Shown here: one piece after another, positions 1 through 64,000 of the stretch
Layout of the letters: each line of letters opens with the position of its first letter
Position numbering within the stretch: the stretch's first letter is position 1
Origin: Acuticoccus yangtzensis
GTDB lineage: Bacteria > Pseudomonadota > Alphaproteobacteria > Rhizobiales > Amorphaceae
DNA length: 64,000 nucleotides
NCBI RefSeq assembly: GCF_001927245.1
Contig: NZ_MJUX01000001.1
Location: 1,302,001 to 1,366,000, forward strand
Direction: 5' to 3'
The notes under the pieces: generated by a model
Told to the model about the DNA's origin: nothing
The model's database searches: none
The model's input: only the letters and a program-made list of their open reading frames with translations
Made by a program: the position numbers and the translations under genes

Positions 1-254
1 AGGCCCGTGTCGTGCCCGTCGCTGAAGCCGATCCTGACCGCATAACGCCCCACCGGCTCCACCGTGCGGATGGTGACGCCGCGTTTCCCGCCGATCACTT
101 GCCGGTTGCCGTGGCCGGTGCGCTCCGCCGACGGCGTCAGCACCCGCAAAAGTTCCGACCCGATGGTATGACGCGCCCCGTCTTCATAGTCGATCGTCAG
201 CAGCGTATGGTCCCGATTGACCGTCAGGCGCACCGGCCATGAAATAGGTTGCAT
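1..254 (-). CDS. DUF971 (GBBH-like N-terminal domain) protein, 3' end outside window
   Basis: The gene starts at an ATG whose complement is at 252-254 and runs off the left edge, so only about 84 residues are visible. They begin MQPISWPVRLTVNRDHTLL and continue with an IDYEDG segment and an IGSELLRVLTPSAER segment. This matches the DUF971 fold, also found at the N-terminus of gamma-butyrobetaine hydroxylase and at the C-terminus of the plastid Fe-S carrier HCF101. No catalytic role is established for stand-alone DUF971 proteins; a link to Fe-S carriers is suggested by the HCF101 fusion. It is divergent from moaA, with 80 bases between the starts. The family assignment is fairly secure, the function is open. 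Confidence 0.7.
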   Translation of the reverse strand, partial: MQPISWPVRLTVNRDHTLLTIDYEDGARHTIGSELLRVLTPSAERTGHGNRQVIGGKRGVTIRTVEPVGRYAVRIGFSDGHDTG

Positions 255-334
255 GACACGTGTCCTTTCCAGAGGGGCTTGGATGTGTGGGCCCGGAACC
301 GATATAGAGCGTTAAGCGACGCAAGAGGAATTGT

Positions 335-1336
335 ATGACGGCACAATTGGAGGACACGTTTGGGCGGCGCGTGACCTACCTGCGCATCTCGGTCACGGAC
401 CGGTGCGATTTCCGGTGCGTCTACTGCATGGCCGAGAATATGCAGTTCCTCCCCAAGCGCGAGCTGTTGACGCTGGAGGAGCTGGACCGCGTGTCCACCG
501 CCTTCGTACGGCGCGGCGTGCGCAAATTGCGCATCACGGGCGGCGAACCGCTCGTCCGGCGCAACATCATGAGCCTGTTCCGCAACCTGTCGCGTCATCT
601 CAAGTCTGGCGCGCTGGACGAGTTGACCCTCACCACCAACGGCTCGCAGCTCGCCAAATATGCGACCGAGCTTGCCGACTGCGGGGTGAAGCGCGTCAAC
701 GTCTCGCTGGATACGCTGGATGCGGACAATTTCCGCACCATCACGCGCTGGGGCCGGCTGGACCAGGTGATGCAGGGGATCGACGCCGCCAAGGCCGCCG
801 GCCTGAAGGTGAAGATCAACATGGTCGCGCTGAAGGACGCCAACGAGGACGAGATCGTCCCGATGATGCGCTTCTGCCACGAGAACGGTCACGATCTGAC
901 CCTGATCGAGACGATGCCGCTGGGTGAGATCGAGGCGGACCGGACCGACCAATATCTGCCGCTGTCCGAGGTGCGCCGTCGCCTCGCTGAAGAGTTCACC
1001 CTCACCCCGCTGATGGACCGCACCGGCGGCCCGGCCCGCTACATGCGCGTCGAGGAGACGGGCGGGCGGATCGGCTTCATCACGCCGCTGACGCATAATT
1101 TCTGCGAGAGCTGCAACCGCGTCCGGCTGACCTGCACGGGAACGCTCTTCCTGTGCCTCGGCCAGGATCACGCTGTGGACCTGCGCGAGCCGATGCGCCA
1201 GTCCGAAGGCGACGAGGCGCTGGACCGTGCGATCGACCACGGCATGCTGATCAAGCCGAAGGGCCACGACTTCGTGATCGAGCGGCGCAATGCCCGCCCG
1301 GCCGTCGCGCGCCATATGTCGACCACGGGCGGCTGA
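335..1336 (+). CDS. moaA: GTP 3',8-cyclase MoaA (molybdenum cofactor biosynthesis)
   Basis: This radical SAM enzyme performs the first step of molybdopterin synthesis, converting GTP to 3',8-cyclo-7,8-dihydro-GTP in the cytoplasm. The 333-residue protein has the SAM-cluster motif CxxxCxxC at C24, C28 and C31 and the C-terminal substrate cluster CxxCx13C at C257, C260 and C274. The RITGGEPL segment near residue 66 is the SAM-binding GGE motif, and the chain ends in the Gly-Gly tail that is functionally required in this family. The length is normal. The ATG at 335 has an AGAGGAA ribosome site just upstream. It stands alone, with no other moa genes in view. Confidence 0.95.
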
Positions 1337-1487
1337 CCCGCCGCGCGCCGCCCTCGTTCGAGGTCGCCCGGCGCCATTCCTGAAGTCACGGCCGCACGCG
1401 GTGGGAGCGCCCGCCGCTGCGGCCGTCCTGTGTCAACGCTCTGGCGGGCCGCCTGGTGTCACCGCCGCCCGCCTGGAAGGACTCGCC

Positions 1488-2960
1488 GTGCCCGATCATG
1501 ATCGCGCCCCCGCACACCCCGGCGCGGAGGACGACTTTGGCCCGGCGGGCCTTTCCGTAACCTCAGGCGACACGGGCCAGGACGACACGCCGACGCCGAC
1601 CGCGGCACGCAGGGGCACGGCGAAGGTGGCCGCCGGAGAAGCCCCCTGCCCGACCGGCGCGGCCGCCGCCCTGTCCATCGCACCCGCACCCACCTCCGCC
1701 GCACCGGCGCCCACCTCCGCCGCGCTCGCCCGGCTGGCCCGCGCACCGCGCTATTTCTCGGCCGCGATCGCCCGCCATCCGGCGCCGCTCTGGCTCCTCA
1801 TCGCGATGAGCTGCGTGCAGCCGGTCTCGCTCAACATGTACCTGCCGGCGATGGTCGCGATGCAGGTCGACCTCGGCACCACGCAGGCCGCCATCTCGGC
1901 CAGCCTCTCGGCCTATCTCATCGCCACCGCCGTCGCGACGCTCGTCGTCGGCGCCCTGTCCGACATGCTGGGACGCCGTCCCGTGCTCGTCGCCGGACTT
2001 TCGCTCTACACGGTGGGGAGCGCCATCTGTGCGGCCGCGCCGACGGTGGAGGTGCTGATCGGCGGCCGGCTTCTCCAGGCTGTCGGCGGCTGCGCGGGCC
2101 TTGCATTGTCGCGCGCCATCGTGCGCGACTTGCATTCGGCCCGCAGCGCCGCGTCTGCCCTTGCCTACGTCACCATGGGCATGGCCGTCGCGCCGATGAT
2201 CGCCCCCAGCGTCGGCGGCGTCCTGTCGGAGGCGATGGGCTGGCGCTCGATCTTCGTGCTGATGACGGCCGTCGGCGCGGCGGTCACCACGGCCACCGTG
2301 CTGCGTCTGGGCGAAACTCACCCGCCGTCAGGCGGCGCAGGCGGTTTCGCCCGCATGCGGCGCGAGGCGATGGAACTCTTCGGCGTGCGCACCTTCTGGC
2401 TCTACGTCGCCACCCTGTCCTTCATCTCGACCAGCTTCTTCGCATTCGTCGCCGGATCGTCCTTCGTCTCCGAATCGGTGCTCCACCTGACGCCTTCGGT
2501 CTACGGGCTCTATTTCATCTGCGTCGCCGCCGGGTACATCTGCGGCAACTTCATCACCGGACGCTTCGTCGAGAAGATCGGCATCGTGATGATGATCCGC
2601 TGCGGCACGGTGTTGACGCTGTCCGGCATCATGATCGCGATCTTCGCCGAGCTGATGGGCGTCGTTCACCCGGTGACCTTCTTCGGGCCGATCGCGCTGG
2701 TGGGGATGGGCAACGGCTTCACCCTGCCCAATTCCATCGCCGGTGCGGTCAGCGTGCGCCCGCACCTCGCCGGGACCGCGTCGGGCCTCGCCGGGTCGAT
2801 CCAGATGGGCGCGGGCGCCATCGTGGCCATTCTCGTCGGCACCCTGTGCGACATCGACCCGTGGCCCGGAACGCTGTGGCCTGTCCTCATCCCGATGATG
2901 GTCGGTGCGGCCATCGCGGTCGCCTTCAGCATGACGCTGAGGCGCGGTGCGGTGACCTGA
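1488..2960 (+). CDS. Bcr/CflA-type MFS multidrug efflux transporter with long N-terminal tail
   Basis: This inner-membrane drug:proton antiporter of the major facilitator superfamily has about 12 hydrophobic segments. Motif A reads as GALSDMLGRRPVLVAG after the second helix, and the LSRAIVRDL segment is typical of the Bcr/CflA branch. The reading frame is open back into moaA. I choose the GTG at 1488 because GGAAGGA lies 6 bases upstream; this gives 490 residues. The first 85 or so residues are rich in Pro, Ala and Thr and precede the first helix, which is unusual because Bcr proteins normally start directly at helix 1. A later internal start is possible. The substrate cannot be told from sequence. 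Confidence 0.85.
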   Translation: MPDHDRAPAHPGAEDDFGPAGLSVTSGDTGQDDTPTPTAARRGTAKVAAGEAPCPTGAAAALSIAPAPTSAAPAPTSAALARLARAPRYFSAAIARHPAPLWLLIAMSCVQPVSLNMYLPAMVAMQVDLGTTQAAISASLSAYLIATAVATLVVGALSDMLGRRPVLVAGLSLYTVGSAICAAAPTVEVLIGGRLLQAVGGCAGLALSRAIVRDLHSARSAASALAYVTMGMAVAPMIAPSVGGVLSEAMGWRSIFVLMTAVGAAVTTATVLRLGETHPPSGGAGGFARMRREAMELFGVRTFWLYVATLSFISTSFFAFVAGSSFVSESVLHLTPSVYGLYFICVAAGYICGNFITGRFVEKIGIVMMIRCGTVLTLSGIMIAIFAELMGVVHPVTFFGPIALVGMGNGFTLPNSIAGAVSVRPHLAGTASGLAGSIQMGAGAIVAILVGTLCDIDPWPGTLWPVLIPMMVGAAIAVAFSMTLRRGAVT

Positions 2961-2978
2961 TCCGTGCGGTCCTGAGGC

Positions 2979-4232
2979 TCAGCTTTCGAACACGATGTCG
3001 GGGAAGGGCCGCTCGGCCGCCCCTTCCAGAACGCCGGCAAGGTCGGCCGCGATCGCCGCATAGGCCCGCCCTTCCGCGCTTGCCGTGTCCAGCGCGACGG
3101 GGCGGCCGGTGTCCGAGGCGTCGCGGATCGCGCGGGTCAGCGGGATGCGGCCGAGGAAGGGCACACCTTCCGCCGCGGCCTCGCGCTCGCCGCCGCCGTG
3201 GCCGAAAATGTCCGTCTCGCCGCCGCAGTGGGGGCAGATGAAGGTGGCCATGTTCTCCACCATGCCGAGGATCGGCACCTTCACGGCGGCGAACATGTTG
3301 GTGGCCTTGCGTACGTCGATGAGGGCGAGGTCCTGCGGCGTCGTCACCACGACGGCCCCCGTCAGCGCCACGCGCTGGGCGAGGGAGAGCTGGATGTCGC
3401 CCGTCCCCGGCGGCATGTCGATGAGGAGCGCGTCGAGCTCGCCCCACGTGGTGTCGCGCACGAGCTGCATCAGCGCGCCGGACACCATCGGCCCGCGCCA
3501 CACCACCGCCTTCGCCGGGTCCACCATGAAGCCGATGGACATCACCTTCACCCCGTGCGCGTCGAGCGGGACGAAGCCGCCTTTGGGGCGGTAATCCTCG
3601 GCGCCGAAGAGGAGCGGGACGGAAGGGCCGAAGATGTCCGCATCCACCAGGCCGACGCGCCAGCCGAGACCGGCCAGAGCCACGGCGAGGTTGGCCGACA
3701 CGGTGGACTTGCCGACGCCGCCCTTGCCCGAGCCGACGGCGATGATGCGCTTCACCTGCGCCAGATTGTCCGGCTTTTCGCCGCTCTGCGCCGGTGCGGC
3801 CGCGGCCGGGCGCTGCGGCGCCGCCGGGCGCTGCGGGGCTGCGGGCGGCGCGGCGGCCGGTGGTGCGGGGGCTGCGGTGGACGCTGTGGTGGGCGCTTTC
3901 GTGGACTTGGCCCCGCCGACGAGGCGCCGCGCCTTGGCGAGAAGGCCGCCCGCCTCGGACCCGGCCTCCGCCGCCGCCGCCTCCGCCGTGTGACCGTCAC
4001 GTTCCGACAGGATCGCCGCCAGCACGTCGCTCACGCCGTCCATCGCCCTCAGCGCCGCCTCGGCCGCGGCGCGCGCCCCCTCCAGTCCTGCCGGGTCCGG
4101 GCCCGCCAGCGCAAAGCCGACACGCCCTTCCTTCACCACCAGCGACCGCACCCGCCCTTTGGTGACGATGTCGCCGCCCTCGGGGTCCGGCACGGTGGCG
4201 AGCACCGCCAGCACATCCTCGCGTGACACCAT
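2979..4232 (-). CDS. mrp: DUF59-Mrp/ApbC-type Fe-S cluster carrier ATPase
   Basis: This scaffold/carrier P-loop NTPase delivers [4Fe-4S] clusters to target enzymes in the cytoplasm. Residues 1-85 form a MIP18 (DUF59) domain, 115-150 are a Pro/Ala linker, and the rest is the Mrp ATPase. The deviant Walker [12 protein letters not shown] is at 167-177, the [11 protein letters not shown] switch region at 272-282, and the cluster-binding CxxC at C333 and C336. The 417-residue length is at the long end because of the linker. The ATG at 4232 has GAGGT directly before it; the GTG one codon later is a plausible alternative. It is divergent from NAD kinase. The DUF971 gene at the left edge is a possible functional partner. 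Confidence 0.93.
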
Positions 4233-4449
4233 ACCTCAGCTCCCTCTTGCCTCTGCGCCGGCCGGTATCATCCGGCGGCCTGCCGCGTCGTCGGCCGCCG
4301 GTCTGCCCCGGCCGCCCGCGCCCCGTCCATCATTCCCGTCGTCTCGGCGGTCAACCATGGTTGACGCGGGCGCCTCAGCCGTGATGATGCCCGTCCGTCC
4401 AACCGACCATCCCACACAGATCCGATCCGCCGCCCGTGACTGTCCAACC

Positions 4450-5223
4450 GTGACCCTTCGCCTGGAGCGTTTCGCCTTCGTCGCCGCAGAGACGACGGAG
4501 GCGCGGGCCGCCGCCCATGCCCTCACCGACCGCTACGGCGCCCACGAGCCGGACGAGGCCGACGTCATCATCGCCCTCGGCGGGGACGGGCTGATGCTGT
4601 CCTGCCTGCACCGCTTCATGTCCACCGGCAAGCCCACCTTCGGGATGAATCGCGGCTCCGTCGGCTTCCTCATGAACGATTTCGCCGTCGAGCGGCTGCC
4701 CGAGCGCATCGCCGCCGCGGAGATGACGACGATCCGCCCGCTTGCCATGCGCGCCACCAACATCCGCGACGAGGTGTTCGAGGCGCGGGCGATCAACGAG
4801 GTGTCGATCCTGCGGCAGACCTACCAGGCCGCCAAGCTCGCCATCCACATCGACGGACGGCCGCGCCTGCGCGAGCTGATCTGCGACGGCGTCCTGGTCG
4901 CCACCCCGGCCGGGTCGACCGCCTACAACCTGTCCGCCCACGGGCCGATCCTGCCCATCAATGCGCAGCTTCTGGCGCTGACGCCGATTTCCGCCTTCCG
5001 CCCGCGGCGCTGGCGCGGCGCGCTGCTGCCGTCCCACGTCACCGTGACGATCGAGGCGCTGGAGCAGACCAAACGCCCCATCGCCGCCGCGGCCGACCAC
5101 GTCGAGATCCGCCAGGTGGCGCGGGTGGAGGTGCGCGAGGACACGGCCGCCTCGTGCATCATCATGTTCGACCCCGACCATTCGTGGGACGAGCGCATCC
5201 TTGCCGAACAATTCATGTACTGA
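4450..5223 (+). CDS. nadK: NAD kinase
   Basis: This cytoplasmic enzyme phosphorylates NAD to NADP. The GGDG catalytic motif is at residues 44-47 ([10 protein letters not shown]), followed by the [11 protein letters not shown] stretch and the conserved [17 protein letters not shown] region that binds the nucleotide. Counted from the GTG at 4450 the protein has 257 residues, the usual length for the short alphaproteobacterial form, and the first residues [12 protein letters not shown] match how these proteins begin. The frame is open further upstream, and ATGs at 4384 and 4387 could extend it into a low-complexity leader. No strong ribosome site separates the options. It is divergent from mrp. 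Confidence 0.92.
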
Positions 5224-5362
5224 GGCCCGGAGGCGATGCGGCGCGGCGCGGCCCGCCTCCACCCGCTCCGGCTTGCCGTGGAGCGAGAGGGGCCACCCCA
5301 TAAGCCGGCGCGGCGAACCCATACCCGAGAATGGGAAAGTTCATATTTCTTCGCTCGATAAC

Positions 5363-5399
5363 CCTCGATTTGGCGTAACACTTTCGCCAAGCCTCGATT
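5363..5399. promoter_or_regulatory. Candidate operator upstream of the SDR-FAH operon
   Basis: TTGGCG at 5370-5375 and CGCCAA at 5385-5390 form a perfect inverted repeat with a 9-base spacer. It is flanked by two direct copies of CCTCGATT at 5363 and 5392. The structure lies 50 bases before the SDR start in a less GC-rich gap of about 225 bases that holds no gene. A regulator binding site is the simplest reading; the regulator is unknown. Confidence 0.4.
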
Positions 5400-5448
5400 G
5401 CGACAGGCCCCGACCACAACAGCGCGACAGAACGCCAGGAGACGCCCC

Positions 5449-6189
5449 ATGAACCACATCGACCTCGAAGGACGCGTCGCCGCGGTGACCGGCGGCGCGC
5501 AGGGGATCGGCCTTGCCGTGGCCAAGCGCCTCGCCGCCGGCGGTGCGAAAGTCTCCATTTGGGACCGTGACGCCGCGCTCGGCGAAGCCACCGCCGCCGA
5601 ACACGGCTTCGACTTCCGCGCCCTCGACCAGACCGACGAGGCCGCCGTCTCCGCCACCGTGAAGGCGGTGGAGAGCGATCTCGGCGCGATCGACATCCTC
5701 ATCGCCTGCGCCGGTGTCGCCGGGGCCAACGCCCCGGTGAAGGACTACGAGCCGGCCGAATGGCGCATGATCATCGACATCAACCTGAACGGCGTCTTCT
5801 ACCTCAACCGCGCCGTGGTGCCGGGGATGATCGCGCGCGGCTACGGGCGCATCGTCAACGTCGCGTCGATCGCCGGCAAGGAAGGCAACCCCAACGCATC
5901 CGCCTACTCGGCCTCCAAAGCCGCGGTGATCGCGCTGACGAAGTCGCTCGGCAAGGAGTGTGCGGGCTACGACATCGCCGTCAACTGCGTGACCCCCGCC
6001 GCGGCACGCACGCGCATCTTCGACCAGATGAGCCAGGAGCACATCGACTACATGCTCTCCAAGATCCCGCGGAACCGCTTCCTCGAGGTCGACGAAGCGG
6101 CCGCGATGATCGCCTGGCTGTCCTCGGCGGAGAACTCCTTCACCACCGGCGCGGTTTTCGACATCTCCGGCGGCCGCGCCACCTACTGA
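5449..6189 (+). CDS. Short-chain dehydrogenase/reductase, probably sugar-acid catabolism
   Basis: This NAD(P)-dependent oxidoreductase of the classical SDR family has 246 residues. The cofactor motif TGGAQGIG is at 15-22, the CAGVAG segment is the NNAG equivalent, the catalytic Ser lies in VNVASIAGK, and YSASK supplies Tyr and Lys. The ATG at 5449 has CCAGGAGA upstream. The next gene, 27 bases on, is a fumarylacetoacetate-hydrolase-family enzyme. This pairing is typical of pathways for L-fuconate or L-rhamnonate in which the SDR makes a 2,4-diketo-3-deoxy acid and the hydrolase cleaves it. That role is inferred from the pair; no dehydratase or transporter gene is adjacent. Confidence 0.85.
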   Translation: MNHIDLEGRVAAVTGGAQGIGLAVAKRLAAGGAKVSIWDRDAALGEATAAEHGFDFRALDQTDEAAVSATVKAVESDLGAIDILIACAGVAGANAPVKDYEPAEWRMIIDINLNGVFYLNRAVVPGMIARGYGRIVNVASIAGKEGNPNASAYSASKAAVIALTKSLGKECAGYDIAVNCVTPAAARTRIFDQMSQEHIDYMLSKIPRNRFLEVDEAAAMIAWLSSAENSFTTGAVFDISGGRATY

Positions 6190-6216
6190 CCCCCAACCCG
6201 AGACGGAAACGACCCC

Positions 6217-7056
6217 ATGAAACTCCTGCGCATCGGCGCTCCGGGCCAAGAGAAGCCCGCCATTCTGGACGCCGACGGCACCGCCCGCGACCTCTCCGGC
6301 ATCGTCCCCGACATCGCCGGTGACGTCCTGACCCCCGAAGGCCTCGCCAAGATCGCCGCCGTCGACCCGTCGACCCTGCCGGCGATCGACGGACGCATCG
6401 GCCCCTGCGTCGCGGGTGTGGGCAAGTTCATCTGCATCGGCCTCAACTACGCCGACCACGCCGCCGAAAGCGGCATGGCCGTGCCGGAAGAGCCGATCAT
6501 GTTCTTCAAGGCCAACTCCGCCATCGTCGGCCCGAACGACGACGTTCTGGTCCCGCGCGGCTCGGACAAGTGCGATTGGGAAGTCGAGCTCGGCGTCGTC
6601 ATCGGCAAGGGCGGCAGCTACATCGCCCCCGAGGACGCGATGAGCCACGTCGCCGGCTACTGCGTCATCAACGACGTGTCGGAGCGTACCTTCCAGCTCG
6701 CCCGCGGCGGGCAGTGGGTGAAGGGCAAGTCCGCCGACACCTTCGGTCCGATCGGTCCGTGGCTCGTCACCGCCGACGAGGTTCCCGACCCGCAGAAGCT
6801 GAAGTTGTGGCTGGAGGTCGACGGCAAGCGCTACCAGGACGGGACGACCGAGACGATGGTCTTCGGCGTCGCCCATCTCGTCCATTACATCTCGCAGTTC
6901 ATGTCGCTTCAGCCGGGCGACGTGATCTCGACCGGCACGCCTCCGGGTGTCGGCATGGGCATCAAGCCCGAGCCCGTCTTCCTCAAGGGCGGCGAGACGA
7001 TGCGCCTCGGCATCGAAGGCCTCGGCGAGCAGACCCAGAAGGTCGGCAACGCCTGA
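6217..7056 (+). CDS. Fumarylacetoacetate hydrolase family protein (2,4-diketo-3-deoxy-sugar-acid hydrolase or ureidoglycolate-lyase-like)
   Basis: This metal-dependent C-C bond hydrolase or lyase has 279 residues. A short N-terminal domain is followed by the FAH fold: IGLNYADHAAE, then the metal-ligand stretch DWEVELGVVIG near residue 122, GYCVINDVSER, and the C-terminal GDVISTGTPPGVGMG segment. The active-site Glu and Asp residues appear intact. It forms an operon with the SDR before it, 27 bases apart. Enzymes of this subgroup are often annotated as ureidoglycolate lyase, but the SDR partner favours a role in sugar-acid breakdown. Confidence 0.88.
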   Translation: MKLLRIGAPGQEKPAILDADGTARDLSGIVPDIAGDVLTPEGLAKIAAVDPSTLPAIDGRIGPCVAGVGKFICIGLNYADHAAESGMAVPEEPIMFFKANSAIVGPNDDVLVPRGSDKCDWEVELGVVIGKGGSYIAPEDAMSHVAGYCVINDVSERTFQLARGGQWVKGKSADTFGPIGPWLVTADEVPDPQKLKLWLEVDGKRYQDGTTETMVFGVAHLVHYISQFMSLQPGDVISTGTPPGVGMGIKPEPVFLKGGETMRLGIEGLGEQTQKVGNA

Positions 7057-7091
7057 GCCCGGCCGCGGGCGCAGCGCCTGCGAAACGTTGG

Positions 7092-7115
7092 GCGCGAGGG
7101 GATTTCCCCTCGCGC
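7092..7115. terminator. Strong hairpin between convergent genes
   Basis: GCGCGAGGGG and CCCCTCGCGC form a perfect 10-bp stem around an ATTT loop. It lies between the ends of the FAH gene and the OmpA-like gene, so it could terminate either transcript. No T-run follows on either strand, so intrinsic termination is uncertain. Confidence 0.5.
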
Positions 7116-7149
7116 TCCCTCTGAAGCCCGGCCCCTTTGCAGCGGGCCG

Positions 7150-8712
7150 TCAGCGGATGGCGCCGCCCAGCGACGCGACCAGCGTCGGCTCGGCCTCCTG
7201 CGACAGAAGCGGCGTCAGGCGGCGCACCACGACCCGGCGATTGCGCCTCTCTGCACCGGCCGTCTCCACCGCGAGAGCGCCTGCCCCGTAGCCTTGGGTG
7301 ACGAGGTTTTCCGGCGGGATCTCGAACGCCTCGGTGAGGAGGGTGGCGACGGTCTCGGCGCGGCGGTCGCTGAGGAGCATGTTGGCGACGGGATCGCCCT
7401 GCGCGTCGGTATGCCCTTCGATGAGGAAGACCTCGGCCGGGTTGCGGGCGATCGCCGCCGCCAGCGCCGCCCCCAGCACCTCCAGCGAGAAGATCTCGTT
7501 GTCGAGCACTTCCGCCGAATCGGTGTCGAAATGGACCCCTTCCAGCTCGACGCGGGGCATCAGATCGCGCACGCCCCGATTGAACAGCACCTGGTCCAGC
7601 GTGAAGACGCGGCCGAGAGGGGCGATCGGCTCGGCCGTCACCGCGGCGAAGAGCCGGTTCATGGACGCGGTGTCGCCGGCCAGCGCAGCAGCGGCGACGC
7701 GGCCCGCGGGCGGGGCGAGGTTCGGCACCTCGAGCGCGGCATCCCCCGGCCACCAGCGCGGCAGGTTGTTGAAGAAGGTGATCGCCTCGCCCTCGGCGGT
7801 GATCGCCATGCGGCTGACCAGCGCGCCTGACGGATCGCGCAGGGTGGAGACGACCGTGCCGTCGGCGCGGCGCGTTCGCGTCTCGCGCCAGAGGTTGGCA
7901 TATTCGAAGGTGTCGAATGTGTCGGCGCGCCAGCGGAAGCGCCCGTCGCCCACGTCCTGGACGATGCGGGTCTCGCCGTTGCTGCGCGTGCTGCGGGTGG
8001 GGCTCCCCTCGGCGGGCTCGTTGCGCCAGAAGGCGAGCGGGCCGAGGCCGCCGGGAGGGCCGCTTCTCTGCTCGTCCTCCCAGGCGCGTTGAGCCCGCTC
8101 GCGCATGGCGGCCCCCTGCCCGTCCGCGGCGGTGCGCTGGTCGGCGCTGGCGGCCATCAGCGCATCGCGGGTGGGGCTGTGCCGCTTCACGCGAGAGGCC
8201 GCACGGCGGTCGTCGCTCGCGGTCCACGTGTCGGAGGTGACGAGCCGCGCGCGGCCCGCCGGGCGCCCTGTCGAGAGCCTGGCGGTACCGACCCCGGTGC
8301 CGACCTCTCCCGTGACCCCGTCCCCCGTGACGCCCTGCCCTGTGACGCCCTGCCCCGTGCCCCCGTGCGCCGCATAGGCGGTCGCCGGCGCATCCACGCT
8401 GCCGGTGAGGTTTCCCTCGGCGCGCCACGGAGCGCGGCTCTTCTGCTGGCTGGTGCGGGCGGCCTCTTGCTGCGCCCGGCGCGCGGCCTCCTGCTGTTTC
8501 TCGATCTCGCGGCGCTTCTTCTCCTGGGCGCGGCGCTGCGCGTCCAATTCCTTCTGGCGGCGGGCGCGAGGGTCGTCGGCGAACTGCACCACCAGGGCGG
8601 CGGACGGGAGGCCGAGCACCGGAACGGGAATGCTCCGCGCGAACGCCCCCGCGGCGCCGGGATTTAGGAGGAACGCGGCCACCGCAAGAACGACCAGTCG
8701 GAACACTTGCAC
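7150..8712 (-). CDS. OmpA-family outer-membrane/peptidoglycan-binding protein
   Basis: This is a secreted envelope protein of about 520 residues. The start taken is the GTG at 8712, with GAGGTG five bases before it, which puts a clean signal peptide (hydrophobic core LVVLAVAAFLL, cleavage near AGAFA) at the N-terminus; the ATG at 8751 would add 13 residues. Next come a charged helical stretch rich in Arg, Gln and Lys, a Gly-Val-Thr repeat, and a long middle region of no recognised family. Residues from roughly 400 on are an OmpA-like domain with IEGHTDAQGDPVANMLLS..RA and a final NRRVVVRR, the peptidoglycan-binding signature. It probably anchors the outer membrane to the wall. Confidence 0.85.
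   Translation of the reverse strand: MQVFRLVVLAVAAFLLNPGAAGAFARSIPVPVLGLPSAALVVQFADDPRARRQKELDAQRRAQEKKRREIEKQQEAARRAQQEAARTSQQKSRAPWRAEGNLTGSVDAPATAYAAHGGTGQGVTGQGVTGDGVTGEVGTGVGTARLSTGRPAGRARLVTSDTWTASDDRRAASRVKRHSPTRDALMAASADQRTAADGQGAAMRERAQRAWEDEQRSGPPGGLGPLAFWRNEPAEGSPTRSTRSNGETRIVQDVGDGRFRWRADTFDTFEYANLWRETRTRRADGTVVSTLRDPSGALVSRMAITAEGEAITFFNNLPRWWPGDAALEVPNLAPPAGRVAAAALAGDTASMNRLFAAVTAEPIAPLGRVFTLDQVLFNRGVRDLMPRVELEGVHFDTDSAEVLDNEIFSLEVLGAALAAAIARNPAEVFLIEGHTDAQGDPVANMLLSDRRAETVATLLTEAFEIPPENLVTQGYGAGALAVETAGAERRNRRVVVRRLTPLLSQEAEPTLVASLGGAIR
8309..8368 (-). repeat. Four 15-bp tandem units inside the OmpA-like gene
   Basis: Units at 8309, 8324, 8339 and 8354 resemble CCCGTGACGCCCTGC with a few changes. 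Because the unit is 15 bases it stays in frame and encodes repeats of the type GQGVT/GDGVT on the minus strand. This is a likely flexible linker and a site of copy-number change. Confidence 0.75.
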
Positions 8713-8857
8713 GAAACACCTCACACGATCTGCGCCCCCATTGGAGCGCATCTCGCTTGGCGCGGGCTGGCCCCGTCCCCGCCGCGGCAACGGGGTTCGG
8801 CCGGGACGCAGCGGCTCCGAGCCCGGTGCCGCGGCGTTCCGGCTCTTCGCGGAAGGC

Positions 8858-10342
<1,485 letters not shown>

Positions 10343-10456
10343 ATCGCTTCTTATGGTTGGCCCTTGGGTGGCGTCACGCTGTCCCGAACCCCAACCGCAT
10401 GTCAAACGGCCACGAACGAAAACGAGTCGCAAGTGTCTCGCCGTGACCGGACCGCG

Positions 10457-10807
10457 CTACTTTCCGGCGGTGGTGAGCATGTAGGCCTCCAGCGCCTTCA
10501 GATCAGCGTTGGAGGCGGGGAATTCGGGCATCACCGGGTGCGGGGCGAGGATGGCCTTGGCGAGCATCGTGACATCGAACCCCGGCCGGGCGACGATCGC
10601 GGCGAAGGACGGGGGTCCGGCCACCGCCGATGCCTGCCCCGGCAGGCCCGTGGCGTGGCAGCGGGCGCACCATGCCGACGCCAGCTCGGCGCCCCGCGCG
10701 GCCCGCGGGTCCTGCGACGCGGCTGCCGCGCTCGGCTCCTGCGCGAAAGCGGGCGTTGCGGCCACAGCCAGCAGCAGCGCCGCGGCACGCACGGGTGACA
10801 TTCGCAT
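10457..10807 (-). CDS. Small secreted class I cytochrome c
   Basis: This periplasmic electron carrier has 116 residues. A signal peptide (AAALLLAVAATPAFAQ) is followed by a CARCH haem-binding motif and a candidate distal Met in the HPVMPEFPAS segment. The start ATG at 10807 is preceded by a strong AGGAGGG; a second ATG two codons on is equally placed. It lies 115 bases downstream of glpK on the same strand order but is separated by its own promoter space. The redox partner is unknown. Confidence 0.85.
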   Translation of the reverse strand: MRMSPVRAAALLLAVAATPAFAQEPSAAAASQDPRAARGAELASAWCARCHATGLPGQASAVAGPPSFAAIVARPGFDVTMLAKAILAPHPVMPEFPASNADLKALEAYMLTTAGK

Positions 10808-10917
10808 AAATCCCTCCTGTTTTCCGGCCGAGGGTGGCATGGCTCGCGGCGGCGCACTTTGATCGACGTCACCGCGCGGGCGAGGCGCCCTCCCCACCAT
10901 CCGACACGAGGCGGACC

Positions 10918-11532
10918 ATGGCACCGACCCCCGAACACATCGTCTTCGACATCGGCCGCGTGCTTCTGGTGTGGGACCCCGAGCGGCCTTTCCGGCGGCT
11001 GATCCCGGATGAGGCGAAGCGGCGCTGGTTCCTCGACACCGTCTGTACCTCCGCCTGGAACGGCGAGCAGGACCGCGGGCGCCCGTGGGCCGAGGCGGAG
11101 GCGCTCCTCATCGCCGACTATCCGGACGAGGCCGACCTCATCCGCGCCTACCGCACCCACTGGGTGGAGATGGTGCCCGAGACGTTGCCGGAGACGCCCG
11201 CCATCATGGACGCGCTGATCGACGCGGGCCACGACGTCACCATGCTGACGAACTTCGCCACCGACACCTTCGCCGAGGCGCTGGCGCGGTTCCCGCTGCT
11301 GTCGCGGCCGCGCGGCGTCACCGTGTCGGGCGAGTACGGCATCATCAAGCCGGACCGGGCGATCTACGACCTGCATGTGGAGCGGTTCGGCCTGGTGCCG
11401 GAGAAGACGATCTTCTTCGACGACAGTGCCGCCAACGTCGAGGCGGCGCGGGCGGCGGGGTGGCAGGCGCACCTCTTCACCGACGCGGCGGGGATGCGGC
11501 GCGACCTTGCCGCCGCGGGCATCGCCGTGTGA
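10918..11532 (+). CDS. HAD-superfamily hydrolase, YihX-like
   Basis: This 204-residue subfamily IA HAD hydrolase starts MAPTPEHIVFDIGRVLLVWD. Motif I is DIGRV, with the nucleophile Asp but without the second Asp of ordinary phosphatases, as in the sugar-phosphate phosphatase YihX (DLGNV). Motif II (TMLTNFATDT), the KPDRAIYDL Lys region and the FFDDSAANVEAAR motif IV are all present. A phosphatase or dehalogenase role on a small substrate is likely; the substrate is unknown. The start at 10918 is the first ATG that directly precedes the conserved N-terminus. Confidence 0.82.
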   Translation: MAPTPEHIVFDIGRVLLVWDPERPFRRLIPDEAKRRWFLDTVCTSAWNGEQDRGRPWAEAEALLIADYPDEADLIRAYRTHWVEMVPETLPETPAIMDALIDAGHDVTMLTNFATDTFAEALARFPLLSRPRGVTVSGEYGIIKPDRAIYDLHVERFGLVPEKTIFFDDSAANVEAARAAGWQAHLFTDAAGMRRDLAAAGIAV

Positions 11533-11635
11533 CGCGGCGGGGCGCGGTCACATTGGCGTGAGCGTCAATTTGACCGATCGTCATATGGCGAGGCGAGCGC
11601 CCATCCTCGGTCAAAATTTTCCAAGGAGAGGCGCC

Positions 11636-12544
11636 ATGCAAGCCAAGGTTCCGGCCCCCGTTGCCCGCAAGACGGCGAAGGATTTCCCCCAAGAGCTCCT
11701 CGACCTCTACGACTACTATGCCCACGGCAAGCTGACGAAGCGCGAGTTCATGGACCGCGCCGCCAAGTTCGCCGTCGGCGGTGTCACCGCGGCGATGCTG
11801 CTGCGCGAACTCTCGCCCGATTACGCGCTGGCCCAGCAGGTGGCCGAGGACGACCCGGACATTTCGGCCGAGTGGATCACCTACACGTCACCGAACGGTC
11901 ATGGCGAAATCAACGCCTACCTCGTCACCCCGGCGGGCTTCACCGCGCCCGGCCCGGCCGTTTTGGTGATCCACGAGAACCGCGGGCTGAACCCCTACAT
12001 CCAGGACGTCGCGCGGCGGATGGCGAAGGCCGGGTTCCTGACCCTGGCGCCGGACGGGCTGACGCCGAAGGGCGGCTATCCCGGCAGCGACGACGAGGGC
12101 CGCACGCTGCAGGCGGAACTCGACACCACCAAGCTGATGAACGACTTCTTCGCCGCGTTCGAGTATCTGAATGGGCGTGAGGACACCACCAAGGTGGGTG
12201 CGGTCGGCTTCTGCTATGGCGGCGGCGTGGTGAACGCGATCGCGGTCGCCTACCCGGAGCTGGGCGCGGGCGTGCCCTTCTACGGCCGCCAGCCCGCGCC
12301 GGAGCAGGTGAGCGAGATCGAGGCGCCTCTTCTCATCCAGTATGCCGCGCTGGACGAGCGCATCAATGCCGGCTGGCCCGCCTACAAGGAGGCGCTGGAC
12401 GCGGCCGGCACCACGTACGAGATGCAGATGTACGAAGGCGTGAACCACGGCTTCCACAACGACACGACGCCGCGCTACGACGCGGACGCCGCAGCGCTGG
12501 CGGAGGAGCGGACCATCGCCTTCTTCAAGGCCAACCTCGGCTAG
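11636..12544 (+). CDS. Dienelactone hydrolase family protein (YghX-like)
   Basis: This 302-residue alpha/beta hydrolase has the Cys nucleophile in GFCYGGGV, the Asp in the DERINAG region and the His in NHGFHNDTTPRY, the Cys-Asp-His triad of dienelactone hydrolase. Residues 1-65 are an extra N-terminal region with a KREFMDRAAKFAVGGVTAAMLL stretch that resembles a weak export or membrane segment, as in YghX relatives. The ATG at 11636 has AAGGAGAG upstream. A perfect GTCAA-T-TTGAC dyad at 11564-11574 may be part of its control region. The natural substrate is unknown; members often act on chlorinated or carboxylic ester compounds. Confidence 0.85.
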   Translation: MQAKVPAPVARKTAKDFPQELLDLYDYYAHGKLTKREFMDRAAKFAVGGVTAAMLLRELSPDYALAQQVAEDDPDISAEWITYTSPNGHGEINAYLVTPAGFTAPGPAVLVIHENRGLNPYIQDVARRMAKAGFLTLAPDGLTPKGGYPGSDDEGRTLQAELDTTKLMNDFFAAFEYLNGREDTTKVGAVGFCYGGGVVNAIAVAYPELGAGVPFYGRQPAPEQVSEIEAPLLIQYAALDERINAGWPAYKEALDAAGTTYEMQMYEGVNHGFHNDTTPRYDADAAALAEERTIAFFKANLG

Positions 12545-12554
12545 AAGGGGACGG

Positions 12555-13259
12555 CTAGAACAGGCTGGGCTGCTCGTCCATGACAGGGGCCGGCTCAGGC
12601 GGCGCGGCGGGATCGGGCATGAGAAGCCCCGCCCCCTCGTTGCGCGCGTTGGAGAGCCGCACCGAGACCGGGCGCGCCGTATAGTCGCCCCTGTCGGCCC
12701 AGGCGAGCGCCTTCTGCCCGTCGTCGTTCGCGGGGTCCAGCCACTCCTCGAAACGCGGTCCGGCGACGGTCAGCGGCATCCTCGTGTGATAGTCCGCCGC
12801 GGTGCCGGTCGCCTCTGCGGTGAGGATCGCCACGGTGTCGACCTCCTCGCCGTTGGGGCCGTGCCACGTCTCGTAGACACCGGCGAGGGCGATGGGATGG
12901 CCCGCCTCGAACAGGAAGGGCACCTTGCGACCGTCCTCCCGCTTCCATTCGTAGTACCCTGTGGCGGGCAGCAGCACGCGGCGGCGGCGCAGCGCGTTGC
13001 GGAAGGCGGGCTTCTCGGCCGCCGTCTCGGCCCTCGCGTTGATGAGGAGCGGGAACTTCGCCGGATCCTTGACCCAGGACGGCATGAAGGCCCAGCGCAT
13101 CAGCGTGAGTTCGCGACCGTGCGGGCCGGCGCGCACGACGTGGACCGGCTGCGTCGGCGCGATATTGTAGCGCGGCGGGAAGGGCTCGATCTCGTTCACC
13201 ACCGCGAAGATCTGCCGGATCGCCTCGGGCGGCAGCGTTAGATTATATCGGCCGCACAT
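12555..13259 (-). CDS. SRAP-domain abasic-site protein (YedK/HMCES family)
   Basis: This 234-residue SOS-response-associated peptidase-like protein covalently captures abasic sites in single-stranded DNA. It begins MCGRYNLTLPPEAI, so Cys2 becomes the N-terminal catalytic residue after Met removal. NIAPTQPVHVV, the INARAETAAEKPAFR segment, YYEWKR with the active-site Glu, and the HTRMPL His are all conserved. The C-terminus has an added Pro-rich tail. It is a single gene, with its end 10 bases from the convergent hydrolase end. Confidence 0.93.
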   Translation of the reverse strand: MCGRYNLTLPPEAIRQIFAVVNEIEPFPPRYNIAPTQPVHVVRAGPHGRELTLMRWAFMPSWVKDPAKFPLLINARAETAAEKPAFRNALRRRRVLLPATGYYEWKREDGRKVPFLFEAGHPIALAGVYETWHGPNGEEVDTVAILTAEATGTAADYHTRMPLTVAGPRFEEWLDPANDDGQKALAWADRGDYTARPVSVRLSNARNEGAGLLMPDPAAPPEPAPVMDEQPSLF

Positions 13260-13284
13260 GCCGCCCTCCCTTCGTCACCCTTTT

Positions 13285-13935
13285 CTAGATGACGTTGAAA
13301 TAGGTGACCGACAAGCGCCCCAGGATCAGCGCCCCGAACCCCACCAGAAGCGCCCCTGCGACGACGTTGACCTTGGCAAGGGTCGACTCGTTGAGGTGAA
13401 AGCGCAGGCGGGTGACGATGGCGGCCAGACCGCACCACCAGCCGATGGTGCCGACCGCCACCCCGATGAGAAGTTGCGCGGTTCCGAGAATGTCGCCCTG
13501 CTGCGGCCCCCATTCGCCGAGGGCACCGAAATAGGCGAGGAAGCCGAAGATGGTCGCCGGATTCCACAGGGTGAGGAAAAATGTGGTGAAAGCGGTGCCG
13601 ATGGGCCCTTTCTCTTTGGAGTCGCCGGGAAGGGGCTGTCCAAAACCGGGCTGGCGCCACAGGATGCGGGCGCCGAAGAGGACGACGAGGATACCGCCGA
13701 CGAGCTGGATGATCCGCGAATGGCCTTCGACGAAGGCCGAGACGGTGGAGACCCCGAAGACGGCGGCGGTGGCGAAGATGAGATCGGCGACGGACGCGCC
13801 GACCCCGGCGGCGAGGCCGATCGGAAATCCGTAGCGGAATGCGCGCTGCATGATCATCACGTTGACGGGTCCGACAGGAGCCGTCACGAACACGCCGCCG
13901 AGAATGCCGAGGGCGATGAAGGCGAGTGGGTTCAA
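13285..13935 (-). CDS. LysE/RhtB-family exporter
   Basis: This inner-membrane amino-acid or metabolite exporter has about 216 residues and six hydrophobic segments. The N-terminus LNPLAFIALGILGGVFVTAPVG fits the family pattern (the PVGP segment corresponds to PGP), and LTLWNPATIFGFLAYFG is the conserved NP-containing fifth segment. No ATG lies at the expected place; I take the TTG at 13935. The frame stays open to 14073, but that would overlap the divergent gene. The start is therefore uncertain while the family is not. The substrate is unknown. Confidence 0.82.
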   Translation of the reverse strand: MNPLAFIALGILGGVFVTAPVGPVNVMIMQRAFRYGFPIGLAAGVGASVADLIFATAAVFGVSTVSAFVEGHSRIIQLVGGILVVLFGARILWRQPGFGQPLPGDSKEKGPIGTAFTTFFLTLWNPATIFGFLAYFGALGEWGPQQGDILGTAQLLIGVAVGTIGWWCGLAAIVTRLRFHLNESTLAKVNVVAGALLVGFGALILGRLSVTYFNVI

Positions 13936-14035
13936 ATCGGAAGGACCGTCAACACGTGTGTCATGCCTCGCGCCGAGTGCAATTGGGGAGAGGCCGTGAC
14001 ATGGTCGACCCAGCGATGAAAGGAGCGGATGGCTT

Positions 14036-14818
14036 ATGCCGCGACTGCCCCGAGGCGCATTTGGCCGTCTCATCCCGCCGGTGGCAACCGCGATGCTGGC
14101 CAGTTCCGCATTTGGCCTGACGGCGGCGCTCGCCTATGCGCCGGTCGATCATGTGGCAAGCGCCCCCGAGGACATTCAGCTCCACGCCAATATCGGCCCG
14201 ATCCGTCCGACGACGGGGGTCAAAGGCGGACTGCCCGACCGGCTGAAGCCGGCGACCGGAGCGCCCGATTGGAACAGCGAGGATGAGGTAGAGCAGGACC
14301 CGCATTCGGCCGACCGCGATGCAAATTTCATGCCATCGCCGTCCCGCGCCGCGGTTTCGGACATCAAATGGGGTGATTCGGACCTTCCGCCCCCTGTTCT
14401 CGCCATGCGTGACAGCTTGATCAAAGCAGCGCGCACTGGCGAGATCGACGCCCTGCGACCCATCTTCGCAGGCCAGACCCTGCCGCCCATCGTCTCCACC
14501 TACGTCGACGTCGAGGACGAGGTGGACTTCCTGCGCCACGAGTCGGGCGATGCCGAAGGGCGCGAGATCCTCGCCATCCTCCTGGAGATCCTGGAGACCG
14601 GGCACGTGCGCCTGGAGGAGGACGGAACCTATGTGTGGCCCTATTTCGCCGAGGTCCCCCTCGAGGAATTGCAACCGGAACATTATGTCGAACTCTACCG
14701 CATTCTGACATCCATCGACGTGGAGGAGATGCAGCGCATGGGCCGCTACACCTTCTTCCGCGTGGGGATCAGCGACGATGGGCGCCTGCGCTATTTCACT
14801 GCTGGCGACATCGAGTAG
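14036..14818 (+). CDS. Conserved secreted protein of unknown function
   Basis: The 260-residue protein has an N-terminal export signal (TAMLASSAFGLTAALAYA) and a mature part without recognised catalytic motif. The centre contains LPPPVLAMRDSLIKAARTGEIDALRPIF, helical and reminiscent of a repeat seen in alphaproteobacterial periplasmic proteins, followed by an acidic stretch and an aromatic TYVWPYFAEVPLEELQPEHYVELYRI segment. The start is the ATG at 14036 with AAGGAG ten bases before it. An ATG at 14029 in another frame is closer to that site but leads only to an 85-codon frame. The next gene (YgfZ) begins 10 bases after the stop, so they are probably cotranscribed. Confidence 0.7.
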   Translation: MPRLPRGAFGRLIPPVATAMLASSAFGLTAALAYAPVDHVASAPEDIQLHANIGPIRPTTGVKGGLPDRLKPATGAPDWNSEDEVEQDPHSADRDANFMPSPSRAAVSDIKWGDSDLPPPVLAMRDSLIKAARTGEIDALRPIFAGQTLPPIVSTYVDVEDEVDFLRHESGDAEGREILAILLEILETGHVRLEEDGTYVWPYFAEVPLEELQPEHYVELYRILTSIDVEEMQRMGRYTFFRVGISDDGRLRYFTAGDIE

Positions 14819-14828
14819 GAGACTCGCC

Positions 14829-15662
14829 TTGGCCATCGCCTTGACGGACCGATCCCTCATCCTGGTCGGCGGGCCGGACCGGCTTCACTTCCTCGACGGC
14901 CTTCTGAGCTGCCACACCGCAGACCTTGAGCCCGGCGCCCTCGTCTATGGCGCGTTGCTGACGCCGCAGGGCAAGGTGCTGACCGACCTCTTCGTCCACG
15001 CCCGCGCGGACGATGTCGTCGTCGACCTTCCCGCCGCCGTCCGTGACGACGTGTTGCGCCGCCTCACCCTCTACAAACTGCGCGCGGCGGTCACCGTGGA
15101 GCCGCTGGACGGCACCGTTCTCGTCGGCGACGATGTGCCGGGCGGCGCGCCGGACCCGCGCGCGGCGGACGGAGCGCTCGGCCTGCGCGGCATCGGCCCG
15201 GTCGAGGCCGCGGCGGACGGTCCCGCCGCCTACGACGCCGCGCGGATCGCCGCCGGTGTGCCCGACGCGGTGGTCGACTTCGAACTCGGCAACGCCTTCC
15301 CGCACGACGCCAACATGGACATCACCGGCGGCGTCGACTTCCACAAGGGCTGTTTCGTCGGCCAGGAGGTCGTCTCGCGCATGCGCCATCGCGGCACCGC
15401 GCGGCGCCGCACCGTCATCGTCACCGCCGATGCGCCGCTCCCCGCCACCGGCACCGCGCTCACCGTCGGCACGCGCGAGGTCGGCCGGCTCGGCACCGTG
15501 GCGGGCAACCGCGGCCTCGCGCTCGTGCGCATCGACAGGACGGACGGCACGGCCGAGGCGGACGGCGTCCCCGTGACGCTGACGCCGCCGCCGGGCGCAT
15601 CGTTCACCTTCGCCGCCCCCGCCCCCGCCACCGTTGATGCGGACGGCGAGGCCGAGGCTTGA
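14829..15662 (+). CDS. ygfZ: YgfZ/CAF17-type folate-binding Fe-S assembly protein
   Basis: This folate-dependent protein needed for maturation of some Fe-S enzymes, including tRNA methylthiotransferase MiaB, resembles the GcvT family. The 277-residue chain carries the diagnostic KGCFVGQEVVSRM motif with the conserved Cys near residue 174. It starts with a TTG at 14829, with AGGAGA just upstream at the end of the preceding gene. Its stop overlaps the TTG start of the HD hydrolase by 4 bases, indicating coupled translation. Confidence 0.9.
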   Translation: MAIALTDRSLILVGGPDRLHFLDGLLSCHTADLEPGALVYGALLTPQGKVLTDLFVHARADDVVVDLPAAVRDDVLRRLTLYKLRAAVTVEPLDGTVLVGDDVPGGAPDPRAADGALGLRGIGPVEAAADGPAAYDAARIAAGVPDAVVDFELGNAFPHDANMDITGGVDFHKGCFVGQEVVSRMRHRGTARRRTVIVTADAPLPATGTALTVGTREVGRLGTVAGNRGLALVRIDRTDGTAEADGVPVTLTPPPGASFTFAAPAPATVDADGEAEA

Positions 15663-16285
15663 GCGGAACGGCGCGCGTGCGAAAGGCGCCGCCGCGGGCC
15701 TGGCAGAGGATGCTCTCGGGGCGGCGCCTCAACATCCTCGACCCCTCCCCGCTCGACATCGAGATCCGCGACATCGCGCACGGCCTCGCGCGCGTCGCCC
15801 GCTGGAACGGGCAGACGGTGGGCGAACACTCCTTCTCGGTCGCCCAGCACTCGCTTCTGGTGGACAGGATCGTCGGCCTGATCGCCCCGGCGAGCCCGGC
15901 CGACCACCTGGCCGCCCTGCTGCACGACGCGCCGGAATACGTCATCGGCGACATCATCTCGCCCTTCAAGTCCGTCATCGGCGAGGCGTACAAGACCGTC
16001 GAAGCGCGGATCGAGCATGCGATCCACCTGCGCTTCGGCATTCCCTACGACCCGGACGGGCGCTGCAAGAGGCTGATCAAGTCGGCCGACACGGTGGCGG
16101 CCTATTTCGAGGCGGTGGCGCTGGCGGGGTTCGCGCCGGACGAGGCGCGGCGCTTCTTCGGCAACCCGCAGGTGAGCGAGACCGACATCGCCGCCTATCT
16201 TGCCCCATGGCCGACGGGTAAGGCGCAGGCCGCCTTCCTCGCCCGGTTCGCAGAGGCGGAAGCCGCCTTCGCGGCGGCCGAATGA
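15659..16285 (+). CDS. HD-domain hydrolase (YfbR-type 5'-deoxynucleotidase-like)
   Basis: This 208-residue metal phosphohydrolase has HD residues in GEHSFSVAQHSLLV and ALLHDAPEYVIGDI, followed by a later KSADTVAAYFEA segment that supplies the final Asp. The pattern matches YfbR and related enzymes that dephosphorylate deoxynucleoside monophosphates. Translation starts at a TTG overlapping the ygfZ stop (TTGA). The pairing of YgfZ with this HD family is common in alphaproteobacteria. The substrate is inferred from family only. Confidence 0.85.
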   Translation: MSGTARVRKAPPRAWQRMLSGRRLNILDPSPLDIEIRDIAHGLARVARWNGQTVGEHSFSVAQHSLLVDRIVGLIAPASPADHLAALLHDAPEYVIGDIISPFKSVIGEAYKTVEARIEHAIHLRFGIPYDPDGRCKRLIKSADTVAAYFEAVALAGFAPDEARRFFGNPQVSETDIAAYLAPWPTGKAQAAFLARFAEAEAAFAAAE

Positions 16286-16324
16286 AGCTATGCCGGGCGC
16301 GCCGGGCCGGGCGCGCGTAAGACC

Positions 16325-16849
16325 TCAGCCGCGCTGGACGGCGGCGGCGGCCGTGGCGCACGGGGTTTCGGCGTCGGTCTCGGCGTCTGCGGCGGCTTCG
16401 AGATCGGCCAGAAGCTCGTGCAGCGTGGCGAGACGGTCCGCCCCGTAACGCTCGATCAGCATCGTCTCCGTCTCGCGCCAGGACTTGCGGGCGGCTGCCA
16501 CCGTGTCGCGGCCATGATCGGTCAGGCTGAGGCGGCGCTCGCGCCGGTCGTCCCCCGGCGTGGCGGCCACGAGCTCGGCCTGGCGCATCCGCTCGACGGT
16601 GCGGGACAGGGTCGTGCGGTCCGTCCCCACCCGGTCGGCGAGCGCCGACAGCGTCAACGGCTCCTCGCGGCTGAGGGCGGACAGAACGGCATAGGTGACG
16701 ATGGAGACGCCGTTCTCGGCCAATGCGCCATCGTAGATCGTGGTGATCTGGCGGGCGATCCGGCGCAGGCGCAAGCATGTGCACGGGAGAGTTTTCCCTC
16801 CCGGTGAAATACTGGCCTGCAGTGCGATATCGATCGGCTTCTCTGACAT
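16325..16849 (-). CDS. MarR-family transcriptional regulator
   Basis: This DNA-binding repressor has about 174 residues counted from MSEKPIDIALQAS at 16849. The winged-helix region is LTLSALADRVGTDRTTLSRTVERMRQ with the DRRERRLSLTDHG wing typical of MarR. Residues 20-30 hold two cysteines (LPCTCLRLRR) before the dimerisation helix, which could act as a redox or thiol switch. It is divergent from a PaaI-type thioesterase with only 49 bases between the starts, so it probably controls that gene and itself. The C-terminal tail is Ala-rich. Confidence 0.88.
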   Translation of the reverse strand: MSEKPIDIALQASISPGGKTLPCTCLRLRRIARQITTIYDGALAENGVSIVTYAVLSALSREEPLTLSALADRVGTDRTTLSRTVERMRQAELVAATPGDDRRERRLSLTDHGRDTVAAARKSWRETETMLIERYGADRLATLHELLADLEAAADAETDAETPCATAAAAVQRG

Positions 16850-16898
16850 GACAACCTTATACTCGTGCGCCAGAGCGCCCACGACAAGAGGTGACACG
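16850..16898. promoter_or_regulatory. Divergent promoter region of marR and thioesterase
   Basis: The 49 bases between two divergent starts contain TTATAC at 16857-16862, a possible -10 hexamer, and an imperfect dyad built on CGTG and CACG at about 16865-16884 (6 of 10 positions match). MarR proteins usually bind such dyads in their own divergent promoters. The dyad is weak, so the exact site is a guess. Confidence 0.4.
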
Positions 16899-17354
16899 AT
16901 GACGGACGACACGAATATGACACACGGCCCGAACGGATTGGAGCGGTTGCGCGCCCTTATGGTCAATCTCGGCCATTCCGGCACGATGCTGCGCACGCTG
17001 AACATGTCTCTGGTCAGCGCCGAGGCCGATCATGTCGTCTTTCGTGGCGCTCCGACGGCAGAGCACATGAATCCCTTCGGCTCGGTCCATGGCGGCTGGG
17101 CGTCGACCATCCTCGATTCGGCGCTCGGCTGCGCCACGCAGATCGCACTCGCCCCCGGTGAGGTTTTTACCACATTGGAGCTGAAGGTGAACCTCATCCG
17201 CGCCCTGCAGCCGGACGGGCCGCCGCTGACGGCGACGGGCCGCCTCATCAATCGCGGCCGCCGCACCGCCCTCACCGAAGCGACCCTCACCGACGATGCC
17301 GGCAAGGTCTACGCTCACGGCGTGTCCACCTGCATGATCATGCAAGACGCCTGA
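16899..17354 (+). CDS. PaaI-type hotdog-fold thioesterase
   Basis: This 151-residue acyl-CoA thioesterase has the hotdog signature HMNPFGSVHGGWASTILDSALG with the HGG segment and conserved Asp, followed by FTTLELKVNLIRAL. It hydrolyses an aryl- or acyl-CoA in the cytoplasm; the acyl group is unknown. The ATG at 16899 follows AAGAGGTGAC. It is divergent from the MarR gene, which suggests induction by an aromatic or acyl compound sensed by MarR. Confidence 0.88.
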   Translation: MTDDTNMTHGPNGLERLRALMVNLGHSGTMLRTLNMSLVSAEADHVVFRGAPTAEHMNPFGSVHGGWASTILDSALGCATQIALAPGEVFTTLELKVNLIRALQPDGPPLTATGRLINRGRRTALTEATLTDDAGKVYAHGVSTCMIMQDA

Positions 17355-17376
17355 GGCGAGGGCCCCAGGCGCTTTT
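17348..17376 (+). terminator. Probable intrinsic terminator after the thioesterase gene
   Basis: CGCCTG at 17348-17353 pairs with CAGGCG at 17366-17371 and is followed by CTTTT. The left arm overlaps the stop codon. The stem is short, so confidence is moderate. Confidence 0.4.
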
Positions 17377-17382
17377 CTTCCT

Positions 17383-18588
17383 TCAGGCGGCCGCGGGTGC
17401 GCCGGCCAGACGCGGCGAAGGCGCATCGCGGATCGGCAGGTGAACCACCGCGGCGAAGACGCCGAGGGCGATGCCGATATACCAGAGCAGATCGTAGCTC
17501 CCGGTCCGCGCATAGATGAGACCGCCCAGCCATACGCCCATGAACGAGCCGACCTGGTGCGAGAAGAAGACCAGGCCGAACAACGTCGCCATGTAGCGCG
17601 GCCCGAACATGACCGCGACGAGGCCGGAGGTGAGCGGCACGGTGGAGAGCCACAGAAGGCCCATCACCGACGAGAAGACGATGACGCTGAACGGCGTCAC
17701 CGGCACCATCACGAAGACGACGATGGCGATCGAGCGCAGGGCATAGAGGATCGCCAGCGAATAGGCCTTAGAGTAGCGCTGGCCGATCGCCCCGGCCACC
17801 AGCGAGCCGACGACGTTGAAGAGGCCGATCAGCGCGATCGCCGTGCCGCCCACCGCCGGACCCATGCCGAGGTCGACGAGATAGGACGGCATGTGCGCGA
17901 TGATGAAGGCGACATGGAAGCCGCAGACGAAGAAGCCGAACACGAGGAGCACGTAGCTCTTGTAGCCGATCGCCTCCTTCAAGGCTGCTCCGAGCGACTG
18001 TTGCGGCCCCGTCCGATCGACCTCCGCCTTGCCTCGCAGGGGGATAGCGAAGAGGACGACCGACAGGGCGATGGCCGCGAAGATCGTCATCGCGTTCTCC
18101 CAGCCGGTCTGGTTGATGAGGACGGCCGCCAGAGGGCCGAACAGGAACATGCCCAGCGAGCCGGCCGCGGTGCCGACACCGAAGGCCAGCGAACGCTGCG
18201 CCGGCGAGACGATGCGCCCGAAGGCGGAGATGACGAGCGTGAACGAGCAGGCCGACATGGCAAGTCCGAGCAGCAGGCCGAACATGATCGTCACGGCCGT
18301 GGCCGACTCCATGTAGACGGTGCCCGCCAAGGCGAGCGCGTACATCACGCCGCCGCACGCCAACACGCGGAAGGTGCCGTAGCGATCCGCCAACGCTCCG
18401 GCGAACGGCTGGCCGATGCCCCACAGCAGATTTTGCAACGCAAAGGCGAAGGCGAAGGTCTCGCGTCCCCATTCCCGCGCGCCGGCCATGTCCGCCTGAA
18501 ACAGGCCGAAAGCGGAGCGCTCGCCAAGCGAGATCATCGCGATACCTGACCCGCAGGCCAGCACAAGGGGGAGCGAATAGCGCGACAT
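17383..18588 (-). CDS. MFS transporter, oxalate/formate-monocarboxylate type
   Basis: This inner-membrane transporter has 401 residues and 12 predicted helices. The first helix contains SGIAMISLGERSAFGLFQADM, and QPFAGALADRYGTFRVLACGG is motif A, as in the OFA and monocarboxylate branches of the MFS. The C-terminal half keeps FFSHQVGSFMGVWLGG. It stands alone and ends convergently with the thioesterase gene. An organic-acid substrate is the family expectation, not shown by the sequence. Confidence 0.85.
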   Translation of the reverse strand: MSRYSLPLVLACGSGIAMISLGERSAFGLFQADMAGAREWGRETFAFAFALQNLLWGIGQPFAGALADRYGTFRVLACGGVMYALALAGTVYMESATAVTIMFGLLLGLAMSACSFTLVISAFGRIVSPAQRSLAFGVGTAAGSLGMFLFGPLAAVLINQTGWENAMTIFAAIALSVVLFAIPLRGKAEVDRTGPQQSLGAALKEAIGYKSYVLLVFGFFVCGFHVAFIIAHMPSYLVDLGMGPAVGGTAIALIGLFNVVGSLVAGAIGQRYSKAYSLAILYALRSIAIVVFVMVPVTPFSVIVFSSVMGLLWLSTVPLTSGLVAVMFGPRYMATLFGLVFFSHQVGSFMGVWLGGLIYARTGSYDLLWYIGIALGVFAAVVHLPIRDAPSPRLAGAPAAA

Positions 18589-18757
18589 CGTGACACCTCC
18601 GGCGGTCGACCATCCCGCTTAGACGCAACTAGTTGCCAATGCAACCATCCATTCGGGGCGTCCGTCCTCCGTGCGCGATCGCCCGGCGAAAAAGGTCGGC
18701 CACCCCCTCGCGCGTGACCGAAAACGCACGGTTTGTGCCGTCACGCGCAGGACGGCG

Positions 18758-19897
18758 TCAGGTCCAGCCGCCGCCGCGCGTCATGAAGAAGGTGTGGTCC
18801 CCGATCGTCTTCACCGCGCGCATCAGGTTGGCCCAGCTCGGCGAAACGCTCTTGGCGTGATAGTGCGTCGCCGCGCCGACGTCGGCCAGCCACAGCTCGC
18901 CCTTGGCGTAGCGGGTGGCGATGTCCTCGGCCACCGCCCACGCTTCAGGGTCGCGCACGACGTCGGCGATCCGGTCGCAGGCGAAGGTGAACTGGCAGCG
19001 ATTATACCACTTACGGTTCTGGAACACGACGCCGCAAATGTCGTCCGGATAGGCGGGGTTCTTGACGCGGTTGATGACCACCTGCGCCACGGCCTCCTGT
19101 CCCAGCACGGGTTCGCCCCGCGACTCGAAATAGATCGCCTGCGCCAGACACTTGATCGACTCGGCGCTGGCGATCCCCTTCGGCAGCGGCCGGTCGGACC
19201 ACCAATGGTCGAGCCCGTTGCCGGAGAGGCCGGGCGGCAGCACCGCCACCGGGCGCGGCGTGCGCGGATCCTTCAACAGCAGCTCGAACGGCGTCTCGAT
19301 CGCCACCTGCTCGGGAAGATAGGCCGAATACATCGAGGTCAGCGCCGCTTCGGCGAGACGGGAGGACGCGGCGCGCGGCTTCGGCCTTGCGTCGCTCCGG
19401 CCGGCGTCGGACTTGGCGGCCGCGGCATCGACCTTGCGCGGCCGCACGAAGGCCACGCGCGGCAAGAGGTCGGCGCTGGCCGAAGCGAGAAGGCTTTCCA
19501 CGGGCTCCACCGTCGGCCCGTGCGGCGGGGCGAGACGGGCGGTGCGGCTGTCCCCCTTGGCGGCGGGTGCGTCGGCCTCGGTGCCCGCCACCACGGCGAC
19601 GAGGCCGTCCGGGAAGGCGAGGTTGGGCGACAAGGCGACGCCCGGATCGGCCGCCCGCAGCGCCGGCGCCCACGACGGTCGCCCATCGGTCAGCGAGGCG
19701 AGGACGCTCTGCTCACCCACGGCGGCCCCCGACAGGATCAGGAGACCGACGGACAGCGCCGCGTATTTCAGAGCGCGACCGGTGCCGCGCACGGCAAAGC
19801 GCAAGGACGGCAAACGCGGCGCAGGGCCGGGCACATAGATCGGACGCGTGCCGGGGACCAACCTGGCACTGCCTTCAGGAAGATCGGTGAGACGCAA
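18758..19897 (-). CDS. SleB-like cell wall hydrolase with N-terminal membrane anchor
   Basis: The 379-residue protein has a cytoplasmic leader of about 40 residues, one hydrophobic segment (ALKYAALSVGLLILSGAAVG), a long low-complexity linker, and a C-terminal Hydrolase_2 domain from about residue 245. That domain carries AQAIYFESRGEPVLGQEAVA with the proposed catalytic Glu, the INRVKNPAYPDDICGVVFQN segment and the CQFTFACD motif. It should cut peptidoglycan from the periplasmic face of the inner membrane. Alphaproteobacteria commonly carry such proteins without spores, probably for wall remodelling. It starts at the first ATG, at 19897. Confidence 0.85.
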   Translation of the reverse strand: MRLTDLPEGSARLVPGTRPIYVPGPAPRLPSLRFAVRGTGRALKYAALSVGLLILSGAAVGEQSVLASLTDGRPSWAPALRAADPGVALSPNLAFPDGLVAVVAGTEADAPAAKGDSRTARLAPPHGPTVEPVESLLASASADLLPRVAFVRPRKVDAAAAKSDAGRSDARPKPRAASSRLAEAALTSMYSAYLPEQVAIETPFELLLKDPRTPRPVAVLPPGLSGNGLDHWWSDRPLPKGIASAESIKCLAQAIYFESRGEPVLGQEAVAQVVINRVKNPAYPDDICGVVFQNRKWYNRCQFTFACDRIADVVRDPEAWAVAEDIATRYAKGELWLADVGAATHYHAKSVSPSWANLMRAVKTIGDHTFFMTRGGGWT

Positions 19898-20028
19898 CGC
19901 CGGTCACTCCACACTGCCGGATGCGAACAATGCACCCGACCCGGTTTTGACCCCATTGAGGTTGCCGTATCGTAAAGTTTGCGTGATGCGCCCGCGCAAC
20001 ACGCTCCTGCCGCCCGAATCAGGACACG

Positions 20029-20056
20029 AAAAAGCCCGGCGCGCGGGCGCCGGGCT
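20029..20056 (-). terminator. Intrinsic terminator for dps
   Basis: AGCCCGGCGC and GCGCCGGGCT form a perfect 10-bp stem with a GCGG loop at 20033-20056. On the minus strand a T-run (complement at 20029-20032) follows. It lies 50 bases beyond the dps stop. Confidence 0.85.
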
Positions 20057-20104
20057 CGATTTGCCGCGCCCCAACGAGGCGCGGGCCAAATTGTCGGATG
20101 CGGC

Positions 20105-20596
20105 TCAGGCCGGGACCTTGTGCGCTTCCACGAACCAGCGAGCGCGGTCCGCGGTGCGGCTGATCTCGGTGAAGAGATCGGCCGTGCCCTCGTCACCCGC
20201 CTCGCTCGCCTCGTCGATCGCCTTGCGGATGTTCTCCGCATAGGCGGCCAGCGACTTGGTCACCGCCTCGACATGCTCGTCGATGGCGACGGCCTGCATC
20301 GGATACTTCGGCAGGCGCGAGGTCTGCGCGGATACGTCCACCGTACCCTCGGCCTGGCCGCCCAGGACGGCGATGCGCTCGGCCGTCAGGTCCACCTTCT
20401 CCTCGATCTGCTCGTGGAGGTCGTCCAGCAGTTCGTGAAAGCCGATGAAGTTCGGGCCCCGCGCGGTCCAGTGGGCCTGCTTCAGCTGATAGACGAGGTC
20501 GATGCCGTCGGCGAGGTTCGCCTGCAGCACACCGACCATCGCCTTGCGCGTCTGCTCGCTGATGTCGGTCGAGGTCGGAATCTTCTTGGCTTTCAT
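20105..20596 (-). CDS. dps: Dps-family ferritin-like DNA-binding protein
   Basis: This 163-residue mini-ferritin forms dodecamers that oxidise and store iron and protect DNA in stress. The ferroxidase signature is clear in [27 protein letters not shown] with His, Asp and Glu ligands, followed by the [16 protein letters not shown] helix. The start is MKAKKIPTS at 20596, preceded by GAAGGAGAC; the frame extends upstream without need. A lysine pair at the N-terminus could bind DNA. It has its own terminator, and a long upstream region suggests complex control. Confidence 0.92.
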
Positions 20597-20972
20597 CGTC
20601 GTCTCCTTCGCCATGGGGGACGGGGCGGCGGTAAAGCCGTCGCAGCAGATCCAGCGGCCGCGTGACCGGGCGCCCGTGAGGCGCGAGCCCGCTCGCCGCT
20701 CCGCTTCTGCCATGTCCCGTCCCGCTGGGCCGGTTGGTGAATTCGGCGGGCCGGTTCACACCGCACCCGATAAACAGTCACCCTTGAAACGACGCCCCCT
20801 CTGTTTCGTTTCATGCGACCCGCGAAAATCTGCGGCGCCCGGCGTATGGCTGCGTCCCGCCCGCGCCCCCTTGAAGCGCGGCACCAGCTCGCCCCGGCCG
20901 CGCTCCTGCCTCGGCCCAGGGTGCGCTGATAGCGATGACGCCGATGTTTCCCACCCGAAGGTAGTTCAGACA
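20597..20972. other. Gene-free divergent control region between dps and the chemoreceptor
   Basis: These 376 bases hold no convincing gene. Two direct copies of GGGCCGGTT occur near 20730 and 20750, flanking GGTGAATTCGGC. The stretch around 20765-20820 is less GC-rich and is the likeliest place for promoters. I see no recognisable OxyR, Fur or sigma-factor consensus. Confidence 0.4.
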
Positions 20973-23000
20973 ATGCGATTGGGCACGCGTATCACGCTTG
21001 TGGCTATGGTTCCCCTCCTCGGCCTGACCGCGCTGTGCGTCTGGGTACTGAGCGAACAATATGTCCTGTGGCAGCGCGCCGACATGGTCATGCGCAGCGT
21101 CACCTACGCACCGTCCTTCGGCGGACTGGCGCACGAGATGCAGAAGGAACGGGGCCTCTCCGCCGGTTACATCACCGCGAAGGGGGGCAATTTTACGCCG
21201 CTTCTGGAGGAGCAGCGCCGCCTGACCGACGCGGCCTACACCAAACTGGTCGCGATGCTGGACAACGGCCCGCTCGAGGGCGCGATCGGCGAGGCCGCCG
21301 ATGCGGCCATGGCCGAGATGGGTGCCCTCGCCGACATCCGCCGCCAGGTCTCCGACCTCACCTGGACCGTGCCCGACATGGCGAAAGCCTATACGGGGCG
21401 CATCATGGCGCTGATCACCACCGCCAGCATGGTCGCCGACACCGCCGATGATGTGCGCACCGCGCGCATCGCCGGTGTCTACAACGCGCTGTTGATGGCC
21501 AAGGAGATGGCGGGACGTGAACGGGCCGCGGGCGCGGTCGGGTTCGCCGCAGGCCGGTTCTCCCACCGGCAGCTCCACACCCTCGCGACCCTCGGCGCCG
21601 AACAGGACGCCCTCGTCGCCCTCGCCTTGTCGCGCGCTCCTGCGAAGGACCGGCCGGCCATCGAGGCCATCACCACAGGCGAAGAGGCGGCCCGTACCGA
21701 TGCGCTGCGCGAGGTCGCCCTCGAAAGCCTCACGAGCGGCAACGTCGGCGGTATCACCGGCCCGGAATGGTTCGCCGCCTCCACCGCCCGTATCGACGTC
21801 ATGAAGAAGGCGGTCGATGCGGTCACCTCCTCGCTGCTGACGGTGGCCGGAACCCACGTCGGCGAGGCGCGGACGCACTTCTTCATCATCGTAATCGCCG
21901 GCGGCCTCAACACCGTGCTGTGCCTCTTGGTGTCCATCTTCAACGTGCGCGGCCTGAAGGCACCGATTTCGCGGATCGTCGCGCAGATCGGCCAGGTCAG
22001 CAGCGGCACGACGGACATCAGCATCGAAGACGCCGACCGCTCGGACGAGATCGGTGACATCGCCTCGGCGCTGGAGCTCATGCGGCGCGGCGAGGTGGAG
22101 CGCAAGAAGCTGCTGGAGAAGGAGGCGGAGCGCCATCGGCTGGAGGAGCTGAGGACCAAGCGCATGGAGGAGGCGATCGACGCCTTCCAGTCGCGCGCCC
22201 AGACCACGCTGGCCGCGCTCGACGAGATGAGCCACGCTTTGACCGAAGTCGCCGACAATCTCGCCGACACTGCGGATCATACGGCCTCCGGCTCGACCCA
22301 GGCCAAGGCGTCGTCCGACGAAGCGGCGCGCGCGGTCCAGGGTGTCGCCGCGGCGATCGACCAGCTCCACGGCTCCATCCACGAGATCACCAGCAAGGTG
22401 GCCACCTCGCAGAAGGCGACGGACGCGGCCGCGTCGGTGGTCACCGCCACCTCCAAGCGCGTCACCGGCCTCGCCACCGCGGCGGAGGCGATCAACAACG
22501 TGGCGACGATGATCGCCTCGATCGCCGAGCAGACGAACCTTCTCGCCCTCAACGCCACCATCGAGGCGGAGCGGGCGGGGCCTGCGGGACGCGGTTTCGC
22601 CGTGGTGGCGCACGAGGTGAAGGCGCTCGCCAATCAGACGGCTGCGGCCACCAGCGAGATCGCCAAGCAGATCGAGGACATCCAGAGCGAGACGCGCTCG
22701 GCGGTTCAGGGGATCGACGAGATCCTGGGGCGGTTCGATGCGCTGCGCTCGTCCTCGCAGGGAATCTCCTCGGTGATGTCGGAGCAGAGCGCGGCGACGC
22801 GGGACATCGGCGCCGGCGTTCAGAGCGCGACGGAGGGGTCGCTCACGGCCTCCAAATCCGTCAGCCTGGTGGTGACGGCGGCAGAAAAGGCGTCCCACGA
22901 CGCTCACGACGTGCAGTCCACCGCGACGCGGATGCGCGACGTCTCCAGCCAGCTCCGCGAGGTCTTCTCGACCTTCCTCACCCAAGTGCGCGCCGTCTAG
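20973..23000 (+). CDS. Methyl-accepting chemotaxis-type receptor with periplasmic NIT domain
   Basis: The 675-residue membrane receptor has an N-terminal helix ([20 protein letters not shown]), a large periplasmic nitrate/nitrite-sensing (NIT) domain marked by [14 protein letters not shown] near residue 50, a second membrane helix near residue 305 ([18 protein letters not shown]), a HAMP linker, and a C-terminal MCP signalling domain. The signalling hairpin reads [20 protein letters not shown] then [17 protein letters not shown]. At the tip Glu replaces a common Ala and Pro replaces the usual Glu. No che genes are adjacent and no pentapeptide tail is seen. The ligand is not known. Confidence 0.88.
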
Positions 23001-23073
23001 GCGCGCGCCGCTCCCGGATCGCGCGCCGTCTGGGCGCGCGCCGCTTCCGGATTACTCGCCGTCTAGGCGCGCC
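22988..23073. repeat. 33-bp tandem repeat crossing the chemoreceptor stop codon
   Basis: Two near-identical copies (22988-23020 and 23021-23054) and a partial third (23055-23073) share a GCGCGCCGTCT(A/G)G core and a palindromic GGCGCGCGCC. The stop codon of the receptor lies in the first copy. The self-complementary cores could fold as hairpins and end transcription, but there is no T-run. Confidence 0.75.
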
Positions 23074-23117
23074 ACACTCGGGCTGGGCGGCGTCGAGACC
23101 TGGCCGACCGGCGCGCC

Positions 23118-24248
23118 TCAGACGACGCGGAGCCCCTCGCGCCACACGCCGCGCACCACCGGGATCTCGCCGCGCTCGCGCCGCCGCACCCGCACGATGT
23201 CGCCGCGCAGGCCCTCCACGAGCCGGCCGCGGTCGTCCATCTTCAGCGCCCGTGCCGGGTTGGCGGACACGGTGGCCAGCGCCGCCGGCAGCCCCCACCC
23301 TTCCCGGTCCGACAGCACGAACGCTGATTGCAGCATCGAAAAGGGCACATAGTCGGACGAGAGGATGTCCAGCATCCCGAGGTCCGCCAGCTCCGCCGCC
23401 GACACGTTGCCCGAGTGCGAGCCGCCACGCACCATGTTCGGACCGCCCATCAAAATCTGCATGTCCGCCGCGCGCGAGGCCTCGGCCGCCTCCACCGTGG
23501 TCGGAAACTCGGCGAGCGTCACGCCGTCGCGGATCGCCTCGTCGACATGGCCCGTCGTCGCATCGTCGTGGCTGGCGATGATGACGCCGCGCGCCTTCGC
23601 CCGTTCGGCCAAGGCGCGGCGGTTGCGATCGGACCACTTGCCCGCCCGCGCCACCCGCTCGGCCTTGAAGAGCTCGAACTCGGCATCGTTCATGCCGCTC
23701 TTGCCCTGGAAATAGATCTTGTAGGCCTCCATCGAGCGGAACTGGCGCTGACCGGGCGTGTGGTCCATCAGCGAGATGAGCCGCACGTCAGCGACATCCT
23801 CGAACAGCTCGAACCCCGCGATCGCCATCTCGTCCGACACCTCGCATCGCAGGTGGAAGTGATGCTCGGCCCTCAGACGGCCCTCCGCCCCGGCCGCGGC
23901 GATCGCATCGGCGAAGTCGCGCGAGTCCTGGGAGGTGATGGCGGCGTCAGCGTCTAGCCCCACCCGCAGCGCGTCGAGCACGGTGGTGATGCCGGAGGCG
24001 GCGATCTGCGCATCGTGGGCCTGGATCGCGGCGGTGACGTTCCAGCGCACCTTCGGGCGGGGGGCGATGTGGGTCTCGAGGTGATCCGTGTGCAGCTCGA
24101 TGAGGCCGGGGACGATATAGTCACCGCCGCAATCCTCGCCCGCGGCCGGCCCTTCGCCGATGGCGGCGATGCGCCCGCCCTCCAGCACGATATGGCCGCG
24201 CACCACCTCGTCCGGCAGCACAAGATGGGCATTGGTCAATGTGGTCAC
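23118..24248 (-). CDS. phnM: Alpha-D-ribose 1-methylphosphonate 5-triphosphate diphosphatase PhnM
   Basis: This amidohydrolase-fold enzyme of the C-P lyase pathway removes pyrophosphate from the PhnGHIL product to give the 5-phosphate used by PhnJ. The 376-residue protein has metal ligands in PGLIELHTDHLETH near residue 50, further His in EHHFHLRCE, a SHDDATTGHVDEA motif, and SDYVPFSMLQ. Length and motifs match PhnM. Its ATG overlaps the stop of the DUF1045 gene (ATGA), so they are translated together. It lies apart from phnGHIJ, with the rhodopsin-like gene and phnKL between. Confidence 0.93.
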   Translation of the reverse strand: MTTLTNAHLVLPDEVVRGHIVLEGGRIAAIGEGPAAGEDCGGDYIVPGLIELHTDHLETHIAPRPKVRWNVTAAIQAHDAQIAASGITTVLDALRVGLDADAAITSQDSRDFADAIAAAGAEGRLRAEHHFHLRCEVSDEMAIAGFELFEDVADVRLISLMDHTPGQRQFRSMEAYKIYFQGKSGMNDAEFELFKAERVARAGKWSDRNRRALAERAKARGVIIASHDDATTGHVDEAIRDGVTLAEFPTTVEAAEASRAADMQILMGGPNMVRGGSHSGNVSAAELADLGMLDILSSDYVPFSMLQSAFVLSDREGWGLPAALATVSANPARALKMDDRGRLVEGLRGDIVRVRRRERGEIPVVRGVWREGLRVV

Positions 24249-24919
24249 GGGGTCTTGTCCGAATTGTCGTTGGCGGCGGTGCCCTGGGCGGCAATCACCC
24301 TGAAGGCCCCGCCGGGCGTGTCTTCACGATAGATGGCGTGGACGAGCGGGTGGGCCGCCTTGTCCAGCGCGCCGAAATGGGAGCGCGCGGCCGCGGCGAC
24401 GGCCTCGGCACCGATGCCGAGCGGCCCGGTCAGCGTCATGTGGAACTGGAAGCGCTCCATCACATAGGGATAGCCCCATGTGTCGAGCAGCTCACGCTCG
24501 CGCGGGTCCAGCCGTTCAGGCTGGCGGCGGGCGAGGTCGGCCGCGGTCAGCGGGGCGCGCAGCGGCTCGAACGCCTCCACCGCGGCGCGCGCGGCGGCGC
24601 CGAGCGCCGGATCGTCCGACCGGAAGGCGAGGAAGCGCGACAAGGGGGCGATGGTGAGCACTGGAACGATGGGCGCAACGCGGGCGATGTGGTGCCGGAA
24701 GGCGGCAACGAGGTCGAGCTCGGACACACCGTCGGCAAGCCGGAAGGGGGCGCGCAACGTGGCGTGGAAGCCGTAGCGCGCGGGTACATGGGCCGACGCC
24801 TCGGGCGGTGCGACGGGGGGCATCGCCGCGTCGAAAAAGGGCGAGCGGCCGAGCCAGGAGGCCGCGGCCTCGGCCAATTGCGACCCGTCGGGCGGGGTCA
24901 GATAGACGGCGTAACGCAT
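24245..24919 (-). CDS. DUF1045 phosphonate-associated protein (2H phosphoesterase-like)
   Basis: This protein of about 224 residues has two HxT motifs, YGFHATL near residue 54 and FQFHMTLTG near 160, the hallmark of the 2H phosphoesterase fold. DUF1045 proteins are found beside phn genes and are thought to process a cyclic or phosphorylated ribose intermediate, possibly as a ribosyl cyclic-phosphate hydrolase; that activity is inferred. The start taken is MRYAVYLTPPDG at 24919, as in relatives; an ATG five codons upstream also exists. It is the first gene of a two-gene unit with phnM. Confidence 0.85.
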   Translation of the reverse strand: MRYAVYLTPPDGSQLAEAAASWLGRSPFFDAAMPPVAPPEASAHVPARYGFHATLRAPFRLADGVSELDLVAAFRHHIARVAPIVPVLTIAPLSRFLAFRSDDPALGAAARAAVEAFEPLRAPLTAADLARRQPERLDPRERELLDTWGYPYVMERFQFHMTLTGPLGIGAEAVAAAARSHFGALDKAAHPLVHAIYREDTPGGAFRVIAAQGTAANDNSDKTP

Positions 24920-25035
24920 CGCACCTTCATACACTCGTGACGAACGATTCGAACCTCACGGCCGTTTCATCACAAAAGACTGCAAGGCACGAGCCGGAGC
25001 GACCCTATGCCGAGGACAGACCATCCGGGCCGACC

Positions 25036-25055
25036 TGTCACATATGTTTGTGACA
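25036..25055. promoter_or_regulatory. Perfect dyad TGTCACA-N6-TGTGACA before the rhodopsin-like gene
   Basis: The two 7-base arms are exact inverted repeats separated by TATGTT. The site lies 37 bases before the rhodopsin-like start and about 115 bases before the divergent DUF1045-phnM unit, so it could control either. The arm geometry is CRP/FNR-like in spacing but does not fit the CRP core TGTGA-N6-TCACA, and it does not fit the PpsR pattern TGT-N12-ACA. Confidence 0.55.
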
Positions 25056-25092
25056 CGGCGTCGACACCCCTCCTCCCCGCAGGAGGCGGCCG

Positions 25093-26172
25093 ATGAGCGC
25101 CGCCAGCGTGATCACCGCCGCGGACTGGGTGGGCGCGGCCTTCCTCGCGACCGGGGCGGGCGCGATCCTGGTGCTCGGCGGGTTCGATACGCCGCGCCAG
25201 TCCGCCCGCACCGCGCTCGCCGCCGTCACCGCGATGCTGGCCGCCGCCTTCTACGCCTTCCCCGCCCTCGGCATCCCGGCGCTCCACCTCGGCTTTGCCG
25301 CGGTGGAGGCGCATTATGTGCTGTGGCTGGCCGCCTCGCCGCTGGTCCTCGCCGCGCTGATGGTAACCGCGACCCCCGCCGGCCGCAGCCTCTTGCCGAT
25401 GGCGCTGACCGCCATCTTCATCGACGTGGCGATGGTCGTCGCGCTGGCGGTCGCGGGCGGCGCATCGGGCGGCGCGGCGGTGGTGTGGTTCATCGCCGCC
25501 GCGATCCTCCTCGGCATTCTCGCCGCGGTGCTGTGGGGCCCGGTGCGCTCGTTCGCCCATGAGGGCCACCCTGTCCGCGCCGCGCTTTATGACCGCCACG
25601 CCGGCATCCTCACCGTCCTGTGGGGGCTGTGGTTTCTGGCGGTGCTGCTGGGCCCGTCCGGCGTCGGGGGCATCGGTCCGGTGGCGCAGGAGGTGGTGTT
25701 CATCCTGGTCGACGTTGCCGCGTTCGCCGCCTTCGGCCTGTTGGTGGCGCTGGAGGACGAGAAACTGGCGCCGTTGGAGGAAGGCGCCGAGGCCGAGCAC
25801 ATGGCCGAGCGCGCGGCCGCCGAAGTGCCCTACCCGCTGCGGCCGGCCGCACTGACCGGCGAGGCGGCGGAGGCCGAACGGCTTATCGCCCTGCACTATC
25901 GCCGCGTGGCCGAGCGGGAAGCCAGGCGCCGGGCGCGCCGCGAGAGGGTCGCCGTGCGCCCGCGCAAGCCTGCCCCTGCCGCCACGCGCGCCGCCGCCAA
26001 GCGTGAGGAGCGCCCCCCGCGCCACCCGCGCAAGCGTCCGGGCCTCTTGACCGCGCTGACCGCCACACCGTTCGGGCCGCTGACACGAGAGGATGCCCTG
26101 CCCGTCGCGCTGGTCGCCGGGGTGCTGATGGTGGTGGCGCACGCGGACAAGATCGGCGGCCGGCGCCGCTGA
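25093..26172 (+). CDS. Microbial-rhodopsin homologue lacking the retinal-binding lysine
   Basis: The 359-residue protein begins at an ATG behind AGGAGG and shows seven hydrophobic helices at about 12-30, 40-60, 72-93, 100-122, 128-151, 170-192 and 197-221. Helix C reads AHYVLWLAASPLVLAAL and aligns without gaps with bacteriorhodopsin ARYADWLFTTPLLLLDL: W78 and P83 match W86 and P91, but R82 is H74, D85 is L77 and D96 is A88. Helix F keeps VLW (W177) and the following LGPSGVGGIGP loop. Helix G reads ILVDVAAFAAFGLLVAL, so D207 matches D212 but F211 stands at the Schiff-base Lys216. It therefore cannot bind retinal in the usual covalent way. Residues 222-359 are a basic Arg/Pro-rich extension ending in one more hydrophobic stretch. 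A sensory or structural role is a guess. Confidence 0.8.
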   Translation: MSAASVITAADWVGAAFLATGAGAILVLGGFDTPRQSARTALAAVTAMLAAAFYAFPALGIPALHLGFAAVEAHYVLWLAASPLVLAALMVTATPAGRSLLPMALTAIFIDVAMVVALAVAGGASGGAAVVWFIAAAILLGILAAVLWGPVRSFAHEGHPVRAALYDRHAGILTVLWGLWFLAVLLGPSGVGGIGPVAQEVVFILVDVAAFAAFGLLVALEDEKLAPLEEGAEAEHMAERAAAEVPYPLRPAALTGEAAEAERLIALHYRRVAEREARRRARRERVAVRPRKPAPAATRAAAKREERPPRHPRKRPGLLTALTATPFGPLTREDALPVALVAGVLMVVAHADKIGGRRR

Positions 26173-26175
26173 GCC

Positions 26176-26786
26176 TCAGCCGCCGTGCTTTTCCAGGAAC
26201 ACGTCCACCGGGAGCGCCTGAAAGTCCGGCAGTGCGGCGGCCAAGCGATCGTGCGGCCAATCCCACCAGGCGAGCGCCATCAGCCTGTCGCCCACCGCAG
26301 CGGGGAAGCGCGGGCGCAGCGGCCGGGCCGGAACGCCGGTGACGATCCAGTACGGCGCCACGTCGCGCGTGACCACCGCGCCCGCCCCGACGACGGCCCC
26401 GTCACCCACGGTGACGCCGGGCATGATGGTGGCACCGTGGCCGATCCACACGTCGTTGCCGATCCGCACCCGGTCGGCGCGGCGCCAGTCGAACAACCCT
26501 TCGTCGTGCGCCGCGCCCTCGAAATAATCGCCCGCGCGATAGGTGAAGTGGTGCGACGAGGCCCGCTCGATCGGATGGTTCGACGGGTTCAGCCGCACCG
26601 CAGCGGCGATCGACACGAACTTCGCCACGTCCGCGTAGAGCACGTGGCCGTTTCCATGATGTAGCTGTAGTCGCCGAGCGTGGACTCGGCGATCGCGGTG
26701 TGGGCCGCAATCTCGGTGTAGCGGCCCAGCGTGGTGCCGGTCACCCGCGCCGTGGGGTCCACGGTCGGCGCCTCGGAAAGCCGCAT
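26176..26786 (-). pseudogene. Phosphonate-locus hexapeptide-repeat transferase, frameshifted
   Basis: The first 40 or so codons (from [20 protein letters not shown] at 26786) and the remaining codons down to 26176 ([20 protein letters not shown], then [20 protein letters not shown]) together match a left-handed beta-helix acetyltransferase of the type found in phn operons. They lie in different frames. The break is at a run of three A on the coding strand (complement TTT at 26651-26653): one more base there would restore METATC to [11 protein letters not shown]. It is either a genuine one-base deletion or a sequencing error. If intact, it would acylate an aminophosphonate or antibiotic-like substrate. 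It follows phnL by 4 bases. Confidence 0.8.
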
Positions 26787-26790
26787 CGGC

Positions 26791-27483
26791 TCAGGCGGCC
26801 CGGCGCGGCGAGAAGGCCGTCACGTCGACCACGCGGTCGCACACCGCCTCGCGCACCTCGTGGTCGTGGAAGATGCCGAGGATGGCCGTCCCCGCCGCCT
26901 TCTTCGCCGTGATCAGGTCCACGACGACGGCGCGATTGGCGGCGTCCAGGCTCGCGGTCGGCTCGTCCACCAACAGCAGCGGCGTCTTGCGGATGAACCC
27001 GGCGGCGATGTTCACGCGCTGCTTCTCACCGCCCGAGAAGGTCGCCGGCGGCAGGCCCCACAGCCGTTCGGGCAGGTTGAGGCGCGTCAGCAGCGATGCG
27101 GCCTCCTCGCGCGCGCCGTCGCCGCCGCCCGCCGCGCTCACGAGGTCGAGCGCCGAAACGCGTGGGATGGCGCGCAGGAATTGCGTCACCTCGGCGATCG
27201 TCTCGCGCCGCACCGCGGCGAAGTCGCGCGCGGTCATCGCCGTGGTGTCGACGAGGGCGCCGCGGTGGCGCACCTTCACCGCCCCGGACCGCGCCTGATA
27301 GGTGCCCGCGACGATCTTCATGATCGAGCTTTTGCCCGCGCCGGACGGGCCGCCCAGCACCACGCATTCCCCCGCCGCGACGGTGAAGCTGACGTGCTCC
27401 AGCACCGGCAGGACGATGCCGCCGCGCAGGTGCATGGTGAAGGCTTTCGAGAGATTTTCGACCGCGAGGATGGTGTCCGCCAT
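26791..27483 (-). CDS. phnL: C-P lyase complex ATPase PhnL
   Basis: This ABC-type ATPase subunit works with PhnGHI to attach phosphonate to ribose triphosphate. The protein of about 230 residues has Walker A GGPSGAGKSS near residue 46, the signature FSGGEKQRVNIA, and Walker B LLLVDEPTASLD, with the characteristic TQFLRAIPRVSALDL segment of PhnL. The ATG at 27483 follows the phnK stop by two bases; a GTG at 27489 that overlaps the stop is an alternative. Cotranscribed with phnK. Confidence 0.92.
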   Translation of the reverse strand: MADTILAVENLSKAFTMHLRGGIVLPVLEHVSFTVAAGECVVLGGPSGAGKSSIMKIVAGTYQARSGAVKVRHRGALVDTTAMTARDFAAVRRETIAEVTQFLRAIPRVSALDLVSAAGGGDGAREEAASLLTRLNLPERLWGLPPATFSGGEKQRVNIAAGFIRKTPLLLVDEPTASLDAANRAVVVDLITAKKAAGTAILGIFHDHEVREAVCDRVVDVTAFSPRRAA

Positions 27484-27485
27484 GG

Positions 27486-28418
27486 TCACACCGCCAAAAT
27501 CGAGGAGACGAGGAGCTGGGTGTAGGGGTGCTGCGGGTCTTCGAGCACCCGGTCGGTGAGGCCCTCCTCCACCACGCGCCCGCCCTTCATCACCATCATG
27601 CGGTCGGCGAGCAGCCGCGCCACGGCGAGATCGTGGGTGACGAGGATGGCGGCGAGGCCCAAGTCGGCGACGAGGCGACGCATGACGTCGAGCACGCGGG
27701 CCTGGACGGAGACGTCGAGCCCGCCGGTTGGCTCGTCGAGGAAGACGAGGCGCGGATGGGTGACGAGGTTGCGGGCGATCTGCAGGCGCTGGCGCATGCC
27801 GCCGGAGAAGGTGCGCGGGGCGTCGTCGATGCGGTCGGCGGGGATCTCGACACGCTCAAGCCAGGCGGCGGCGGTGGCGCGGATGTCGCCATAGTGGCGG
27901 CCGCCGACGGCCATCAGCCGCTCGCCCACGTTGCCGCCGGCGGAGACCGACATGCGCAGCCCGTCGGCGGGGTTCTGGTGGACGAAGCCCCAGTCGGTGC
28001 GGGCGAGGCGGCGGCGCTCGGCCTCGGTCATATCGTCGATATCGGTCACCGTGCCGTCCCGCAGGCGGTAGGTGATGGCGCCGGAGGTGCGCGGCAGGCG
28101 GCCGGAGACGGTGCTGAGGAGCGTGGTCTTGCCGGAGCCGGATTCGCCGACGATGGCGAGCACCTCGCCCGGCCAGAGCGAGAAGGTGACGTCCGCGCAG
28201 CCGATGCGCGCGCCGTAGGTCTTGGTGAGGCCGGTGGCGGTGAGGAGCGGCGCGTCCTCGTCCGGCGTACCGGGCGCGCGCGGCTGATCCGCTCCGGGAT
28301 GCGCCCCGTGCGCCGCAGCCCTGCGGAGTGCGGTGCCGGTGTTCAGGGTGTGCGGCGCGGCGCTCCCCTCTGCCGGTCCCGGCGGGGATGGGAGAGGGTT
28401 CGCCGTGTCGGTGGCCAT
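27486..28418 (-). CDS. phnK: C-P lyase complex ATPase PhnK, with N-terminal extension
   Basis: This ABC-type ATPase binds the PhnGHIJ core complex. Walker A GESGSGKTTLL, signature FSGGMRQRLQIARN and Walker B LVFLDEPTGGLD are intact, and WGFVHQNPADGLRM is characteristic of PhnK. I take the ATG at 28418 with AAGGA upstream, giving 310 residues; PhnK is normally about 255, so roughly 55 Ala/Pro-rich residues precede the conserved LLTATGLTKTYG. The frame stays open upstream through a 15-bp repeat and is not likely coding there. It is separated from phnJ by 1.4 kb. Confidence 0.9.
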   Translation of the reverse strand: MATDTANPLPSPPGPAEGSAAPHTLNTGTALRRAAAHGAHPGADQPRAPGTPDEDAPLLTATGLTKTYGARIGCADVTFSLWPGEVLAIVGESGSGKTTLLSTVSGRLPRTSGAITYRLRDGTVTDIDDMTEAERRRLARTDWGFVHQNPADGLRMSVSAGGNVGERLMAVGGRHYGDIRATAAAWLERVEIPADRIDDAPRTFSGGMRQRLQIARNLVTHPRLVFLDEPTGGLDVSVQARVLDVMRRLVADLGLAAILVTHDLAVARLLADRMMVMKGGRVVEEGLTDRVLEDPQHPYTQLLVSSILAV

Positions 28419-28852
28419 GGCCGTGTCCTTACTCTGCGCGGGCGTATCACACTGCCGCCGCGTGATGGCGCGGGCCATCTTGCGTCCCCGGCGGTGCGCG
28501 GCCGCCGTGCCGCCTGCCCTGCCGCCGCTCCGATGCCGCCCAATGCCAAGGCGCCATGACAGGGTTGTGACGCCGACCCTGCGCCCGAATGCGGTGCCGG
28601 TCCACCGGGCGGTGCGCAAAAGGAGGCGCGTGGGCGTCGGCCGGACCGCAGACCGAGCCTGACCGCGGTGCGGCGGGCGGCAACCCTGTGGACGGCAACC
28701 CTGTGGACGGCAACCCTGTGGACGGCAACCCTGTGGACGGCAACCCTGTGGACGGCACCGCGGCAATGAACGGCGCAGGCGCGGAGACAAGGAAGCATTA
28801 ACCAAGTGCGTTCACGACTTGGTCAGATCATGGGCGCCGAAGGGATCGGGAG
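28419..28852. other. Gene-free gap between phnK and a divergent lipoprotein gene
   Basis: The 434 bases contain no gene I can support; open frames on both strands come from the high GC and a 15-bp tandem repeat. It must hold the promoter for phnKL and probably one for the lipoprotein, but no PHO box or clear hexamers were found. Confidence 0.5.
28679..28753. repeat. Five perfect copies of a 15-bp tandem repeat
   Basis: The unit GGCAACCCTGTGGAC is repeated five times without a mismatch and is followed by a partial copy. Perfect identity implies recent expansion. Being a multiple of three it creates repetitive open frames on both strands, but none has a credible start. Confidence 0.95.
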
Positions 28853-29251
28853 ATGTCGAGACTGGCCATGCCTCTGGCTCTGGCGGCCGCGCTGTCGCTG
28901 TCGGGATGCATCTCGGGCGATTGGAGCGGGCTCGGCCTCTTCGCGGAGGCGGACAGTGAAACCTGCCGGTCGGACGGTTGGGTCGACGTGTGCCAGGACG
29001 GCGGGGCGATCCGCGTCACCGACAACAGCCCCGGCGCGCGCCAGCTCAGCGAGGCGGAGCTGGCGGACCGGGCCTATGACCTCATCGACGTCGCCCAGCT
29101 TCCTGTCGGCGGATCGCAGTCGGGACCGGCCGGCGCGGGATTTTCGCTCGGCCGGACGGATCTCAGCGCTTGCAGCGTCGGCAGCGGGATCGCCGAGGGG
29201 AACACCGCCATTTTGACGTGCCGCCTGACGATGGTGGTCACCCTCGACTGA
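28853..29251 (+). CDS. Small lipoprotein of unknown function
   Basis: The 132-residue protein has a lipoprotein signal (MPLALAAALSLSGC) with lipobox LSGC at Cys19, so it is probably lipid-anchored. The mature part has further cysteines (ETCRSDGWVDVCQDG, DLSACSVG, ILTCRL) that could form disulfides. I recognise no family. The ATG follows GGGAG. It lies on the opposite strand inside the broken phn locus, and its end is close to the convergent small secreted protein. Confidence 0.7.
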   Translation: MSRLAMPLALAAALSLSGCISGDWSGLGLFAEADSETCRSDGWVDVCQDGGAIRVTDNSPGARQLSEAELADRAYDLIDVAQLPVGGSQSGPAGAGFSLGRTDLSACSVGSGIAEGNTAILTCRLTMVVTLD

Positions 29252-29289
29252 GGGCGACCACCACCGCGTCATGCGGGTTCGGCGAGCGA

Positions 29290-29598
29290 TCAGCAGCCGG
29301 TCGGGGCGAGGCTGACGTAGTCTTCCTTGATGCGCTTGCGGGTCTCGATATAGAGCGGCGCGTTGCGGCCGACGACGTAGCGGTTACCATCGACGGAAAT
29401 GGTCTTCTGGGCGCCGCGCAGCTTGATGCCCTTCGGATAGACTTTGTAATGGGCCGGGTAATAGGTGCCGACGTAGCACTTTTGTGCACCGCGGTCGTCC
29501 CGCTCGACGACATAAGAGTCCGTCGGGTCCCCTGCCAGCGCGGGCAGAGCGAAAGCCGACATGGCGGCGCTAATGGCAGCAATACAGATCAGTTTCAT
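29290..29598 (-). CDS. Small secreted protein of unknown function
   Basis: The 102-residue protein has a signal peptide (MKLICIAAISAAMSAFALPA, cleavage near ALAGD) and a mature part of about 80 residues with two cysteines (QKCYVGTYYP and the final Cys) that could pair, rich in Tyr, Lys and Arg. I recognise no family. The ATG at 29598 has GGGAG in front. The upstream 170 bases are unusually A+T-rich for this window and should carry its promoter. It separates phnJ from phnK. Confidence 0.65.
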   Translation of the reverse strand: MKLICIAAISAAMSAFALPALAGDPTDSYVVERDDRGAQKCYVGTYYPAHYKVYPKGIKLRGAQKTISVDGNRYVVGRNAPLYIETRKRIKEDYVSLAPTGC

Positions 29599-29773
29599 AA
29601 AAATCTCCCACAAGCCAAGGTCCATCAGGGGCACCCCGTGCCTGTGGATACAAGTAAAAATTGGGTTGCGCTGTCAATACTTCGTTTACCGATTTGTGCG
29701 TGCCGGCGCATTGCCATAAGTCTTAACGTGCGCCGTTAACCATTTTTTCGCCCGCCGATCGGCCGAGTTGAAC

Positions 29774-30619
29774 TTAAACGTTCGGCGCCTCCGCGGCGCG
29801 TCTCTGCGTGCAGAAATCCGTATCCGAGCAGGTGAACATGCGCCCACCCGCGTCGTCGGTCACGATCTCGTCAAGGTAGACGCCGGTCGCCCCGCACAGC
29901 GCGCAGGGTGCATCGAACGCCTGCACCGCGAAGGGATGGTCCTCGAAGTCGAGGCTCACGACCTCGGTGAAGGGCGGCACCGCGTAGATGCGCTTCTCAC
30001 GTCCGGCGCCGAAGAGCTGCAGCGCGGGCGAACGGTGCATCTTCGGATTGTCGAACTTCGGCGTCGGCGAAGGGTCCATGATGTACCGCCCCTCCACCTT
30101 CACCGGGTAGGCGTAGGTGGTGGCGATGTGGCCGTGGCGGGCGATGTCCTCGTAAAGCTTCACGTGCATCAGGCCGTATTCTTCCAGCGCGTGCATCACC
30201 CGCGTCTCCGTCTCGCGCGGCTCCAGGAAGCGCAAGGGCTCGGGGATCGGCACCTGGAAGACGAGGATCTGCCCGGCCGAGAGCGGCGTCTCGGGGATGC
30301 GGTGGCGGGTCTGGATGATCGTCGCGTCCCTGGTCGCCGTCGTCACCGCCACGTTGGCGACGCGGGCGAAGAAGGCGCGGATGGACACCGCATTGGTGGT
30401 GTCGTCGGACCCCTGGTCGATCACCTTCAGCGTATCGTCGGGGCCGATGATGGAGGCGGTGACCTGCACGCCGCCGGTGCCCCAGCCATAGGGCATCGGC
30501 ATTTCGCGGCTGGCGAAGGGGACCTGGTAGCCGGGGATCGCCACGGCCTTCAAAATCGCCCGGCGGATCATGCGTTTGGTCGCCTCGTCGAGATAGGCGA
30601 AGTTGTAGGTGAGCGTCAC
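29774..30619 (-). CDS. phnJ: Carbon-phosphorus lyase catalytic subunit PhnJ
   Basis: This radical SAM enzyme breaks the C-P bond, releasing methane or another alkane from ribose-1-phosphonate-5-phosphate. The 281-residue protein has the unusual SAM-cluster motif CX2CX21C at C239, C242 and C264, with a further Cys at C270 equivalent to the catalytic thiyl Cys of E. coli. The start GTG at 30619 overlaps the phnI stop (GTGA); the frame stays open upstream but the conserved N-terminus MTLTYNFAYLDEATKRMIRR begins here. It is the last gene of phnGHIJ. Confidence 0.96.
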   Translation of the reverse strand: MTLTYNFAYLDEATKRMIRRAILKAVAIPGYQVPFASREMPMPYGWGTGGVQVTASIIGPDDTLKVIDQGSDDTTNAVSIRAFFARVANVAVTTATRDATIIQTRHRIPETPLSAGQILVFQVPIPEPLRFLEPRETETRVMHALEEYGLMHVKLYEDIARHGHIATTYAYPVKVEGRYIMDPSPTPKFDNPKMHRSPALQLFGAGREKRIYAVPPFTEVVSLDFEDHPFAVQAFDAPCALCGATGVYLDEIVTDDAGGRMFTCSDTDFCTQRRAAEAPNV

Positions 30620-31716
30620 TCCGCCGCCTCCTGCGCGTCCGTTTCGCCGGGCGCGGCGCCGGCGGCGGCCTCGGCGCGGAGGCGCCGCACCAGCGCCGCC
30701 TCGGCCTGGAAGTCCACGTAGTGGGGCAGCTTCAGGTGCTCCACGAAGCCGGTCGCCTGCACATTGTCGCTGTGGGCGATGACGAATTCTTCGTCCTGCG
30801 CCGGCGCCACGCGGTCCTCGCCGAGTTCGCCCGCCCTCAGCGCGCGGTCCACCAGCGCCATCGCCATCGCCTTCCTCTCCACCCGGCCGAAAACGAGGCC
30901 GTAGCCGCGCGTGAATTGCGGCGGCTCCTCGGCGGACCCGTGGAACTGGTTCACCATCTGGCATTCGGTCAGCGTCATGGTGCCGAGCGTGACGGGGAAG
31001 CCGAGTTCCGGCACGTCGAGCTCCAGCTCCACCGCGCCGGTGCGGATCTCGCCCACGAAGGGGTGGTTGCGCCCGTACCCGCGCTGCGTGGAATAGGCGA
31101 GGCCGAGAAGCCATCCCTCGTCGCCGCGCGCCAACGCCTGCAGCCGCACGTCACGCGGCAGCGGCGAGACGAGCGGCTCGCGCGTGAGGTCGCCCGGCTC
31201 GGCGTCGCGCGCGGCGGGGTCCGCGGCGTCCGGCTCGACAAGGCCCTCGTGGCCCAGAACGTCGGTCACGCGCGGGGCGGGGCCGAGCGGGTCCGCGGTG
31301 GCGGGCGGCTCAGCACCAAGGTCCGGCTCGATCAGGCGGTGCGTATAGTCGAAAGTCGGCCCCAGCACCTGGCCGCCGGGAAGGTCCTTGAAGGTCGCGG
31401 AAATGCGCCGCTCGATCGCCATCGCCGCGGTGTCCACGGGGCGCGAGGCGCCGAGCCGCGGCAAGGTGGTGCGGAAGGCGCGCACGAGGAAGATCGCCTC
31501 GATGAGGTCGCCGCGCGCCTGGCGGATGGCGATGGCGGCCAGCTCCGGGTCATAGAGCGAGCCCTCGGCCATCACCCGGTCCACGGCGAGCGTGAGCTGG
31601 CCGGCGATCTGCTCGGCGGTGAGTTCGGGAACGGCGGGATCGCCGCGGCGGTCCTTGGCGAGCAGGCGGTGGGCGTTGGCGATCGCCGCGGCGCCGCCCT
31701 TCACTGCGACGTACAC
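30616..31716 (-). CDS. phnI: C-P lyase core subunit PhnI
   Basis: This nucleosidase subunit displaces the base of a purine ribonucleotide with phosphonate, in the PhnGHI complex. The 366-residue protein begins MYVAVKGGAAAIANAHRLLA and carries the conserved GLVFGRVERKAMAMALVDRA and EFVIAHSDNVQATGF segments. The start is a GTG at 31716, overlapping phnH by 16 bases. Tight overlaps on both sides show one operon with coupled translation. Confidence 0.95.
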   Translation of the reverse strand: MYVAVKGGAAAIANAHRLLAKDRRGDPAVPELTAEQIAGQLTLAVDRVMAEGSLYDPELAAIAIRQARGDLIEAIFLVRAFRTTLPRLGASRPVDTAAMAIERRISATFKDLPGGQVLGPTFDYTHRLIEPDLGAEPPATADPLGPAPRVTDVLGHEGLVEPDAADPAARDAEPGDLTREPLVSPLPRDVRLQALARGDEGWLLGLAYSTQRGYGRNHPFVGEIRTGAVELELDVPELGFPVTLGTMTLTECQMVNQFHGSAEEPPQFTRGYGLVFGRVERKAMAMALVDRALRAGELGEDRVAPAQDEEFVIAHSDNVQATGFVEHLKLPHYVDFQAEAALVRRLRAEAAAGAAPGETDAQEAAE

Positions 31717-32297
31717 GTGACCTCCGTGGTGCGCGGCAGCCCGACGACGCCGGCGCCCGCTTCGTCGATGAGGATGAAATCCAGACCGCGCGGGAACAGC
31801 GCCCGGTTGGCGGCGAGGCGGGCGAGCACCGCGTCGGACAGGTCGGCGTCGAGGGTGCGGGCGCCGTCGATGCCGGGGCCGGCGAGGCGCAGCGTGCGGC
31901 CTGAAAGGCGCACCGGGGCGATGAGCGTGGCGGAGCGGTCCGGGTAGACGTCGTCGCCAACGCTGAGCCCATTCGGCAGCGCGTTCAGACCGGTGACGGC
32001 GGCGAAGCGCGCGGCGGCCGGGTCGGCGGTGACGGGGGCGCCGGTGTGGAAGGTGAGCCAGGGCGCGGCCGCCGCGAAGGCGGGGGCGAGATAGACCGGC
32101 GTCTCCTGGTCGGCGAGCGTGAGGAGCACGGCGCCCGCCCCGGCAGAAAGCGGCGCGGGCGGCCCGGCGGCCGGCAGAGCGTGGACGGTCCCGGGCTCGG
32201 CGAGCGCGGACAGGACGGCGCGAAAAGCGGCCTGCGCGTCGAACACGGGGTGCGCGAAGGCGCCCTCAAGGGCGGTGGTGAGATCGGAGTTGTCCAT
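31701..32297 (-). CDS. phnH: C-P lyase core subunit PhnH
   Basis: This 198-residue structural subunit of the PhnGHIJ core has a fold related to PLP-dependent transferases but no cofactor site. It starts MDNSDLTTALEGAFAHPVFD, with the family pattern of a FR.vl.AlaePG motif (FRAVLSALAEPGTVHAL). Its ATG overlaps the phnG stop by one base. The length is typical. Confidence 0.93.
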   Translation of the reverse strand: MDNSDLTTALEGAFAHPVFDAQAAFRAVLSALAEPGTVHALPAAGPPAPLSAGAGAVLLTLADQETPVYLAPAFAAAAPWLTFHTGAPVTADPAAARFAAVTGLNALPNGLSVGDDVYPDRSATLIAPVRLSGRTLRLAGPGIDGARTLDADLSDAVLARLAANRALFPRGLDFILIDEAGAGVVGLPRTTEVTCTSQ

Positions 32298-32797
32298 CAG
32301 TCCTCGCCCCGCACCATGGTGAAGAAATCGACCCGCGTGGCGGCGACCTCGGCGGCGCGGGCGGCCTCGCGCGCGGTGCGGGCGGCGTCCATCGCGCGGG
32401 CGGCGGCCGCGATCGTTTCCGCGTGCGCCGCGGTCTGGGCCAGCGCGTCGAGGAGGGCGATGGCTTTGGCGCGCGTCTCGTCCCGGCCCATGACGTGGCC
32501 GAAGCCGACTTCGCCGCTGGCAAGCTTCACGGTGCAGCGCGCCACGGTGGCTTCGCCCGCATTGAACGGCGCGCCGCCGCCGCCGATGCGTCCGCGCACC
32601 ATGACGAGGCCGACCTCCGGCCCGCGCACGACGGTGTAGTCCGGCGCGGGGTCGATGGCGCCGAGCGTCGCCAGCACCTCGTCCGCCTCGGCGAGGGCGA
32701 GGGTGCGCAGGAGGGCCTGGCGGGATGCGATGGCGGGGTCCGGCGCCGGGGCGGGATCGGGCGCGGTGGCGGCGGGGTCGGGGGCGGGTCGGGTCAT
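32297..32797 (-). CDS. phnG: C-P lyase core subunit PhnG
   Basis: This 166-residue subunit of the PhnGHI nucleosidase complex contains YTVVRGPEVGLVMVRGRIGG and the GEVGFGHVMGRDETRAKAIALLDAL segment conserved in PhnG. The first 22 or so residues are a Pro/Asp/Ala-rich leader not seen in E. coli PhnG, but no later start codon exists before the conserved SRQALLRTLALA. GAGG precedes the ATG at 32797. It is the first gene of the operon; no phnF or phnCDE genes lie upstream in this window. Confidence 0.92.
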   Translation of the reverse strand: MTRPAPDPAATAPDPAPAPDPAIASRQALLRTLALAEADEVLATLGAIDPAPDYTVVRGPEVGLVMVRGRIGGGGAPFNAGEATVARCTVKLASGEVGFGHVMGRDETRAKAIALLDALAQTAAHAETIAAAARAMDAARTAREAARAAEVAATRVDFFTMVRGED

Positions 32798-32819
32798 GTC
32801 GCCTCGCTAGGCAGGCTTC

Positions 32820-32837
32820 GTGACAGCCTTATGACCG
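32820..32837 (-). promoter_or_regulatory. Candidate PHO box upstream of phnGHIJ
   Basis: On the minus strand the site reads CGGTCAT-AAGG-CTGTCAC: two 7-base direct repeats with a 4-base spacer, each matching 6 of 7 bases of CTGTCAT. It fits the PhoB consensus. It lies only 22 bases before the phnG ATG, so a standard PhoB promoter would start transcription almost at the ATG; this is odd given the visible ribosome site. Confidence 0.55.
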
Positions 32838-32965
32838 CGGGAGCGATGGCCCGGCAAGCGGGTGGCTTCTCCGCCCGCGTCTTGAGGCCGAGCGAGGGGC
32901 TCGTCCGCCCGCGTCTTCGCGGCAGCGGTGCGGCCTGCCCGCTCGCATCGCCCCTTCGCGCAACG

Positions 32966-32994
32966 AAAAAGGGCGCGGGGAAGACCCCGCGCCC
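32966..32994 (-). terminator. Intrinsic terminator for the Bax-inhibitor gene
   Basis: GGGCGCGGGG and CCCCGCGCCC form a perfect 10-bp stem with an AAGA loop. On the minus strand it is followed by five T (complement at 32966-32970). It lies 29 bases beyond the gene at 33023. Confidence 0.88.
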
Positions 32995-33022
32995 TTCGTC
33001 CAGCCCGGAAGGCCGGGTCCGA

Positions 33023-33805
33023 TTACTGGCGGTTGCCGAGCAGCGACAGCAGGAACTGGAACATCATGATGAAGTCCAGGTAGAGCTGCAGCGCGCCGAT
33101 GACGGCCTTGCGGCCCGCCGTGGCCGAGTCGTCGCCCACATAGTAGCTTTCCTTGATCTTCTGCGTATCGAACGCGGTCAGGCCGGCAAACACCAGCACG
33201 CCGATGATCGAGATCGCGAACTGCAGCGCGGAGGACTGCAGGAAGATGTTCACCAGCATCGCGATGAAGATGCCGATCACACCCATGATCAGGAACGAGC
33301 CCATCCCGGACAGGTCCTTCTTGGTGGTGTAGCCGTAGAGGCTGAGACCACCGAAGGCGACCGCCGTGATGAAGAACACGCGCACGATGCTCTCGGACGT
33401 GTAGACGAGGAAGATCGTCGACAGCGAGGCGCCGACCAGCGCGGCATAGAGGAAGAAGAGCGCGCGGGCCTTCGCCGGCTCCATCTTGTGGACGCCGAAG
33501 GAGAGCCAGAAGACGACGCCGAGCGGGGCGAGCGCCAGCACCCACTTCAGCGGGGTCGTGTAGAGGGTGACGCCGAACTGCGTCAGATAGATGCCGTTGC
33601 CGACCTGCGCGACGGCGCCTTCGCCGCCCTGCGTGGTCGCCAAGGCGAAGACGGCGAGCGCCGCCACACCCGTGAGGGCGAGCCCGATGGCCATGTAGTT
33701 GTAGACCTGCAGCATGTAGCTGCGCAGGCCCTGGTCGATGGATGCATCGTACCGCGCGGCTCCAGTGGCCGGCCGTGTGGTCGTGTTCTGATTCCAGGTC
33801 GCCAT
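33023..33805 (-). CDS. Bax inhibitor-1/YccA-family membrane protein
   Basis: This 260-residue integral membrane protein has seven hydrophobic segments. LRSYMLQVYNYMAIGLALTG at the first helix and the C-terminal GLTAFDTQKIKESYYVGDD with paired Asp residues are the BI-1 signature; relatives act as pH-sensitive Ca2+ leak channels or FtsH modulators. The ATG at 33805 begins MATWNQNTTTRPATGAAR and matches the family; the open frame upstream is not coding. It has its own terminator. Confidence 0.92.
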   Translation of the reverse strand: MATWNQNTTTRPATGAARYDASIDQGLRSYMLQVYNYMAIGLALTGVAALAVFALATTQGGEGAVAQVGNGIYLTQFGVTLYTTPLKWVLALAPLGVVFWLSFGVHKMEPAKARALFFLYAALVGASLSTIFLVYTSESIVRVFFITAVAFGGLSLYGYTTKKDLSGMGSFLIMGVIGIFIAMLVNIFLQSSALQFAISIIGVLVFAGLTAFDTQKIKESYYVGDDSATAGRKAVIGALQLYLDFIMMFQFLLSLLGNRQ

Positions 33806-34017
33806 TGAAATCCCTATGACAGTCCTAAGGAGCCGGGGCGGGCGGCCGCGAACGGACGCCTCCCAGGTCGGTAAGATATGGCAACCGGGCAACCGCGCCG
33901 CAAGAACTTCGCGCATGGGTGCGGCTTCGGATCGTCGTCTTTTGCCGCCGCGCTCGGGCGCCAATTGACGCAGCCGGCGCGCAAGGCCCGGCTCCGCGCC
34001 GCCGCCCGCAGCCTCGC

Positions 34018-34536
34018 CTACTCGCGCTCGAAGGTGATTTCGGCCGTCGTCACCAGCGTTTTGCCGTCGGACATCGTGTCCACGGTGACGATGCTGAATT
34101 CCTTGTCGTTTGCGGGGGCGATCGTCATGGTCGCGATGTCGTCGCCATGGATCGTCTTCGGAAACGTCATGGTCAGGACGATGCGCCCGTCTTCCTGCGG
34201 CCCGCCGTCGAGCTCGGCCGGCCCCGCATTGGAGCCGATATAGGTGCCCTTCAGCCGCTCGCCCTGGCGCACCATGTCGGCGCCGATGGCCCGCTTCAGC
34301 ACCATCATCGCCCGGCATTCGCCATCGAAACCGATCTGGTCGCCGGACTGCGCGCCCTCGATCTCGCAGGTGACGTTCATCTTGCGCGACTTGTCATCCT
34401 TCTGAACGAAGCCTTTGCCGCTCCACTTGCCGGTAATATCGAAAATCGAGGTTTCCTCGGCGGCGGCCTGACGGACCGGCACAGCGAGATTAAACCCGGC
34501 CACCATCAAGGCCGTGACGAGTGTGAACTTCAGCAT
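34018..34536 (-). CDS. Conserved secreted protein of unknown function
   Basis: The 172-residue protein has a signal peptide (TLVTALMVAGFNLAV, cleavage near RQAAAEE). The mature part begins with ITGKWSGKGFVQKDDKSRKM, looks all-beta and lipocalin-like, and has two cysteines (VTCEIEG and GECRAMM) likely to form a disulfide. It resembles a periplasmic protein conserved in alphaproteobacteria; no function is assigned. It stands alone. Confidence 0.72.
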   Translation of the reverse strand: MLKFTLVTALMVAGFNLAVPVRQAAAEETSIFDITGKWSGKGFVQKDDKSRKMNVTCEIEGAQSGDQIGFDGECRAMMVLKRAIGADMVRQGERLKGTYIGSNAGPAELDGGPQEDGRIVLTMTFPKTIHGDDIATMTIAPANDKEFSIVTVDTMSDGKTLVTTAEITFERE

Positions 34537-34941
34537 CCCATCTCCTTCAACCGCTTTGATTGCGCCGCATCATAATAGATGCGTCATGGATACCAACGGA
34601 GCTTCGCATAATCCGTTCGCGGTGCGATGGCGAGTCACAGGTCGGCGAGGCGCTTGTCAGAGTTCGGCATCACTGGTAGCTCCAGGGCCGCAGCGTTCCG
34701 TGGAGGAACTGGAAGCGATCGCGGTGCGGCCGACCCAACTCGGGGGCCAAGTCCGCGGCTGTGTCTGACGGGTCCGGCCCCTCGGCCGCCCCCGCCATCC
34801 CGGTGCGCGCGTCGTGAATGGAGACTCTATGCGCACCCCGACCGCCGCCATGCCCGTCCCCCTGCGCCCCGCGGTGAGCGCGGCTGTGCGCCCGAAGGCG
34901 AACGAAGGCGACGCGGTCTCGATCCGAGCGGGTGCGGCACG
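34537..34941. other. Gene-free leader region upstream of the cobalamin operon
   Basis: The 405 bases hold no gene. I searched for the conserved parts of a cobalamin riboswitch (the B12 box and a GCCACTG-type core) and found neither. The ATG-rich stretch near 34561-34625 is less GC-rich and is the likeliest promoter area. Confidence 0.5.
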
Positions 34942-36798
34942 ATGAGCGGTAAAATCGGTGTCATGGTCTGCGGCCACGGCTCGCGGTCCAAGAGCGCGGT
35001 CGCCGAATTCGCCACCGCCGCCGAGGCGCTGAAGACGCGGTTCCCGGACTGGCCGGTCGAATACGGGTATCTGGAATTCGCCAACCCCGTCATCCGCGAC
35101 GGTCTCGATGCCCTGCGCGCGAAGGGCGTGGACCACATCCTCGCCGTGCCGGGCATGCTGTTCGCGGCGATGCACGCCAAGAACGACATTCCGAGCGTCC
35201 TCAACACCTACGCCGCCAAGCACGGCATCCGCATCGACTATGGCCGCGAGCTGGGCGTGGACGCTCGGATGCTGCGCGCCGCGGGCGAGCGGGTGCGCGC
35301 CGCGCTGGAGGAGCTCGACGCTGCCCACGGCCCCGCCCCGGCGAGCGAGACCTGCCTCGTCGTCGTCGGCCGCGGCGCGTCGGACCCCGACGCCAACGGC
35401 AACGTCGCCAAGGTGGCGCGGCTTCTGTGGGAAGGCTTCGGCTTCGGCTGGTGCGAGACGGCCTATTCGGGCGTGACCTTCCCGCTCGTCGAGCCGTGCC
35501 TGGAGAAGGTGGCGAAGCTCGGCTTCAAGCGCGTCGTCGTGTTCCCCTACTTCCTGTTCTCGGGGATCCTGATCGACCGCATCTACGGTTTCGCCGACAC
35601 GGTGGCCGCGCGCCATCCGGACATCGCCTTCGCCAAGGCGTCCTATCTCGGCAGCCACCCGGCGGTGATCGACACGTTCGCCGAGCGCGTGACCGAGCTT
35701 CTGGACGGCCCGGCGGCGATGAATTGCGGGCTATGCAAATACCGCATCCAGGTGCTGGGCTTCGAGGACGAGGTGGGTGCGCCGCAGGAGAGCCACCACC
35801 ACCACGTCGAGGGCATGGGCGCATCGGCTCCCGGCTCGGCGGTCGAGACCTGCCGCCTGTGCCACACCTTCTGCACAGGCGCCTGCCGCCTGCTCGCCGG
35901 CCCCGGCGACCACCGCCATCATGGGGATGGGCACGATCATGGACATGCGCACCACGATCATGGCCATTCTCATGCGCACGACCATGCGCATCACGATCAC
36001 GCCCACGAGCACACGCATGGTCATGGGCACACCCATGACCATGACCATGGCCACGCACAAGCAGAAGGGCACGGGCACGATCATGGCCACGGGCACGGCC
36101 ACCATCACCCGCGCTATCCGCACGAGAACCACCCGCTCGGCCCCAAGAGCGTGGTGACGGGCGGCCTCTACACCTACGAACGCGATCCCGACGCGATCTA
36201 CGCCCAGTCCTTCGCCATCATCCGTGCCGAGGCCGACCTCGCCCGCTTCGGCGACGCGGCGCCGCTCGCCGAGCGCATCGCCCACGCCGCGGGCGACACC
36301 GGCGTTTTGGCCGACCTCGTCGTCCACGGCCCGGTGATCGCCGCCGCCAAGGCCGCGCTCGCCGCGGGCCGCCCCGTCATCGTCGACACCGAGATGACGC
36401 GCCACGCCATCGCCGCGCGCTACGTCCCGCGCGAGCAGGTGCGCTGCCACATCCTCGACGCCGAGACGCCGGCCGAGGCGGAGGCCGCCGCGACCACCCG
36501 CTCGGCGATCGCCATCCGCCGCGCGGCGGACGCGCTCACCGGGTCCGTCGTCGTCATCGGCAACGCGCCCACCGCACTGTTCGAGCTGCTGGAGCTGATC
36601 CGCGGCGGCGCCCGCCCCGCCGCCATTTTCGGCTTCCCCGTCGGCTTCGTCGGCGCGGTGGAATCGAAGGCGGCGCTGGTGGCGATGGCCCCGGCCCCCT
36701 TCGCGACGGTACGCGGGCGGCGCGGCGGATCGGCCATCGCCGGGGCCGCGCTCAACGCCGCAGCCGCCGCCACCGCCGACACGCGCATCAGCGCCTGA
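34942..36798 (+). CDS. CbiX sirohydrochlorin cobaltochelatase fused to CobH/CbiC precorrin-8X methylmutase
   Basis: The 618-residue fusion serves two distant steps of corrin synthesis. Residues 1-255 form the long CbiX chelatase, with VMVCGHGSRSKSAVAEF holding a catalytic His and a second half (VVGRGASDPDANGNVAKVAR). MNCGLC at 260-265 is the MXCXXC Fe-S motif of CbiX, and C304, C307, C311 and C315 form a further cysteine cluster. Residues 324-397 are a His-rich linker (HDHGHAHHDHGHSH type) likely to hold cobalt. From about 405 the CobH/CbiC domain moves a methyl group from C11 to C12; its catalytic His is in VVHGPVIAAAK. The ATG at 34942 directly precedes the conserved start. First gene of the cob operon. 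Confidence 0.92.
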   Translation: MSGKIGVMVCGHGSRSKSAVAEFATAAEALKTRFPDWPVEYGYLEFANPVIRDGLDALRAKGVDHILAVPGMLFAAMHAKNDIPSVLNTYAAKHGIRIDYGRELGVDARMLRAAGERVRAALEELDAAHGPAPASETCLVVVGRGASDPDANGNVAKVARLLWEGFGFGWCETAYSGVTFPLVEPCLEKVAKLGFKRVVVFPYFLFSGILIDRIYGFADTVAARHPDIAFAKASYLGSHPAVIDTFAERVTELLDGPAAMNCGLCKYRIQVLGFEDEVGAPQESHHHHVEGMGASAPGSAVETCRLCHTFCTGACRLLAGPGDHRHHGDGHDHGHAHHDHGHSHAHDHAHHDHAHEHTHGHGHTHDHDHGHAQAEGHGHDHGHGHGHHHPRYPHENHPLGPKSVVTGGLYTYERDPDAIYAQSFAIIRAEADLARFGDAAPLAERIAHAAGDTGVLADLVVHGPVIAAAKAALAAGRPVIVDTEMTRHAIAARYVPREQVRCHILDAETPAEAEAAATTRSAIAIRRAADALTGSVVVIGNAPTALFELLELIRGGARPAAIFGFPVGFVGAVESKAALVAMAPAPFATVRGRRGGSAIAGAALNAAAAATADTRISA

Positions 36799-36910
36799 TG
36801 CGCCGCTCCGGGACCCGCCGCCCGGTGGGTCCCGCCCGCCGCGCCTTCATTCGCACGCCGGCCTGGTCCGCCTGTCGTCCCGCCACCCGCCGCGCTGCAG
36901 GCGGCACACC

Positions 36911-38089
36911 GTGACGGACCCCTGGCTCACCGTCGTCGGCTGCCTGCCGGGCGGCGCGCTCGCCCCCGGCGCGCCCGCGGAGGCACTTCACGCCGCCGCC
37001 GTGTTCGGCCCGGCGCGGCTTTTGGATGTCGTCGCCGTCACGCCGGAGCGCCGCCGCCCGTGGCCGAGCCCCTTCGCGGACGGCATCGCGGCGCTTCTTA
37101 GTCTGCGCGGCACCCCCGTCACGGTGCTGGCGAGCGGCGACCCGCTGAACCACGGCGTCGCCGCCACGCTGCTGCGGCATGTGGCGGCTGAGGAGATGCG
37201 CGTCTTTCCCGCACCCTCCGCCTTCTCGCTGGCGGCGGCGGCTCTCCTGTGGCCGCTCGCCGAGGTGGCGCAGGTCTCGCTTCACACAGCCCCGCCGGAA
37301 GCGATCCTCGGCCACGTCGCGCCCGGCCGCCGCATCCTCGCCCTCACCCGCGACGGCAAGGCGCCCGCGCTCATCGCCGCCGCCCTCACCCGCGCGGGCT
37401 ATGGCGACGCGGCACTCGCCGTCTGCGCCGACCTCGGCGGCCCCGGCGCCAGCGTCTATCGCACGCGCGCGGGCGAACTGACGGGCGAGATGCCCGCCCT
37501 CAACGTCCTGGCCGTGGAGTGCGGCGCGGGCCCCTCCCCGCTCACCGTCGACGCCCTCACCCACGACGGCTGCGTCACCCGTGACGAGGTGCGCACGCTC
37601 ACCCTGGCGGCCCTCGCCGCCGCCCCAGTCGCGTTTGGCCATCTGTGGGACGTCGGCTCCGGCAGCGGGTCCGTCGCCATCGACTGGATCCGCCGCGGCG
37701 GCACGGCCACCCTGTTCGAGCGCCACCCCGGACGCCTCGCCGCCATCGCCGCCAACCTCGCCGCCACGGGCACCGCCTCGGCCGCCACCGTGCTGGCCGG
37801 GGACGCCGCGGCGGCGCTCGCCCAGGCGGCCGACCCCACGCACATCTTCATGGGCGGCGCGGTCGGCGATGCGGCGCTGTTCGAGGCGCTGTGGGCGCGG
37901 CTGCCCGCGGGCGGCCTCTTCATTTCCAACGCGGTGACGGCGCTGGCGGAGGCGGAGACGATCCGCCGGCACGCGCGCCTCGGCGGCCGGCTGACACGCA
38001 TCGCCCTGTCGCACGATGCCCTCATCGGCGGCCTCACCGCCCTCAAGCCGGCCATGCCGGTCCTCCAATGGCGAGCCACACGATCATGA
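36911..38089 (+). CDS. cobL: Precorrin-6Y C5,15-methyltransferase CobL (CbiE-CbiT fusion)
   Basis: This 392-residue bifunctional enzyme methylates C5 and C15 and decarboxylates the C12 acetate. The N-terminal half (about 1-200) is the CbiE tetrapyrrole methylase with VLASGDPLNHGVAATL; its first glycine-rich loop reads VVGCLPGGALAPG instead of the usual VVGIGEDG. The C-terminal half is CbiT with the SAM motif LWDVGSGSGSVAIDWIRRG and the GGAVGDAALFE segment. The start is a GTG at 36911. Its stop overlaps the next start (ATGA), so translation is coupled. Confidence 0.93.
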   Translation: MTDPWLTVVGCLPGGALAPGAPAEALHAAAVFGPARLLDVVAVTPERRRPWPSPFADGIAALLSLRGTPVTVLASGDPLNHGVAATLLRHVAAEEMRVFPAPSAFSLAAAALLWPLAEVAQVSLHTAPPEAILGHVAPGRRILALTRDGKAPALIAAALTRAGYGDAALAVCADLGGPGASVYRTRAGELTGEMPALNVLAVECGAGPSPLTVDALTHDGCVTRDEVRTLTLAALAAAPVAFGHLWDVGSGSGSVAIDWIRRGGTATLFERHPGRLAAIAANLAATGTASAATVLAGDAAAALAQAADPTHIFMGGAVGDAALFEALWARLPAGGLFISNAVTALAEAETIRRHARLGGRLTRIALSHDALIGGLTALKPAMPVLQWRATRS

Positions 38090-40569
38090 GCGGGACACTT
38101 CACGTCGTCGGGGTCGGCCCCGGCGACCCGGACCTCATCACCCTGAAGGCGGCGCGCGTCATCGAGTCTGCCGCCGTCGTCGCCTACCCGCAGACGACGA
38201 CGGGGAGCCTTGCCGCTCGCATCGCCGCCGCGCACATCGGCACCGCCGAGCAGGCCCCGTTCACGGTGCCGATGAGCAATGACGGCGCCGCCGAGGCCGC
38301 CTACGACGCCGCCGCCGCGATGATCGAAGCCCACTGCGCCGCCGGCCGCGACGTGGCGCTCCTGTGCGAGGGCGACCCGATGCTCTACGGCAGCGCCGCC
38401 TCGGTGACGGCGCGGCTCGCCGGGCGCGTTTCGATCGCCATCGTCCCCGGCGTCGCCGCGGCTACCGCCTGCGCCGCCGCCGCCGGGGCGAGCCTCGTGC
38501 GCGGCGAGGCCCCTCTCACTATCCTCCCGTCCACCGCCGATGCGGACATTCTGCGCCGCGCCCTCGCCTCGCCCGGCGCCGTGGTGCTCTACAAGGTGGG
38601 CCGTCACTTCGACGCGGTGCGCGCGCTGGTCGAGGAGGCGGGGCGCACCGGCACACTCGTCATCCGCGCCACCACCGAGGACGAGCGGGTGATGCCGCTC
38701 GCCGACGCGCCCGCCGGGATCAAGCCCTACTTCTCCACCATCCTGGTAACCGACCCACCCGCCCCGCGGCCCGCCCCATCCGGCGACGTCGCCGTGGTGG
38801 TGCTGGCGCCGGGCGCGCTGGAGACGGCCCGCCGCGCCAAGGCCGCCCTCGCAGCCGAAGGCCGCGCCGTGACGCTGCACGGCCTCGCCGCCCGCGTCGC
38901 CCCGGAGGAGGTCGACGTGTCGTTCGCCTCCGCGACGCACCATATCGGCCGCCTGTTCGCGGGGGGAACCTCCGTCGTCGGCGTCTGCGCGGCGGGGATC
39001 CTCATCCGCAGCGCGGCGCCCTTCGTGCGGGACAAGACGACCGAGCCGCCCCTCGTCGCGCTCGCCGAGGACGGGAGCGCCGTCGTGCCTCTGCTCGGCG
39101 CCCACCACGGCGGCGGACGCATCGCCGCGACGCTCGGCGCGACCTTCGCCGTCGCCCCCGCCGCCACCACGCTGTCCGACACGCGCCTCGGCATCGCTCT
39201 CGACGATCCGCCCGAGGGCTACACCGTCGCCGACATCGCCCCCTTCAAGGCGCTCGCCCGCACGCTGGCGTCGGGCGATGGCGTCGACACCGCGGCCCCC
39301 TTCCTCGCCGACCTGCCGCGCGGGCCGCACAAGGTCGCCGTCACCTCGCGCCTCGCCGAGGACGCCGCGACGGTGCCGACCTACATCGCCCGCACCGTGG
39401 CGCTCGGCATGGGCGCGGAGCGGGGCGCGGACCCCGCCGCCGCCGTCCGCCTCGCCCGCACGATGCTCGCCGCCGCCGGGATCGACCCGCGCGCCGTCGC
39501 CGCCGTCGTCACGCTGGACCTGAAGGCCGACGAGACCGCGCTCCACGCCGTCGCCGCCGACCTCGGCGCCCCGCTCCGCGTCTTCACCCGCGAGCGCCTC
39601 GCCCAGGAGGACGCCCGCCTCGCCACACCGTCCGACGTGGTGCGCGCGGCGGTCGGCATCGGCGGAGTCGCGGAGGCCGCCGCCCTCGCCGCAGCGGGGC
39701 CGGACGGCATCCTCGTCTCGCCCAAGGTGATCGGCGACGGACTGACGGTGGCGCTCGCCGAAGCCCCGGCCCCCATCGGCCCCGTCGGCCGCGCGCGCGG
39801 AAAACTCACCGTGGTCGGCATCGGCCCCGGCACGACGCTCTGGCGCACGGGCGACTGCGTTGCGGCGCTCGCCCGCGCCGACGCCTTCGTCGGCTACACG
39901 CTCTATCTGGACCTCGTGGAGGACCTGCGCGCCCACCAGACCCGGCACGACTTCCCCCTCGGCGACGAGACGGAGCGCACGCGCTTCGCCCTCGAGCTCG
40001 CCGCGGAGGGGCGCGAGGTGGCGCTGATCTCGTCGGGCGACCCCGGCATCTACGCCATGGCCACCTTGGCGATGGAGCTCCTCGACACCGGCGACCTCAG
40101 CGACGCGGCCCGCCGGGTGGACGTCGCGGTGGTTCCGGGCGTCTCCGCCGCGCAGGCCGCCGCCGCCAGAGCGGGCGCGCCGCTGGGGCACGACTTCGCG
40201 TTCATCTCGCTGTCCGACCTTCTGACGCCGTGGCCCGCCATCGCCCGGCGGCTGATGGCGGCGGCCGCGTCCGACTTCGTGGTGGCGCTCTACAATCCCC
40301 GCTCGCGCCGCCGCACGGAGCAGCTCGCCCGCGCGCTGGAGATCTTCCGCGGCTCGCGCCCGGCGACCACACCGGTGATCCTCGCCGCGAATGTCGGCCG
40401 CCCGGCGGAGGCGATCACCGTCACCACCATCGCCGACCTCGACCCCGAGGACGTCGACATGCTTTCGACCGTCATCATCGGCGCGTCAACGACGCGCGCC
40501 TTCACGCGCGGTGACGGGCGCACGCTCGTCTACACCCCGCGCGGCTACGACAAGAAGAATACGTTATGA
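38086..40569 (+). CDS. CobI-CbiG-CobJ triple-fusion corrin enzyme
   Basis: One 827-residue chain holds three enzymes of corrin ring construction. Residues 1-230 are precorrin-2 C20-methyltransferase (CobI/Cbi[27 protein letters not shown]). Residues 234 to about 565 are a full CbiG, with [19 protein letters not shown] and [18 protein letters not shown] in the first part and [15 protein letters not shown] with [20 protein letters not shown] in the CobE-like C-terminal part. Residues 574-827 are precorrin-3B C17-methyltransferase (CobJ/Cbi[23 protein letters not shown], ending [11 protein letters not shown]). The ATG at 38086 overlaps the cobL stop. No stop or frame break separates the parts. 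CobIJ and CbiGH two-way fusions are known; this three-way order is less common. Confidence 0.92.
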
Positions 40570-41348
40570 CGATCCACTTCATCGGCGCCGGCCCCGGCGC
40601 GCCCGACCTCATCACCGTGCGCGGCCTCAACCTCATCCGCCGCTGTCCGGTCTGTCTCTATGCCGGATCGCTGGTGCCGGAGGCGGTGGTGGCCGAAGCG
40701 CCGGAGGGCGCCCGCGTCATCGACACCGCGCCCATGAACCTGGACGAGATCATGGCCGAGATGGAGGCCGCCCACGCGCGGGGGGAGGACGTCGCCCGCG
40801 TCCACTCCGGCGATCCGTCGCTCTACGGCGCGATCGGCGAGCAGATCCGCCGGTTGGAGGCGGTCGGCATCCCCTTCGACATCGTCCCCGGCGTGCCCGC
40901 CTTCGCCGCCGCCGCCGCCACGCTGAAGACCGAGCTGACGCTGCCGGACGTCGCCCAGACGGTCATCCTCACCCGCACGGCGATGAAGTCCTCCGCGATG
41001 CCCAACGCCGAGGACCTCGACACGCTGGGTGCCTCGGGGGCGACGCTCGCCATCCACCTTTCGGTGCGCAACATGCGGCACGTGGTGGAGACGCTGACGC
41101 CGTTCTACGGCGAGGACTGCCCGGTGGCCGTGGTGGTGCGCGCCTCCTGGCCCGACGAGGAGGTGATCCGCGGCACCTTGTCGACCATCGCCGCCGCGGT
41201 GCGCGCCGCGAAGGTCACGCGCACGGCGCTGATCCTGGTCGGCCGGGTGCTGGACCCCGGCGCCTTCACCGACTCGGCGCTCTACGACCCGGCCCACCGC
41301 CACCTTTTCCGCAACCAGAAGACCAGGAAGCACGAGCCGTCCGCCTAG
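40566..41348 (+). CDS. cobM: Precorrin-4 C11-methyltransferase CobM/CbiF
   Basis: This 260-residue SAM-dependent methylase starts [20 protein letters not shown] with the glycine-rich loop, then [15 protein letters not shown] and the [13 protein letters not shown] and [12 protein letters not shown] segments of CobM. Its ATG overlaps the stop of the triple fusion by 4 bases. It is the last gene of the operon; cobK, cobF, cobG and the cobNST chelatase are not in this window. Confidence 0.95.
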
Positions 41349-41440
41349 CGACGGCCGGAGCGGGGCGCGCACACGGACCGTCACGGCCGATCACATTGCG
41401 TCAGGCCGGTCACCAGACCGTGGCAATATGATGCAGTCTC

Positions 41441-41467
41441 ATGTTATGTGGAACATAAGCATAACAT
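41441..41467. promoter_or_regulatory. Nested inverted repeats before the dihaem cytochrome gene
   Basis: ATGTTATG at 41441-41448 and CATAACAT at 41460-41467 are exact inverted repeats; inside them TTATGT-GGA-ACATAA at 41444-41458 forms a second dyad sharing bases with the first. It lies just before the ribosome site GGGAGG (41468). The AT-rich dyad looks like an operator of the Fur/Zur/MerR kind of shape; the regulator is unknown. Confidence 0.55.
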
Positions 41468-41477
41468 GGGAGGCGCA

Positions 41478-42329
41478 ATGCGCAAGACGATCACGTGGGC
41501 CGCCGCGGGGGCGGCAATGATGTGCGCGGTAGCTGGGGGCGCCGGCGCGGCCGAGTCCCTCAGCCAGCCGGAGCTGGTGAAGCGGGGCGATTACCTCGTC
41601 AACACCGTGATGGCCTGCGGCAACTGCCACACGCCGATGGGGCCGCAGGGGCCGGACATGAGCCGCTTCCTCGCCGGCGGTTTCCACTTCGACACGCCCG
41701 GTTTCAAGGTCACGGCGTCCAACCTGACCTCGCATTCCACCGGCCTCGGCGACTGGAGCGACGAGGAGATCAAGACGGCCATCCGAACCGGCCACAGGCC
41801 GGACGGCAGCGCCCTCGCCCCGGTGATGCCGACGAGCTACTACAAGATCCTCACCCCCGGTGACCTCGACGCGGTTGTCGCCTACCTGCGCACCGTGCCG
41901 CCGGTGGACAACAAGGTGCCGGATCCGGTCTATGACGGTGCCGCGCCGCCAGCCTTCCCCGGCGCCGAAACGCCGCTGATGGAGGACGCCCAGGCCGCCG
42001 ACCCGGTGGAGAAAGGGCGCTACCTCGTCACCATCGCCCACTGCATGGAATGCCACATGACGCGCGAGCCGGGCGCCCCACTCGGCGGCGGCGGCCTGGA
42101 GATCCCCGGCCCCTGGGGCGTGGTGGTTTCCGCCAACATCACGTCGGATCCGGAGCACGGGCTCGGCAACTGGTCGGACGAGGAGATCGTGAGGGCGATC
42201 ACCACCGGCATCTCGCGCGACGGCAAGGAGCTCAGCCCGCCGATGGGCTATCCTTATTATGCGCACATGACACCGGAAGACTTGGCGGCGATGGTCGCCT
42301 ATCTGCGCACCATCCCGCCTGCGCCGTAA
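41478..42329 (+). CDS. Secreted dihaem c-type cytochrome
   Basis: The 283-residue periplasmic protein has a signal peptide (TITWAAAGAAMMCAVAGGAGA) and two haem motifs, CGNCH near residue 52 and CMECH near residue 191, each followed by a cytochrome c domain with similar TASNLT/SANITSD and LGDWSDEEI/LGNWSDEEI segments, so the halves arose by duplication. Such proteins accept electrons from membrane-bound alcohol, aldehyde or nicotinate-type dehydrogenases. No dehydrogenase is adjacent. The ATG at 41478 has GGGAGG upstream. Confidence 0.9.
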   Translation: MRKTITWAAAGAAMMCAVAGGAGAAESLSQPELVKRGDYLVNTVMACGNCHTPMGPQGPDMSRFLAGGFHFDTPGFKVTASNLTSHSTGLGDWSDEEIKTAIRTGHRPDGSALAPVMPTSYYKILTPGDLDAVVAYLRTVPPVDNKVPDPVYDGAAPPAFPGAETPLMEDAQAADPVEKGRYLVTIAHCMECHMTREPGAPLGGGGLEIPGPWGVVVSANITSDPEHGLGNWSDEEIVRAITTGISRDGKELSPPMGYPYYAHMTPEDLAAMVAYLRTIPPAP

Positions 42330-42366
42330 ACCGCCAGCGCCGTGACGGGCGGCGCCGTGACCTTCC

Positions 42367-42657
42367 TCAGACGGAGCGCAGGACGACCATCACCGCCATC
42401 GCCGAGAAGACGGTGATGGTCGTGCCGAAGCGGAACGAGAGGAGCAGCGCGAGGCCCAGGACCACCGCCTCGCGCCATCCCCCGTCGACGGCCGCGGGAA
42501 CGACCAGGGTCGTCATCACGGCGGCCGGCACCGCGTCGAGCGCGGCGGCGACGCGGAAGTGAAGCCGCTCGAACCGCGAGAGGATGAGGTAGCCGCCTGT
42601 GCGCGCGACCATCGCCACGATGGTGCAGGCGGCGATGAAGACGAGATCGTCGCTCAT
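42367..42657 (-). CDS. azlD: AzlD-type branched-chain amino-acid exporter small subunit
   Basis: This 96-residue inner-membrane protein has about three or four helices. AAALDAVPAAVMTTLVVPA is the conserved AzlD segment (FlryvPpavLaAlv type). It works with AzlC to export branched-chain amino acids. Its ATG overlaps the azlC stop (ATGA), so the two are translated together. Confidence 0.88.
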   Translation of the reverse strand: MSDDLVFIAACTIVAMVARTGGYLILSRFERLHFRVAAALDAVPAAVMTTLVVPAAVDGGWREAVVLGLALLLSFRFGTTITVFSAMAVMVVLRSV

Positions 42658-43469
42658 CGGGCGGGGCTCATCCGCCCGTCATCGGCAGGCGCGTCAGGGT
42701 CGACCAGCGACAGGTGGGGCTGAAGCTCCGGCTCCTCGGGCGCCGACAAAGGCGGCGAGCCGGGCCGCGCCACGATCGCCGCCGCCAGCATGCCGCCCAG
42801 GCAGCCGATGGTCATGTGCCACGGTGTGCCGAGGAAGGTGATGCCCCACTCCGGCGCCTTGTAGACGATGCCGGAGACGATGAAGGTGACCACCACCGTC
42901 AGCGCCCAGTTGGGCCGCCGCCGGAAGCTCATCACCAGCGCGACGAAGTAGATCGGCAGCAGCATGTCGAGCGCGTAGGCTTCGGGGTCGGTCAGGAAGG
43001 AGCCGAACAGGACGCCGAGCGCCGTGCCGCCCAGCCAAACCACGTAGAGCGAGACGCCGAGCCCGAAATAGGCCGCGAGGTTGAGCCGCTGGCGCTCTTC
43101 CTGGATGAAGGCGAAGGTCGGGTCCGTCAGCAGGAAGAAGAGAGGCAGCTTGACCCGCCAGGGGAAGGACCGCACCGCCTTGGTGACCGCCGCCGAATAA
43201 AGGAGATGGCGGAAGTTGACCGCGAAGACGGACAGGACGACCGACCACATGGGGATCTTCTGCCCGTAGAGGTCGATGGCGACGAACTGTGCAGAGCCTG
43301 CGAAAACCACCGCGCTCATCAGGATCGTGTCGAATCCCGACAGGCCGCCGCGCCCGAGGGCCAGGGCGCCGAACAGCATCGCCATCGGCGCCAGCGCGGT
43401 TTGCACCGGCAGACCATACGCCACGCCAACACGAACGGAGGACCAGAAGGATTGCGCCACCCGCGCCAC
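42654..43469 (-). CDS. azlC: AzlC-type branched-chain amino-acid exporter large subunit
   Basis: This 271-residue membrane protein has about seven helices. LSGFDTILMSAVVFAGSAQF and VLSVFAVNFRHLLYSAA are the AzlC signature with conserved N, R and H. The start is a GTG at 43469; another GTG three codons later is possible. A hydrophilic 35-residue C-terminal tail is added. Operon with azlD; export of branched-chain amino acids is the family role. Confidence 0.9.
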   Translation of the reverse strand: MARVAQSFWSSVRVGVAYGLPVQTALAPMAMLFGALALGRGGLSGFDTILMSAVVFAGSAQFVAIDLYGQKIPMWSVVLSVFAVNFRHLLYSAAVTKAVRSFPWRVKLPLFFLLTDPTFAFIQEERQRLNLAAYFGLGVSLYVVWLGGTALGVLFGSFLTDPEAYALDMLLPIYFVALVMSFRRRPNWALTVVVTFIVSGIVYKAPEWGITFLGTPWHMTIGCLGGMLAAAIVARPGSPPLSAPEEPELQPHLSLVDPDAPADDGRMSPAR

Positions 43470-43643
43470 CTACACCCGCGCCCAAACCTTCGCAAGCATG
43501 CCATATGACGACGCTATGGCTCACCATCGGCATGCGCTGCCCCTTCGCCAGGGCGCGAGGGACGGGCGCCCGCGGCTCGAGGCGGCCCGGGATATAGGGG
43601 CGCCCGCGGGACGAAGGGGTCCGCGGCACAGGGGAGAGTGATG

Positions 43644-44210
43644 ATGGACGCGAGGCCGGCCGCACGGCACCGCCGGTGCCACGGGACCCGCATCGGGACC
43701 GTGCTGGACCGTCGCGCGGCGCTCGCCCTCCTTCTCGGCGGAGCGCTGGCGGGGATCGCCGCACGTTCGGCCGCAGCCGGAGACGGGAGCCGGGACGGGC
43801 TGCGCTTGGAGAACGCGCGAGGCCGGAGGACGACGCTCCCCGCGTTGACCGGCGGGCGGCCCGCCATCCTCCACGTTTGGGCGACGTGGTGCGCGCCGTG
43901 CCTGACCGAGCTGCCGGAGCTGGCGCGCTACGTCGCCGCCCATCCGGCCGAGGCGGAGGCGGTGGTGATCGTCTCGGCCGACACACGGCCCACGGCGGAT
44001 GTGGCCGCCTTCCTGGGCGAGCGGATCGGCCTCGACCTTGCCACATGGCGCAGCACCGGGCCGACGCCCGGTGACGTCTACGGCCTCACCGGCCTCCCCG
44101 CCACGCTGTTCCTCGCCGCGGACGGCACCGTCGTCGCCCGCCACGCGGGATCGCTCGACTGGACCGCGCCCGAGACGGCGGCGCGCATCGCCGCCCACCT
44201 CGCGCGCTGA
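43644..44210 (+). CDS. TlpA-like periplasmic thioredoxin
   Basis: This 188-residue exported thiol-disulfide oxidoreductase has an N-terminal export segment, DRRAALALLLGGALAGIAA, with a twin Arg. The thioredoxin fold has the active site HVWATWCAPCLTELPELARY, and the cis-Pro lies in GLTGLPATLFLAADG. It probably reduces haem or metal-site cysteines in exported proteins. Three start codons in a row (GTG 43638, ATG 43641, ATG 43644) follow GGGGAGAG; I take the last. It converges with the FtsX-type permease gene. Confidence 0.88.
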   Translation: MDARPAARHRRCHGTRIGTVLDRRAALALLLGGALAGIAARSAAAGDGSRDGLRLENARGRRTTLPALTGGRPAILHVWATWCAPCLTELPELARYVAAHPAEAEAVVIVSADTRPTADVAAFLGERIGLDLATWRSTGPTPGDVYGLTGLPATLFLAADGTVVARHAGSLDWTAPETAARIAAHLAR

Positions 44211-44253
44211 GCCGATCCGGCCTGGCTGAACCCGCTTCGCCGCGCGGGCCGGC

Positions 44254-45621
44254 TCAGCCGCGCAGGGCCGCGACGACGTTGCGCGGCAGCGCCACGATGC
44301 CCGGCAACAGCGCCAGAAGCGCCGCCATGGAGACGAAGGCCGCGACGAGATGCACCTCGCCCCACCCGAGCGTGGCGGTGACGAGGATGTCGGTCTTCGC
44401 GGTGACGATGCGCGACAGCACCGCCGTCGCCCCAAGCCCGACGCCGAGGCCGAGGAGCCCGCCGAGGCCGATCAGCACCGCCGCATAGGACCACACGACG
44501 GCGAGCACGAAGCGCACCGGCGCGCCGAGAGCCCGCAGCAGCGCCAACCGCTGCGCATAGAGCCGCGTGAGGATGACGAGCCCGGTCAACACCCCCGCCG
44601 CCACCAGCACCTGGGTGACGATGGCCATGAGCGACATGACCTGCCGCACGTCGCCGAGCAGGCGGTGGAGTTCGCCCAGCACCGCGCCGGGGAAGAAGGC
44701 CATCACGTCGTCGCGCGTGAACTGGGAGCGCAGGGCATAGTTGGCCCACAGCTCCTCGGCGCGCACGATGATGGCGGGCGTACCGGGGAAGGACTCCGCG
44801 TCGAACGGCTCGCCGACGGTGCCGTTCCAGTCCGCCCCGTGGCCGCTGGCGAGGCCATGGACGTGCCACACCGCCTCGACCGGCACCAGGATGGCGCGGT
44901 CCCACGGGCTGCCGGTCGGCGCCATGCGGCCGACGACGTGGAAGTCGGCGTCGTCATGGGCGTGCTCGTCGGCCGCCTCGCCGGTGCCGTGGGCCGGCTC
45001 GAACTCGTCGCCGACCGCCAGCGGCACGTGGGCGCCGACGACCGCTTCCGCCTCGCCGGTGAAGACGCGGCCCTCGGCCAGCGTCCCCGCAAGGTGGGTG
45101 ACGAAGCGCGGCGTCGTGCCGACCACGGGCGCGCCCTCATAGGAATCCCCGAAGGCGATCGGAGCGGCGATGTCGACCCGCGGATCGGCGGCCACCTCGG
45201 CGTAGATGGCGCCGGAGAGGAGCGGAACATCCGCCGGCTGCAGGTAGACGGCAGCCATCAGCATCGTCATCTCGCTGCCCGGCGCGGCCAGGACCAGGTC
45301 GAACTTGTCGGCGGCGCGCGCTGTGCCGGCGCGCAGCCCCCTCTCCTGCGCGATCAGTCCGGCGCCGATGCCGACCGACACCGCGATGAGCGCCACGAAG
45401 ACCGCGTTGGTGACCCGGAACCGCCACAGCATGGCGCCGACGAGGGCGCCCGGCCGGTAACCCGCCATCAGAACGAGACCGAGGAGGACGGCGGGGGCGA
45501 GGATGGCGCCGGTCAGCGCGATGTCCTGCGTCAGCGGGGCGAGGCCGTCCCAGGCATCGCGCAGCGCGTCAGGACTGAGCGCGTCCGGCCAGCGGATCTC
45601 GGACCAGTCGAACTCAGTCAT
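44254..45621 (-). CDS. FtsX-like ABC transporter permease with His-rich periplasmic loop
   Basis: This 455-residue membrane protein has a MacB/FtsX layout: a leading extra helix, one helix near residue 75, a large periplasmic domain, and three C-terminal helices with LTRLYAQRLALLRALGAPVRFV, the coupling-helix region. The periplasmic domain holds an acidic-His cluster (GEAADEHAHDDADFHVVG near residue 218) that could bind metal. Its start overlaps the end of the ATPase gene by 8 bases. With the DUF3299 gene it resembles a set linked to zinc homeostasis in Pseudomonas; this link is inferred. Confidence 0.85.
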   Translation of the reverse strand: MTEFDWSEIRWPDALSPDALRDAWDGLAPLTQDIALTGAILAPAVLLGLVLMAGYRPGALVGAMLWRFRVTNAVFVALIAVSVGIGAGLIAQERGLRAGTARAADKFDLVLAAPGSEMTMLMAAVYLQPADVPLLSGAIYAEVAADPRVDIAAPIAFGDSYEGAPVVGTTPRFVTHLAGTLAEGRVFTGEAEAVVGAHVPLAVGDEFEPAHGTGEAADEHAHDDADFHVVGRMAPTGSPWDRAILVPVEAVWHVHGLASGHGADWNGTVGEPFDAESFPGTPAIIVRAEELWANYALRSQFTRDDVMAFFPGAVLGELHRLLGDVRQVMSLMAIVTQVLVAAGVLTGLVILTRLYAQRLALLRALGAPVRFVLAVVWSYAAVLIGLGGLLGLGVGLGATAVLSRIVTAKTDILVTATLGWGEVHLVAAFVSMAALLALLPGIVALPRNVVAALRG

Positions 45622-46327
45622 GGACGTCGCTCCGGGCGGCGGAAGGGGCGGTCGCGCCGGGCGCCGTCAGTGTGCCGTCGGCAATCTCGACGACGCGGTC
45701 CATGGCGGCGAGCAGGGCCGGATCGTGGCTGACGGCGACCAGCGTCTTGCCGCCGCTGCGTGCGGCGCCGACGAGATCGGCGATCAGGGCGCCCTTGGTC
45801 TCGGCGTCGAGGCTCGCGGTGGGTTCGTCGGCGAGGATGATGGCGGGGTCGGCGGCCAGGGCGCGGGCCAGCGCGATGCGCTGCCGCTCACCGCCCGAGA
45901 ATGTGCGCGCGGCGCGGCGCCCGCCCGGAACCTTCAGCGCGGCGAGGCGCTCCTCGGCACGCACCCGAAGCGCCCGTCCGCGCCGCCCGCCGGTGAAACC
46001 CGACGCGATCGACGCATTGGCCGCGGCGCCCAGCTCCTCGAACAACAAAAAGTCCTGGAAGACGAAGCCGACCGTCTGTCGGCGGAAGCGGGCGCGGGCA
46101 CCGGGGCGCATGGCCAGAATGTCCTGCCCGCCCCAGCGCACCGTGCCGGAGGCCGAGCCCGCCGGGACGAGGCCCGCCAGCGCATAGAGGAAGGTCGACT
46201 TGCCCGCGCCGGACGGACCCTTGATGCCGACGCATGCGCCGGGCTCAGCCGCGAAGTCGGCGATGTCGATGAGCGTCCGGCCGCCGGCGGCGACCACCAG
46301 CGAGCGGACGAAGAGCGGTAGGCCCAT
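45614..46327 (-). CDS. ABC transporter ATP-binding protein (LolD/MacB type)
   Basis: This 237-residue ATPase partners the FtsX-like permease. Walker A GPSGAGKSTF is near residue 37, the Q-loop is VGFVFQDFLLF, the signature TFSGGERQRIALARALA, Walker B AIILADEPTASLD, and the switch His AVSHDP. The ATG at 46327 begins MGLPLFVRSLVVAAGG; the frame upstream is open but not conserved. Middle gene of a three-gene set. Confidence 0.92.
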   Translation of the reverse strand: MGLPLFVRSLVVAAGGRTLIDIADFAAEPGACVGIKGPSGAGKSTFLYALAGLVPAGSASGTVRWGGQDILAMRPGARARFRRQTVGFVFQDFLLFEELGAAANASIASGFTGGRRGRALRVRAEERLAALKVPGGRRAARTFSGGERQRIALARALAADPAIILADEPTASLDAETKGALIADLVGAARSGGKTLVAVSHDPALLAAMDRVVEIADGTLTAPGATAPSAARSDVHD

Positions 46328-46407
46328 GAGACGAGGTCCCGATCGGTTGACGTTGGTAGGGCGTGGCCGCGGCAGGCGTCCTGCGGCGCAGGTGCGGGGC
46401 GCCGTGC

Positions 46408-46833
46408 TCAGGCCCGTGAGACGGTCGCGTCCGACAGACGCACGCGCGACAGGAAGCCGGTGTCGGGGTCGCGATAGTCGCCCAGCTCCAACGTCCCGCG
46501 GGCGATCAGCGGTACGTTGAACGGCTCCACCTGGAGCGTGCGCTTCAAGTAGATGGCGAGAATGTCGTCCGGCCAATCGGCGGAGGTTTCGCAGAACGGG
46601 CAGACGGCCATCGGGCGCTTGGTCAAGACGAAGAAGTTGGAATCGGCCTTCAGCGGCGGGGCCATGAAGCCGCTCACCGTGAGGCGCGTCCCCTCGCGCG
46701 ATTGGGCGAGCGGGGTGAAGTCGCCGTTCTTCTCGTAAAGATCGCGCAGGCGGATCGAATCGGACTCGGCCCAGACGGGGCCGGCGGGAAGGGTCAGGGC
46801 AGCGGCCCCCAGGATGAAGCGTCTACGGTCCAT
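46408..46833 (-). CDS. Exported DUF3299-like protein with CPFC motif
   Basis: The 141-residue protein has a Tat-type signal (MDRRRFILGAAALTLPAGPV, cleavage near VWAES). The mature part is beta-rich and OB-like: RLTVSGFMAPPLKADSNFFVL, then AVCPFCETSADWPDD with CxxC, then VPLIARGTLELGDYRD. It resembles DUF3299, found with ABC/FtsX genes. GGAGG precedes the ATG. It is 80 bases upstream of the ATPase gene and probably in the same operon. The CxxC could bind metal or be redox-active. Confidence 0.75.
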   Translation of the reverse strand: MDRRRFILGAAALTLPAGPVWAESDSIRLRDLYEKNGDFTPLAQSREGTRLTVSGFMAPPLKADSNFFVLTKRPMAVCPFCETSADWPDDILAIYLKRTLQVEPFNVPLIARGTLELGDYRDPDTGFLSRVRLSDATVSRA

Positions 46834-46886
46834 CGCGGCCTCCTTCGCAGGACGTCGGTCCTGTCACGCACGAATATCATGTCGGC

Positions 46887-46922
46887 AAAACGAGGCGGCA
46901 CCCCGGCCGGGCCGCCGCCTCG
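46887..46922 (-). terminator. Intrinsic terminator for the alkaline phosphatase gene
   Basis: CGAGGCGGC at 46891-46899 pairs with GCCGCCTCG at 46914-46922; on the minus strand four T follow (complement 46887-46890). It lies 43 bases past the phosphatase stop. Confidence 0.8.
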
Positions 46923-46964
46923 CGTCATGGTGAGGGGGCGGCCCGGCCCCCTCGCGGCGCCGGC

Positions 46965-48500
46965 TCAGTTGGCCGCGCCGAACATCGCGTGGTGCATCAC
47001 GTGGAAGATGTAGTTCTGCTCCACGGTGCCGGTGAAGAGGTGCGCCCAGGGACCGCGCGCATAGACCGCGACGTCCTCGCCCGAGTGCGTCTCGGACGAC
47101 ATCGGCAGCAGCGCCTGCTGCAGGTAGTCGATGTCGGTGGCTTCGTCCTGGGCCACGTCGGCACGGCCCTCGGGGGCGGCGAAGGTGCCGTCCGCCTGCT
47201 CGGTCAGCACGGAGCCGGCGCCGTTCAGGTAGCCGATGACGGTGTAGGGCTTGCCGTCGGCGGCCGTCTCAGGCTCGCCATTGTGCTCGATCCCGCCGGC
47301 GGTGACGCCCATGCAAAGGCCCAGGATCGGCGTGCCGCGGCCGCAATAGCCGTTGAAGGCGATCGCATGCTCGTGGTCAGCGGTGACGATGATGAGGGTA
47401 TCCTCGACGTTCGTCATCTCGGCGGCGGCGGCGACGGCCTGGGCGAACTCCTGCGCGTCGACGAGGGTGCGGTAGGCGTTGCCGTCATGGTTGGCGTGGT
47501 CGACGCGGCCGGCCTCGACTTCCAGATAGTAGCCGTCCTCGTTGGTGGAGAGGTAGGAGATCGCCGCGCGGGTCATGTCTTCCAGCGACGGCTCGTCCTC
47601 GTCGGCGCGGTCGGCCTCGTACTTCATGTGCGAGTCCTCGAACAGCGCCAGCACGGGGGTGCTGCCGTCGAGGTTCAGCGCGTTGAAGGTCTCGGTGTTC
47701 CACGCATATTGCGCGCCGGCCTCGGTCGCGGTCTCGATCAGGTTGGCCGAGCCCTCGGTGCGACGGCCGCTGCCGCCCTCGTCCGTCTGCGTACCGGCGG
47801 GCACGAAGTAGCGACGGCCACCGCCCATGGCGAGATCGACGACGCCGGCCTGCATCTGGTCGATGAGCTGGGCGGCGATGTCCTTGGAATTGTTGCAGCC
47901 TTCCGGCATGTCCGCATCGCCTTCCCAGTTCCGGTTGGCGGTCTTGGCGTAGACAGCGGCCGGGGTGGCGTGGGTGATGCGCGCGGTGGAGACGACGCCG
48001 GTCGACTTGCCGGCCTCGGACGCGATCTCGGCGATCGTCGTCAGGCGGTTGCCCTCTTCGGTCGAGCAGTCGTCGTGCACGCCGCCGGTCTCGGGGTTGA
48101 TGTTGATGGTGTTGAACGCCTGCTTGATGCCGGTGTTCATGGCGCCGGCGGTCGGCGCGGAGTCGGGCGTTTGGGCGTTGACGTTGTAGGTCTTCACCAG
48201 GGCGAGGTGCGGGAATTCCTCGTAAGGGAGGACGTTCTCTTCGCCGAGCATGCCTTTCGACTGACCGTCGAACAGGCGGGCCGCGTAGTTGGTGCCGACG
48301 CCGTTGCCATCGGCGACGAAGACGATGACGTTCTTGGCGGTGGTGGTGATCGGCTGCTCGGCCATCTTCTGCTGCAGCACGGCCTGGGCGTCGGTGAACC
48401 AGGGGCTGGAGGTCTGGGCCTCCGGCAGCGTCTGGGCGTTCACCTGGGAGGCGGACAGGGCCAGCGCGATCGCGGTGGTGGCCAGCGCGAAGTTCTTCAT
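46965..48500 (-). CDS. phoA: Secreted alkaline phosphatase (PhoA family)
   Basis: This 511-residue zinc/magnesium phosphomonoesterase releases phosphate in the periplasm. A Sec signal (FALATTAIALALSASQVNA) is followed by the metal-binding VFVADGNGVGTNYAAR and the nucleophile motif DSAPTAGAM with Ser114. GRVDHANHDGNAYRT, VTADHEHAIAF and SETHSGEDVAVYARGP supply the remaining metal ligands. Several cysteines in the mature part may pair. The ATG at 48500 follows GAGGAC. A PHO box 50 bases upstream and a terminator downstream mark it as a single-gene Pho-regulon unit. Confidence 0.94.
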   Translation of the reverse strand: MKNFALATTAIALALSASQVNAQTLPEAQTSSPWFTDAQAVLQQKMAEQPITTTAKNVIVFVADGNGVGTNYAARLFDGQSKGMLGEENVLPYEEFPHLALVKTYNVNAQTPDSAPTAGAMNTGIKQAFNTININPETGGVHDDCSTEEGNRLTTIAEIASEAGKSTGVVSTARITHATPAAVYAKTANRNWEGDADMPEGCNNSKDIAAQLIDQMQAGVVDLAMGGGRRYFVPAGTQTDEGGSGRRTEGSANLIETATEAGAQYAWNTETFNALNLDGSTPVLALFEDSHMKYEADRADEDEPSLEDMTRAAISYLSTNEDGYYLEVEAGRVDHANHDGNAYRTLVDAQEFAQAVAAAAEMTNVEDTLIIVTADHEHAIAFNGYCGRGTPILGLCMGVTAGGIEHNGEPETAADGKPYTVIGYLNGAGSVLTEQADGTFAAPEGRADVAQDEATDIDYLQQALLPMSSETHSGEDVAVYARGPWAHLFTGTVEQNYIFHVMHHAMFGAAN

Positions 48501-48550
48501 AGCGTCCTCTTGGGGATCGAGCGAATTCGCAAGCCGCATAATCCCGCAAG

Positions 48551-48568
48551 ATGACAGTTGGATCACAT
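48551..48568 (-). promoter_or_regulatory. PHO box of the alkaline phosphatase gene
   Basis: On the minus strand the site reads ATGTGAT-CCAA-CTGTCAT: the second 7-base half is a perfect PhoB half-site and the first matches 5 of 7 with correct 4-base spacing. A possible -10 (ATTATG, complement 48537-48542) follows about 8 bases later, and the leader then includes the ribosome site. Spacing fits a PhoB-activated promoter. Confidence 0.75.
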
Positions 48569-48662
48569 CACCGGCGCTAAAATTGCCGTTCGTGTCGTTG
48601 CGGCGCTCGGGTGCGGCCGGTTGCATGCCAACCGGATCACCCGTCGCGCCGCGGACCGGCGA

Positions 48663-49412
48663 TCAGGTGCGCATGGCGCGCATCGCCCGGCGCATGCTGA
48701 TGCGGCGAAGCGCGCCGAGTTCTTCCACGGCGGCGCGCGCCTTGGCCGGAGCGTGGCTCCTCACCGCGTCGGCAAGGGCCTGGTACTGGCCGAGCGCTTC
48801 GGCGTGCGAACTCGCGCTGATGAACATCGGGGACAGGAAGGTCGACAGGGCGCTTTCGGTCACCGCGTGGACGTGGGAGCAGAACGAGTTGCCCATGGTG
48901 TCGACCAGGGCGCGGTGAAAATCCTGCTCGGCTTCGGCGAGGGTGTTGCGGTCGGTCGGGTCGGCCTGTTCCAGCGCGCTGACGGCGTCGGCCAGCGGTG
49001 AAGCGTCAAAATCGAGGTCCTCGGCGCAGCGGATGCCGGCGATGATCTCGACCGCCATCACGATGTCGACGAGGTCGTCGAGAACCTTGTCGTCGGGATC
49101 GTAGCGGATGCGCCAGTCGATCACGTTGCGGTCGAACTGGCTCCAGCTCGCGATCGGCGTGACCTCGGTTCCGAGACGGCGGCGGGTGCGCAACATGCCC
49201 TTGGCCACCAGCGTGCGCACAGCTTCGCGCACCACGGTGCGCGAGACGCCGAGTTCTTCGACGATTTCCGCTTCGTTGGGGATGATGCTGCCGACGGGAA
49301 ATTCCCCGCTGACGATGCGCCTTGCGATGGCCTCCACCGTGACGACCAGAAGGGTTGCCCCGGCCGGCTCGGGAGAGACGTAAATTCCGGCGGTCCCTGC
49401 TGCGCGGGTCAT
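48663..49412 (-). CDS. FadR-subfamily GntR transcriptional regulator
   Basis: The 249-residue regulator has an N-terminal winged helix (IARRIVSGEFPVGSIIPNEA, then ELGVSRTVVREAVRTLVAKG) and a C-terminal all-helical FCD ligand domain with His and Asp metal ligands (EQDFHRALVDTMGN). Such proteins usually control sugar-acid or organic-acid genes. Its start faces a long A+T-rich gap. The TAXI gene lies behind it on the same strand. Confidence 0.9.
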   Translation of the reverse strand: MTRAAGTAGIYVSPEPAGATLLVVTVEAIARRIVSGEFPVGSIIPNEAEIVEELGVSRTVVREAVRTLVAKGMLRTRRRLGTEVTPIASWSQFDRNVIDWRIRYDPDDKVLDDLVDIVMAVEIIAGIRCAEDLDFDASPLADAVSALEQADPTDRNTLAEAEQDFHRALVDTMGNSFCSHVHAVTESALSTFLSPMFISASSHAEALGQYQALADAVRSHAPAKARAAVEELGALRRISMRRAMRAMRT

Positions 49413-49444
49413 GTGGATGCCAAAGCGCTCATGTGAAATTCCAA

Positions 49445-49463
49445 TTGCATATCAGCAATGCAA
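49445..49463. promoter_or_regulatory. Inverted repeat TTGCAT-N7-ATGCAA before the gntR gene
   Basis: The two 6-base arms are exact inverted repeats 33 bases before the regulator start, in an A+T-rich stretch (49413-49595) that otherwise contains no gene. An autoregulatory operator is plausible. Confidence 0.45.
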
Positions 49464-49595
49464 GAAAAATGCTATCTATGCGAAATTGTTCTCATGGCGC
49501 CAAAAAATGTTCCGGTTGAATAATCTTTGGCACCCGGTTGCGAGACGTTGCGCCGATTTTGATACGATTATGATCGCCGGTCGTCGCCGCAATAG

Positions 49596-50927
49596 TCAGC
49601 GCGTGCCGTCTCGCATCGGGGTGCGGCCGGAGGATGGCGCAGATCCGCGGCCATCCCCGGTCCGGTTGAGCAATTGGCGATGATTGAGCGTGGATGCTGC
49701 GGCCTGCCATGCGAAGGAGAATGACAGAAGCGACTTCTCTTCGATGCGATCGAGATCAAGGTCGACGATCACGCGTTCGAAAAGTGCAAAGAGGTCGAGG
49801 CGGATCTCGTCGAAGTCCTGGTCGCGGGTGGCCGCCTCGATGCGCGCGACGATGTCGACGATTTCGAGGTTGTAGTGGTCCGCGCGGTTCTTGCGCGCGC
49901 CCGCCAGCCAGATGCGCGCCTGCCACAGCCCCGAGAGCATAAGCGCCAGCGCGGTGACGCCGAGCGCCAGCGGCTCGGCATATTCCACCACGAAGATGGG
50001 ATCGTCCTGACGATAGTAGCGGTCGGCGCCGGGATGGACGCCGAAGGCGAGGCGCTCCTCGGACGTCGGCGCGGTGATGAAGGCGGCCTGGGGCAATTGG
50101 CGCACCATCGCCTGGCGCTTCTCGAACAGGGCGCGGGTGACGGCCTCGACGGTCGCCTCCGGAACATCGCGCCCCACCGCCATCAGGCTGCGCACGGAGA
50201 TGATGGGGATCGGCCGGTTGGGGACGGGACGGTCGCCCGAATAGGCGCCGACGGGCACCTCCTTGGCCTCCAGCGCGGGGTCGAACAGCGCCAGCGCCTC
50301 GGCCTGCTCGATCGGCACGAGCTGCGTCGGCGTTGCCTTGATAATGCCCTGAATGGTCGAATTGCCGAGGGCAACCACCATGAAGAATGCATCGATGTCC
50401 CCGTCGCCGATCATCACCGCGAGGTCGGCCAGCGTGGCGTGGACGATCGTCAGACTGGACGGAGGCACTTCGTAGTGTGCGAGCAGCCGGTCGAAGAGGT
50501 CGTTCGATCCGGCACCCTGCGGCAGCAGGCCGACCCGCTTTCCGGCGAGATCGTGGACGGAGTCGATCCCTGCCCCCTCGCGCGCGACGAGGTGGAAGGC
50601 CTCGGGGAAGAGGCGCGCCATGATGGTGACGTTGCTGCCGACCGCCGTGTCGCCCTGGATGAGGCCGAAGTCCGCCTCGCCGTTCTGGATGCGCAGCGCG
50701 TTCTGGGTGGCGCCGTTGGACACCATCGTCTCGATCGCGGTCACACCGTCGCCTGCGACGGTGCGGGCGAGCACTTCGCCGAACGCCGAGTAGGTGCCGC
50801 CCGCGACGCCCGCGGTGAAGCGCACCGGGTGCGGGCCATCCACCTGCGTTTCCCACAGCGCCAGCGCGCCGCCGATCAGAATGGCGACGATCGCAATGGC
50901 GGCAAAGGTCAACTGGCGACGCGTCAT
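49596..50927 (-). CDS. TAXI-family TRAP-type solute-binding protein with C-terminal membrane segment
   Basis: This 443-residue protein has an N-terminal signal anchor (LTFAAIAIVAILIGGALALW), then the TAXI binding domain with FTAGVAGGTYSAFGEVLA and LQIQNGEADFGLIQGDTA-like segments (here ALRIQNGEADFGLIQ). Near residue 340 a second hydrophobic stretch (LALGVTALALMLSGLW) is followed by a cytoplasmic helical tail of about 85 residues. This two-anchor form occurs without adjacent TRAP permease genes, as here. The ligand may be a dicarboxylate or glutamate-like acid. The ATG at 50927 follows GAAGGA. Confidence 0.85.
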   Translation of the reverse strand: MTRRQLTFAAIAIVAILIGGALALWETQVDGPHPVRFTAGVAGGTYSAFGEVLARTVAGDGVTAIETMVSNGATQNALRIQNGEADFGLIQGDTAVGSNVTIMARLFPEAFHLVAREGAGIDSVHDLAGKRVGLLPQGAGSNDLFDRLLAHYEVPPSSLTIVHATLADLAVMIGDGDIDAFFMVVALGNSTIQGIIKATPTQLVPIEQAEALALFDPALEAKEVPVGAYSGDRPVPNRPIPIISVRSLMAVGRDVPEATVEAVTRALFEKRQAMVRQLPQAAFITAPTSEERLAFGVHPGADRYYRQDDPIFVVEYAEPLALGVTALALMLSGLWQARIWLAGARKNRADHYNLEIVDIVARIEAATRDQDFDEIRLDLFALFERVIVDLDLDRIEEKSLLSFSFAWQAAASTLNHRQLLNRTGDGRGSAPSSGRTPMRDGTR

Positions 50928-51032
50928 CCTCGTCCTTCGCCTGCGGGGCGGTTGCATTTGCGCTAACGTCGAAGAAAAGAGCGCGGCAAGCAAGCCGTTC
51001 GGCCGATGTCGCGGAAGCTTTTGGAGGCGAGG

Positions 51033-51995
51033 ATGAGCGTTCTGGTCTGTGGCGAGATGCTCTACGACGTGTTTGCCGACCGGCGGACGGGCGTGAGCGA
51101 GGACCGGCCGGCGGGTGGCGGCTTCTCGCTCGACGCGCGCATCGGCGGCTCGGCGCTCAACGTCGCAGCGGGTCTGGCGCGTCTCGGCGTTCCGGTGGCG
51201 CAACTCACCGGCGTCTCCACCGACGTGTTCGGCGCGCAGCTGACCGCTTTTCTGGAGGCGGAGGGGGTCGAAACGCGGTACCTGAAGCGCACCGCTGCCC
51301 CCACAACCCTCGCCATGGTGATGCCGGGGCCGGATGGGTCCGCCGCCTACACCTTCTACGGCGAGGGCGCGGCGGATCGGCAGGTCGAGCTGGCCGACCT
51401 GCCGTCGCTCGGCGGGGTCGATGCGCTGGTCTTCGGCTGCTTCTCGCTGCTGACGCGACCGACGGGCGACTCCTTCTTGGAGCTGGCCCGCCGCGCGAAG
51501 GCCGCCTCCCCCGCCCCGGTGGTGGTGCTGGACCCCAATGTCCGGCTGGCCGTGGAGCCGGACCCGGCGGTGTGGCGGCGCAGGATCGGCGAGTTCGCGG
51601 CGTTCGCGGATCTCGTCAAGCTGTCGCGGGAGGATCTCGAGACGGTCTATGCGGACGCGCCCGAGGCGCAGCCCGCGGCATGGCTCAGGGACGGGGCGAC
51701 CGCGGTGATTGTCACCGATGGGCCGCGCGGGGCGCGGTGGTGGTCGGCGGCCGGCACCGTCGACGTGAGCGCGCCGAAGGTGAGCGTGGTGGACACGGTG
51801 GGGGCGGGCGACAGCTTCCTCGCCGCGCTCATGGCGGGCCTGGCGGAACGGGGGATGCTGACCGCCGCGGGTTTATCGTCCCTCGCCGCGGCGGAGGCGC
51901 GCGATGTGTTGGCCTTTGCGGTGAAGGCCGCGGCGCTGACCTGCACCCGCCGCGGGGCGGATCTGCCGCGGCGTGCCGACCTCGCGACGGGGTGA
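51033..51995 (+). CDS. PfkB-family carbohydrate kinase (fructokinase-like)
   Basis: This 320-residue sugar kinase has GGSALNVAAGLARLG near residue 38 as the first PfkB signature and DTVGAGDSFLAALMAGL near 254 as the second, with the catalytic Asp and anion hole. It phosphorylates a sugar, most likely fructose, using ATP; substrate specificity is not certain. The ATG at 51033 has TTGGAGGCGAGG upstream. It is divergent from the TAXI gene. Confidence 0.88.
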   Translation: MSVLVCGEMLYDVFADRRTGVSEDRPAGGGFSLDARIGGSALNVAAGLARLGVPVAQLTGVSTDVFGAQLTAFLEAEGVETRYLKRTAAPTTLAMVMPGPDGSAAYTFYGEGAADRQVELADLPSLGGVDALVFGCFSLLTRPTGDSFLELARRAKAASPAPVVVLDPNVRLAVEPDPAVWRRRIGEFAAFADLVKLSREDLETVYADAPEAQPAAWLRDGATAVIVTDGPRGARWWSAAGTVDVSAPKVSVVDTVGAGDSFLAALMAGLAERGMLTAAGLSSLAAAEARDVLAFAVKAAALTCTRRGADLPRRADLATG

Positions 51996-52087
51996 GCCGC
52001 GCGCCGGACGGGCGCGAAGCGCGCAGAGCGAGAAGGCGCGCCAACGAGGGGGCACGAGACGCGAAGGAGCGTTTCGGACGGGCCGGC

Positions 52088-52792
52088 CTACTCGGCGGAC
52101 CTCACCGCGGGGACGGTATCGGTTGCCGCGGCGTTGCCATCGGCGGGATCGTCGGCGGCCGGGTCTGCGGCTTTGATGGCCTCACGCTCGCTGTGGGACA
52201 GCGTTTCCATGCGCGCCTGCAGCGTGGCGAGCTCGGCCCGCAGTGCGGCGACGTCCTGCGCGAGATTGTCGCCCCCCTGCTGGGCCTGGGGCTGGACGCC
52301 GGCCGGCGGCGGCGCCGGTTGAGGCGGGCTCGGCGGCTCGGACGCGGCGAAGGGCATGAACATGCGCATGGAGCGCTGAAACATGTCCATATTGCGCCGC
52401 ACCTGATCCTCGATCACGGAGAAGGCCTTTTCGCCGGCCGCGTCGATCCATTGCTGGCGCAGCCGCTCCTGCTCGCGTGCGAAGGAGGCGAGCGAATGCT
52501 CCAGATAGGTCGGGACGATGGTCTGCATCCGCCCGTCGTAGAAGGTAATCAGCTGCCGCAGGAAGGCAATCGGCAACAGGCCGCCCCCTTTGCTTTCGGC
52601 ATCGAAGATGATCTGCCCCAGGACACCGCGGGTGATGTCTTCGCCCGTCTTGGCATCCTGAACCACGAACTCTTCACCCGAGCGCACCATTTCGGCGAGA
52701 TCGTCCAGCGTCACATAGGCGCTGGTCCCGGTGTGATAGAGACGCCGGTTGGCATACTTTTTGATGACCGTCGAAGTCTTTTCGGCTGTCAT
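52088..52792 (-). CDS. phaR: Polyhydroxyalkanoate synthesis repressor PhaR
   Basis: This 234-residue regulator represses pha and phasin genes when no polymer is present and is titrated by PHB granules. The N-terminal DNA-binding domain starts STVIKKYANRRLYHTGTSAYV and the following DITRGVLGQIIFDAESKG segment is the PhaR signature. The middle binds polymer; the C-terminus is a Pro-rich linker and coiled coil. The ATG at 52792 is preferred over upstream starts. It is divergent from phaA, which it probably controls. Confidence 0.93.
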   Translation of the reverse strand: MTAEKTSTVIKKYANRRLYHTGTSAYVTLDDLAEMVRSGEEFVVQDAKTGEDITRGVLGQIIFDAESKGGGLLPIAFLRQLITFYDGRMQTIVPTYLEHSLASFAREQERLRQQWIDAAGEKAFSVIEDQVRRNMDMFQRSMRMFMPFAASEPPSPPQPAPPPAGVQPQAQQGGDNLAQDVAALRAELATLQARMETLSHSEREAIKAADPAADDPADGNAAATDTVPAVRSAE

Positions 52793-52923
52793 CGCATCCT
52801 CGTGACGATGGGGGGTGTGCCGGCGAACGCCAGGCGCCGCACCGTAGGTACGCATCACACACTCCAAGAAAAACCGTGTCTGGTTGGCAACTTAAGGGTA
52901 AACGCGGCGCCGCACCAGAGAAA

Positions 52924-52982
52924 TTGCTGCAATTGCGAACGCGGCGCCGTTAAACGTCCCGGTTGACACTGCTCAAATGCAG
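52924..52982. promoter_or_regulatory. phaR-phaA intergenic promoter with candidate PhaR sites
   Basis: TTGCTGCAATTGC at 52924-52936 contains overlapping palindromes, and CTGC-N6-GCAG lies at 52969-52982. PhaR proteins bind TGC/GCA-rich dyads of this sort. A TTGACA hexamer (52963-52968) and a TATAAT (52998-53003) lie near, but 29 bases apart, too far for a standard promoter pair. Confidence 0.5.
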
Positions 52983-53054
52983 GTATGTGTGTGCCTGTAT
53001 AATTGAAAATGATTGCCGCGCCACGCTGTCGCGGCACAGGAAGAGGAGACCGTT

Positions 53055-54233
53055 ATGGCCGACAGCATCGTCATCGCCAGCGCCGCCCGCACCCCCGTTG
53101 GCGCCTTCAACGGGTCGTTCGCCACCGTTCCGGCCGCCGAGCTCGGCGCCACCGCCATCAAAGCCGCGCTCGAACGCGCAGGCGTCTCGCCCGACGACGT
53201 CGACGAGGTTATTCTCGGCCAGGTCCTCACCGCCACCTGCGGCATGAACCCCGCCCGCCAGGCCGCCATGGGCGCCGGCATCCCGAAGGAAAAGACCGCC
53301 TGGACCATGAACCAGGTCTGCGGCTCGGGCCTGCGCTCGGTCGCAATCGGCATGCAGCAGATCCTCACCGGCGACGCCGACATTATCGTCGCCGGCGGTC
53401 AGGAGAACATGACGCTTTCGCCCCACGCCGCGCACCTTCGCGCCGGCCACAAGATGGGCGACATGAGCTTCATCGACACGATGATCAAAGACGGCCTGTG
53501 GGACGCCTTCAACGGCTACCACATGGGCGGCACGGCCGAGAACGTCGCGCGCGAGTGGCAGATCACCCGCGAAGCACAGGACGAGTTCGCCGTCGCCTCC
53601 CAGAACAAGGCCGAAGCCGCCCAGAAGGCCGGCAAATTCAAGGACGAGATCGTCCCCGTCACCGTGAAGGGCCGCAAGGGTGACACCATCGTCGACGCCG
53701 ACGAGTACATCCGCCACGGCGCCACGATCGACGCGATGACCAAGCTGCGCCCGGCCTTCGCCAAGGACGGCACCGTCACCGCCGGCAACGCCTCCGGCAT
53801 CAACGACGGCGCCTCCGCCATGGTGCTGATGACCGAGGCCGAAGCGATGAAGCGCGGCATCACGCCGATGGTGCGCATCGCCTCCTGGGCGACCGCTGGC
53901 GTCGACCCCAAGGTGATGGGGACCGGGCCGATCCCCGCCTCCAAGAAGGCGCTGGAGAAGGCGGGCTGGTCGGTCGGCGACCTCGACCTCGTGGAAGCCA
54001 ACGAGGCGTTCGCCGCGCAGGCCTGCGCGGTCAACAAGGACATGGGCTGGTCCGATGACATCGTGAACGTCAACGGCGGCGCCATCGCCATCGGCCACCC
54101 GATCGGCGCGTCCGGCAACCGCGTCCTGACGACGCTGCTGTTCGAGATGCAGAAGCGCGGCGCCAAGAAGGGCCTCGCCACCCTGTGCATCGGCGGCGGC
54201 ATGGGCGTTGCCCTGTGCGTCGAAGCGATCTGA
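53055..54233 (+). CDS. phaA: Acetyl-CoA acetyltransferase (beta-ketothiolase) PhaA
   Basis: This 392-residue thiolase condenses two acetyl-CoA to acetoacetyl-CoA, the first step of PHB synthesis. The acyl-accepting Cys89 is in [12 protein letters not shown], the His in [17 protein letters not shown], and the second catalytic Cys in [11 protein letters not shown] near the end. The [10 protein letters not shown] segment is typical of biosynthetic thiolases. GAAGAGGAGACC precedes the ATG at 53055. It is divergent from phaR; phaB follows after an inserted hydrolase gene. Confidence 0.96.
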
Positions 54234-55077
54234 CCGGGGCCGTGTCATCGCCTGGGCGCTGACCGAAACCGTCGCGACGCGCGCAGGCGCGGTCGCGGCG
54301 GGCCGCACCGGCGAGGGCCCGCCTCTGGTCCTCGCCCACGGCTGGCCGTGGTCGTCCTTCTCGTGGCACCGCATCATTCCGGCGCTCGAAGAACACTTCA
54401 CCTTATACTTCTACGACATGCCCGGCTTCGGCCGCTCCGAAATGCGCCCCGACCAGCGCACCTCGCTCGACGTGCAGGGCGAAGTCTTTGCCGAGATGCT
54501 CGGCCACTGGGGGCTGAGCGCGCCTTCCGTCGTCGCGCACGACTTCGGCGGCGCGATCACATTGCGTGCCCATTTGTTGCATGGCTGCAATTTCTCGCGC
54601 TACGTGCTGATGAACGTGGTGGCCATGCGGCCCTGGGGGTCGGACTTCTTTTCCCATGTCGGGCGTCATGTCGACGCCTTCACCGGCCTGCCGCCGCACA
54701 TCCACGGGGCCGTCGTACGCGCTTACATTGATGGCGCTCTGGCCACCCCGCTGCCGCAGTCCGACCTCGACGCGCTGGCCGCACCGTGGCTCACCGAAGC
54801 CGGCCGCATCAGCTTCTACCGCCAGTTCGCCCAGGCGGACGAGAAGTATACTGCCGAAGTTGAACCGCTTTTCGGCGATATCCGCGCGCCGACCTCGATC
54901 ATCTGGGGCGCGAAAGATCCTTGGATCCCGCTCTCGCGCGGCCGTGCCTTGCATTCGCGCATCCCGAATGCCGACTTCACGGAGCTACCTGAGGTAGGAC
55001 ATTTGCCGCAGCTCGAAAATCCTATCGCCCTTCAGGTGCCTCTTCTCAAAGCACTTTCTAGAAACGTCCAAAGATAG
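54208..55077 (+). CDS. Alpha/beta hydrolase (haloalkane dehalogenase/epoxide-hydrolase-like), unusual start
   Basis: The hydrolase of up to 289 residues has the oxyanion [10 protein letters not shown] segment, the nucleophile elbow [12 protein letters not shown] with Asp as nucleophile, an Asp in WGAKDPWIP and the His in [11 protein letters not shown]. An Asp nucleophile points to epoxide hydrolase or haloacetate dehalogenase rather than an esterase. No ATG or GTG lies near the conserved start; the only standard in-frame codon is a TTG at 54208 inside phaA. Its 3' third and the gap to phaB are visibly less GC-rich than neighbours. It lies between phaA and phaB, where no such gene is normally needed. 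Confidence 0.78.
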
Positions 55078-55180
55078 CTCTGCTTTTAAGCACATCAGAA
55101 CATTGACGCAGCTCATTGTTCTTGGCGATGAATTTAGCACAAACAGATCCGCGAAGCGGACGTTCCACTGGGAGGATATT

Positions 55181-55903
55181 ATGGCTCGCGTTGCACTCGT
55201 GACGGGCGGGACCCGCGGCATCGGCGCCGCAATCACGAAATCGCTCAAGGCCGCCGGTCACACCGTCGTCGCCAACTATGGCGGCAACGATGAAAAGGCC
55301 AACGCCTTCAAAGAAGAGACCGGGATCGACGTCGCGAAGTTCGATGTCGGCGACGCGGCGGCCTGCGAGGCGAAGATCGCCGAGATCGAGTCCAGCGTCG
55401 GCCCGATCGACATCGTGATCAACAATGCCGGCATCACCCGTGACGGCACCTTCCACCGCATGACGTTCGACCAGTGGAAGGCGGTGATCGACACCAACCT
55501 CAACTCGATGTTCTGCGTCACCCGGCCGGTCATCAACGGCATGCGCGACCGCGGCTTCGGTCGGATCATTTCCATCTCGTCGATCAACGGCCAGAAAGGG
55601 CAGATGGGGCAGGCCAACTACTCCGCCGCGAAGGCGGGCGTGATCGGCTTCACCAAGGCGCTGGCCCAGGAGAACGCCAAGAAGGGCATCACCGCCAACG
55701 TGGTCGCCCCCGGCTACATCGACACCGACATGGTGGCCGCGGTGCCGCCGAAGGTGCTGGAGGCGATCATCGGCGGCATTCCGGTCGGCCGCCTGGGCAA
55801 GGCCGAGGAGATCGGCGCCCTGTGCGCCTATCTCGCCTCCGACGATGCCGGCTTCATCACCGGCGCCACGATGTCGATCAACGGCGGCCAGTACATGGCC
55901 TGA
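55181..55903 (+). CDS. phaB: Acetoacetyl-CoA reductase PhaB
   Basis: This 240-residue SDR reduces acetoacetyl-CoA to (R)-3-hydroxybutyryl-CoA with NADPH. The cofactor motif TGGTRGIG is at 9-16, INNAGITRDGTFHRMT is characteristic of PhaB, SISSINGQKGQMGQANYSAAK carries the catalytic Ser, Tyr and Lys, and GYIDTDMV follows. GGGAGG precedes the ATG. About 100 bases of A+T-richer DNA separate it from the hydrolase gene, enough for a separate promoter. PHB synthase (phaC) is not in the window. Confidence 0.95.
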   Translation: MARVALVTGGTRGIGAAITKSLKAAGHTVVANYGGNDEKANAFKEETGIDVAKFDVGDAAACEAKIAEIESSVGPIDIVINNAGITRDGTFHRMTFDQWKAVIDTNLNSMFCVTRPVINGMRDRGFGRIISISSINGQKGQMGQANYSAAKAGVIGFTKALAQENAKKGITANVVAPGYIDTDMVAAVPPKVLEAIIGGIPVGRLGKAEEIGALCAYLASDDAGFITGATMSINGGQYMA

Positions 55904-55923
55904 CCTTCAGGGGCGAGGCGGGA

Positions 55924-55945
55924 GCCCGGCACATTCGCGCCGGGC
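55924..55945 (+). terminator. Terminator-like hairpin after phaB
   Basis: GCCCGGC at 55924-55930 and GCCGGGC at 55939-55945 form a 7-bp stem with an 8-base loop, followed by CTTCTCG. It lies 21 bases after the phaB stop. The T-run is poor. Confidence 0.5.
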
Positions 55946-56003
55946 CTTCTCGTCCGCACCCCACAGCCGCACGGCCGGAGGCCCGATCGGGCGAAAGACT
56001 GGG

Positions 56004-56945
56004 TCAGGCCACCGATCCCGTCGCCGCCTGGAACGCCACGTAGCCGGCATAGAGCGCGACCAGGACCGCCCCTTCCCAGCGCGTCACCCGCTGCCCCGTC
56101 GCCACGACGATGACGAGAAGAACGGACACCGCCACCATCACCGGGATGTCGAAGAACTGCATGGTGGGCGACACCGGCACGGGATGGACGAGCGCCGTCA
56201 CGCCGGTGATGCCGATGGCGTTGTAGATGTTGGAGCCGAGAACGTTGCCGAGCGCGATCTCGGACTGCTTCTTCAGCGCGGCGATCACCGAGGTGGCGAG
56301 CTCGGGAAGCGATGTGCCGACAGCGACCATGGTGAGGCCGATCACCTCCTCCGACACGCCGTAGCGCGAGGCGAGCTCCACCGAGCCGGACACCAGGAGG
56401 TCCGCGCCGATGATCACGCCGCCGAGGCCGATCGCGACGAACAGGAGCGACAAAGGCAGAGAGGCGCACGGCACCTCGGGCGTATCCGCCGCAGCGGAGG
56501 CCTGACGGTCCTGTCGCACGGTGAAGACGATGTAGCCGACCAGAGCAAGGACGAACAGCGTTCCGGCGATCCGCGTGAACTCGCCCGTGAAGGCGACCAG
56601 CATGAAGGCGGCCGCCGTGGCGATGACGATCGACCCGTCGCGCAGGACGGCCGAGCGCGAGGTCACGAAGGGCCGCATCAACGCGGCCGCGCCCAAGATC
56701 AGCAGGATATTGGCGATGTTTGAGCCGACGATGTTGCCGACGGCGATGCCTGGCGCACCGGCGAGGGCGGCGCGAATACAGGTGACGAGTTCGGGCGCGG
56801 ATGTGCCTAAGCCGACGATGACCACGCCGACGACGAGAGGAGATATTCCGAAGCGCACGGCGAGCGAGCTCGAGCCGCGCACCAGCAATTCGCCGCCTAT
56901 GAAGAGGCCGACGAGCCCACCGATGATCGAGAGGGCAAGTGTCAT
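56004..56945 (-). CDS. CaCA-family calcium/cation antiporter (YrbG-like)
   Basis: The 313-residue membrane protein has ten hydrophobic segments and two inverted alpha repeats: VGLGTSAPELVTCIRAALAG in the first half and MVAVGTSLPELATSVIAAL in the second, with the ion-binding Glu in each. GNIVGSNIANILLILG and GNVLGSNIYNAIGITG are the paired second motifs. It exchanges Ca2+ for Na+ or H+. It stands alone. Confidence 0.93.
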   Translation of the reverse strand: MTLALSIIGGLVGLFIGGELLVRGSSSLAVRFGISPLVVGVVIVGLGTSAPELVTCIRAALAGAPGIAVGNIVGSNIANILLILGAAALMRPFVTSRSAVLRDGSIVIATAAAFMLVAFTGEFTRIAGTLFVLALVGYIVFTVRQDRQASAAADTPEVPCASLPLSLLFVAIGLGGVIIGADLLVSGSVELASRYGVSEEVIGLTMVAVGTSLPELATSVIAALKKQSEIALGNVLGSNIYNAIGITGVTALVHPVPVSPTMQFFDIPVMVAVSVLLVIVVATGQRVTRWEGAVLVALYAGYVAFQAATGSVA

Positions 56946-57217
56946 GAACGTTCCTTGGGTGCGACCAGTCGTTCGCTAGGTGTGGGAACGCCGGGGAGGC
57001 GGTTCAACGGCCGCTCCCGTCATTCGGCGATATTAAACCGGATCGTCATACAATGCCGCGATCCGGCGAGAGCGCTAAGCGGGCGCCGTCTCTGGCGTTC
57101 CGGCTGTGTGCGGGTTGGCGCCCGCGCCCGCTGCGGCAAAGCGTCCGCGCGCCTAAGCGTCCGGCAGCCAGGCGACGGCGGGCGGGCGGGCGACGGCGGG
57201 AGTTGCCCCGCCCCGTG

Positions 57218-57655
57218 TCAGCCCTTCGCCGGGCGCGGCGTCGGCCGCCAGTCGGGCGGGGCCATCTCGAACCCTTCGAAGACGAAGCCGGGTGCCACCG
57301 TGCAGCCGACCAGCGTGTAGGCGCCCAGGGATTCGGCGGTCTGCCAATGGCCGGCCGGAACCACCACCTGCGGGCGCTCTCCTGCGGCGATGTCGGGGCC
57401 CAGCCGGTGGGCGACCGCGTCGTGACCGTTGGGCGACAGCGTCAAGGCGAGAGGCGCGCCGGCATAGTAGTGCCAGACCTCGGCCGCGTCGTTGACCCGG
57501 TGCCAGGCCGAGCAGTCGCCCGCCTCGAGCAGATAGTAGATCGCCGTGGAATGGCCGCGCCCACCGTCCGCCGCATCGCGAAAGGTCTCGACGAAATAGC
57601 CGCCTTCGGGATGCGGCTGCATCCCCAGAGCGGCGATGATGGCCTTCGCGCTCAT
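57218..57655 (-). CDS. DUF985-type cupin
   Basis: The 145-residue cupin has the pattern ALGMQPHPEGGYFVETFRDA near the N-terminus and SAWHRVNDAAEVWHYYAGAP in the barrel, with metal-ligand-like His and Glu, and ends VAPGFVFEGFEMAPPDW. Structures of this family are known, but the function is unknown; some bind small ligands. The ATG at 57655 is 40 bases after the glyoxalase II stop, so the two are probably cotranscribed. Confidence 0.85.
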   Translation of the reverse strand: MSAKAIIAALGMQPHPEGGYFVETFRDAADGGRGHSTAIYYLLEAGDCSAWHRVNDAAEVWHYYAGAPLALTLSPNGHDAVAHRLGPDIAAGERPQVVVPAGHWQTAESLGAYTLVGCTVAPGFVFEGFEMAPPDWRPTPRPAKG

Positions 57656-57695
57656 GGCGCGGCGCTCGCGGAGCGCGCTGTGTCCTGCCGGGCGC

Positions 57696-58454
57696 TCACG
57701 AGAAGCCGTCCCGTCCCTTGCGCAGCCGCGCGAACACGTCGACGGGGTCCGCCCCCTCCATGCCGAGCGCCAGCGCGACAGCGGGGTCGTCGGCCCGCAT
57801 GAAGGGGTTGGTCGCCTTTTCGGCGGCCATGGTCGTCGGCACGGTCGGCTCCAGCCGGTCGCGCGCGGCACGCACCACCGCCAACCGCTCGGCGATGGCC
57901 GCGTCATCCGGCAGCGTTTCGGCTGCATAGCGGGCGTTGGTGAGGGTATATTCGTGGCCGCAATAGATCGCGGTCTCGTCCGGCAGCGCCGTCCGCAGCG
58001 CCTTCAGGGAGGCCCACATGGTGGCGGCGTCCCCCTCGAACAGGCGCCCGCAGCCCATGGCGAACAGCGTGTCGGCCGTGAAGGCGATGCCCTCCTGCGG
58101 CAGGTGATAGCTCAGCGGGCCGGAGGTGTGTCCGGGCGTCGCGATCGCCGTCACGCTGATCGGGCCGAGGGTGAAGGTCTCGCCATCCTTGATCGTGCGG
58201 TCGAGCCCCTTGATGCGGTCCGCCTCGGCCGCCGGGCCGATCACGGTGGCGCTCCCCTTCACCTCGCCGATCGCCTGAACGTGGTCAGAGTGGTGGTGTG
58301 TGACGAGGATGGTGGTGAGCGTCCACCCCGTCTCGTCGAGCGCAGCCTTGATCGGCGCGGCCTCGGGGGCGTCCACCAGGATGGTCTCCCCGTCCTTGTG
58401 GACCAGAACCGCGTAGTTGTCCGACAGGCACGGGATCAGCCGCACGTCCGCCAT
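57696..58454 (-). CDS. gloB: Hydroxyacylglutathione hydrolase (glyoxalase II)
   Basis: This 252-residue metallo-beta-lactamase-fold enzyme hydrolyses S-lactoylglutathione to lactate. The metal motif THHHSDHVQAI is near residue 52, followed by TPGHTSGPLSYH, FTADTLFAMGCGRLFEG and YCGHEYTLTNARYA, which are glyoxalase II hallmarks. The C-terminal helical domain includes NPFMRAD. It is divergent from the methyltransferase gene, a layout common in Hyphomicrobiales. Confidence 0.95.
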   Translation of the reverse strand: MADVRLIPCLSDNYAVLVHKDGETILVDAPEAAPIKAALDETGWTLTTILVTHHHSDHVQAIGEVKGSATVIGPAAEADRIKGLDRTIKDGETFTLGPISVTAIATPGHTSGPLSYHLPQEGIAFTADTLFAMGCGRLFEGDAATMWASLKALRTALPDETAIYCGHEYTLTNARYAAETLPDDAAIAERLAVVRAARDRLEPTVPTTMAAEKATNPFMRADDPAVALALGMEGADPVDVFARLRKGRDGFS

Positions 58455-58577
58455 GAGATCTCCTCATTTTCGTTGGCGTGAGAATGGCCCAGCGGGGGCG
58501 GAACGTCCACCGCGGCGCCGGAATTGAGCTTGGATCGACCCGCGTGCTATTGCTGGCCTTCAATTGAGGACTTGTCC

Positions 58578-59393
58578 ATGCACCTCGACGTCACGCAGTT
58601 GAGTGCATTCTATCTGTCGCCTCTGGGGCGGATCGCGCGGCAGATTCTGGCCGCCGAGGTGCGGTCGGTGTGGCCCGACGTGAGGGGTGACCGGATCGTC
58701 GGGCTCGGCCATGCGACGCCTTTCCTGCGCCCCTTTCTCGGCGAGGCGGAGCGCGTTCTGGCTGTGATGCCGGCGGCCGAGGGGGTCCTCCATTGGCCGC
58801 CCGAGGGCCCCAATCTCACCACCCTCGCCTACGAGCAGCACCTGCCGCTGCCGCACAACAGCGTCGACCGGCTCCTCATCGTCCACCTGCTGGAGGCGAC
58901 GAAGGACCCGGCCGAGGTGCTGCGCGAGGCGTGGCGCGTGCTGGTGCCGTCCGGCCGGGTTCTGGCGGTCGTTCCGTACCGGGCGGGGGCCTGGGCACGG
59001 GCCGATTCGACGCCCATGGGTCTCGGCCGCCCGTTCAGCCGCGCCCAGCTCGCCCGGCTGATGGACGAGTGCTGGCTCGACCCGGTCGACGTCAGGCGCT
59101 GCCTCTACGTGCCGCCGAGCCGCATGCGCATGGTGCTGGGCTCGGCGCGCGCGTGGGAGCGGATCGGCCGCAGCGTCGTGCCGCGGTTCGCCGGCCTCCT
59201 CGCGATCGAGGGGCGCAAGACGTTGACCCGCGGCATCCCGGTGCGCCCGCCGCGAAAGCTCGCCGACCTCGTCCCCGCGCTGACGCCCGTGCCGAAACCG
59301 GCCGCCACGTGCGCCGCGAACCTCAACGCCGAGGGTGCGCCGCGGTCTATTCTGCAGGGCACTCCGGAACGGGATCGACGCGCAGCTCGGTAA
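58578..59393 (+). CDS. Class I SAM-dependent methyltransferase
   Basis: This 271-residue protein begins MHLDVTQLSAFYLSPLGRIA. A SAM-binding core is indicated by DRIVGLGHATPFLRPFLGEA, then LPHNSVDRLLIVHLLEATKD and VLREAWRVLVPSGRVLAVVPYR, the Methyltransf_11 pattern. A Pro/Ala-rich tail ends the chain. Relatives in alphaproteobacteria sit divergently next to gloB, as here, but their substrate is not known. Its last 47 bases overlap the end of the convergent EipB gene. Confidence 0.85.
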   Translation: MHLDVTQLSAFYLSPLGRIARQILAAEVRSVWPDVRGDRIVGLGHATPFLRPFLGEAERVLAVMPAAEGVLHWPPEGPNLTTLAYEQHLPLPHNSVDRLLIVHLLEATKDPAEVLREAWRVLVPSGRVLAVVPYRAGAWARADSTPMGLGRPFSRAQLARLMDECWLDPVDVRRCLYVPPSRMRMVLGSARAWERIGRSVVPRFAGLLAIEGRKTLTRGIPVRPPRKLADLVPALTPVPKPAATCAANLNAEGAPRSILQGTPERDRRAAR

Positions 59394-60246
59394 GCCGGCC
59401 GCCGAGCGCATACTGGCCGTAGTCGAAGCTCGCCGCGTAGACGACGCCGTTGCCGAGCAGACGGAAGCCGATCACCTGCTCCGGCAGCGGCTCACCCGCC
59501 TGCGCATCCTGGCGGAAATACGAGATCGAAACTGCGTAGGACGGCATGTCGGCAGCGCCCGGAAGCGAGCCGAACGCGCGCGTCTCGCGGTCGGTCGCGC
59601 CGGGGAGGCCGGTCGTGCCGGGTCCGATCACCGTCGTCGTGTCGAACACCTCGTCTGCGGCCCCGCCGCCGTCGAACATCGGCGCTTCCAGCACCCGCTC
59701 GCCCTCCGCTCCGGCATCAAGCAGCAGATGGGCATGCTGCGAGGGGAAGACGGCGCGCGGAAGCTCGAGGTGCGCGCCGACCGGCTTCTCGAGCTCCACC
59801 ACGGTGCCGGCGGGGGTGCCGGTGGCCTGGCCCTGAACCAGCAGCTCGTCCGCCGTATCGGTGACGGTCTGGTTGAGGAAGCTGAATTCGGGCGGGGAGA
59901 GCGTCTCGAACGTGGAAGCGCGCAGGCCGGTGCGCGTGCTCTGCCCCTCCCGGTCGACGGTAACGATCTGGAACGTGGTCGTGACCGTGTAGCCGTCGCA
60001 CCACGAACCCTCGATCTCGTAGACCAAGGTGCCGGTGATGGAGAGGATCGACACCGAGGCTTCGACGCGCGACACCGACAGATCGTAGACGGCGCGGTGC
60101 GGTGCCAGCGGGTGGTCGGGCGCAGCGGCCGAGGCCGGCGCCGCGCCGATGGCAAGGAGCGGGGCGAGCAGCGTCACGAGCCAGCCCGCAGAATGCGCCG
60201 CACCAAGAGCCCCACCGGAGCCGGACCTGCAGGCGAAGGATGGCAT
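59347..60246 (-). CDS. EipB-family (DUF1849) periplasmic envelope protein
   Basis: The 299-residue exported protein has a signal segment (WLVTLLAPLLAIGAAPASAA) and the DUF1849 pattern: LAPHRAVYDLSVSRVEASVS, GTLVYEIEGSWCDGYTVTTT, FSFLNQTVTDT and later LEKPVGAHLELPRAVFPSQH. A Cys in GSWCDGY and a Cys near the end (VPECPAE) match the disulfide of Brucella EipB, a beta-spiral protein needed for envelope integrity. The start is the ATG at 60246. Confidence 0.9.
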   Translation of the reverse strand: MPSFACRSGSGGALGAAHSAGWLVTLLAPLLAIGAAPASAAAPDHPLAPHRAVYDLSVSRVEASVSILSITGTLVYEIEGSWCDGYTVTTTFQIVTVDREGQSTRTGLRASTFETLSPPEFSFLNQTVTDTADELLVQGQATGTPAGTVVELEKPVGAHLELPRAVFPSQHAHLLLDAGAEGERVLEAPMFDGGGAADEVFDTTTVIGPGTTGLPGATDRETRAFGSLPGAADMPSYAVSISYFRQDAQAGEPLPEQVIGFRLLGNGVVYAASFDYGQYALGGRLTELRVDPVPECPAE

Positions 60247-60426
60247 GTTCGGCTCCGTGGCGCGCGAGGGACGCTTCGCCCTTCACACGCCCCCCGCCAA
60301 GGGTCAAGCGCGGCCGCCCACCCATGTGGGCCACGACCTGCGCGCCCCCGTCTGCACAGGAGACGCCTTGCACAGGAGAGGGCCCGCCTCTAGACGAAAC
60401 GAAGCGATGAATTGCGAGGAAGACCG

Positions 60427-60891
60427 ATGAGCCAAGTCGAACGCAAGCTTGCGGACATGGAGCTGGCCCTGCCGACCGCGGGTGCCCCCGCCGGGTCCTA
60501 CGTGCCGACCGTGCAGACGGGCAACCTCGTCTTCGTCTCCGGCCAGATCTCCGTCGATGCGGACGGCGCCATGATCATCGGCCGCTGCGGCGAGAACATG
60601 GGCGTCGAAGAAGGCCAGGCCGCCGCCGAGCGCTGCGCCCTCATGATCCTCGCCCAGCTCAAGGCCGCCATCGGCGATCTCGACAAGGTGAGCCGCGTCG
60701 TGAAGCTGAACGGCTTCGTCAACTCCGCGCCCGGCTTCGGCGATCACCCGAAGGTCATCAACGGCGCGTCCGACCTGATGGTCAAGGTGTTCGGAGACAA
60801 GGGTAAGCATGCGCGTGCCGCTGTCGGCGTCGCCAACCTGCCCTTCGGCGTCGCGGTCGAGGTCGAGGCGATCTTCGAGGTCGTGTCATAA
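60427..60891 (+). CDS. RidA-family protein (YjgF/UK114-like)
   Basis: The 154-residue protein belongs to a RidA subgroup with an extended form; it begins MSQVERKLADMELALPTAGA and contains NLVFVSGQISVDADG, then VVKLNGFVNSAPGF and HARAAVGVANLPFGVAVEVE with the conserved Arg. RidA removes reactive enamine/imine intermediates; this longer subgroup has been less studied. GAGGAAGACCG precedes the ATG. Its stop touches the GDPD reading frame. Confidence 0.9.
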   Translation: MSQVERKLADMELALPTAGAPAGSYVPTVQTGNLVFVSGQISVDADGAMIIGRCGENMGVEEGQAAAERCALMILAQLKAAIGDLDKVSRVVKLNGFVNSAPGFGDHPKVINGASDLMVKVFGDKGKHARAAVGVANLPFGVAVEVEAIFEVVS

Positions 60892-61619
60892 CCGGCATCC
60901 TCCCGGACTGGCTGACCCGCACCCCCATCGCCCACCGCGGGCTGCATGGGGACGGGCTCGTCGAAAACACGCTGGGCGCCGTGGAAGCGGCGATCGAGGC
61001 CGGATTCGCGGTCGAGGTGGATCTGCAGCTCACCGCCGACGCCGGCCTCGTCATCAACCACGACGCGACGCTGGACCGCACGACCGACGGCACTGGGCGC
61101 ATCTCCGACTATCCGCTCGACGATCTGCGGCGCATCCGCATCCGCGGGTCGGACGAGACGCTGTCCTCGGTGACCGACCTCCTGGCGCTGACATCCGGCC
61201 GGGCGCCGCTCTTCATCGAGCTGAAGTCGCCCGCCGATCCCACCGCAAAGGTGGCGATGGCGAGCGTCATCACCCGCGCCCTGGCCGGCTACAGCGGCGC
61301 CGTGGCGCTGATGACCTTCGACCCGGACCTTCTTGCCCTCCTGCGCCCGGCGCTGAAGGACACGCCGCTCGGCATCCTGGCGGGCGGCGAGGAGCACGGC
61401 TCGCTCATCTCCCGCTTCGGGCGGGACATGATGCTGCACACGCCGCGCACCAAGCCGGACTTCGTGAGCTACTACGCGGTGGCGCTGCCGCATCCGGGTC
61501 CGGCGCTGCAGCGGCGCCGCGGCCGTCCCGTTCTGTCGTGGACCGTGCGCTCTGCGGCGGAGGCGAAGCGGATCGAGCCCTACGTGGACCAGATCATCTT
61601 CGAGGACTTCCGGCCCTGA
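60888..61619 (+). CDS. Glycerophosphodiester phosphodiesterase, non-standard start
   Basis: This 243-residue GDPD cuts glycerophosphodiesters to glycerol-3-phosphate and an alcohol. The catalytic TPIAHRGLHGDGLVENTLGA is near the N-terminus, VEVDLQLTADAGLVINHDAT carries the metal ligands, PLFIELKSP and the final LSWTVRSAAEAKR follow. The first ATG/GTG/TTG in frame is the GTG at 60981, after the essential HRG, so it cannot be the true start. The frame begins at an ATA at 60888 overlapping the RidA stop (ATAA), or at a CTG at 60906. This is either a rare start codon or a sequence error. Confidence 0.85.
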   Translation: MTGILPDWLTRTPIAHRGLHGDGLVENTLGAVEAAIEAGFAVEVDLQLTADAGLVINHDATLDRTTDGTGRISDYPLDDLRRIRIRGSDETLSSVTDLLALTSGRAPLFIELKSPADPTAKVAMASVITRALAGYSGAVALMTFDPDLLALLRPALKDTPLGILAGGEEHGSLISRFGRDMMLHTPRTKPDFVSYYAVALPHPGPALQRRRGRPVLSWTVRSAAEAKRIEPYVDQIIFEDFRP

Positions 61620-61833
61620 TCGCGGGTGCCGCGTTCTGCGGCCGCCCTCTCGCCACACGGTGCCGCGTCCTGCGGCGCGATAGGGCCGGTGCCGCCCGGC
61701 ATCGGGGGACGAGGCGGTGCGCCGATGCATCGCTGGTGGCCGCGCCTTGTCGTCTCGACGCGGCGGCCAAATTCCTGTTCCTTAAGCCGTGGCGCGCCCT
61801 GCGTGCCGTGGTCAGCGTAGGGGGAGCATCGTC

Positions 61834-63069
61834 ATGCCAACCATGACCGTCGAGGCCACCGGCAGCCTCTCCACCATCGACAGGGACGAGTGGGATGCGC
61901 TCGCCAATCCGGGCTGGGTGCTCGGCGAGGGCGGACGATTGTCGCGCGCCGCGGGGGCGGGTCCCGGCGGTCAGCCGGGCGATCAGGCGTTCAACCCGTT
62001 CGTCGCCTACGATTTCCTGCGCGCGCTGGAGGATGCCGGCTGCGTCGGCGGGCGCTCCGGCTGGTATCAGCGCCACCTCGTCATCAAGGGCGCGGAGGGC
62101 GCCTTGCTCGGCGCCGCCCCCGCCTATCTCAAGACCCACTCCAAGGGCGAATACGTCTTCGATTATGGCTGGGCCGACGCCTTCGAGCGGGCGGGCGGGC
62201 AATATTACCCGAAGCTCCAGGTGTCGGTGCCCTTCACCCCCGCCAACGGGCCGCGCCTTCTGGTCGGCGACGGGCCGGACGAGGCGCGGCTCCTCGTCGC
62301 CCAGGCGCTGAAGGCGCTGGCCGAGCAGAGCGACGCCTCGTCCGTCCACGCCACCTTCCTCAGCCCGGCCGACCGCGCCGCGTTCGAGGCGGAGGGCTAC
62401 CTCATGCGCACCGACACCCAGTTCCACTTCACCAACGACGGTTACGCCACGCCGGACGATTTCCTCGCCGCGCTGGCGAGCCGCAAGCGCAAGCAGGTGA
62501 AGCGCGAGCGGCGGGACGCATTGGCGGACGGCATCACCGTGCGCTGGCTGACCGGCGACGACATCACCGAGGACCACTGGGACGCGTTCTACCAGTTCTA
62601 CATGGACACCGGCTCGCGCAAATGGGGCCGTCCCTACCTCAACCGCACCTTCTTTTCGCTGCTGGGCGAGAGGATGCGCCACTGCGTCTGCCTCATGATC
62701 GCCGAGCGCGAGGGGCGGCCGATCGCCGGCGCGCTCAACCTCATCGGCTCGGACGCGCTCTATGGCCGCTACTGGGGCTGCACCGAGGACCACCCCTTCC
62801 TGCATTTCGAGGTCTGCTATTATCAGGCGATCGACTTCGCCATCGCCCATAAGCTCGCCCGCGTGGAGGCCGGCGCCCAAGGCGGCCACAAGCTCGCCCG
62901 CGGCTACGAACCGACGCAGACGGTCTCGGCCCACTATATCGACCATCCGGGCCTGCGCGATGCGATCGCCCGCTACCTGGAGGGTGAGCGGGCCGAGGTG
63001 GCGGCGCATCAGGAGTACATGAACGCCGCCCTCCCCTTCCGCCGCGACGGCAACCGCCATAGTGAATGA
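61834..63069 (+). CDS. DUF482 (FemAB/GNAT-like) protein
   Basis: The 411-residue protein has NPFVAYDFLRALEDAGCVGG near residue 50, SKGEYVFDYGWADAFERAGG, then SRKRKQVKRERRDA and the C-terminal acyltransferase part with HCVCLMIAEREGRPIAGALN, LHFEVCYYQAIDFAI and GAQGGHKLARGYEPTQTVSA. DUF482 proteins are thought to be peptidoglycan-type acyltransferases related to FemAB, role unproven. AGGGGGA precedes the ATG at 61834. The 214-base gap before it holds an 18-base direct repeat (61625 and 61659) but no gene. Confidence 0.88.
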   Translation: MPTMTVEATGSLSTIDRDEWDALANPGWVLGEGGRLSRAAGAGPGGQPGDQAFNPFVAYDFLRALEDAGCVGGRSGWYQRHLVIKGAEGALLGAAPAYLKTHSKGEYVFDYGWADAFERAGGQYYPKLQVSVPFTPANGPRLLVGDGPDEARLLVAQALKALAEQSDASSVHATFLSPADRAAFEAEGYLMRTDTQFHFTNDGYATPDDFLAALASRKRKQVKRERRDALADGITVRWLTGDDITEDHWDAFYQFYMDTGSRKWGRPYLNRTFFSLLGERMRHCVCLMIAEREGRPIAGALNLIGSDALYGRYWGCTEDHPFLHFEVCYYQAIDFAIAHKLARVEAGAQGGHKLARGYEPTQTVSAHYIDHPGLRDAIARYLEGERAEVAAHQEYMNAALPFRRDGNRHSE

Positions 63070-63128
63070 TCCGCGCGGAAACGGACGGGACGGCATGACG
63101 GGCGGGAGAGAATGACGGGCGGCACCGA

Positions 63129-63845
63129 ATGACCGGCAAGAGCCGCGGCGCGGACGAGTGGACCCCCGCGCGGGTGACCCGTAAGGGTCCGCTGATCATC
63201 TCCCTTCACATACCGAAAACGGCGGGTTCGCGCTTCGGCGAGACGCTGCGGCGCCGCTACGGCAAGCGCCTCGCCTTCTACTACGGCAAGGCCAACCCGA
63301 AGACGCACCCGCTGCTGCGCGTGCCGCCGCGCCAACTCACGGCCGAGCGGCTCGACGAGCTGGCCGCGTCCGGCGTCTCCATCCTGCACGGTCACCTCAG
63401 CGCCGACGTGATGCTGAAGGCGGTGCCGGACCCCGCCCGCTACTGGACCGTGATGCGCGAGCCGGTGGAGACCGCGATCTCGCTCTACCATTTCGTGCGC
63501 GCCGGGCGCGGCGGCGACCCGAAGCTGCGCGCCGCGTTCGACGCGGCCGAGCCGACGCTCGCCGAGTTCGTGACGATGGAGCGCATCGCCAACCACCAGT
63601 CGCGCTATCTCGGCGCGCTGCCGCTGGAGCGCATCGGCTTCCTCGGCGTCACCGAGCTGATGGGCGACATGCTGCCCATGGTGGGCCTGAAGACGAGCCG
63701 CCACCGCGGCAACATCAACCGCGAGAAGCCGCTGGCGAGCCTCGCCGAGCGCGAGGCGGTGGCCGCGGCGATGACCGCCGACTGCGCGCGCTACGGTCTC
63801 GCCATGGAGCTGGCCATGCGCCGGCTCGGCCGCCGCGGCCGCTGA
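63129..63845 (+). CDS. Sulfotransferase-family protein, first of a tandem pair
   Basis: The 238-residue protein has a PAPS-binding-type loop, ISLHIPKTAGSRFGETLR near residue 24 (HIPKTAGS), and a second nucleotide-binding region YWTVMREPVETAISLYHFVR near 112. The remainder is helical with a conserved NHQSRYLGAL. Such proteins sulfate surface carbohydrates, but many bacterial members are uncharacterised. It follows the DUF482 gene by 59 bases and is followed 16 bases on by a paralogue. Confidence 0.82.
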   Translation: MTGKSRGADEWTPARVTRKGPLIISLHIPKTAGSRFGETLRRRYGKRLAFYYGKANPKTHPLLRVPPRQLTAERLDELAASGVSILHGHLSADVMLKAVPDPARYWTVMREPVETAISLYHFVRAGRGGDPKLRAAFDAAEPTLAEFVTMERIANHQSRYLGALPLERIGFLGVTELMGDMLPMVGLKTSRHRGNINREKPLASLAEREAVAAAMTADCARYGLAMELAMRRLGRRGR

Positions 63846-63861
63846 CCCCGAGGGACTCCCC

Positions 63862-64000
63862 ATGCACGAACGGCTGGTCGATCAGGTGCGGCGCAGCGAC
63901 CGCCTCATCCTCTCGGTCCACATCCCCAAAACCGCGGGTTCACGCTTCCACGCGGCGCTGAAGGCGCGCTATGGCCGCGCCTTCGCGGTGCACTATGGCG
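63862..64000 (+). CDS. Second sulfotransferase-family gene, 3' end outside window
   Basis: The visible 46 codons begin MHERLVDQVRRSDRLILSVH and include VHIPKTAGSRFHAALKARYG, nearly the same motif as in the gene before it, so the two are tandem duplicates. AGGGA precedes the ATG. The rest lies beyond the window edge. Confidence 0.8.
   Translation, partial: MHERLVDQVRRSDRLILSVHIPKTAGSRFHAALKARYGRAFAVHYG

Follow-up and report, generated by a model that had tools for sequence, protein, structure and literature searches.

We analysed a 64,000-nucleotide window of the Acuticoccus yangtzensis genome (5.04 Mb in 29 contigs). Inside its C-P lyase (phn) cluster lies a gene for a rhodopsin homologue without the retinal-binding lysine (Table 1). 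This gene is divergent from phnM and from a phosphonate operon gene that we take to be DUF1045, and it is convergent with a hexapeptide transferase gene. An earlier note on this DNA had described an intact frame of 359 codons with a good ribosome-binding site, and both were found at the positions listed.

Table 1. Features of the rhodopsin homologue and its surroundings (positions in the window)
Feature	Position	Strand	Evidence or remark
NIT-HAMP-MCP chemotaxis transducer, upstream beyond phnM	20502..23000	+	PF08376, PF00672, PF00015; true start may lie downstream of the listed ATG
phnM	23118..24248	-	TIGR02318, E 4.1e-137
Divergent neighbour, TIGR03223 phosphonate operon protein	24245..24934	-	186 bits, below the curated cut-off of 248.95
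Perfect 7-bp inverted repeat TGTCACA-N6-TGTGACA	25036..25055	+	Overlaps the direct repeat
Pho-box-like direct repeat TGTCGACNNNNTGTCACA	25049..25066	-	Ends 26 bases before the ATG
AGGAGG ribosome-binding site	25081..25086	+	Read from the sequence; 6 bases 5' of the ATG
Lysine-less rhodopsin homologue, 359 aa	25093..26172	+	PF01036, E 2.5e-17; ATG at 25093, stop codon ends at 26172; orthologues in five other Acuticoccus genomes
Seven-helix rhodopsin core, residues 1-219	25093..25749	+	
Phe211 codon TTC, Schiff-base lysine position	25723..25725	+	Alignment with nine lysine-bearing relatives
Charged tail, residues 220-331	25750..26085	+	24 K/R and 17 D/E; begins with the conserved LED
C-terminal hydrophobic helix, residues 332-354	26086..26154	+	
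Convergent neighbour, phosphonate-cluster hexapeptide transferase	26176..26643	-	TIGR03308, E 2.3e-71; model match starts at position 52, true start may lie upstream
C-P lyase genes phnL, phnK, phnJ, phnI, phnH, phnG	26791..32797	-	Family matches; other frames between phnK and phnJ

The DUF1045 gene was found in 8/8 Acuticoccus genomes. It adjoins the rhodopsin gene, divergently, in 6/6 genomes that carry one, and the hexapeptide transferase lies on the far side in four of these. In G007 and G001 the far side has no phn genes; the frame there presumably resembles an NMT1-type binding protein. The direct repeat between the divergent genes, which by consensus we take to be a Pho box, was recognised by eye, exactly or in a looser form, in 5 of the 7 intergenic stretches read. 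It is identical in G003 and G005 and looser in A. mangrovi and G006, and no clear copy was seen in the intergenic stretches of G007 and G001. Because the search pattern was written after the site was seen, a chance value would be circular, and only the recurrence in relatives counts. We take the candidate Pho box to serve DUF1045-phnM, and it may serve those genes only.

The window protein matched the microbial rhodopsin profile PF01036 with 63.5 bits, above the curated cut-off of 24.6, and the xenorhodopsin chain 7zng in the PDB with an E of 2.5e-15. An unrelated seven-helix family was rejected, as no other Pfam family appeared up to E 1 and no NCBIfam family up to E 0.01. Structure prediction gave a seven-helix fold with low overall confidence (mean pLDDT 58, pTM 0.48). 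By profile score and predicted fold, the protein belongs to the type-1 (microbial) rhodopsins, as the earlier note had proposed.

When the window protein was aligned with nine lysine-bearing relatives, its residues paired with those of bacteriorhodopsin as follows: H74 with R82, L77 with D85, W78 with W86, P83 with P91, A88 with D96, W177 with W182, D207 with D212 and F211 with K216. The residues previously listed as kept (W78, P83, W177, D207) and as replaced (Leu77, His74, Ala88 and Phe211 for D85, R82, D96 and the lysine) were thus the same. A lysine elsewhere in helix G had been named as grounds for rejecting this picture. Residues 1-223 hold no lysine, the first being residue 224, which rules out an alternative lysine facing the pocket. 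The Schiff-base lysine of helix G and the carboxylate counter-ion at the D85 position, both of which mark a light-driven retinylidene pump, are missing. Therefore the protein is not a normal light-driven pump, in agreement with the earlier claim. As a type-1 homologue without the lysine, with an intact frame and six orthologues, it falls in the descriptive class Rh-noK or ORP.

Beyond helix G the protein continues for 140 residues, a charged linker followed by a hydrophobic stretch that is probably an eighth membrane helix. Residues D334, P337, A339, A342, L345 and A349 of this helix are invariant in 5/5 aligned proteins, and model confidence there is mostly below 50. Read by eye, the end of the G001 protein is maybe a degenerate form of the same helix. 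Searched separately, the stretch 25783-26169 of the tail gave no Pfam match up to E 1.

PF01036 matches were found in 5 of 8 Acuticoccus genomes. A profile search of the window's genome for a second, normal rhodopsin, as had been suggested, found this one gene only. The sixth orthologue, in G001, is strongly diverged (14.8 bits, below the cut-off) and was found by reading the site beside DUF1045; other lysine-less relatives too distant for the profile may have been missed in the same way. All six frames are intact (321-363 codons), and four are 37-52% identical to the window protein. No orthologue was found at the DUF1045 site in G004 and G006. When P0003 was used to search for an orthologue elsewhere, G004 and G008 gave no match, G006 only weak matches (E 0.15 and above) and G009 one weak match with an internal stop (E 0.04). 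The sites without a rhodopsin gene correspond to L080 9234-10466 and L078 8720-9370. In G006 the hexapeptide transferase and DUF1045 genes directly adjoin, with no rhodopsin gene between them.

We also searched beyond these genomes. With tblastn, the G003 orthologue had no match at 1e-5 in 72,556 plasmid records; a lysine-bearing relative searched against plasmid records matched 8, with Methylobacterium best. Of the 26 candidate stretches from a pattern search of named genomes, only that of A. mangrovi was confirmed; the pattern was one short stretch, so this count says little about range.

Lysine is present at the Schiff-base site in 0/6 orthologues. G000 and G003 have F (TTC) there, G005 has L (CTG), and G007 and A. 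mangrovi have R (CGC); G001, whose alignment is uncertain, has C (TGC). The pocket is partly kept, with W78 in 4/6, M114 in 5/6, W177 in 5/6 and D207 (Asp212) in 5/6, and the counter-ion and G122 positions vary freely. The A. mangrovi orthologue, located at L046 9980-10942, keeps R82, D85 and D212 and has Arg at the lysine site and L at W86. It is possibly a halfway stage.

In an IQ-TREE analysis of 63 rows, the six Acuticoccus rows form one clade (99/95). This clade groups with bacteriorhodopsin-like/DTG-type pumps. The 12-row group that holds it (96/93) also contains SpaR with its near-copy from Sphingomonas, glycylhalorhodopsin, the DTG rhodopsin of Pseudomonas and two rows of Methylobacterium type. 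Support for the closest sister of the Acuticoccus clade is weak (88/34), G001 is a very long branch, and the program warns of an unusual letter composition in the Acuticoccus rows. A 100/100 branch separates the Acuticoccus proteins from the proteorhodopsin-type rows. A Haloarcula rhodopsin encoded beside an MCP gene, itself a long branch, falls outside the 12-row group; haloarchaeal ORPs were not among the rows. The simplest reading is a single loss of the lysine, before Acuticoccus radiated or early in that radiation, followed by drift of the site to R, F, L or C.

A second group of lysine-less rhodopsins was found in Hyphomicrobiales. PF01036 matched in 34 of 397 genomes of this order. Of these 34, 17 have a residue other than lysine at the site: the five Acuticoccus genomes, eight that carry R and four that carry L, three of the latter read by eye. 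The twelve from outside Acuticoccus fall together in a single clade (100/100) on the proteorhodopsin side of the tree, and therefore lost the lysine independently of Acuticoccus. Eight changed K to R together with D85 to G, and four changed K to L. In a class-level search, PF01036 matched in 36 of 385 genomes, and the 30 best-scoring places of those matches all have lysine. We read the surroundings of eight of the twelve (L085, L086, L087, L013, L014, L081, L082 and L083). In 8/8 a permease-like frame precedes the rhodopsin and a long, similarly starting flotillin-like frame follows it; Pfam confirmation of flotillin and permease was obtained for L086 only, where flotillin (PF15975, E 1.7e-34) lies at 7987-9711 and the rhodopsin at 7228-7926. 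The twelve are probably flotillin-associated rhodopsins outside streamlined aquatic bacteria.

The proposal to look for blh and crt genes was followed with family searches. The Blh/BCD family PF15461 was found in 0/8 Acuticoccus genomes, and a squalene/phytoene synthase family gene, which may or may not serve carotenoid synthesis, in 8/8. Of the 17 lysine-bearing Hyphomicrobiales genomes, five were included in the same PF15461 search and four of these had a match, compared with 0/12 of the other lysine-less ones. RPE65-type oxygenase PF03055 was likewise found in 0/8 Acuticoccus genomes, with a positive control in 2 of 14 genomes. The Acuticoccus genomes searched are 89-98% complete. Despite the absence of both families, retinal could possibly come by other routes or by uptake, as working rhodopsins can be made by bacteria that lack any known retinal gene and other retinal routes exist, according to the available part of one report (PMC7734400).

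To compare constraint, we expressed the differences at each codon position as a fraction of composition-expected saturation. For the seven-helix part of five proteins the values at positions 1, 2 and 3 are 0.61, 0.50 and 0.86, compared with 0.46, 0.34 and 0.83 for DUF1045 and 0.23, 0.17 and 0.70 for phnM. Therefore the frame of the rhodopsin homologue is under purifying selection and is constrained less than its neighbours. It also evolves faster, with a mean identity of 45% versus 58% for DUF1045 and 78% for phnM. The dN/dS check suggested earlier was run by NG86 over ten full-length pairs of the five proteins and gave 0.44-0.87; with third positions close to saturation (GC3 0.79-0.94), this ratio says little, and the constraint is supported by the codon positions instead. 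The six intact frames and the codon-position pattern rule out a pseudogene as the full explanation, and the earlier statement that the gene is not an obvious pseudogene holds.

The N-terminus lies outside in known rhodopsins. We placed it there and used the predicted helices to assign each position to the cytoplasmic or the extracellular half. Among five Acuticoccus proteins, 32 of 119 positions in the cytoplasmic half are invariant versus 14 of 106 in the extracellular half (Fisher p 0.013). The nine lysine-bearing relatives have the opposite bias, 11/104 versus 24/101 (p 0.015), counted with a less strict threshold of 78% or more identical letters. In a circular-shift test, the difference between the five Acuticoccus proteins and five of the nine relatives had p 0.044, and the Acuticoccus entropy difference alone had p 0.067. 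G001 has no cytoplasmic bias (consensus matches 29/80 versus 21/64). On the cytoplasmic side, conservation is most marked in the loops A-B, C-D and E-F and where helix G ends. Conserved elements include HPVR (E-F loop), LED (end of helix G) and the C-terminal helix. These comparisons are suggestive, not strong, of conservation having moved from the retinal pocket to the cytoplasmic helix ends in five of the six orthologues.

Lysine-less rhodopsins are already known in hundreds of copies. In the available parts of two surveys they make up 48 of 170 opsins from haloarchaea (PMC4915679) and some 600 of 5,558 genes for microbial rhodopsins (PMC7714340). Among our tree rows, the nearest lysine-bearing kin are the BR-like/DTG-type rhodopsins (SpaR 8anq, Pseudomonas putida DTG rhodopsin 7w74 and the Methylobacterium rhodopsin) and glycylhalorhodopsin 8xx8. 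The window protein shares their fold, D212 and pocket tryptophans. Compared with these proteins, it has lost the lysine, the counter-ion and R82 and has gained a long tail and an extra helix. In plasmid records of Methylobacterium and Sphingomonas a Blh gene is annotated beside the rhodopsin, whereas none was found in the window's genome.

Haloarchaeal and fungal ORPs, as far as the accessible text describes them, are also type-1 opsin homologues with Arg or a hydrophobic residue instead of lysine and an eroded pocket (PMC4915679). In that account the haloarchaeal ORPs are kin of sensory rhodopsins, often beside chemotaxis transducers; the window protein, in contrast, is bacterial, BR-like and placed in a phn cluster. 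Rh-noK is likewise a lysine-less proteobacterial rhodopsin, but in the portions of the reports available it is xanthorhodopsin-related and sometimes in tandem with a working proteorhodopsin (PMC7714340, PMC10308929), whereas the window's genome has no second copy. Some flotillin-associated rhodopsins also lack the lysine (Q, T, L or R) and are suspected by the authors to be retinal-less, in the part of that work available to us (PMC10308929). These belong to the proteorhodopsin family and have an adjoining flotillin gene, unlike the window protein, which has phn neighbours and lies across the 100/100 branch. Our literature search found no paper joining Acuticoccus and rhodopsin, and none joining flotillin, rhodopsin and Rhizobiales; five papers mention rhodopsin together with C-P lyase and phn. 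As far as our searches show, a lysine-less BR-like lineage of Alphaproteobacteria that sits at a phn locus and carries an extra tail and helix is new.

The earlier note had left several roles open, namely non-covalent binding of retinal, binding of another ligand, or service as a structural or partner subunit. Our data speak for a protein that works without retinal and whose cytoplasmic face is conserved. We put a probability of about 0.6 on the window protein being a retinal-free, opsin-related membrane protein that acts as a scaffold or non-light sensor with a cytoplasmic docking face. The seven-helix core would provide the fold or a ligand-sensing platform, and the cytoplasmic face, charged tail and eighth helix would dock a partner protein or the protein's own tail, with no light step. 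Probably, the ancestral rhodopsin scaffold now serves a task that needs no light. Against this reading stand the entropy result for Acuticoccus alone, the unbiased G001, the low model confidence, above all in the eighth helix, and the fact that the data identify no partner gene. Fast evolution and the two of eight genomes without an orthologue at the site would also fit fading constraint. These two points, together with the dN/dS values (near-saturated dS) and the divergence of G001, could instead reflect slow decay, with weak constraint since the lysine was lost and the protein on its way out. We consider decay unlikely, because at 37-52% identity an unconstrained frame would be expected to hold stops and frameshifts, yet all six are intact. 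Second codon positions are well short of saturation compared with third positions, and new conserved elements such as HPVR, LED and the C-terminal helix are not expected of a decaying gene.

The locus itself raises the idea that the protein serves the phn cluster as a phosphate- or phosphonate-linked regulator or as an aid to transport, under the control of the Pho regulon. The constant DUF1045-phnM neighbour, the hexapeptide transferase at the 3' end in four of six genomes and the Pho-box-like repeat all fit. We find this role quite doubtful: the repeat is also present in G006, where the site lacks a rhodopsin gene, so it may serve DUF1045-phnM only; it leaves little room for an activator before the ATG; and the far side is not phn in G007 and G001. 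A photoreceptor with non-covalently bound retinal or carotenoid, in which Arg or pocket aromatics replace the lysine, is very improbable. The partly kept pocket, Arg at the site in 2/6, R82 and D85 in A. mangrovi, the squalene/phytoene synthase family gene and the rhodopsins that work in bacteria without known retinal genes (PMC7734400, as available) are in its favour. Blh and RPE65-type genes are absent from all eight genomes, however, the counter-ion and G122 positions drift freely, and, in the available part of the haloarchaeal study, two expressed lysine-less proteins gave no absorption band with retinal (PMC4915679). Hardly credible is a receptor subunit of the nearby NIT-type transducer, as proposed for haloarchaeal ORPs. 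Counterparts of this transducer, 61% identical, occupy the same place in G003 and G005, but it has its own NIT sensor domain and is present in only 3 of 5 genomes compared, the window's included (a 30% match in G007, none in G002).

Returning to the retinal-free scaffold or sensor, a more specific form of it is a long shot: an eight-helix opsin family that serves as a signal or docking protein of phosphorus metabolism. Its former retinal pocket would recognise a small molecule such as a lipid or a product of phosphonate breakdown, and the cytoplasmic face and tail would signal to a phn or Pho partner. If true, a bacterial rhodopsin would have turned into a GPCR-like chemical receptor outside chemotaxis. 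The six species, each with the gene beside one conserved neighbour, offer a series in which the active site of a light pump is lost and the fold is kept. As far as the window's genome shows, the function of a lysine-less rhodopsin can be tested here in bacteria without a second, normal rhodopsin, and the suggested shift of conservation towards the cytoplasmic side leads one to expect a partner recoverable by pull-down.
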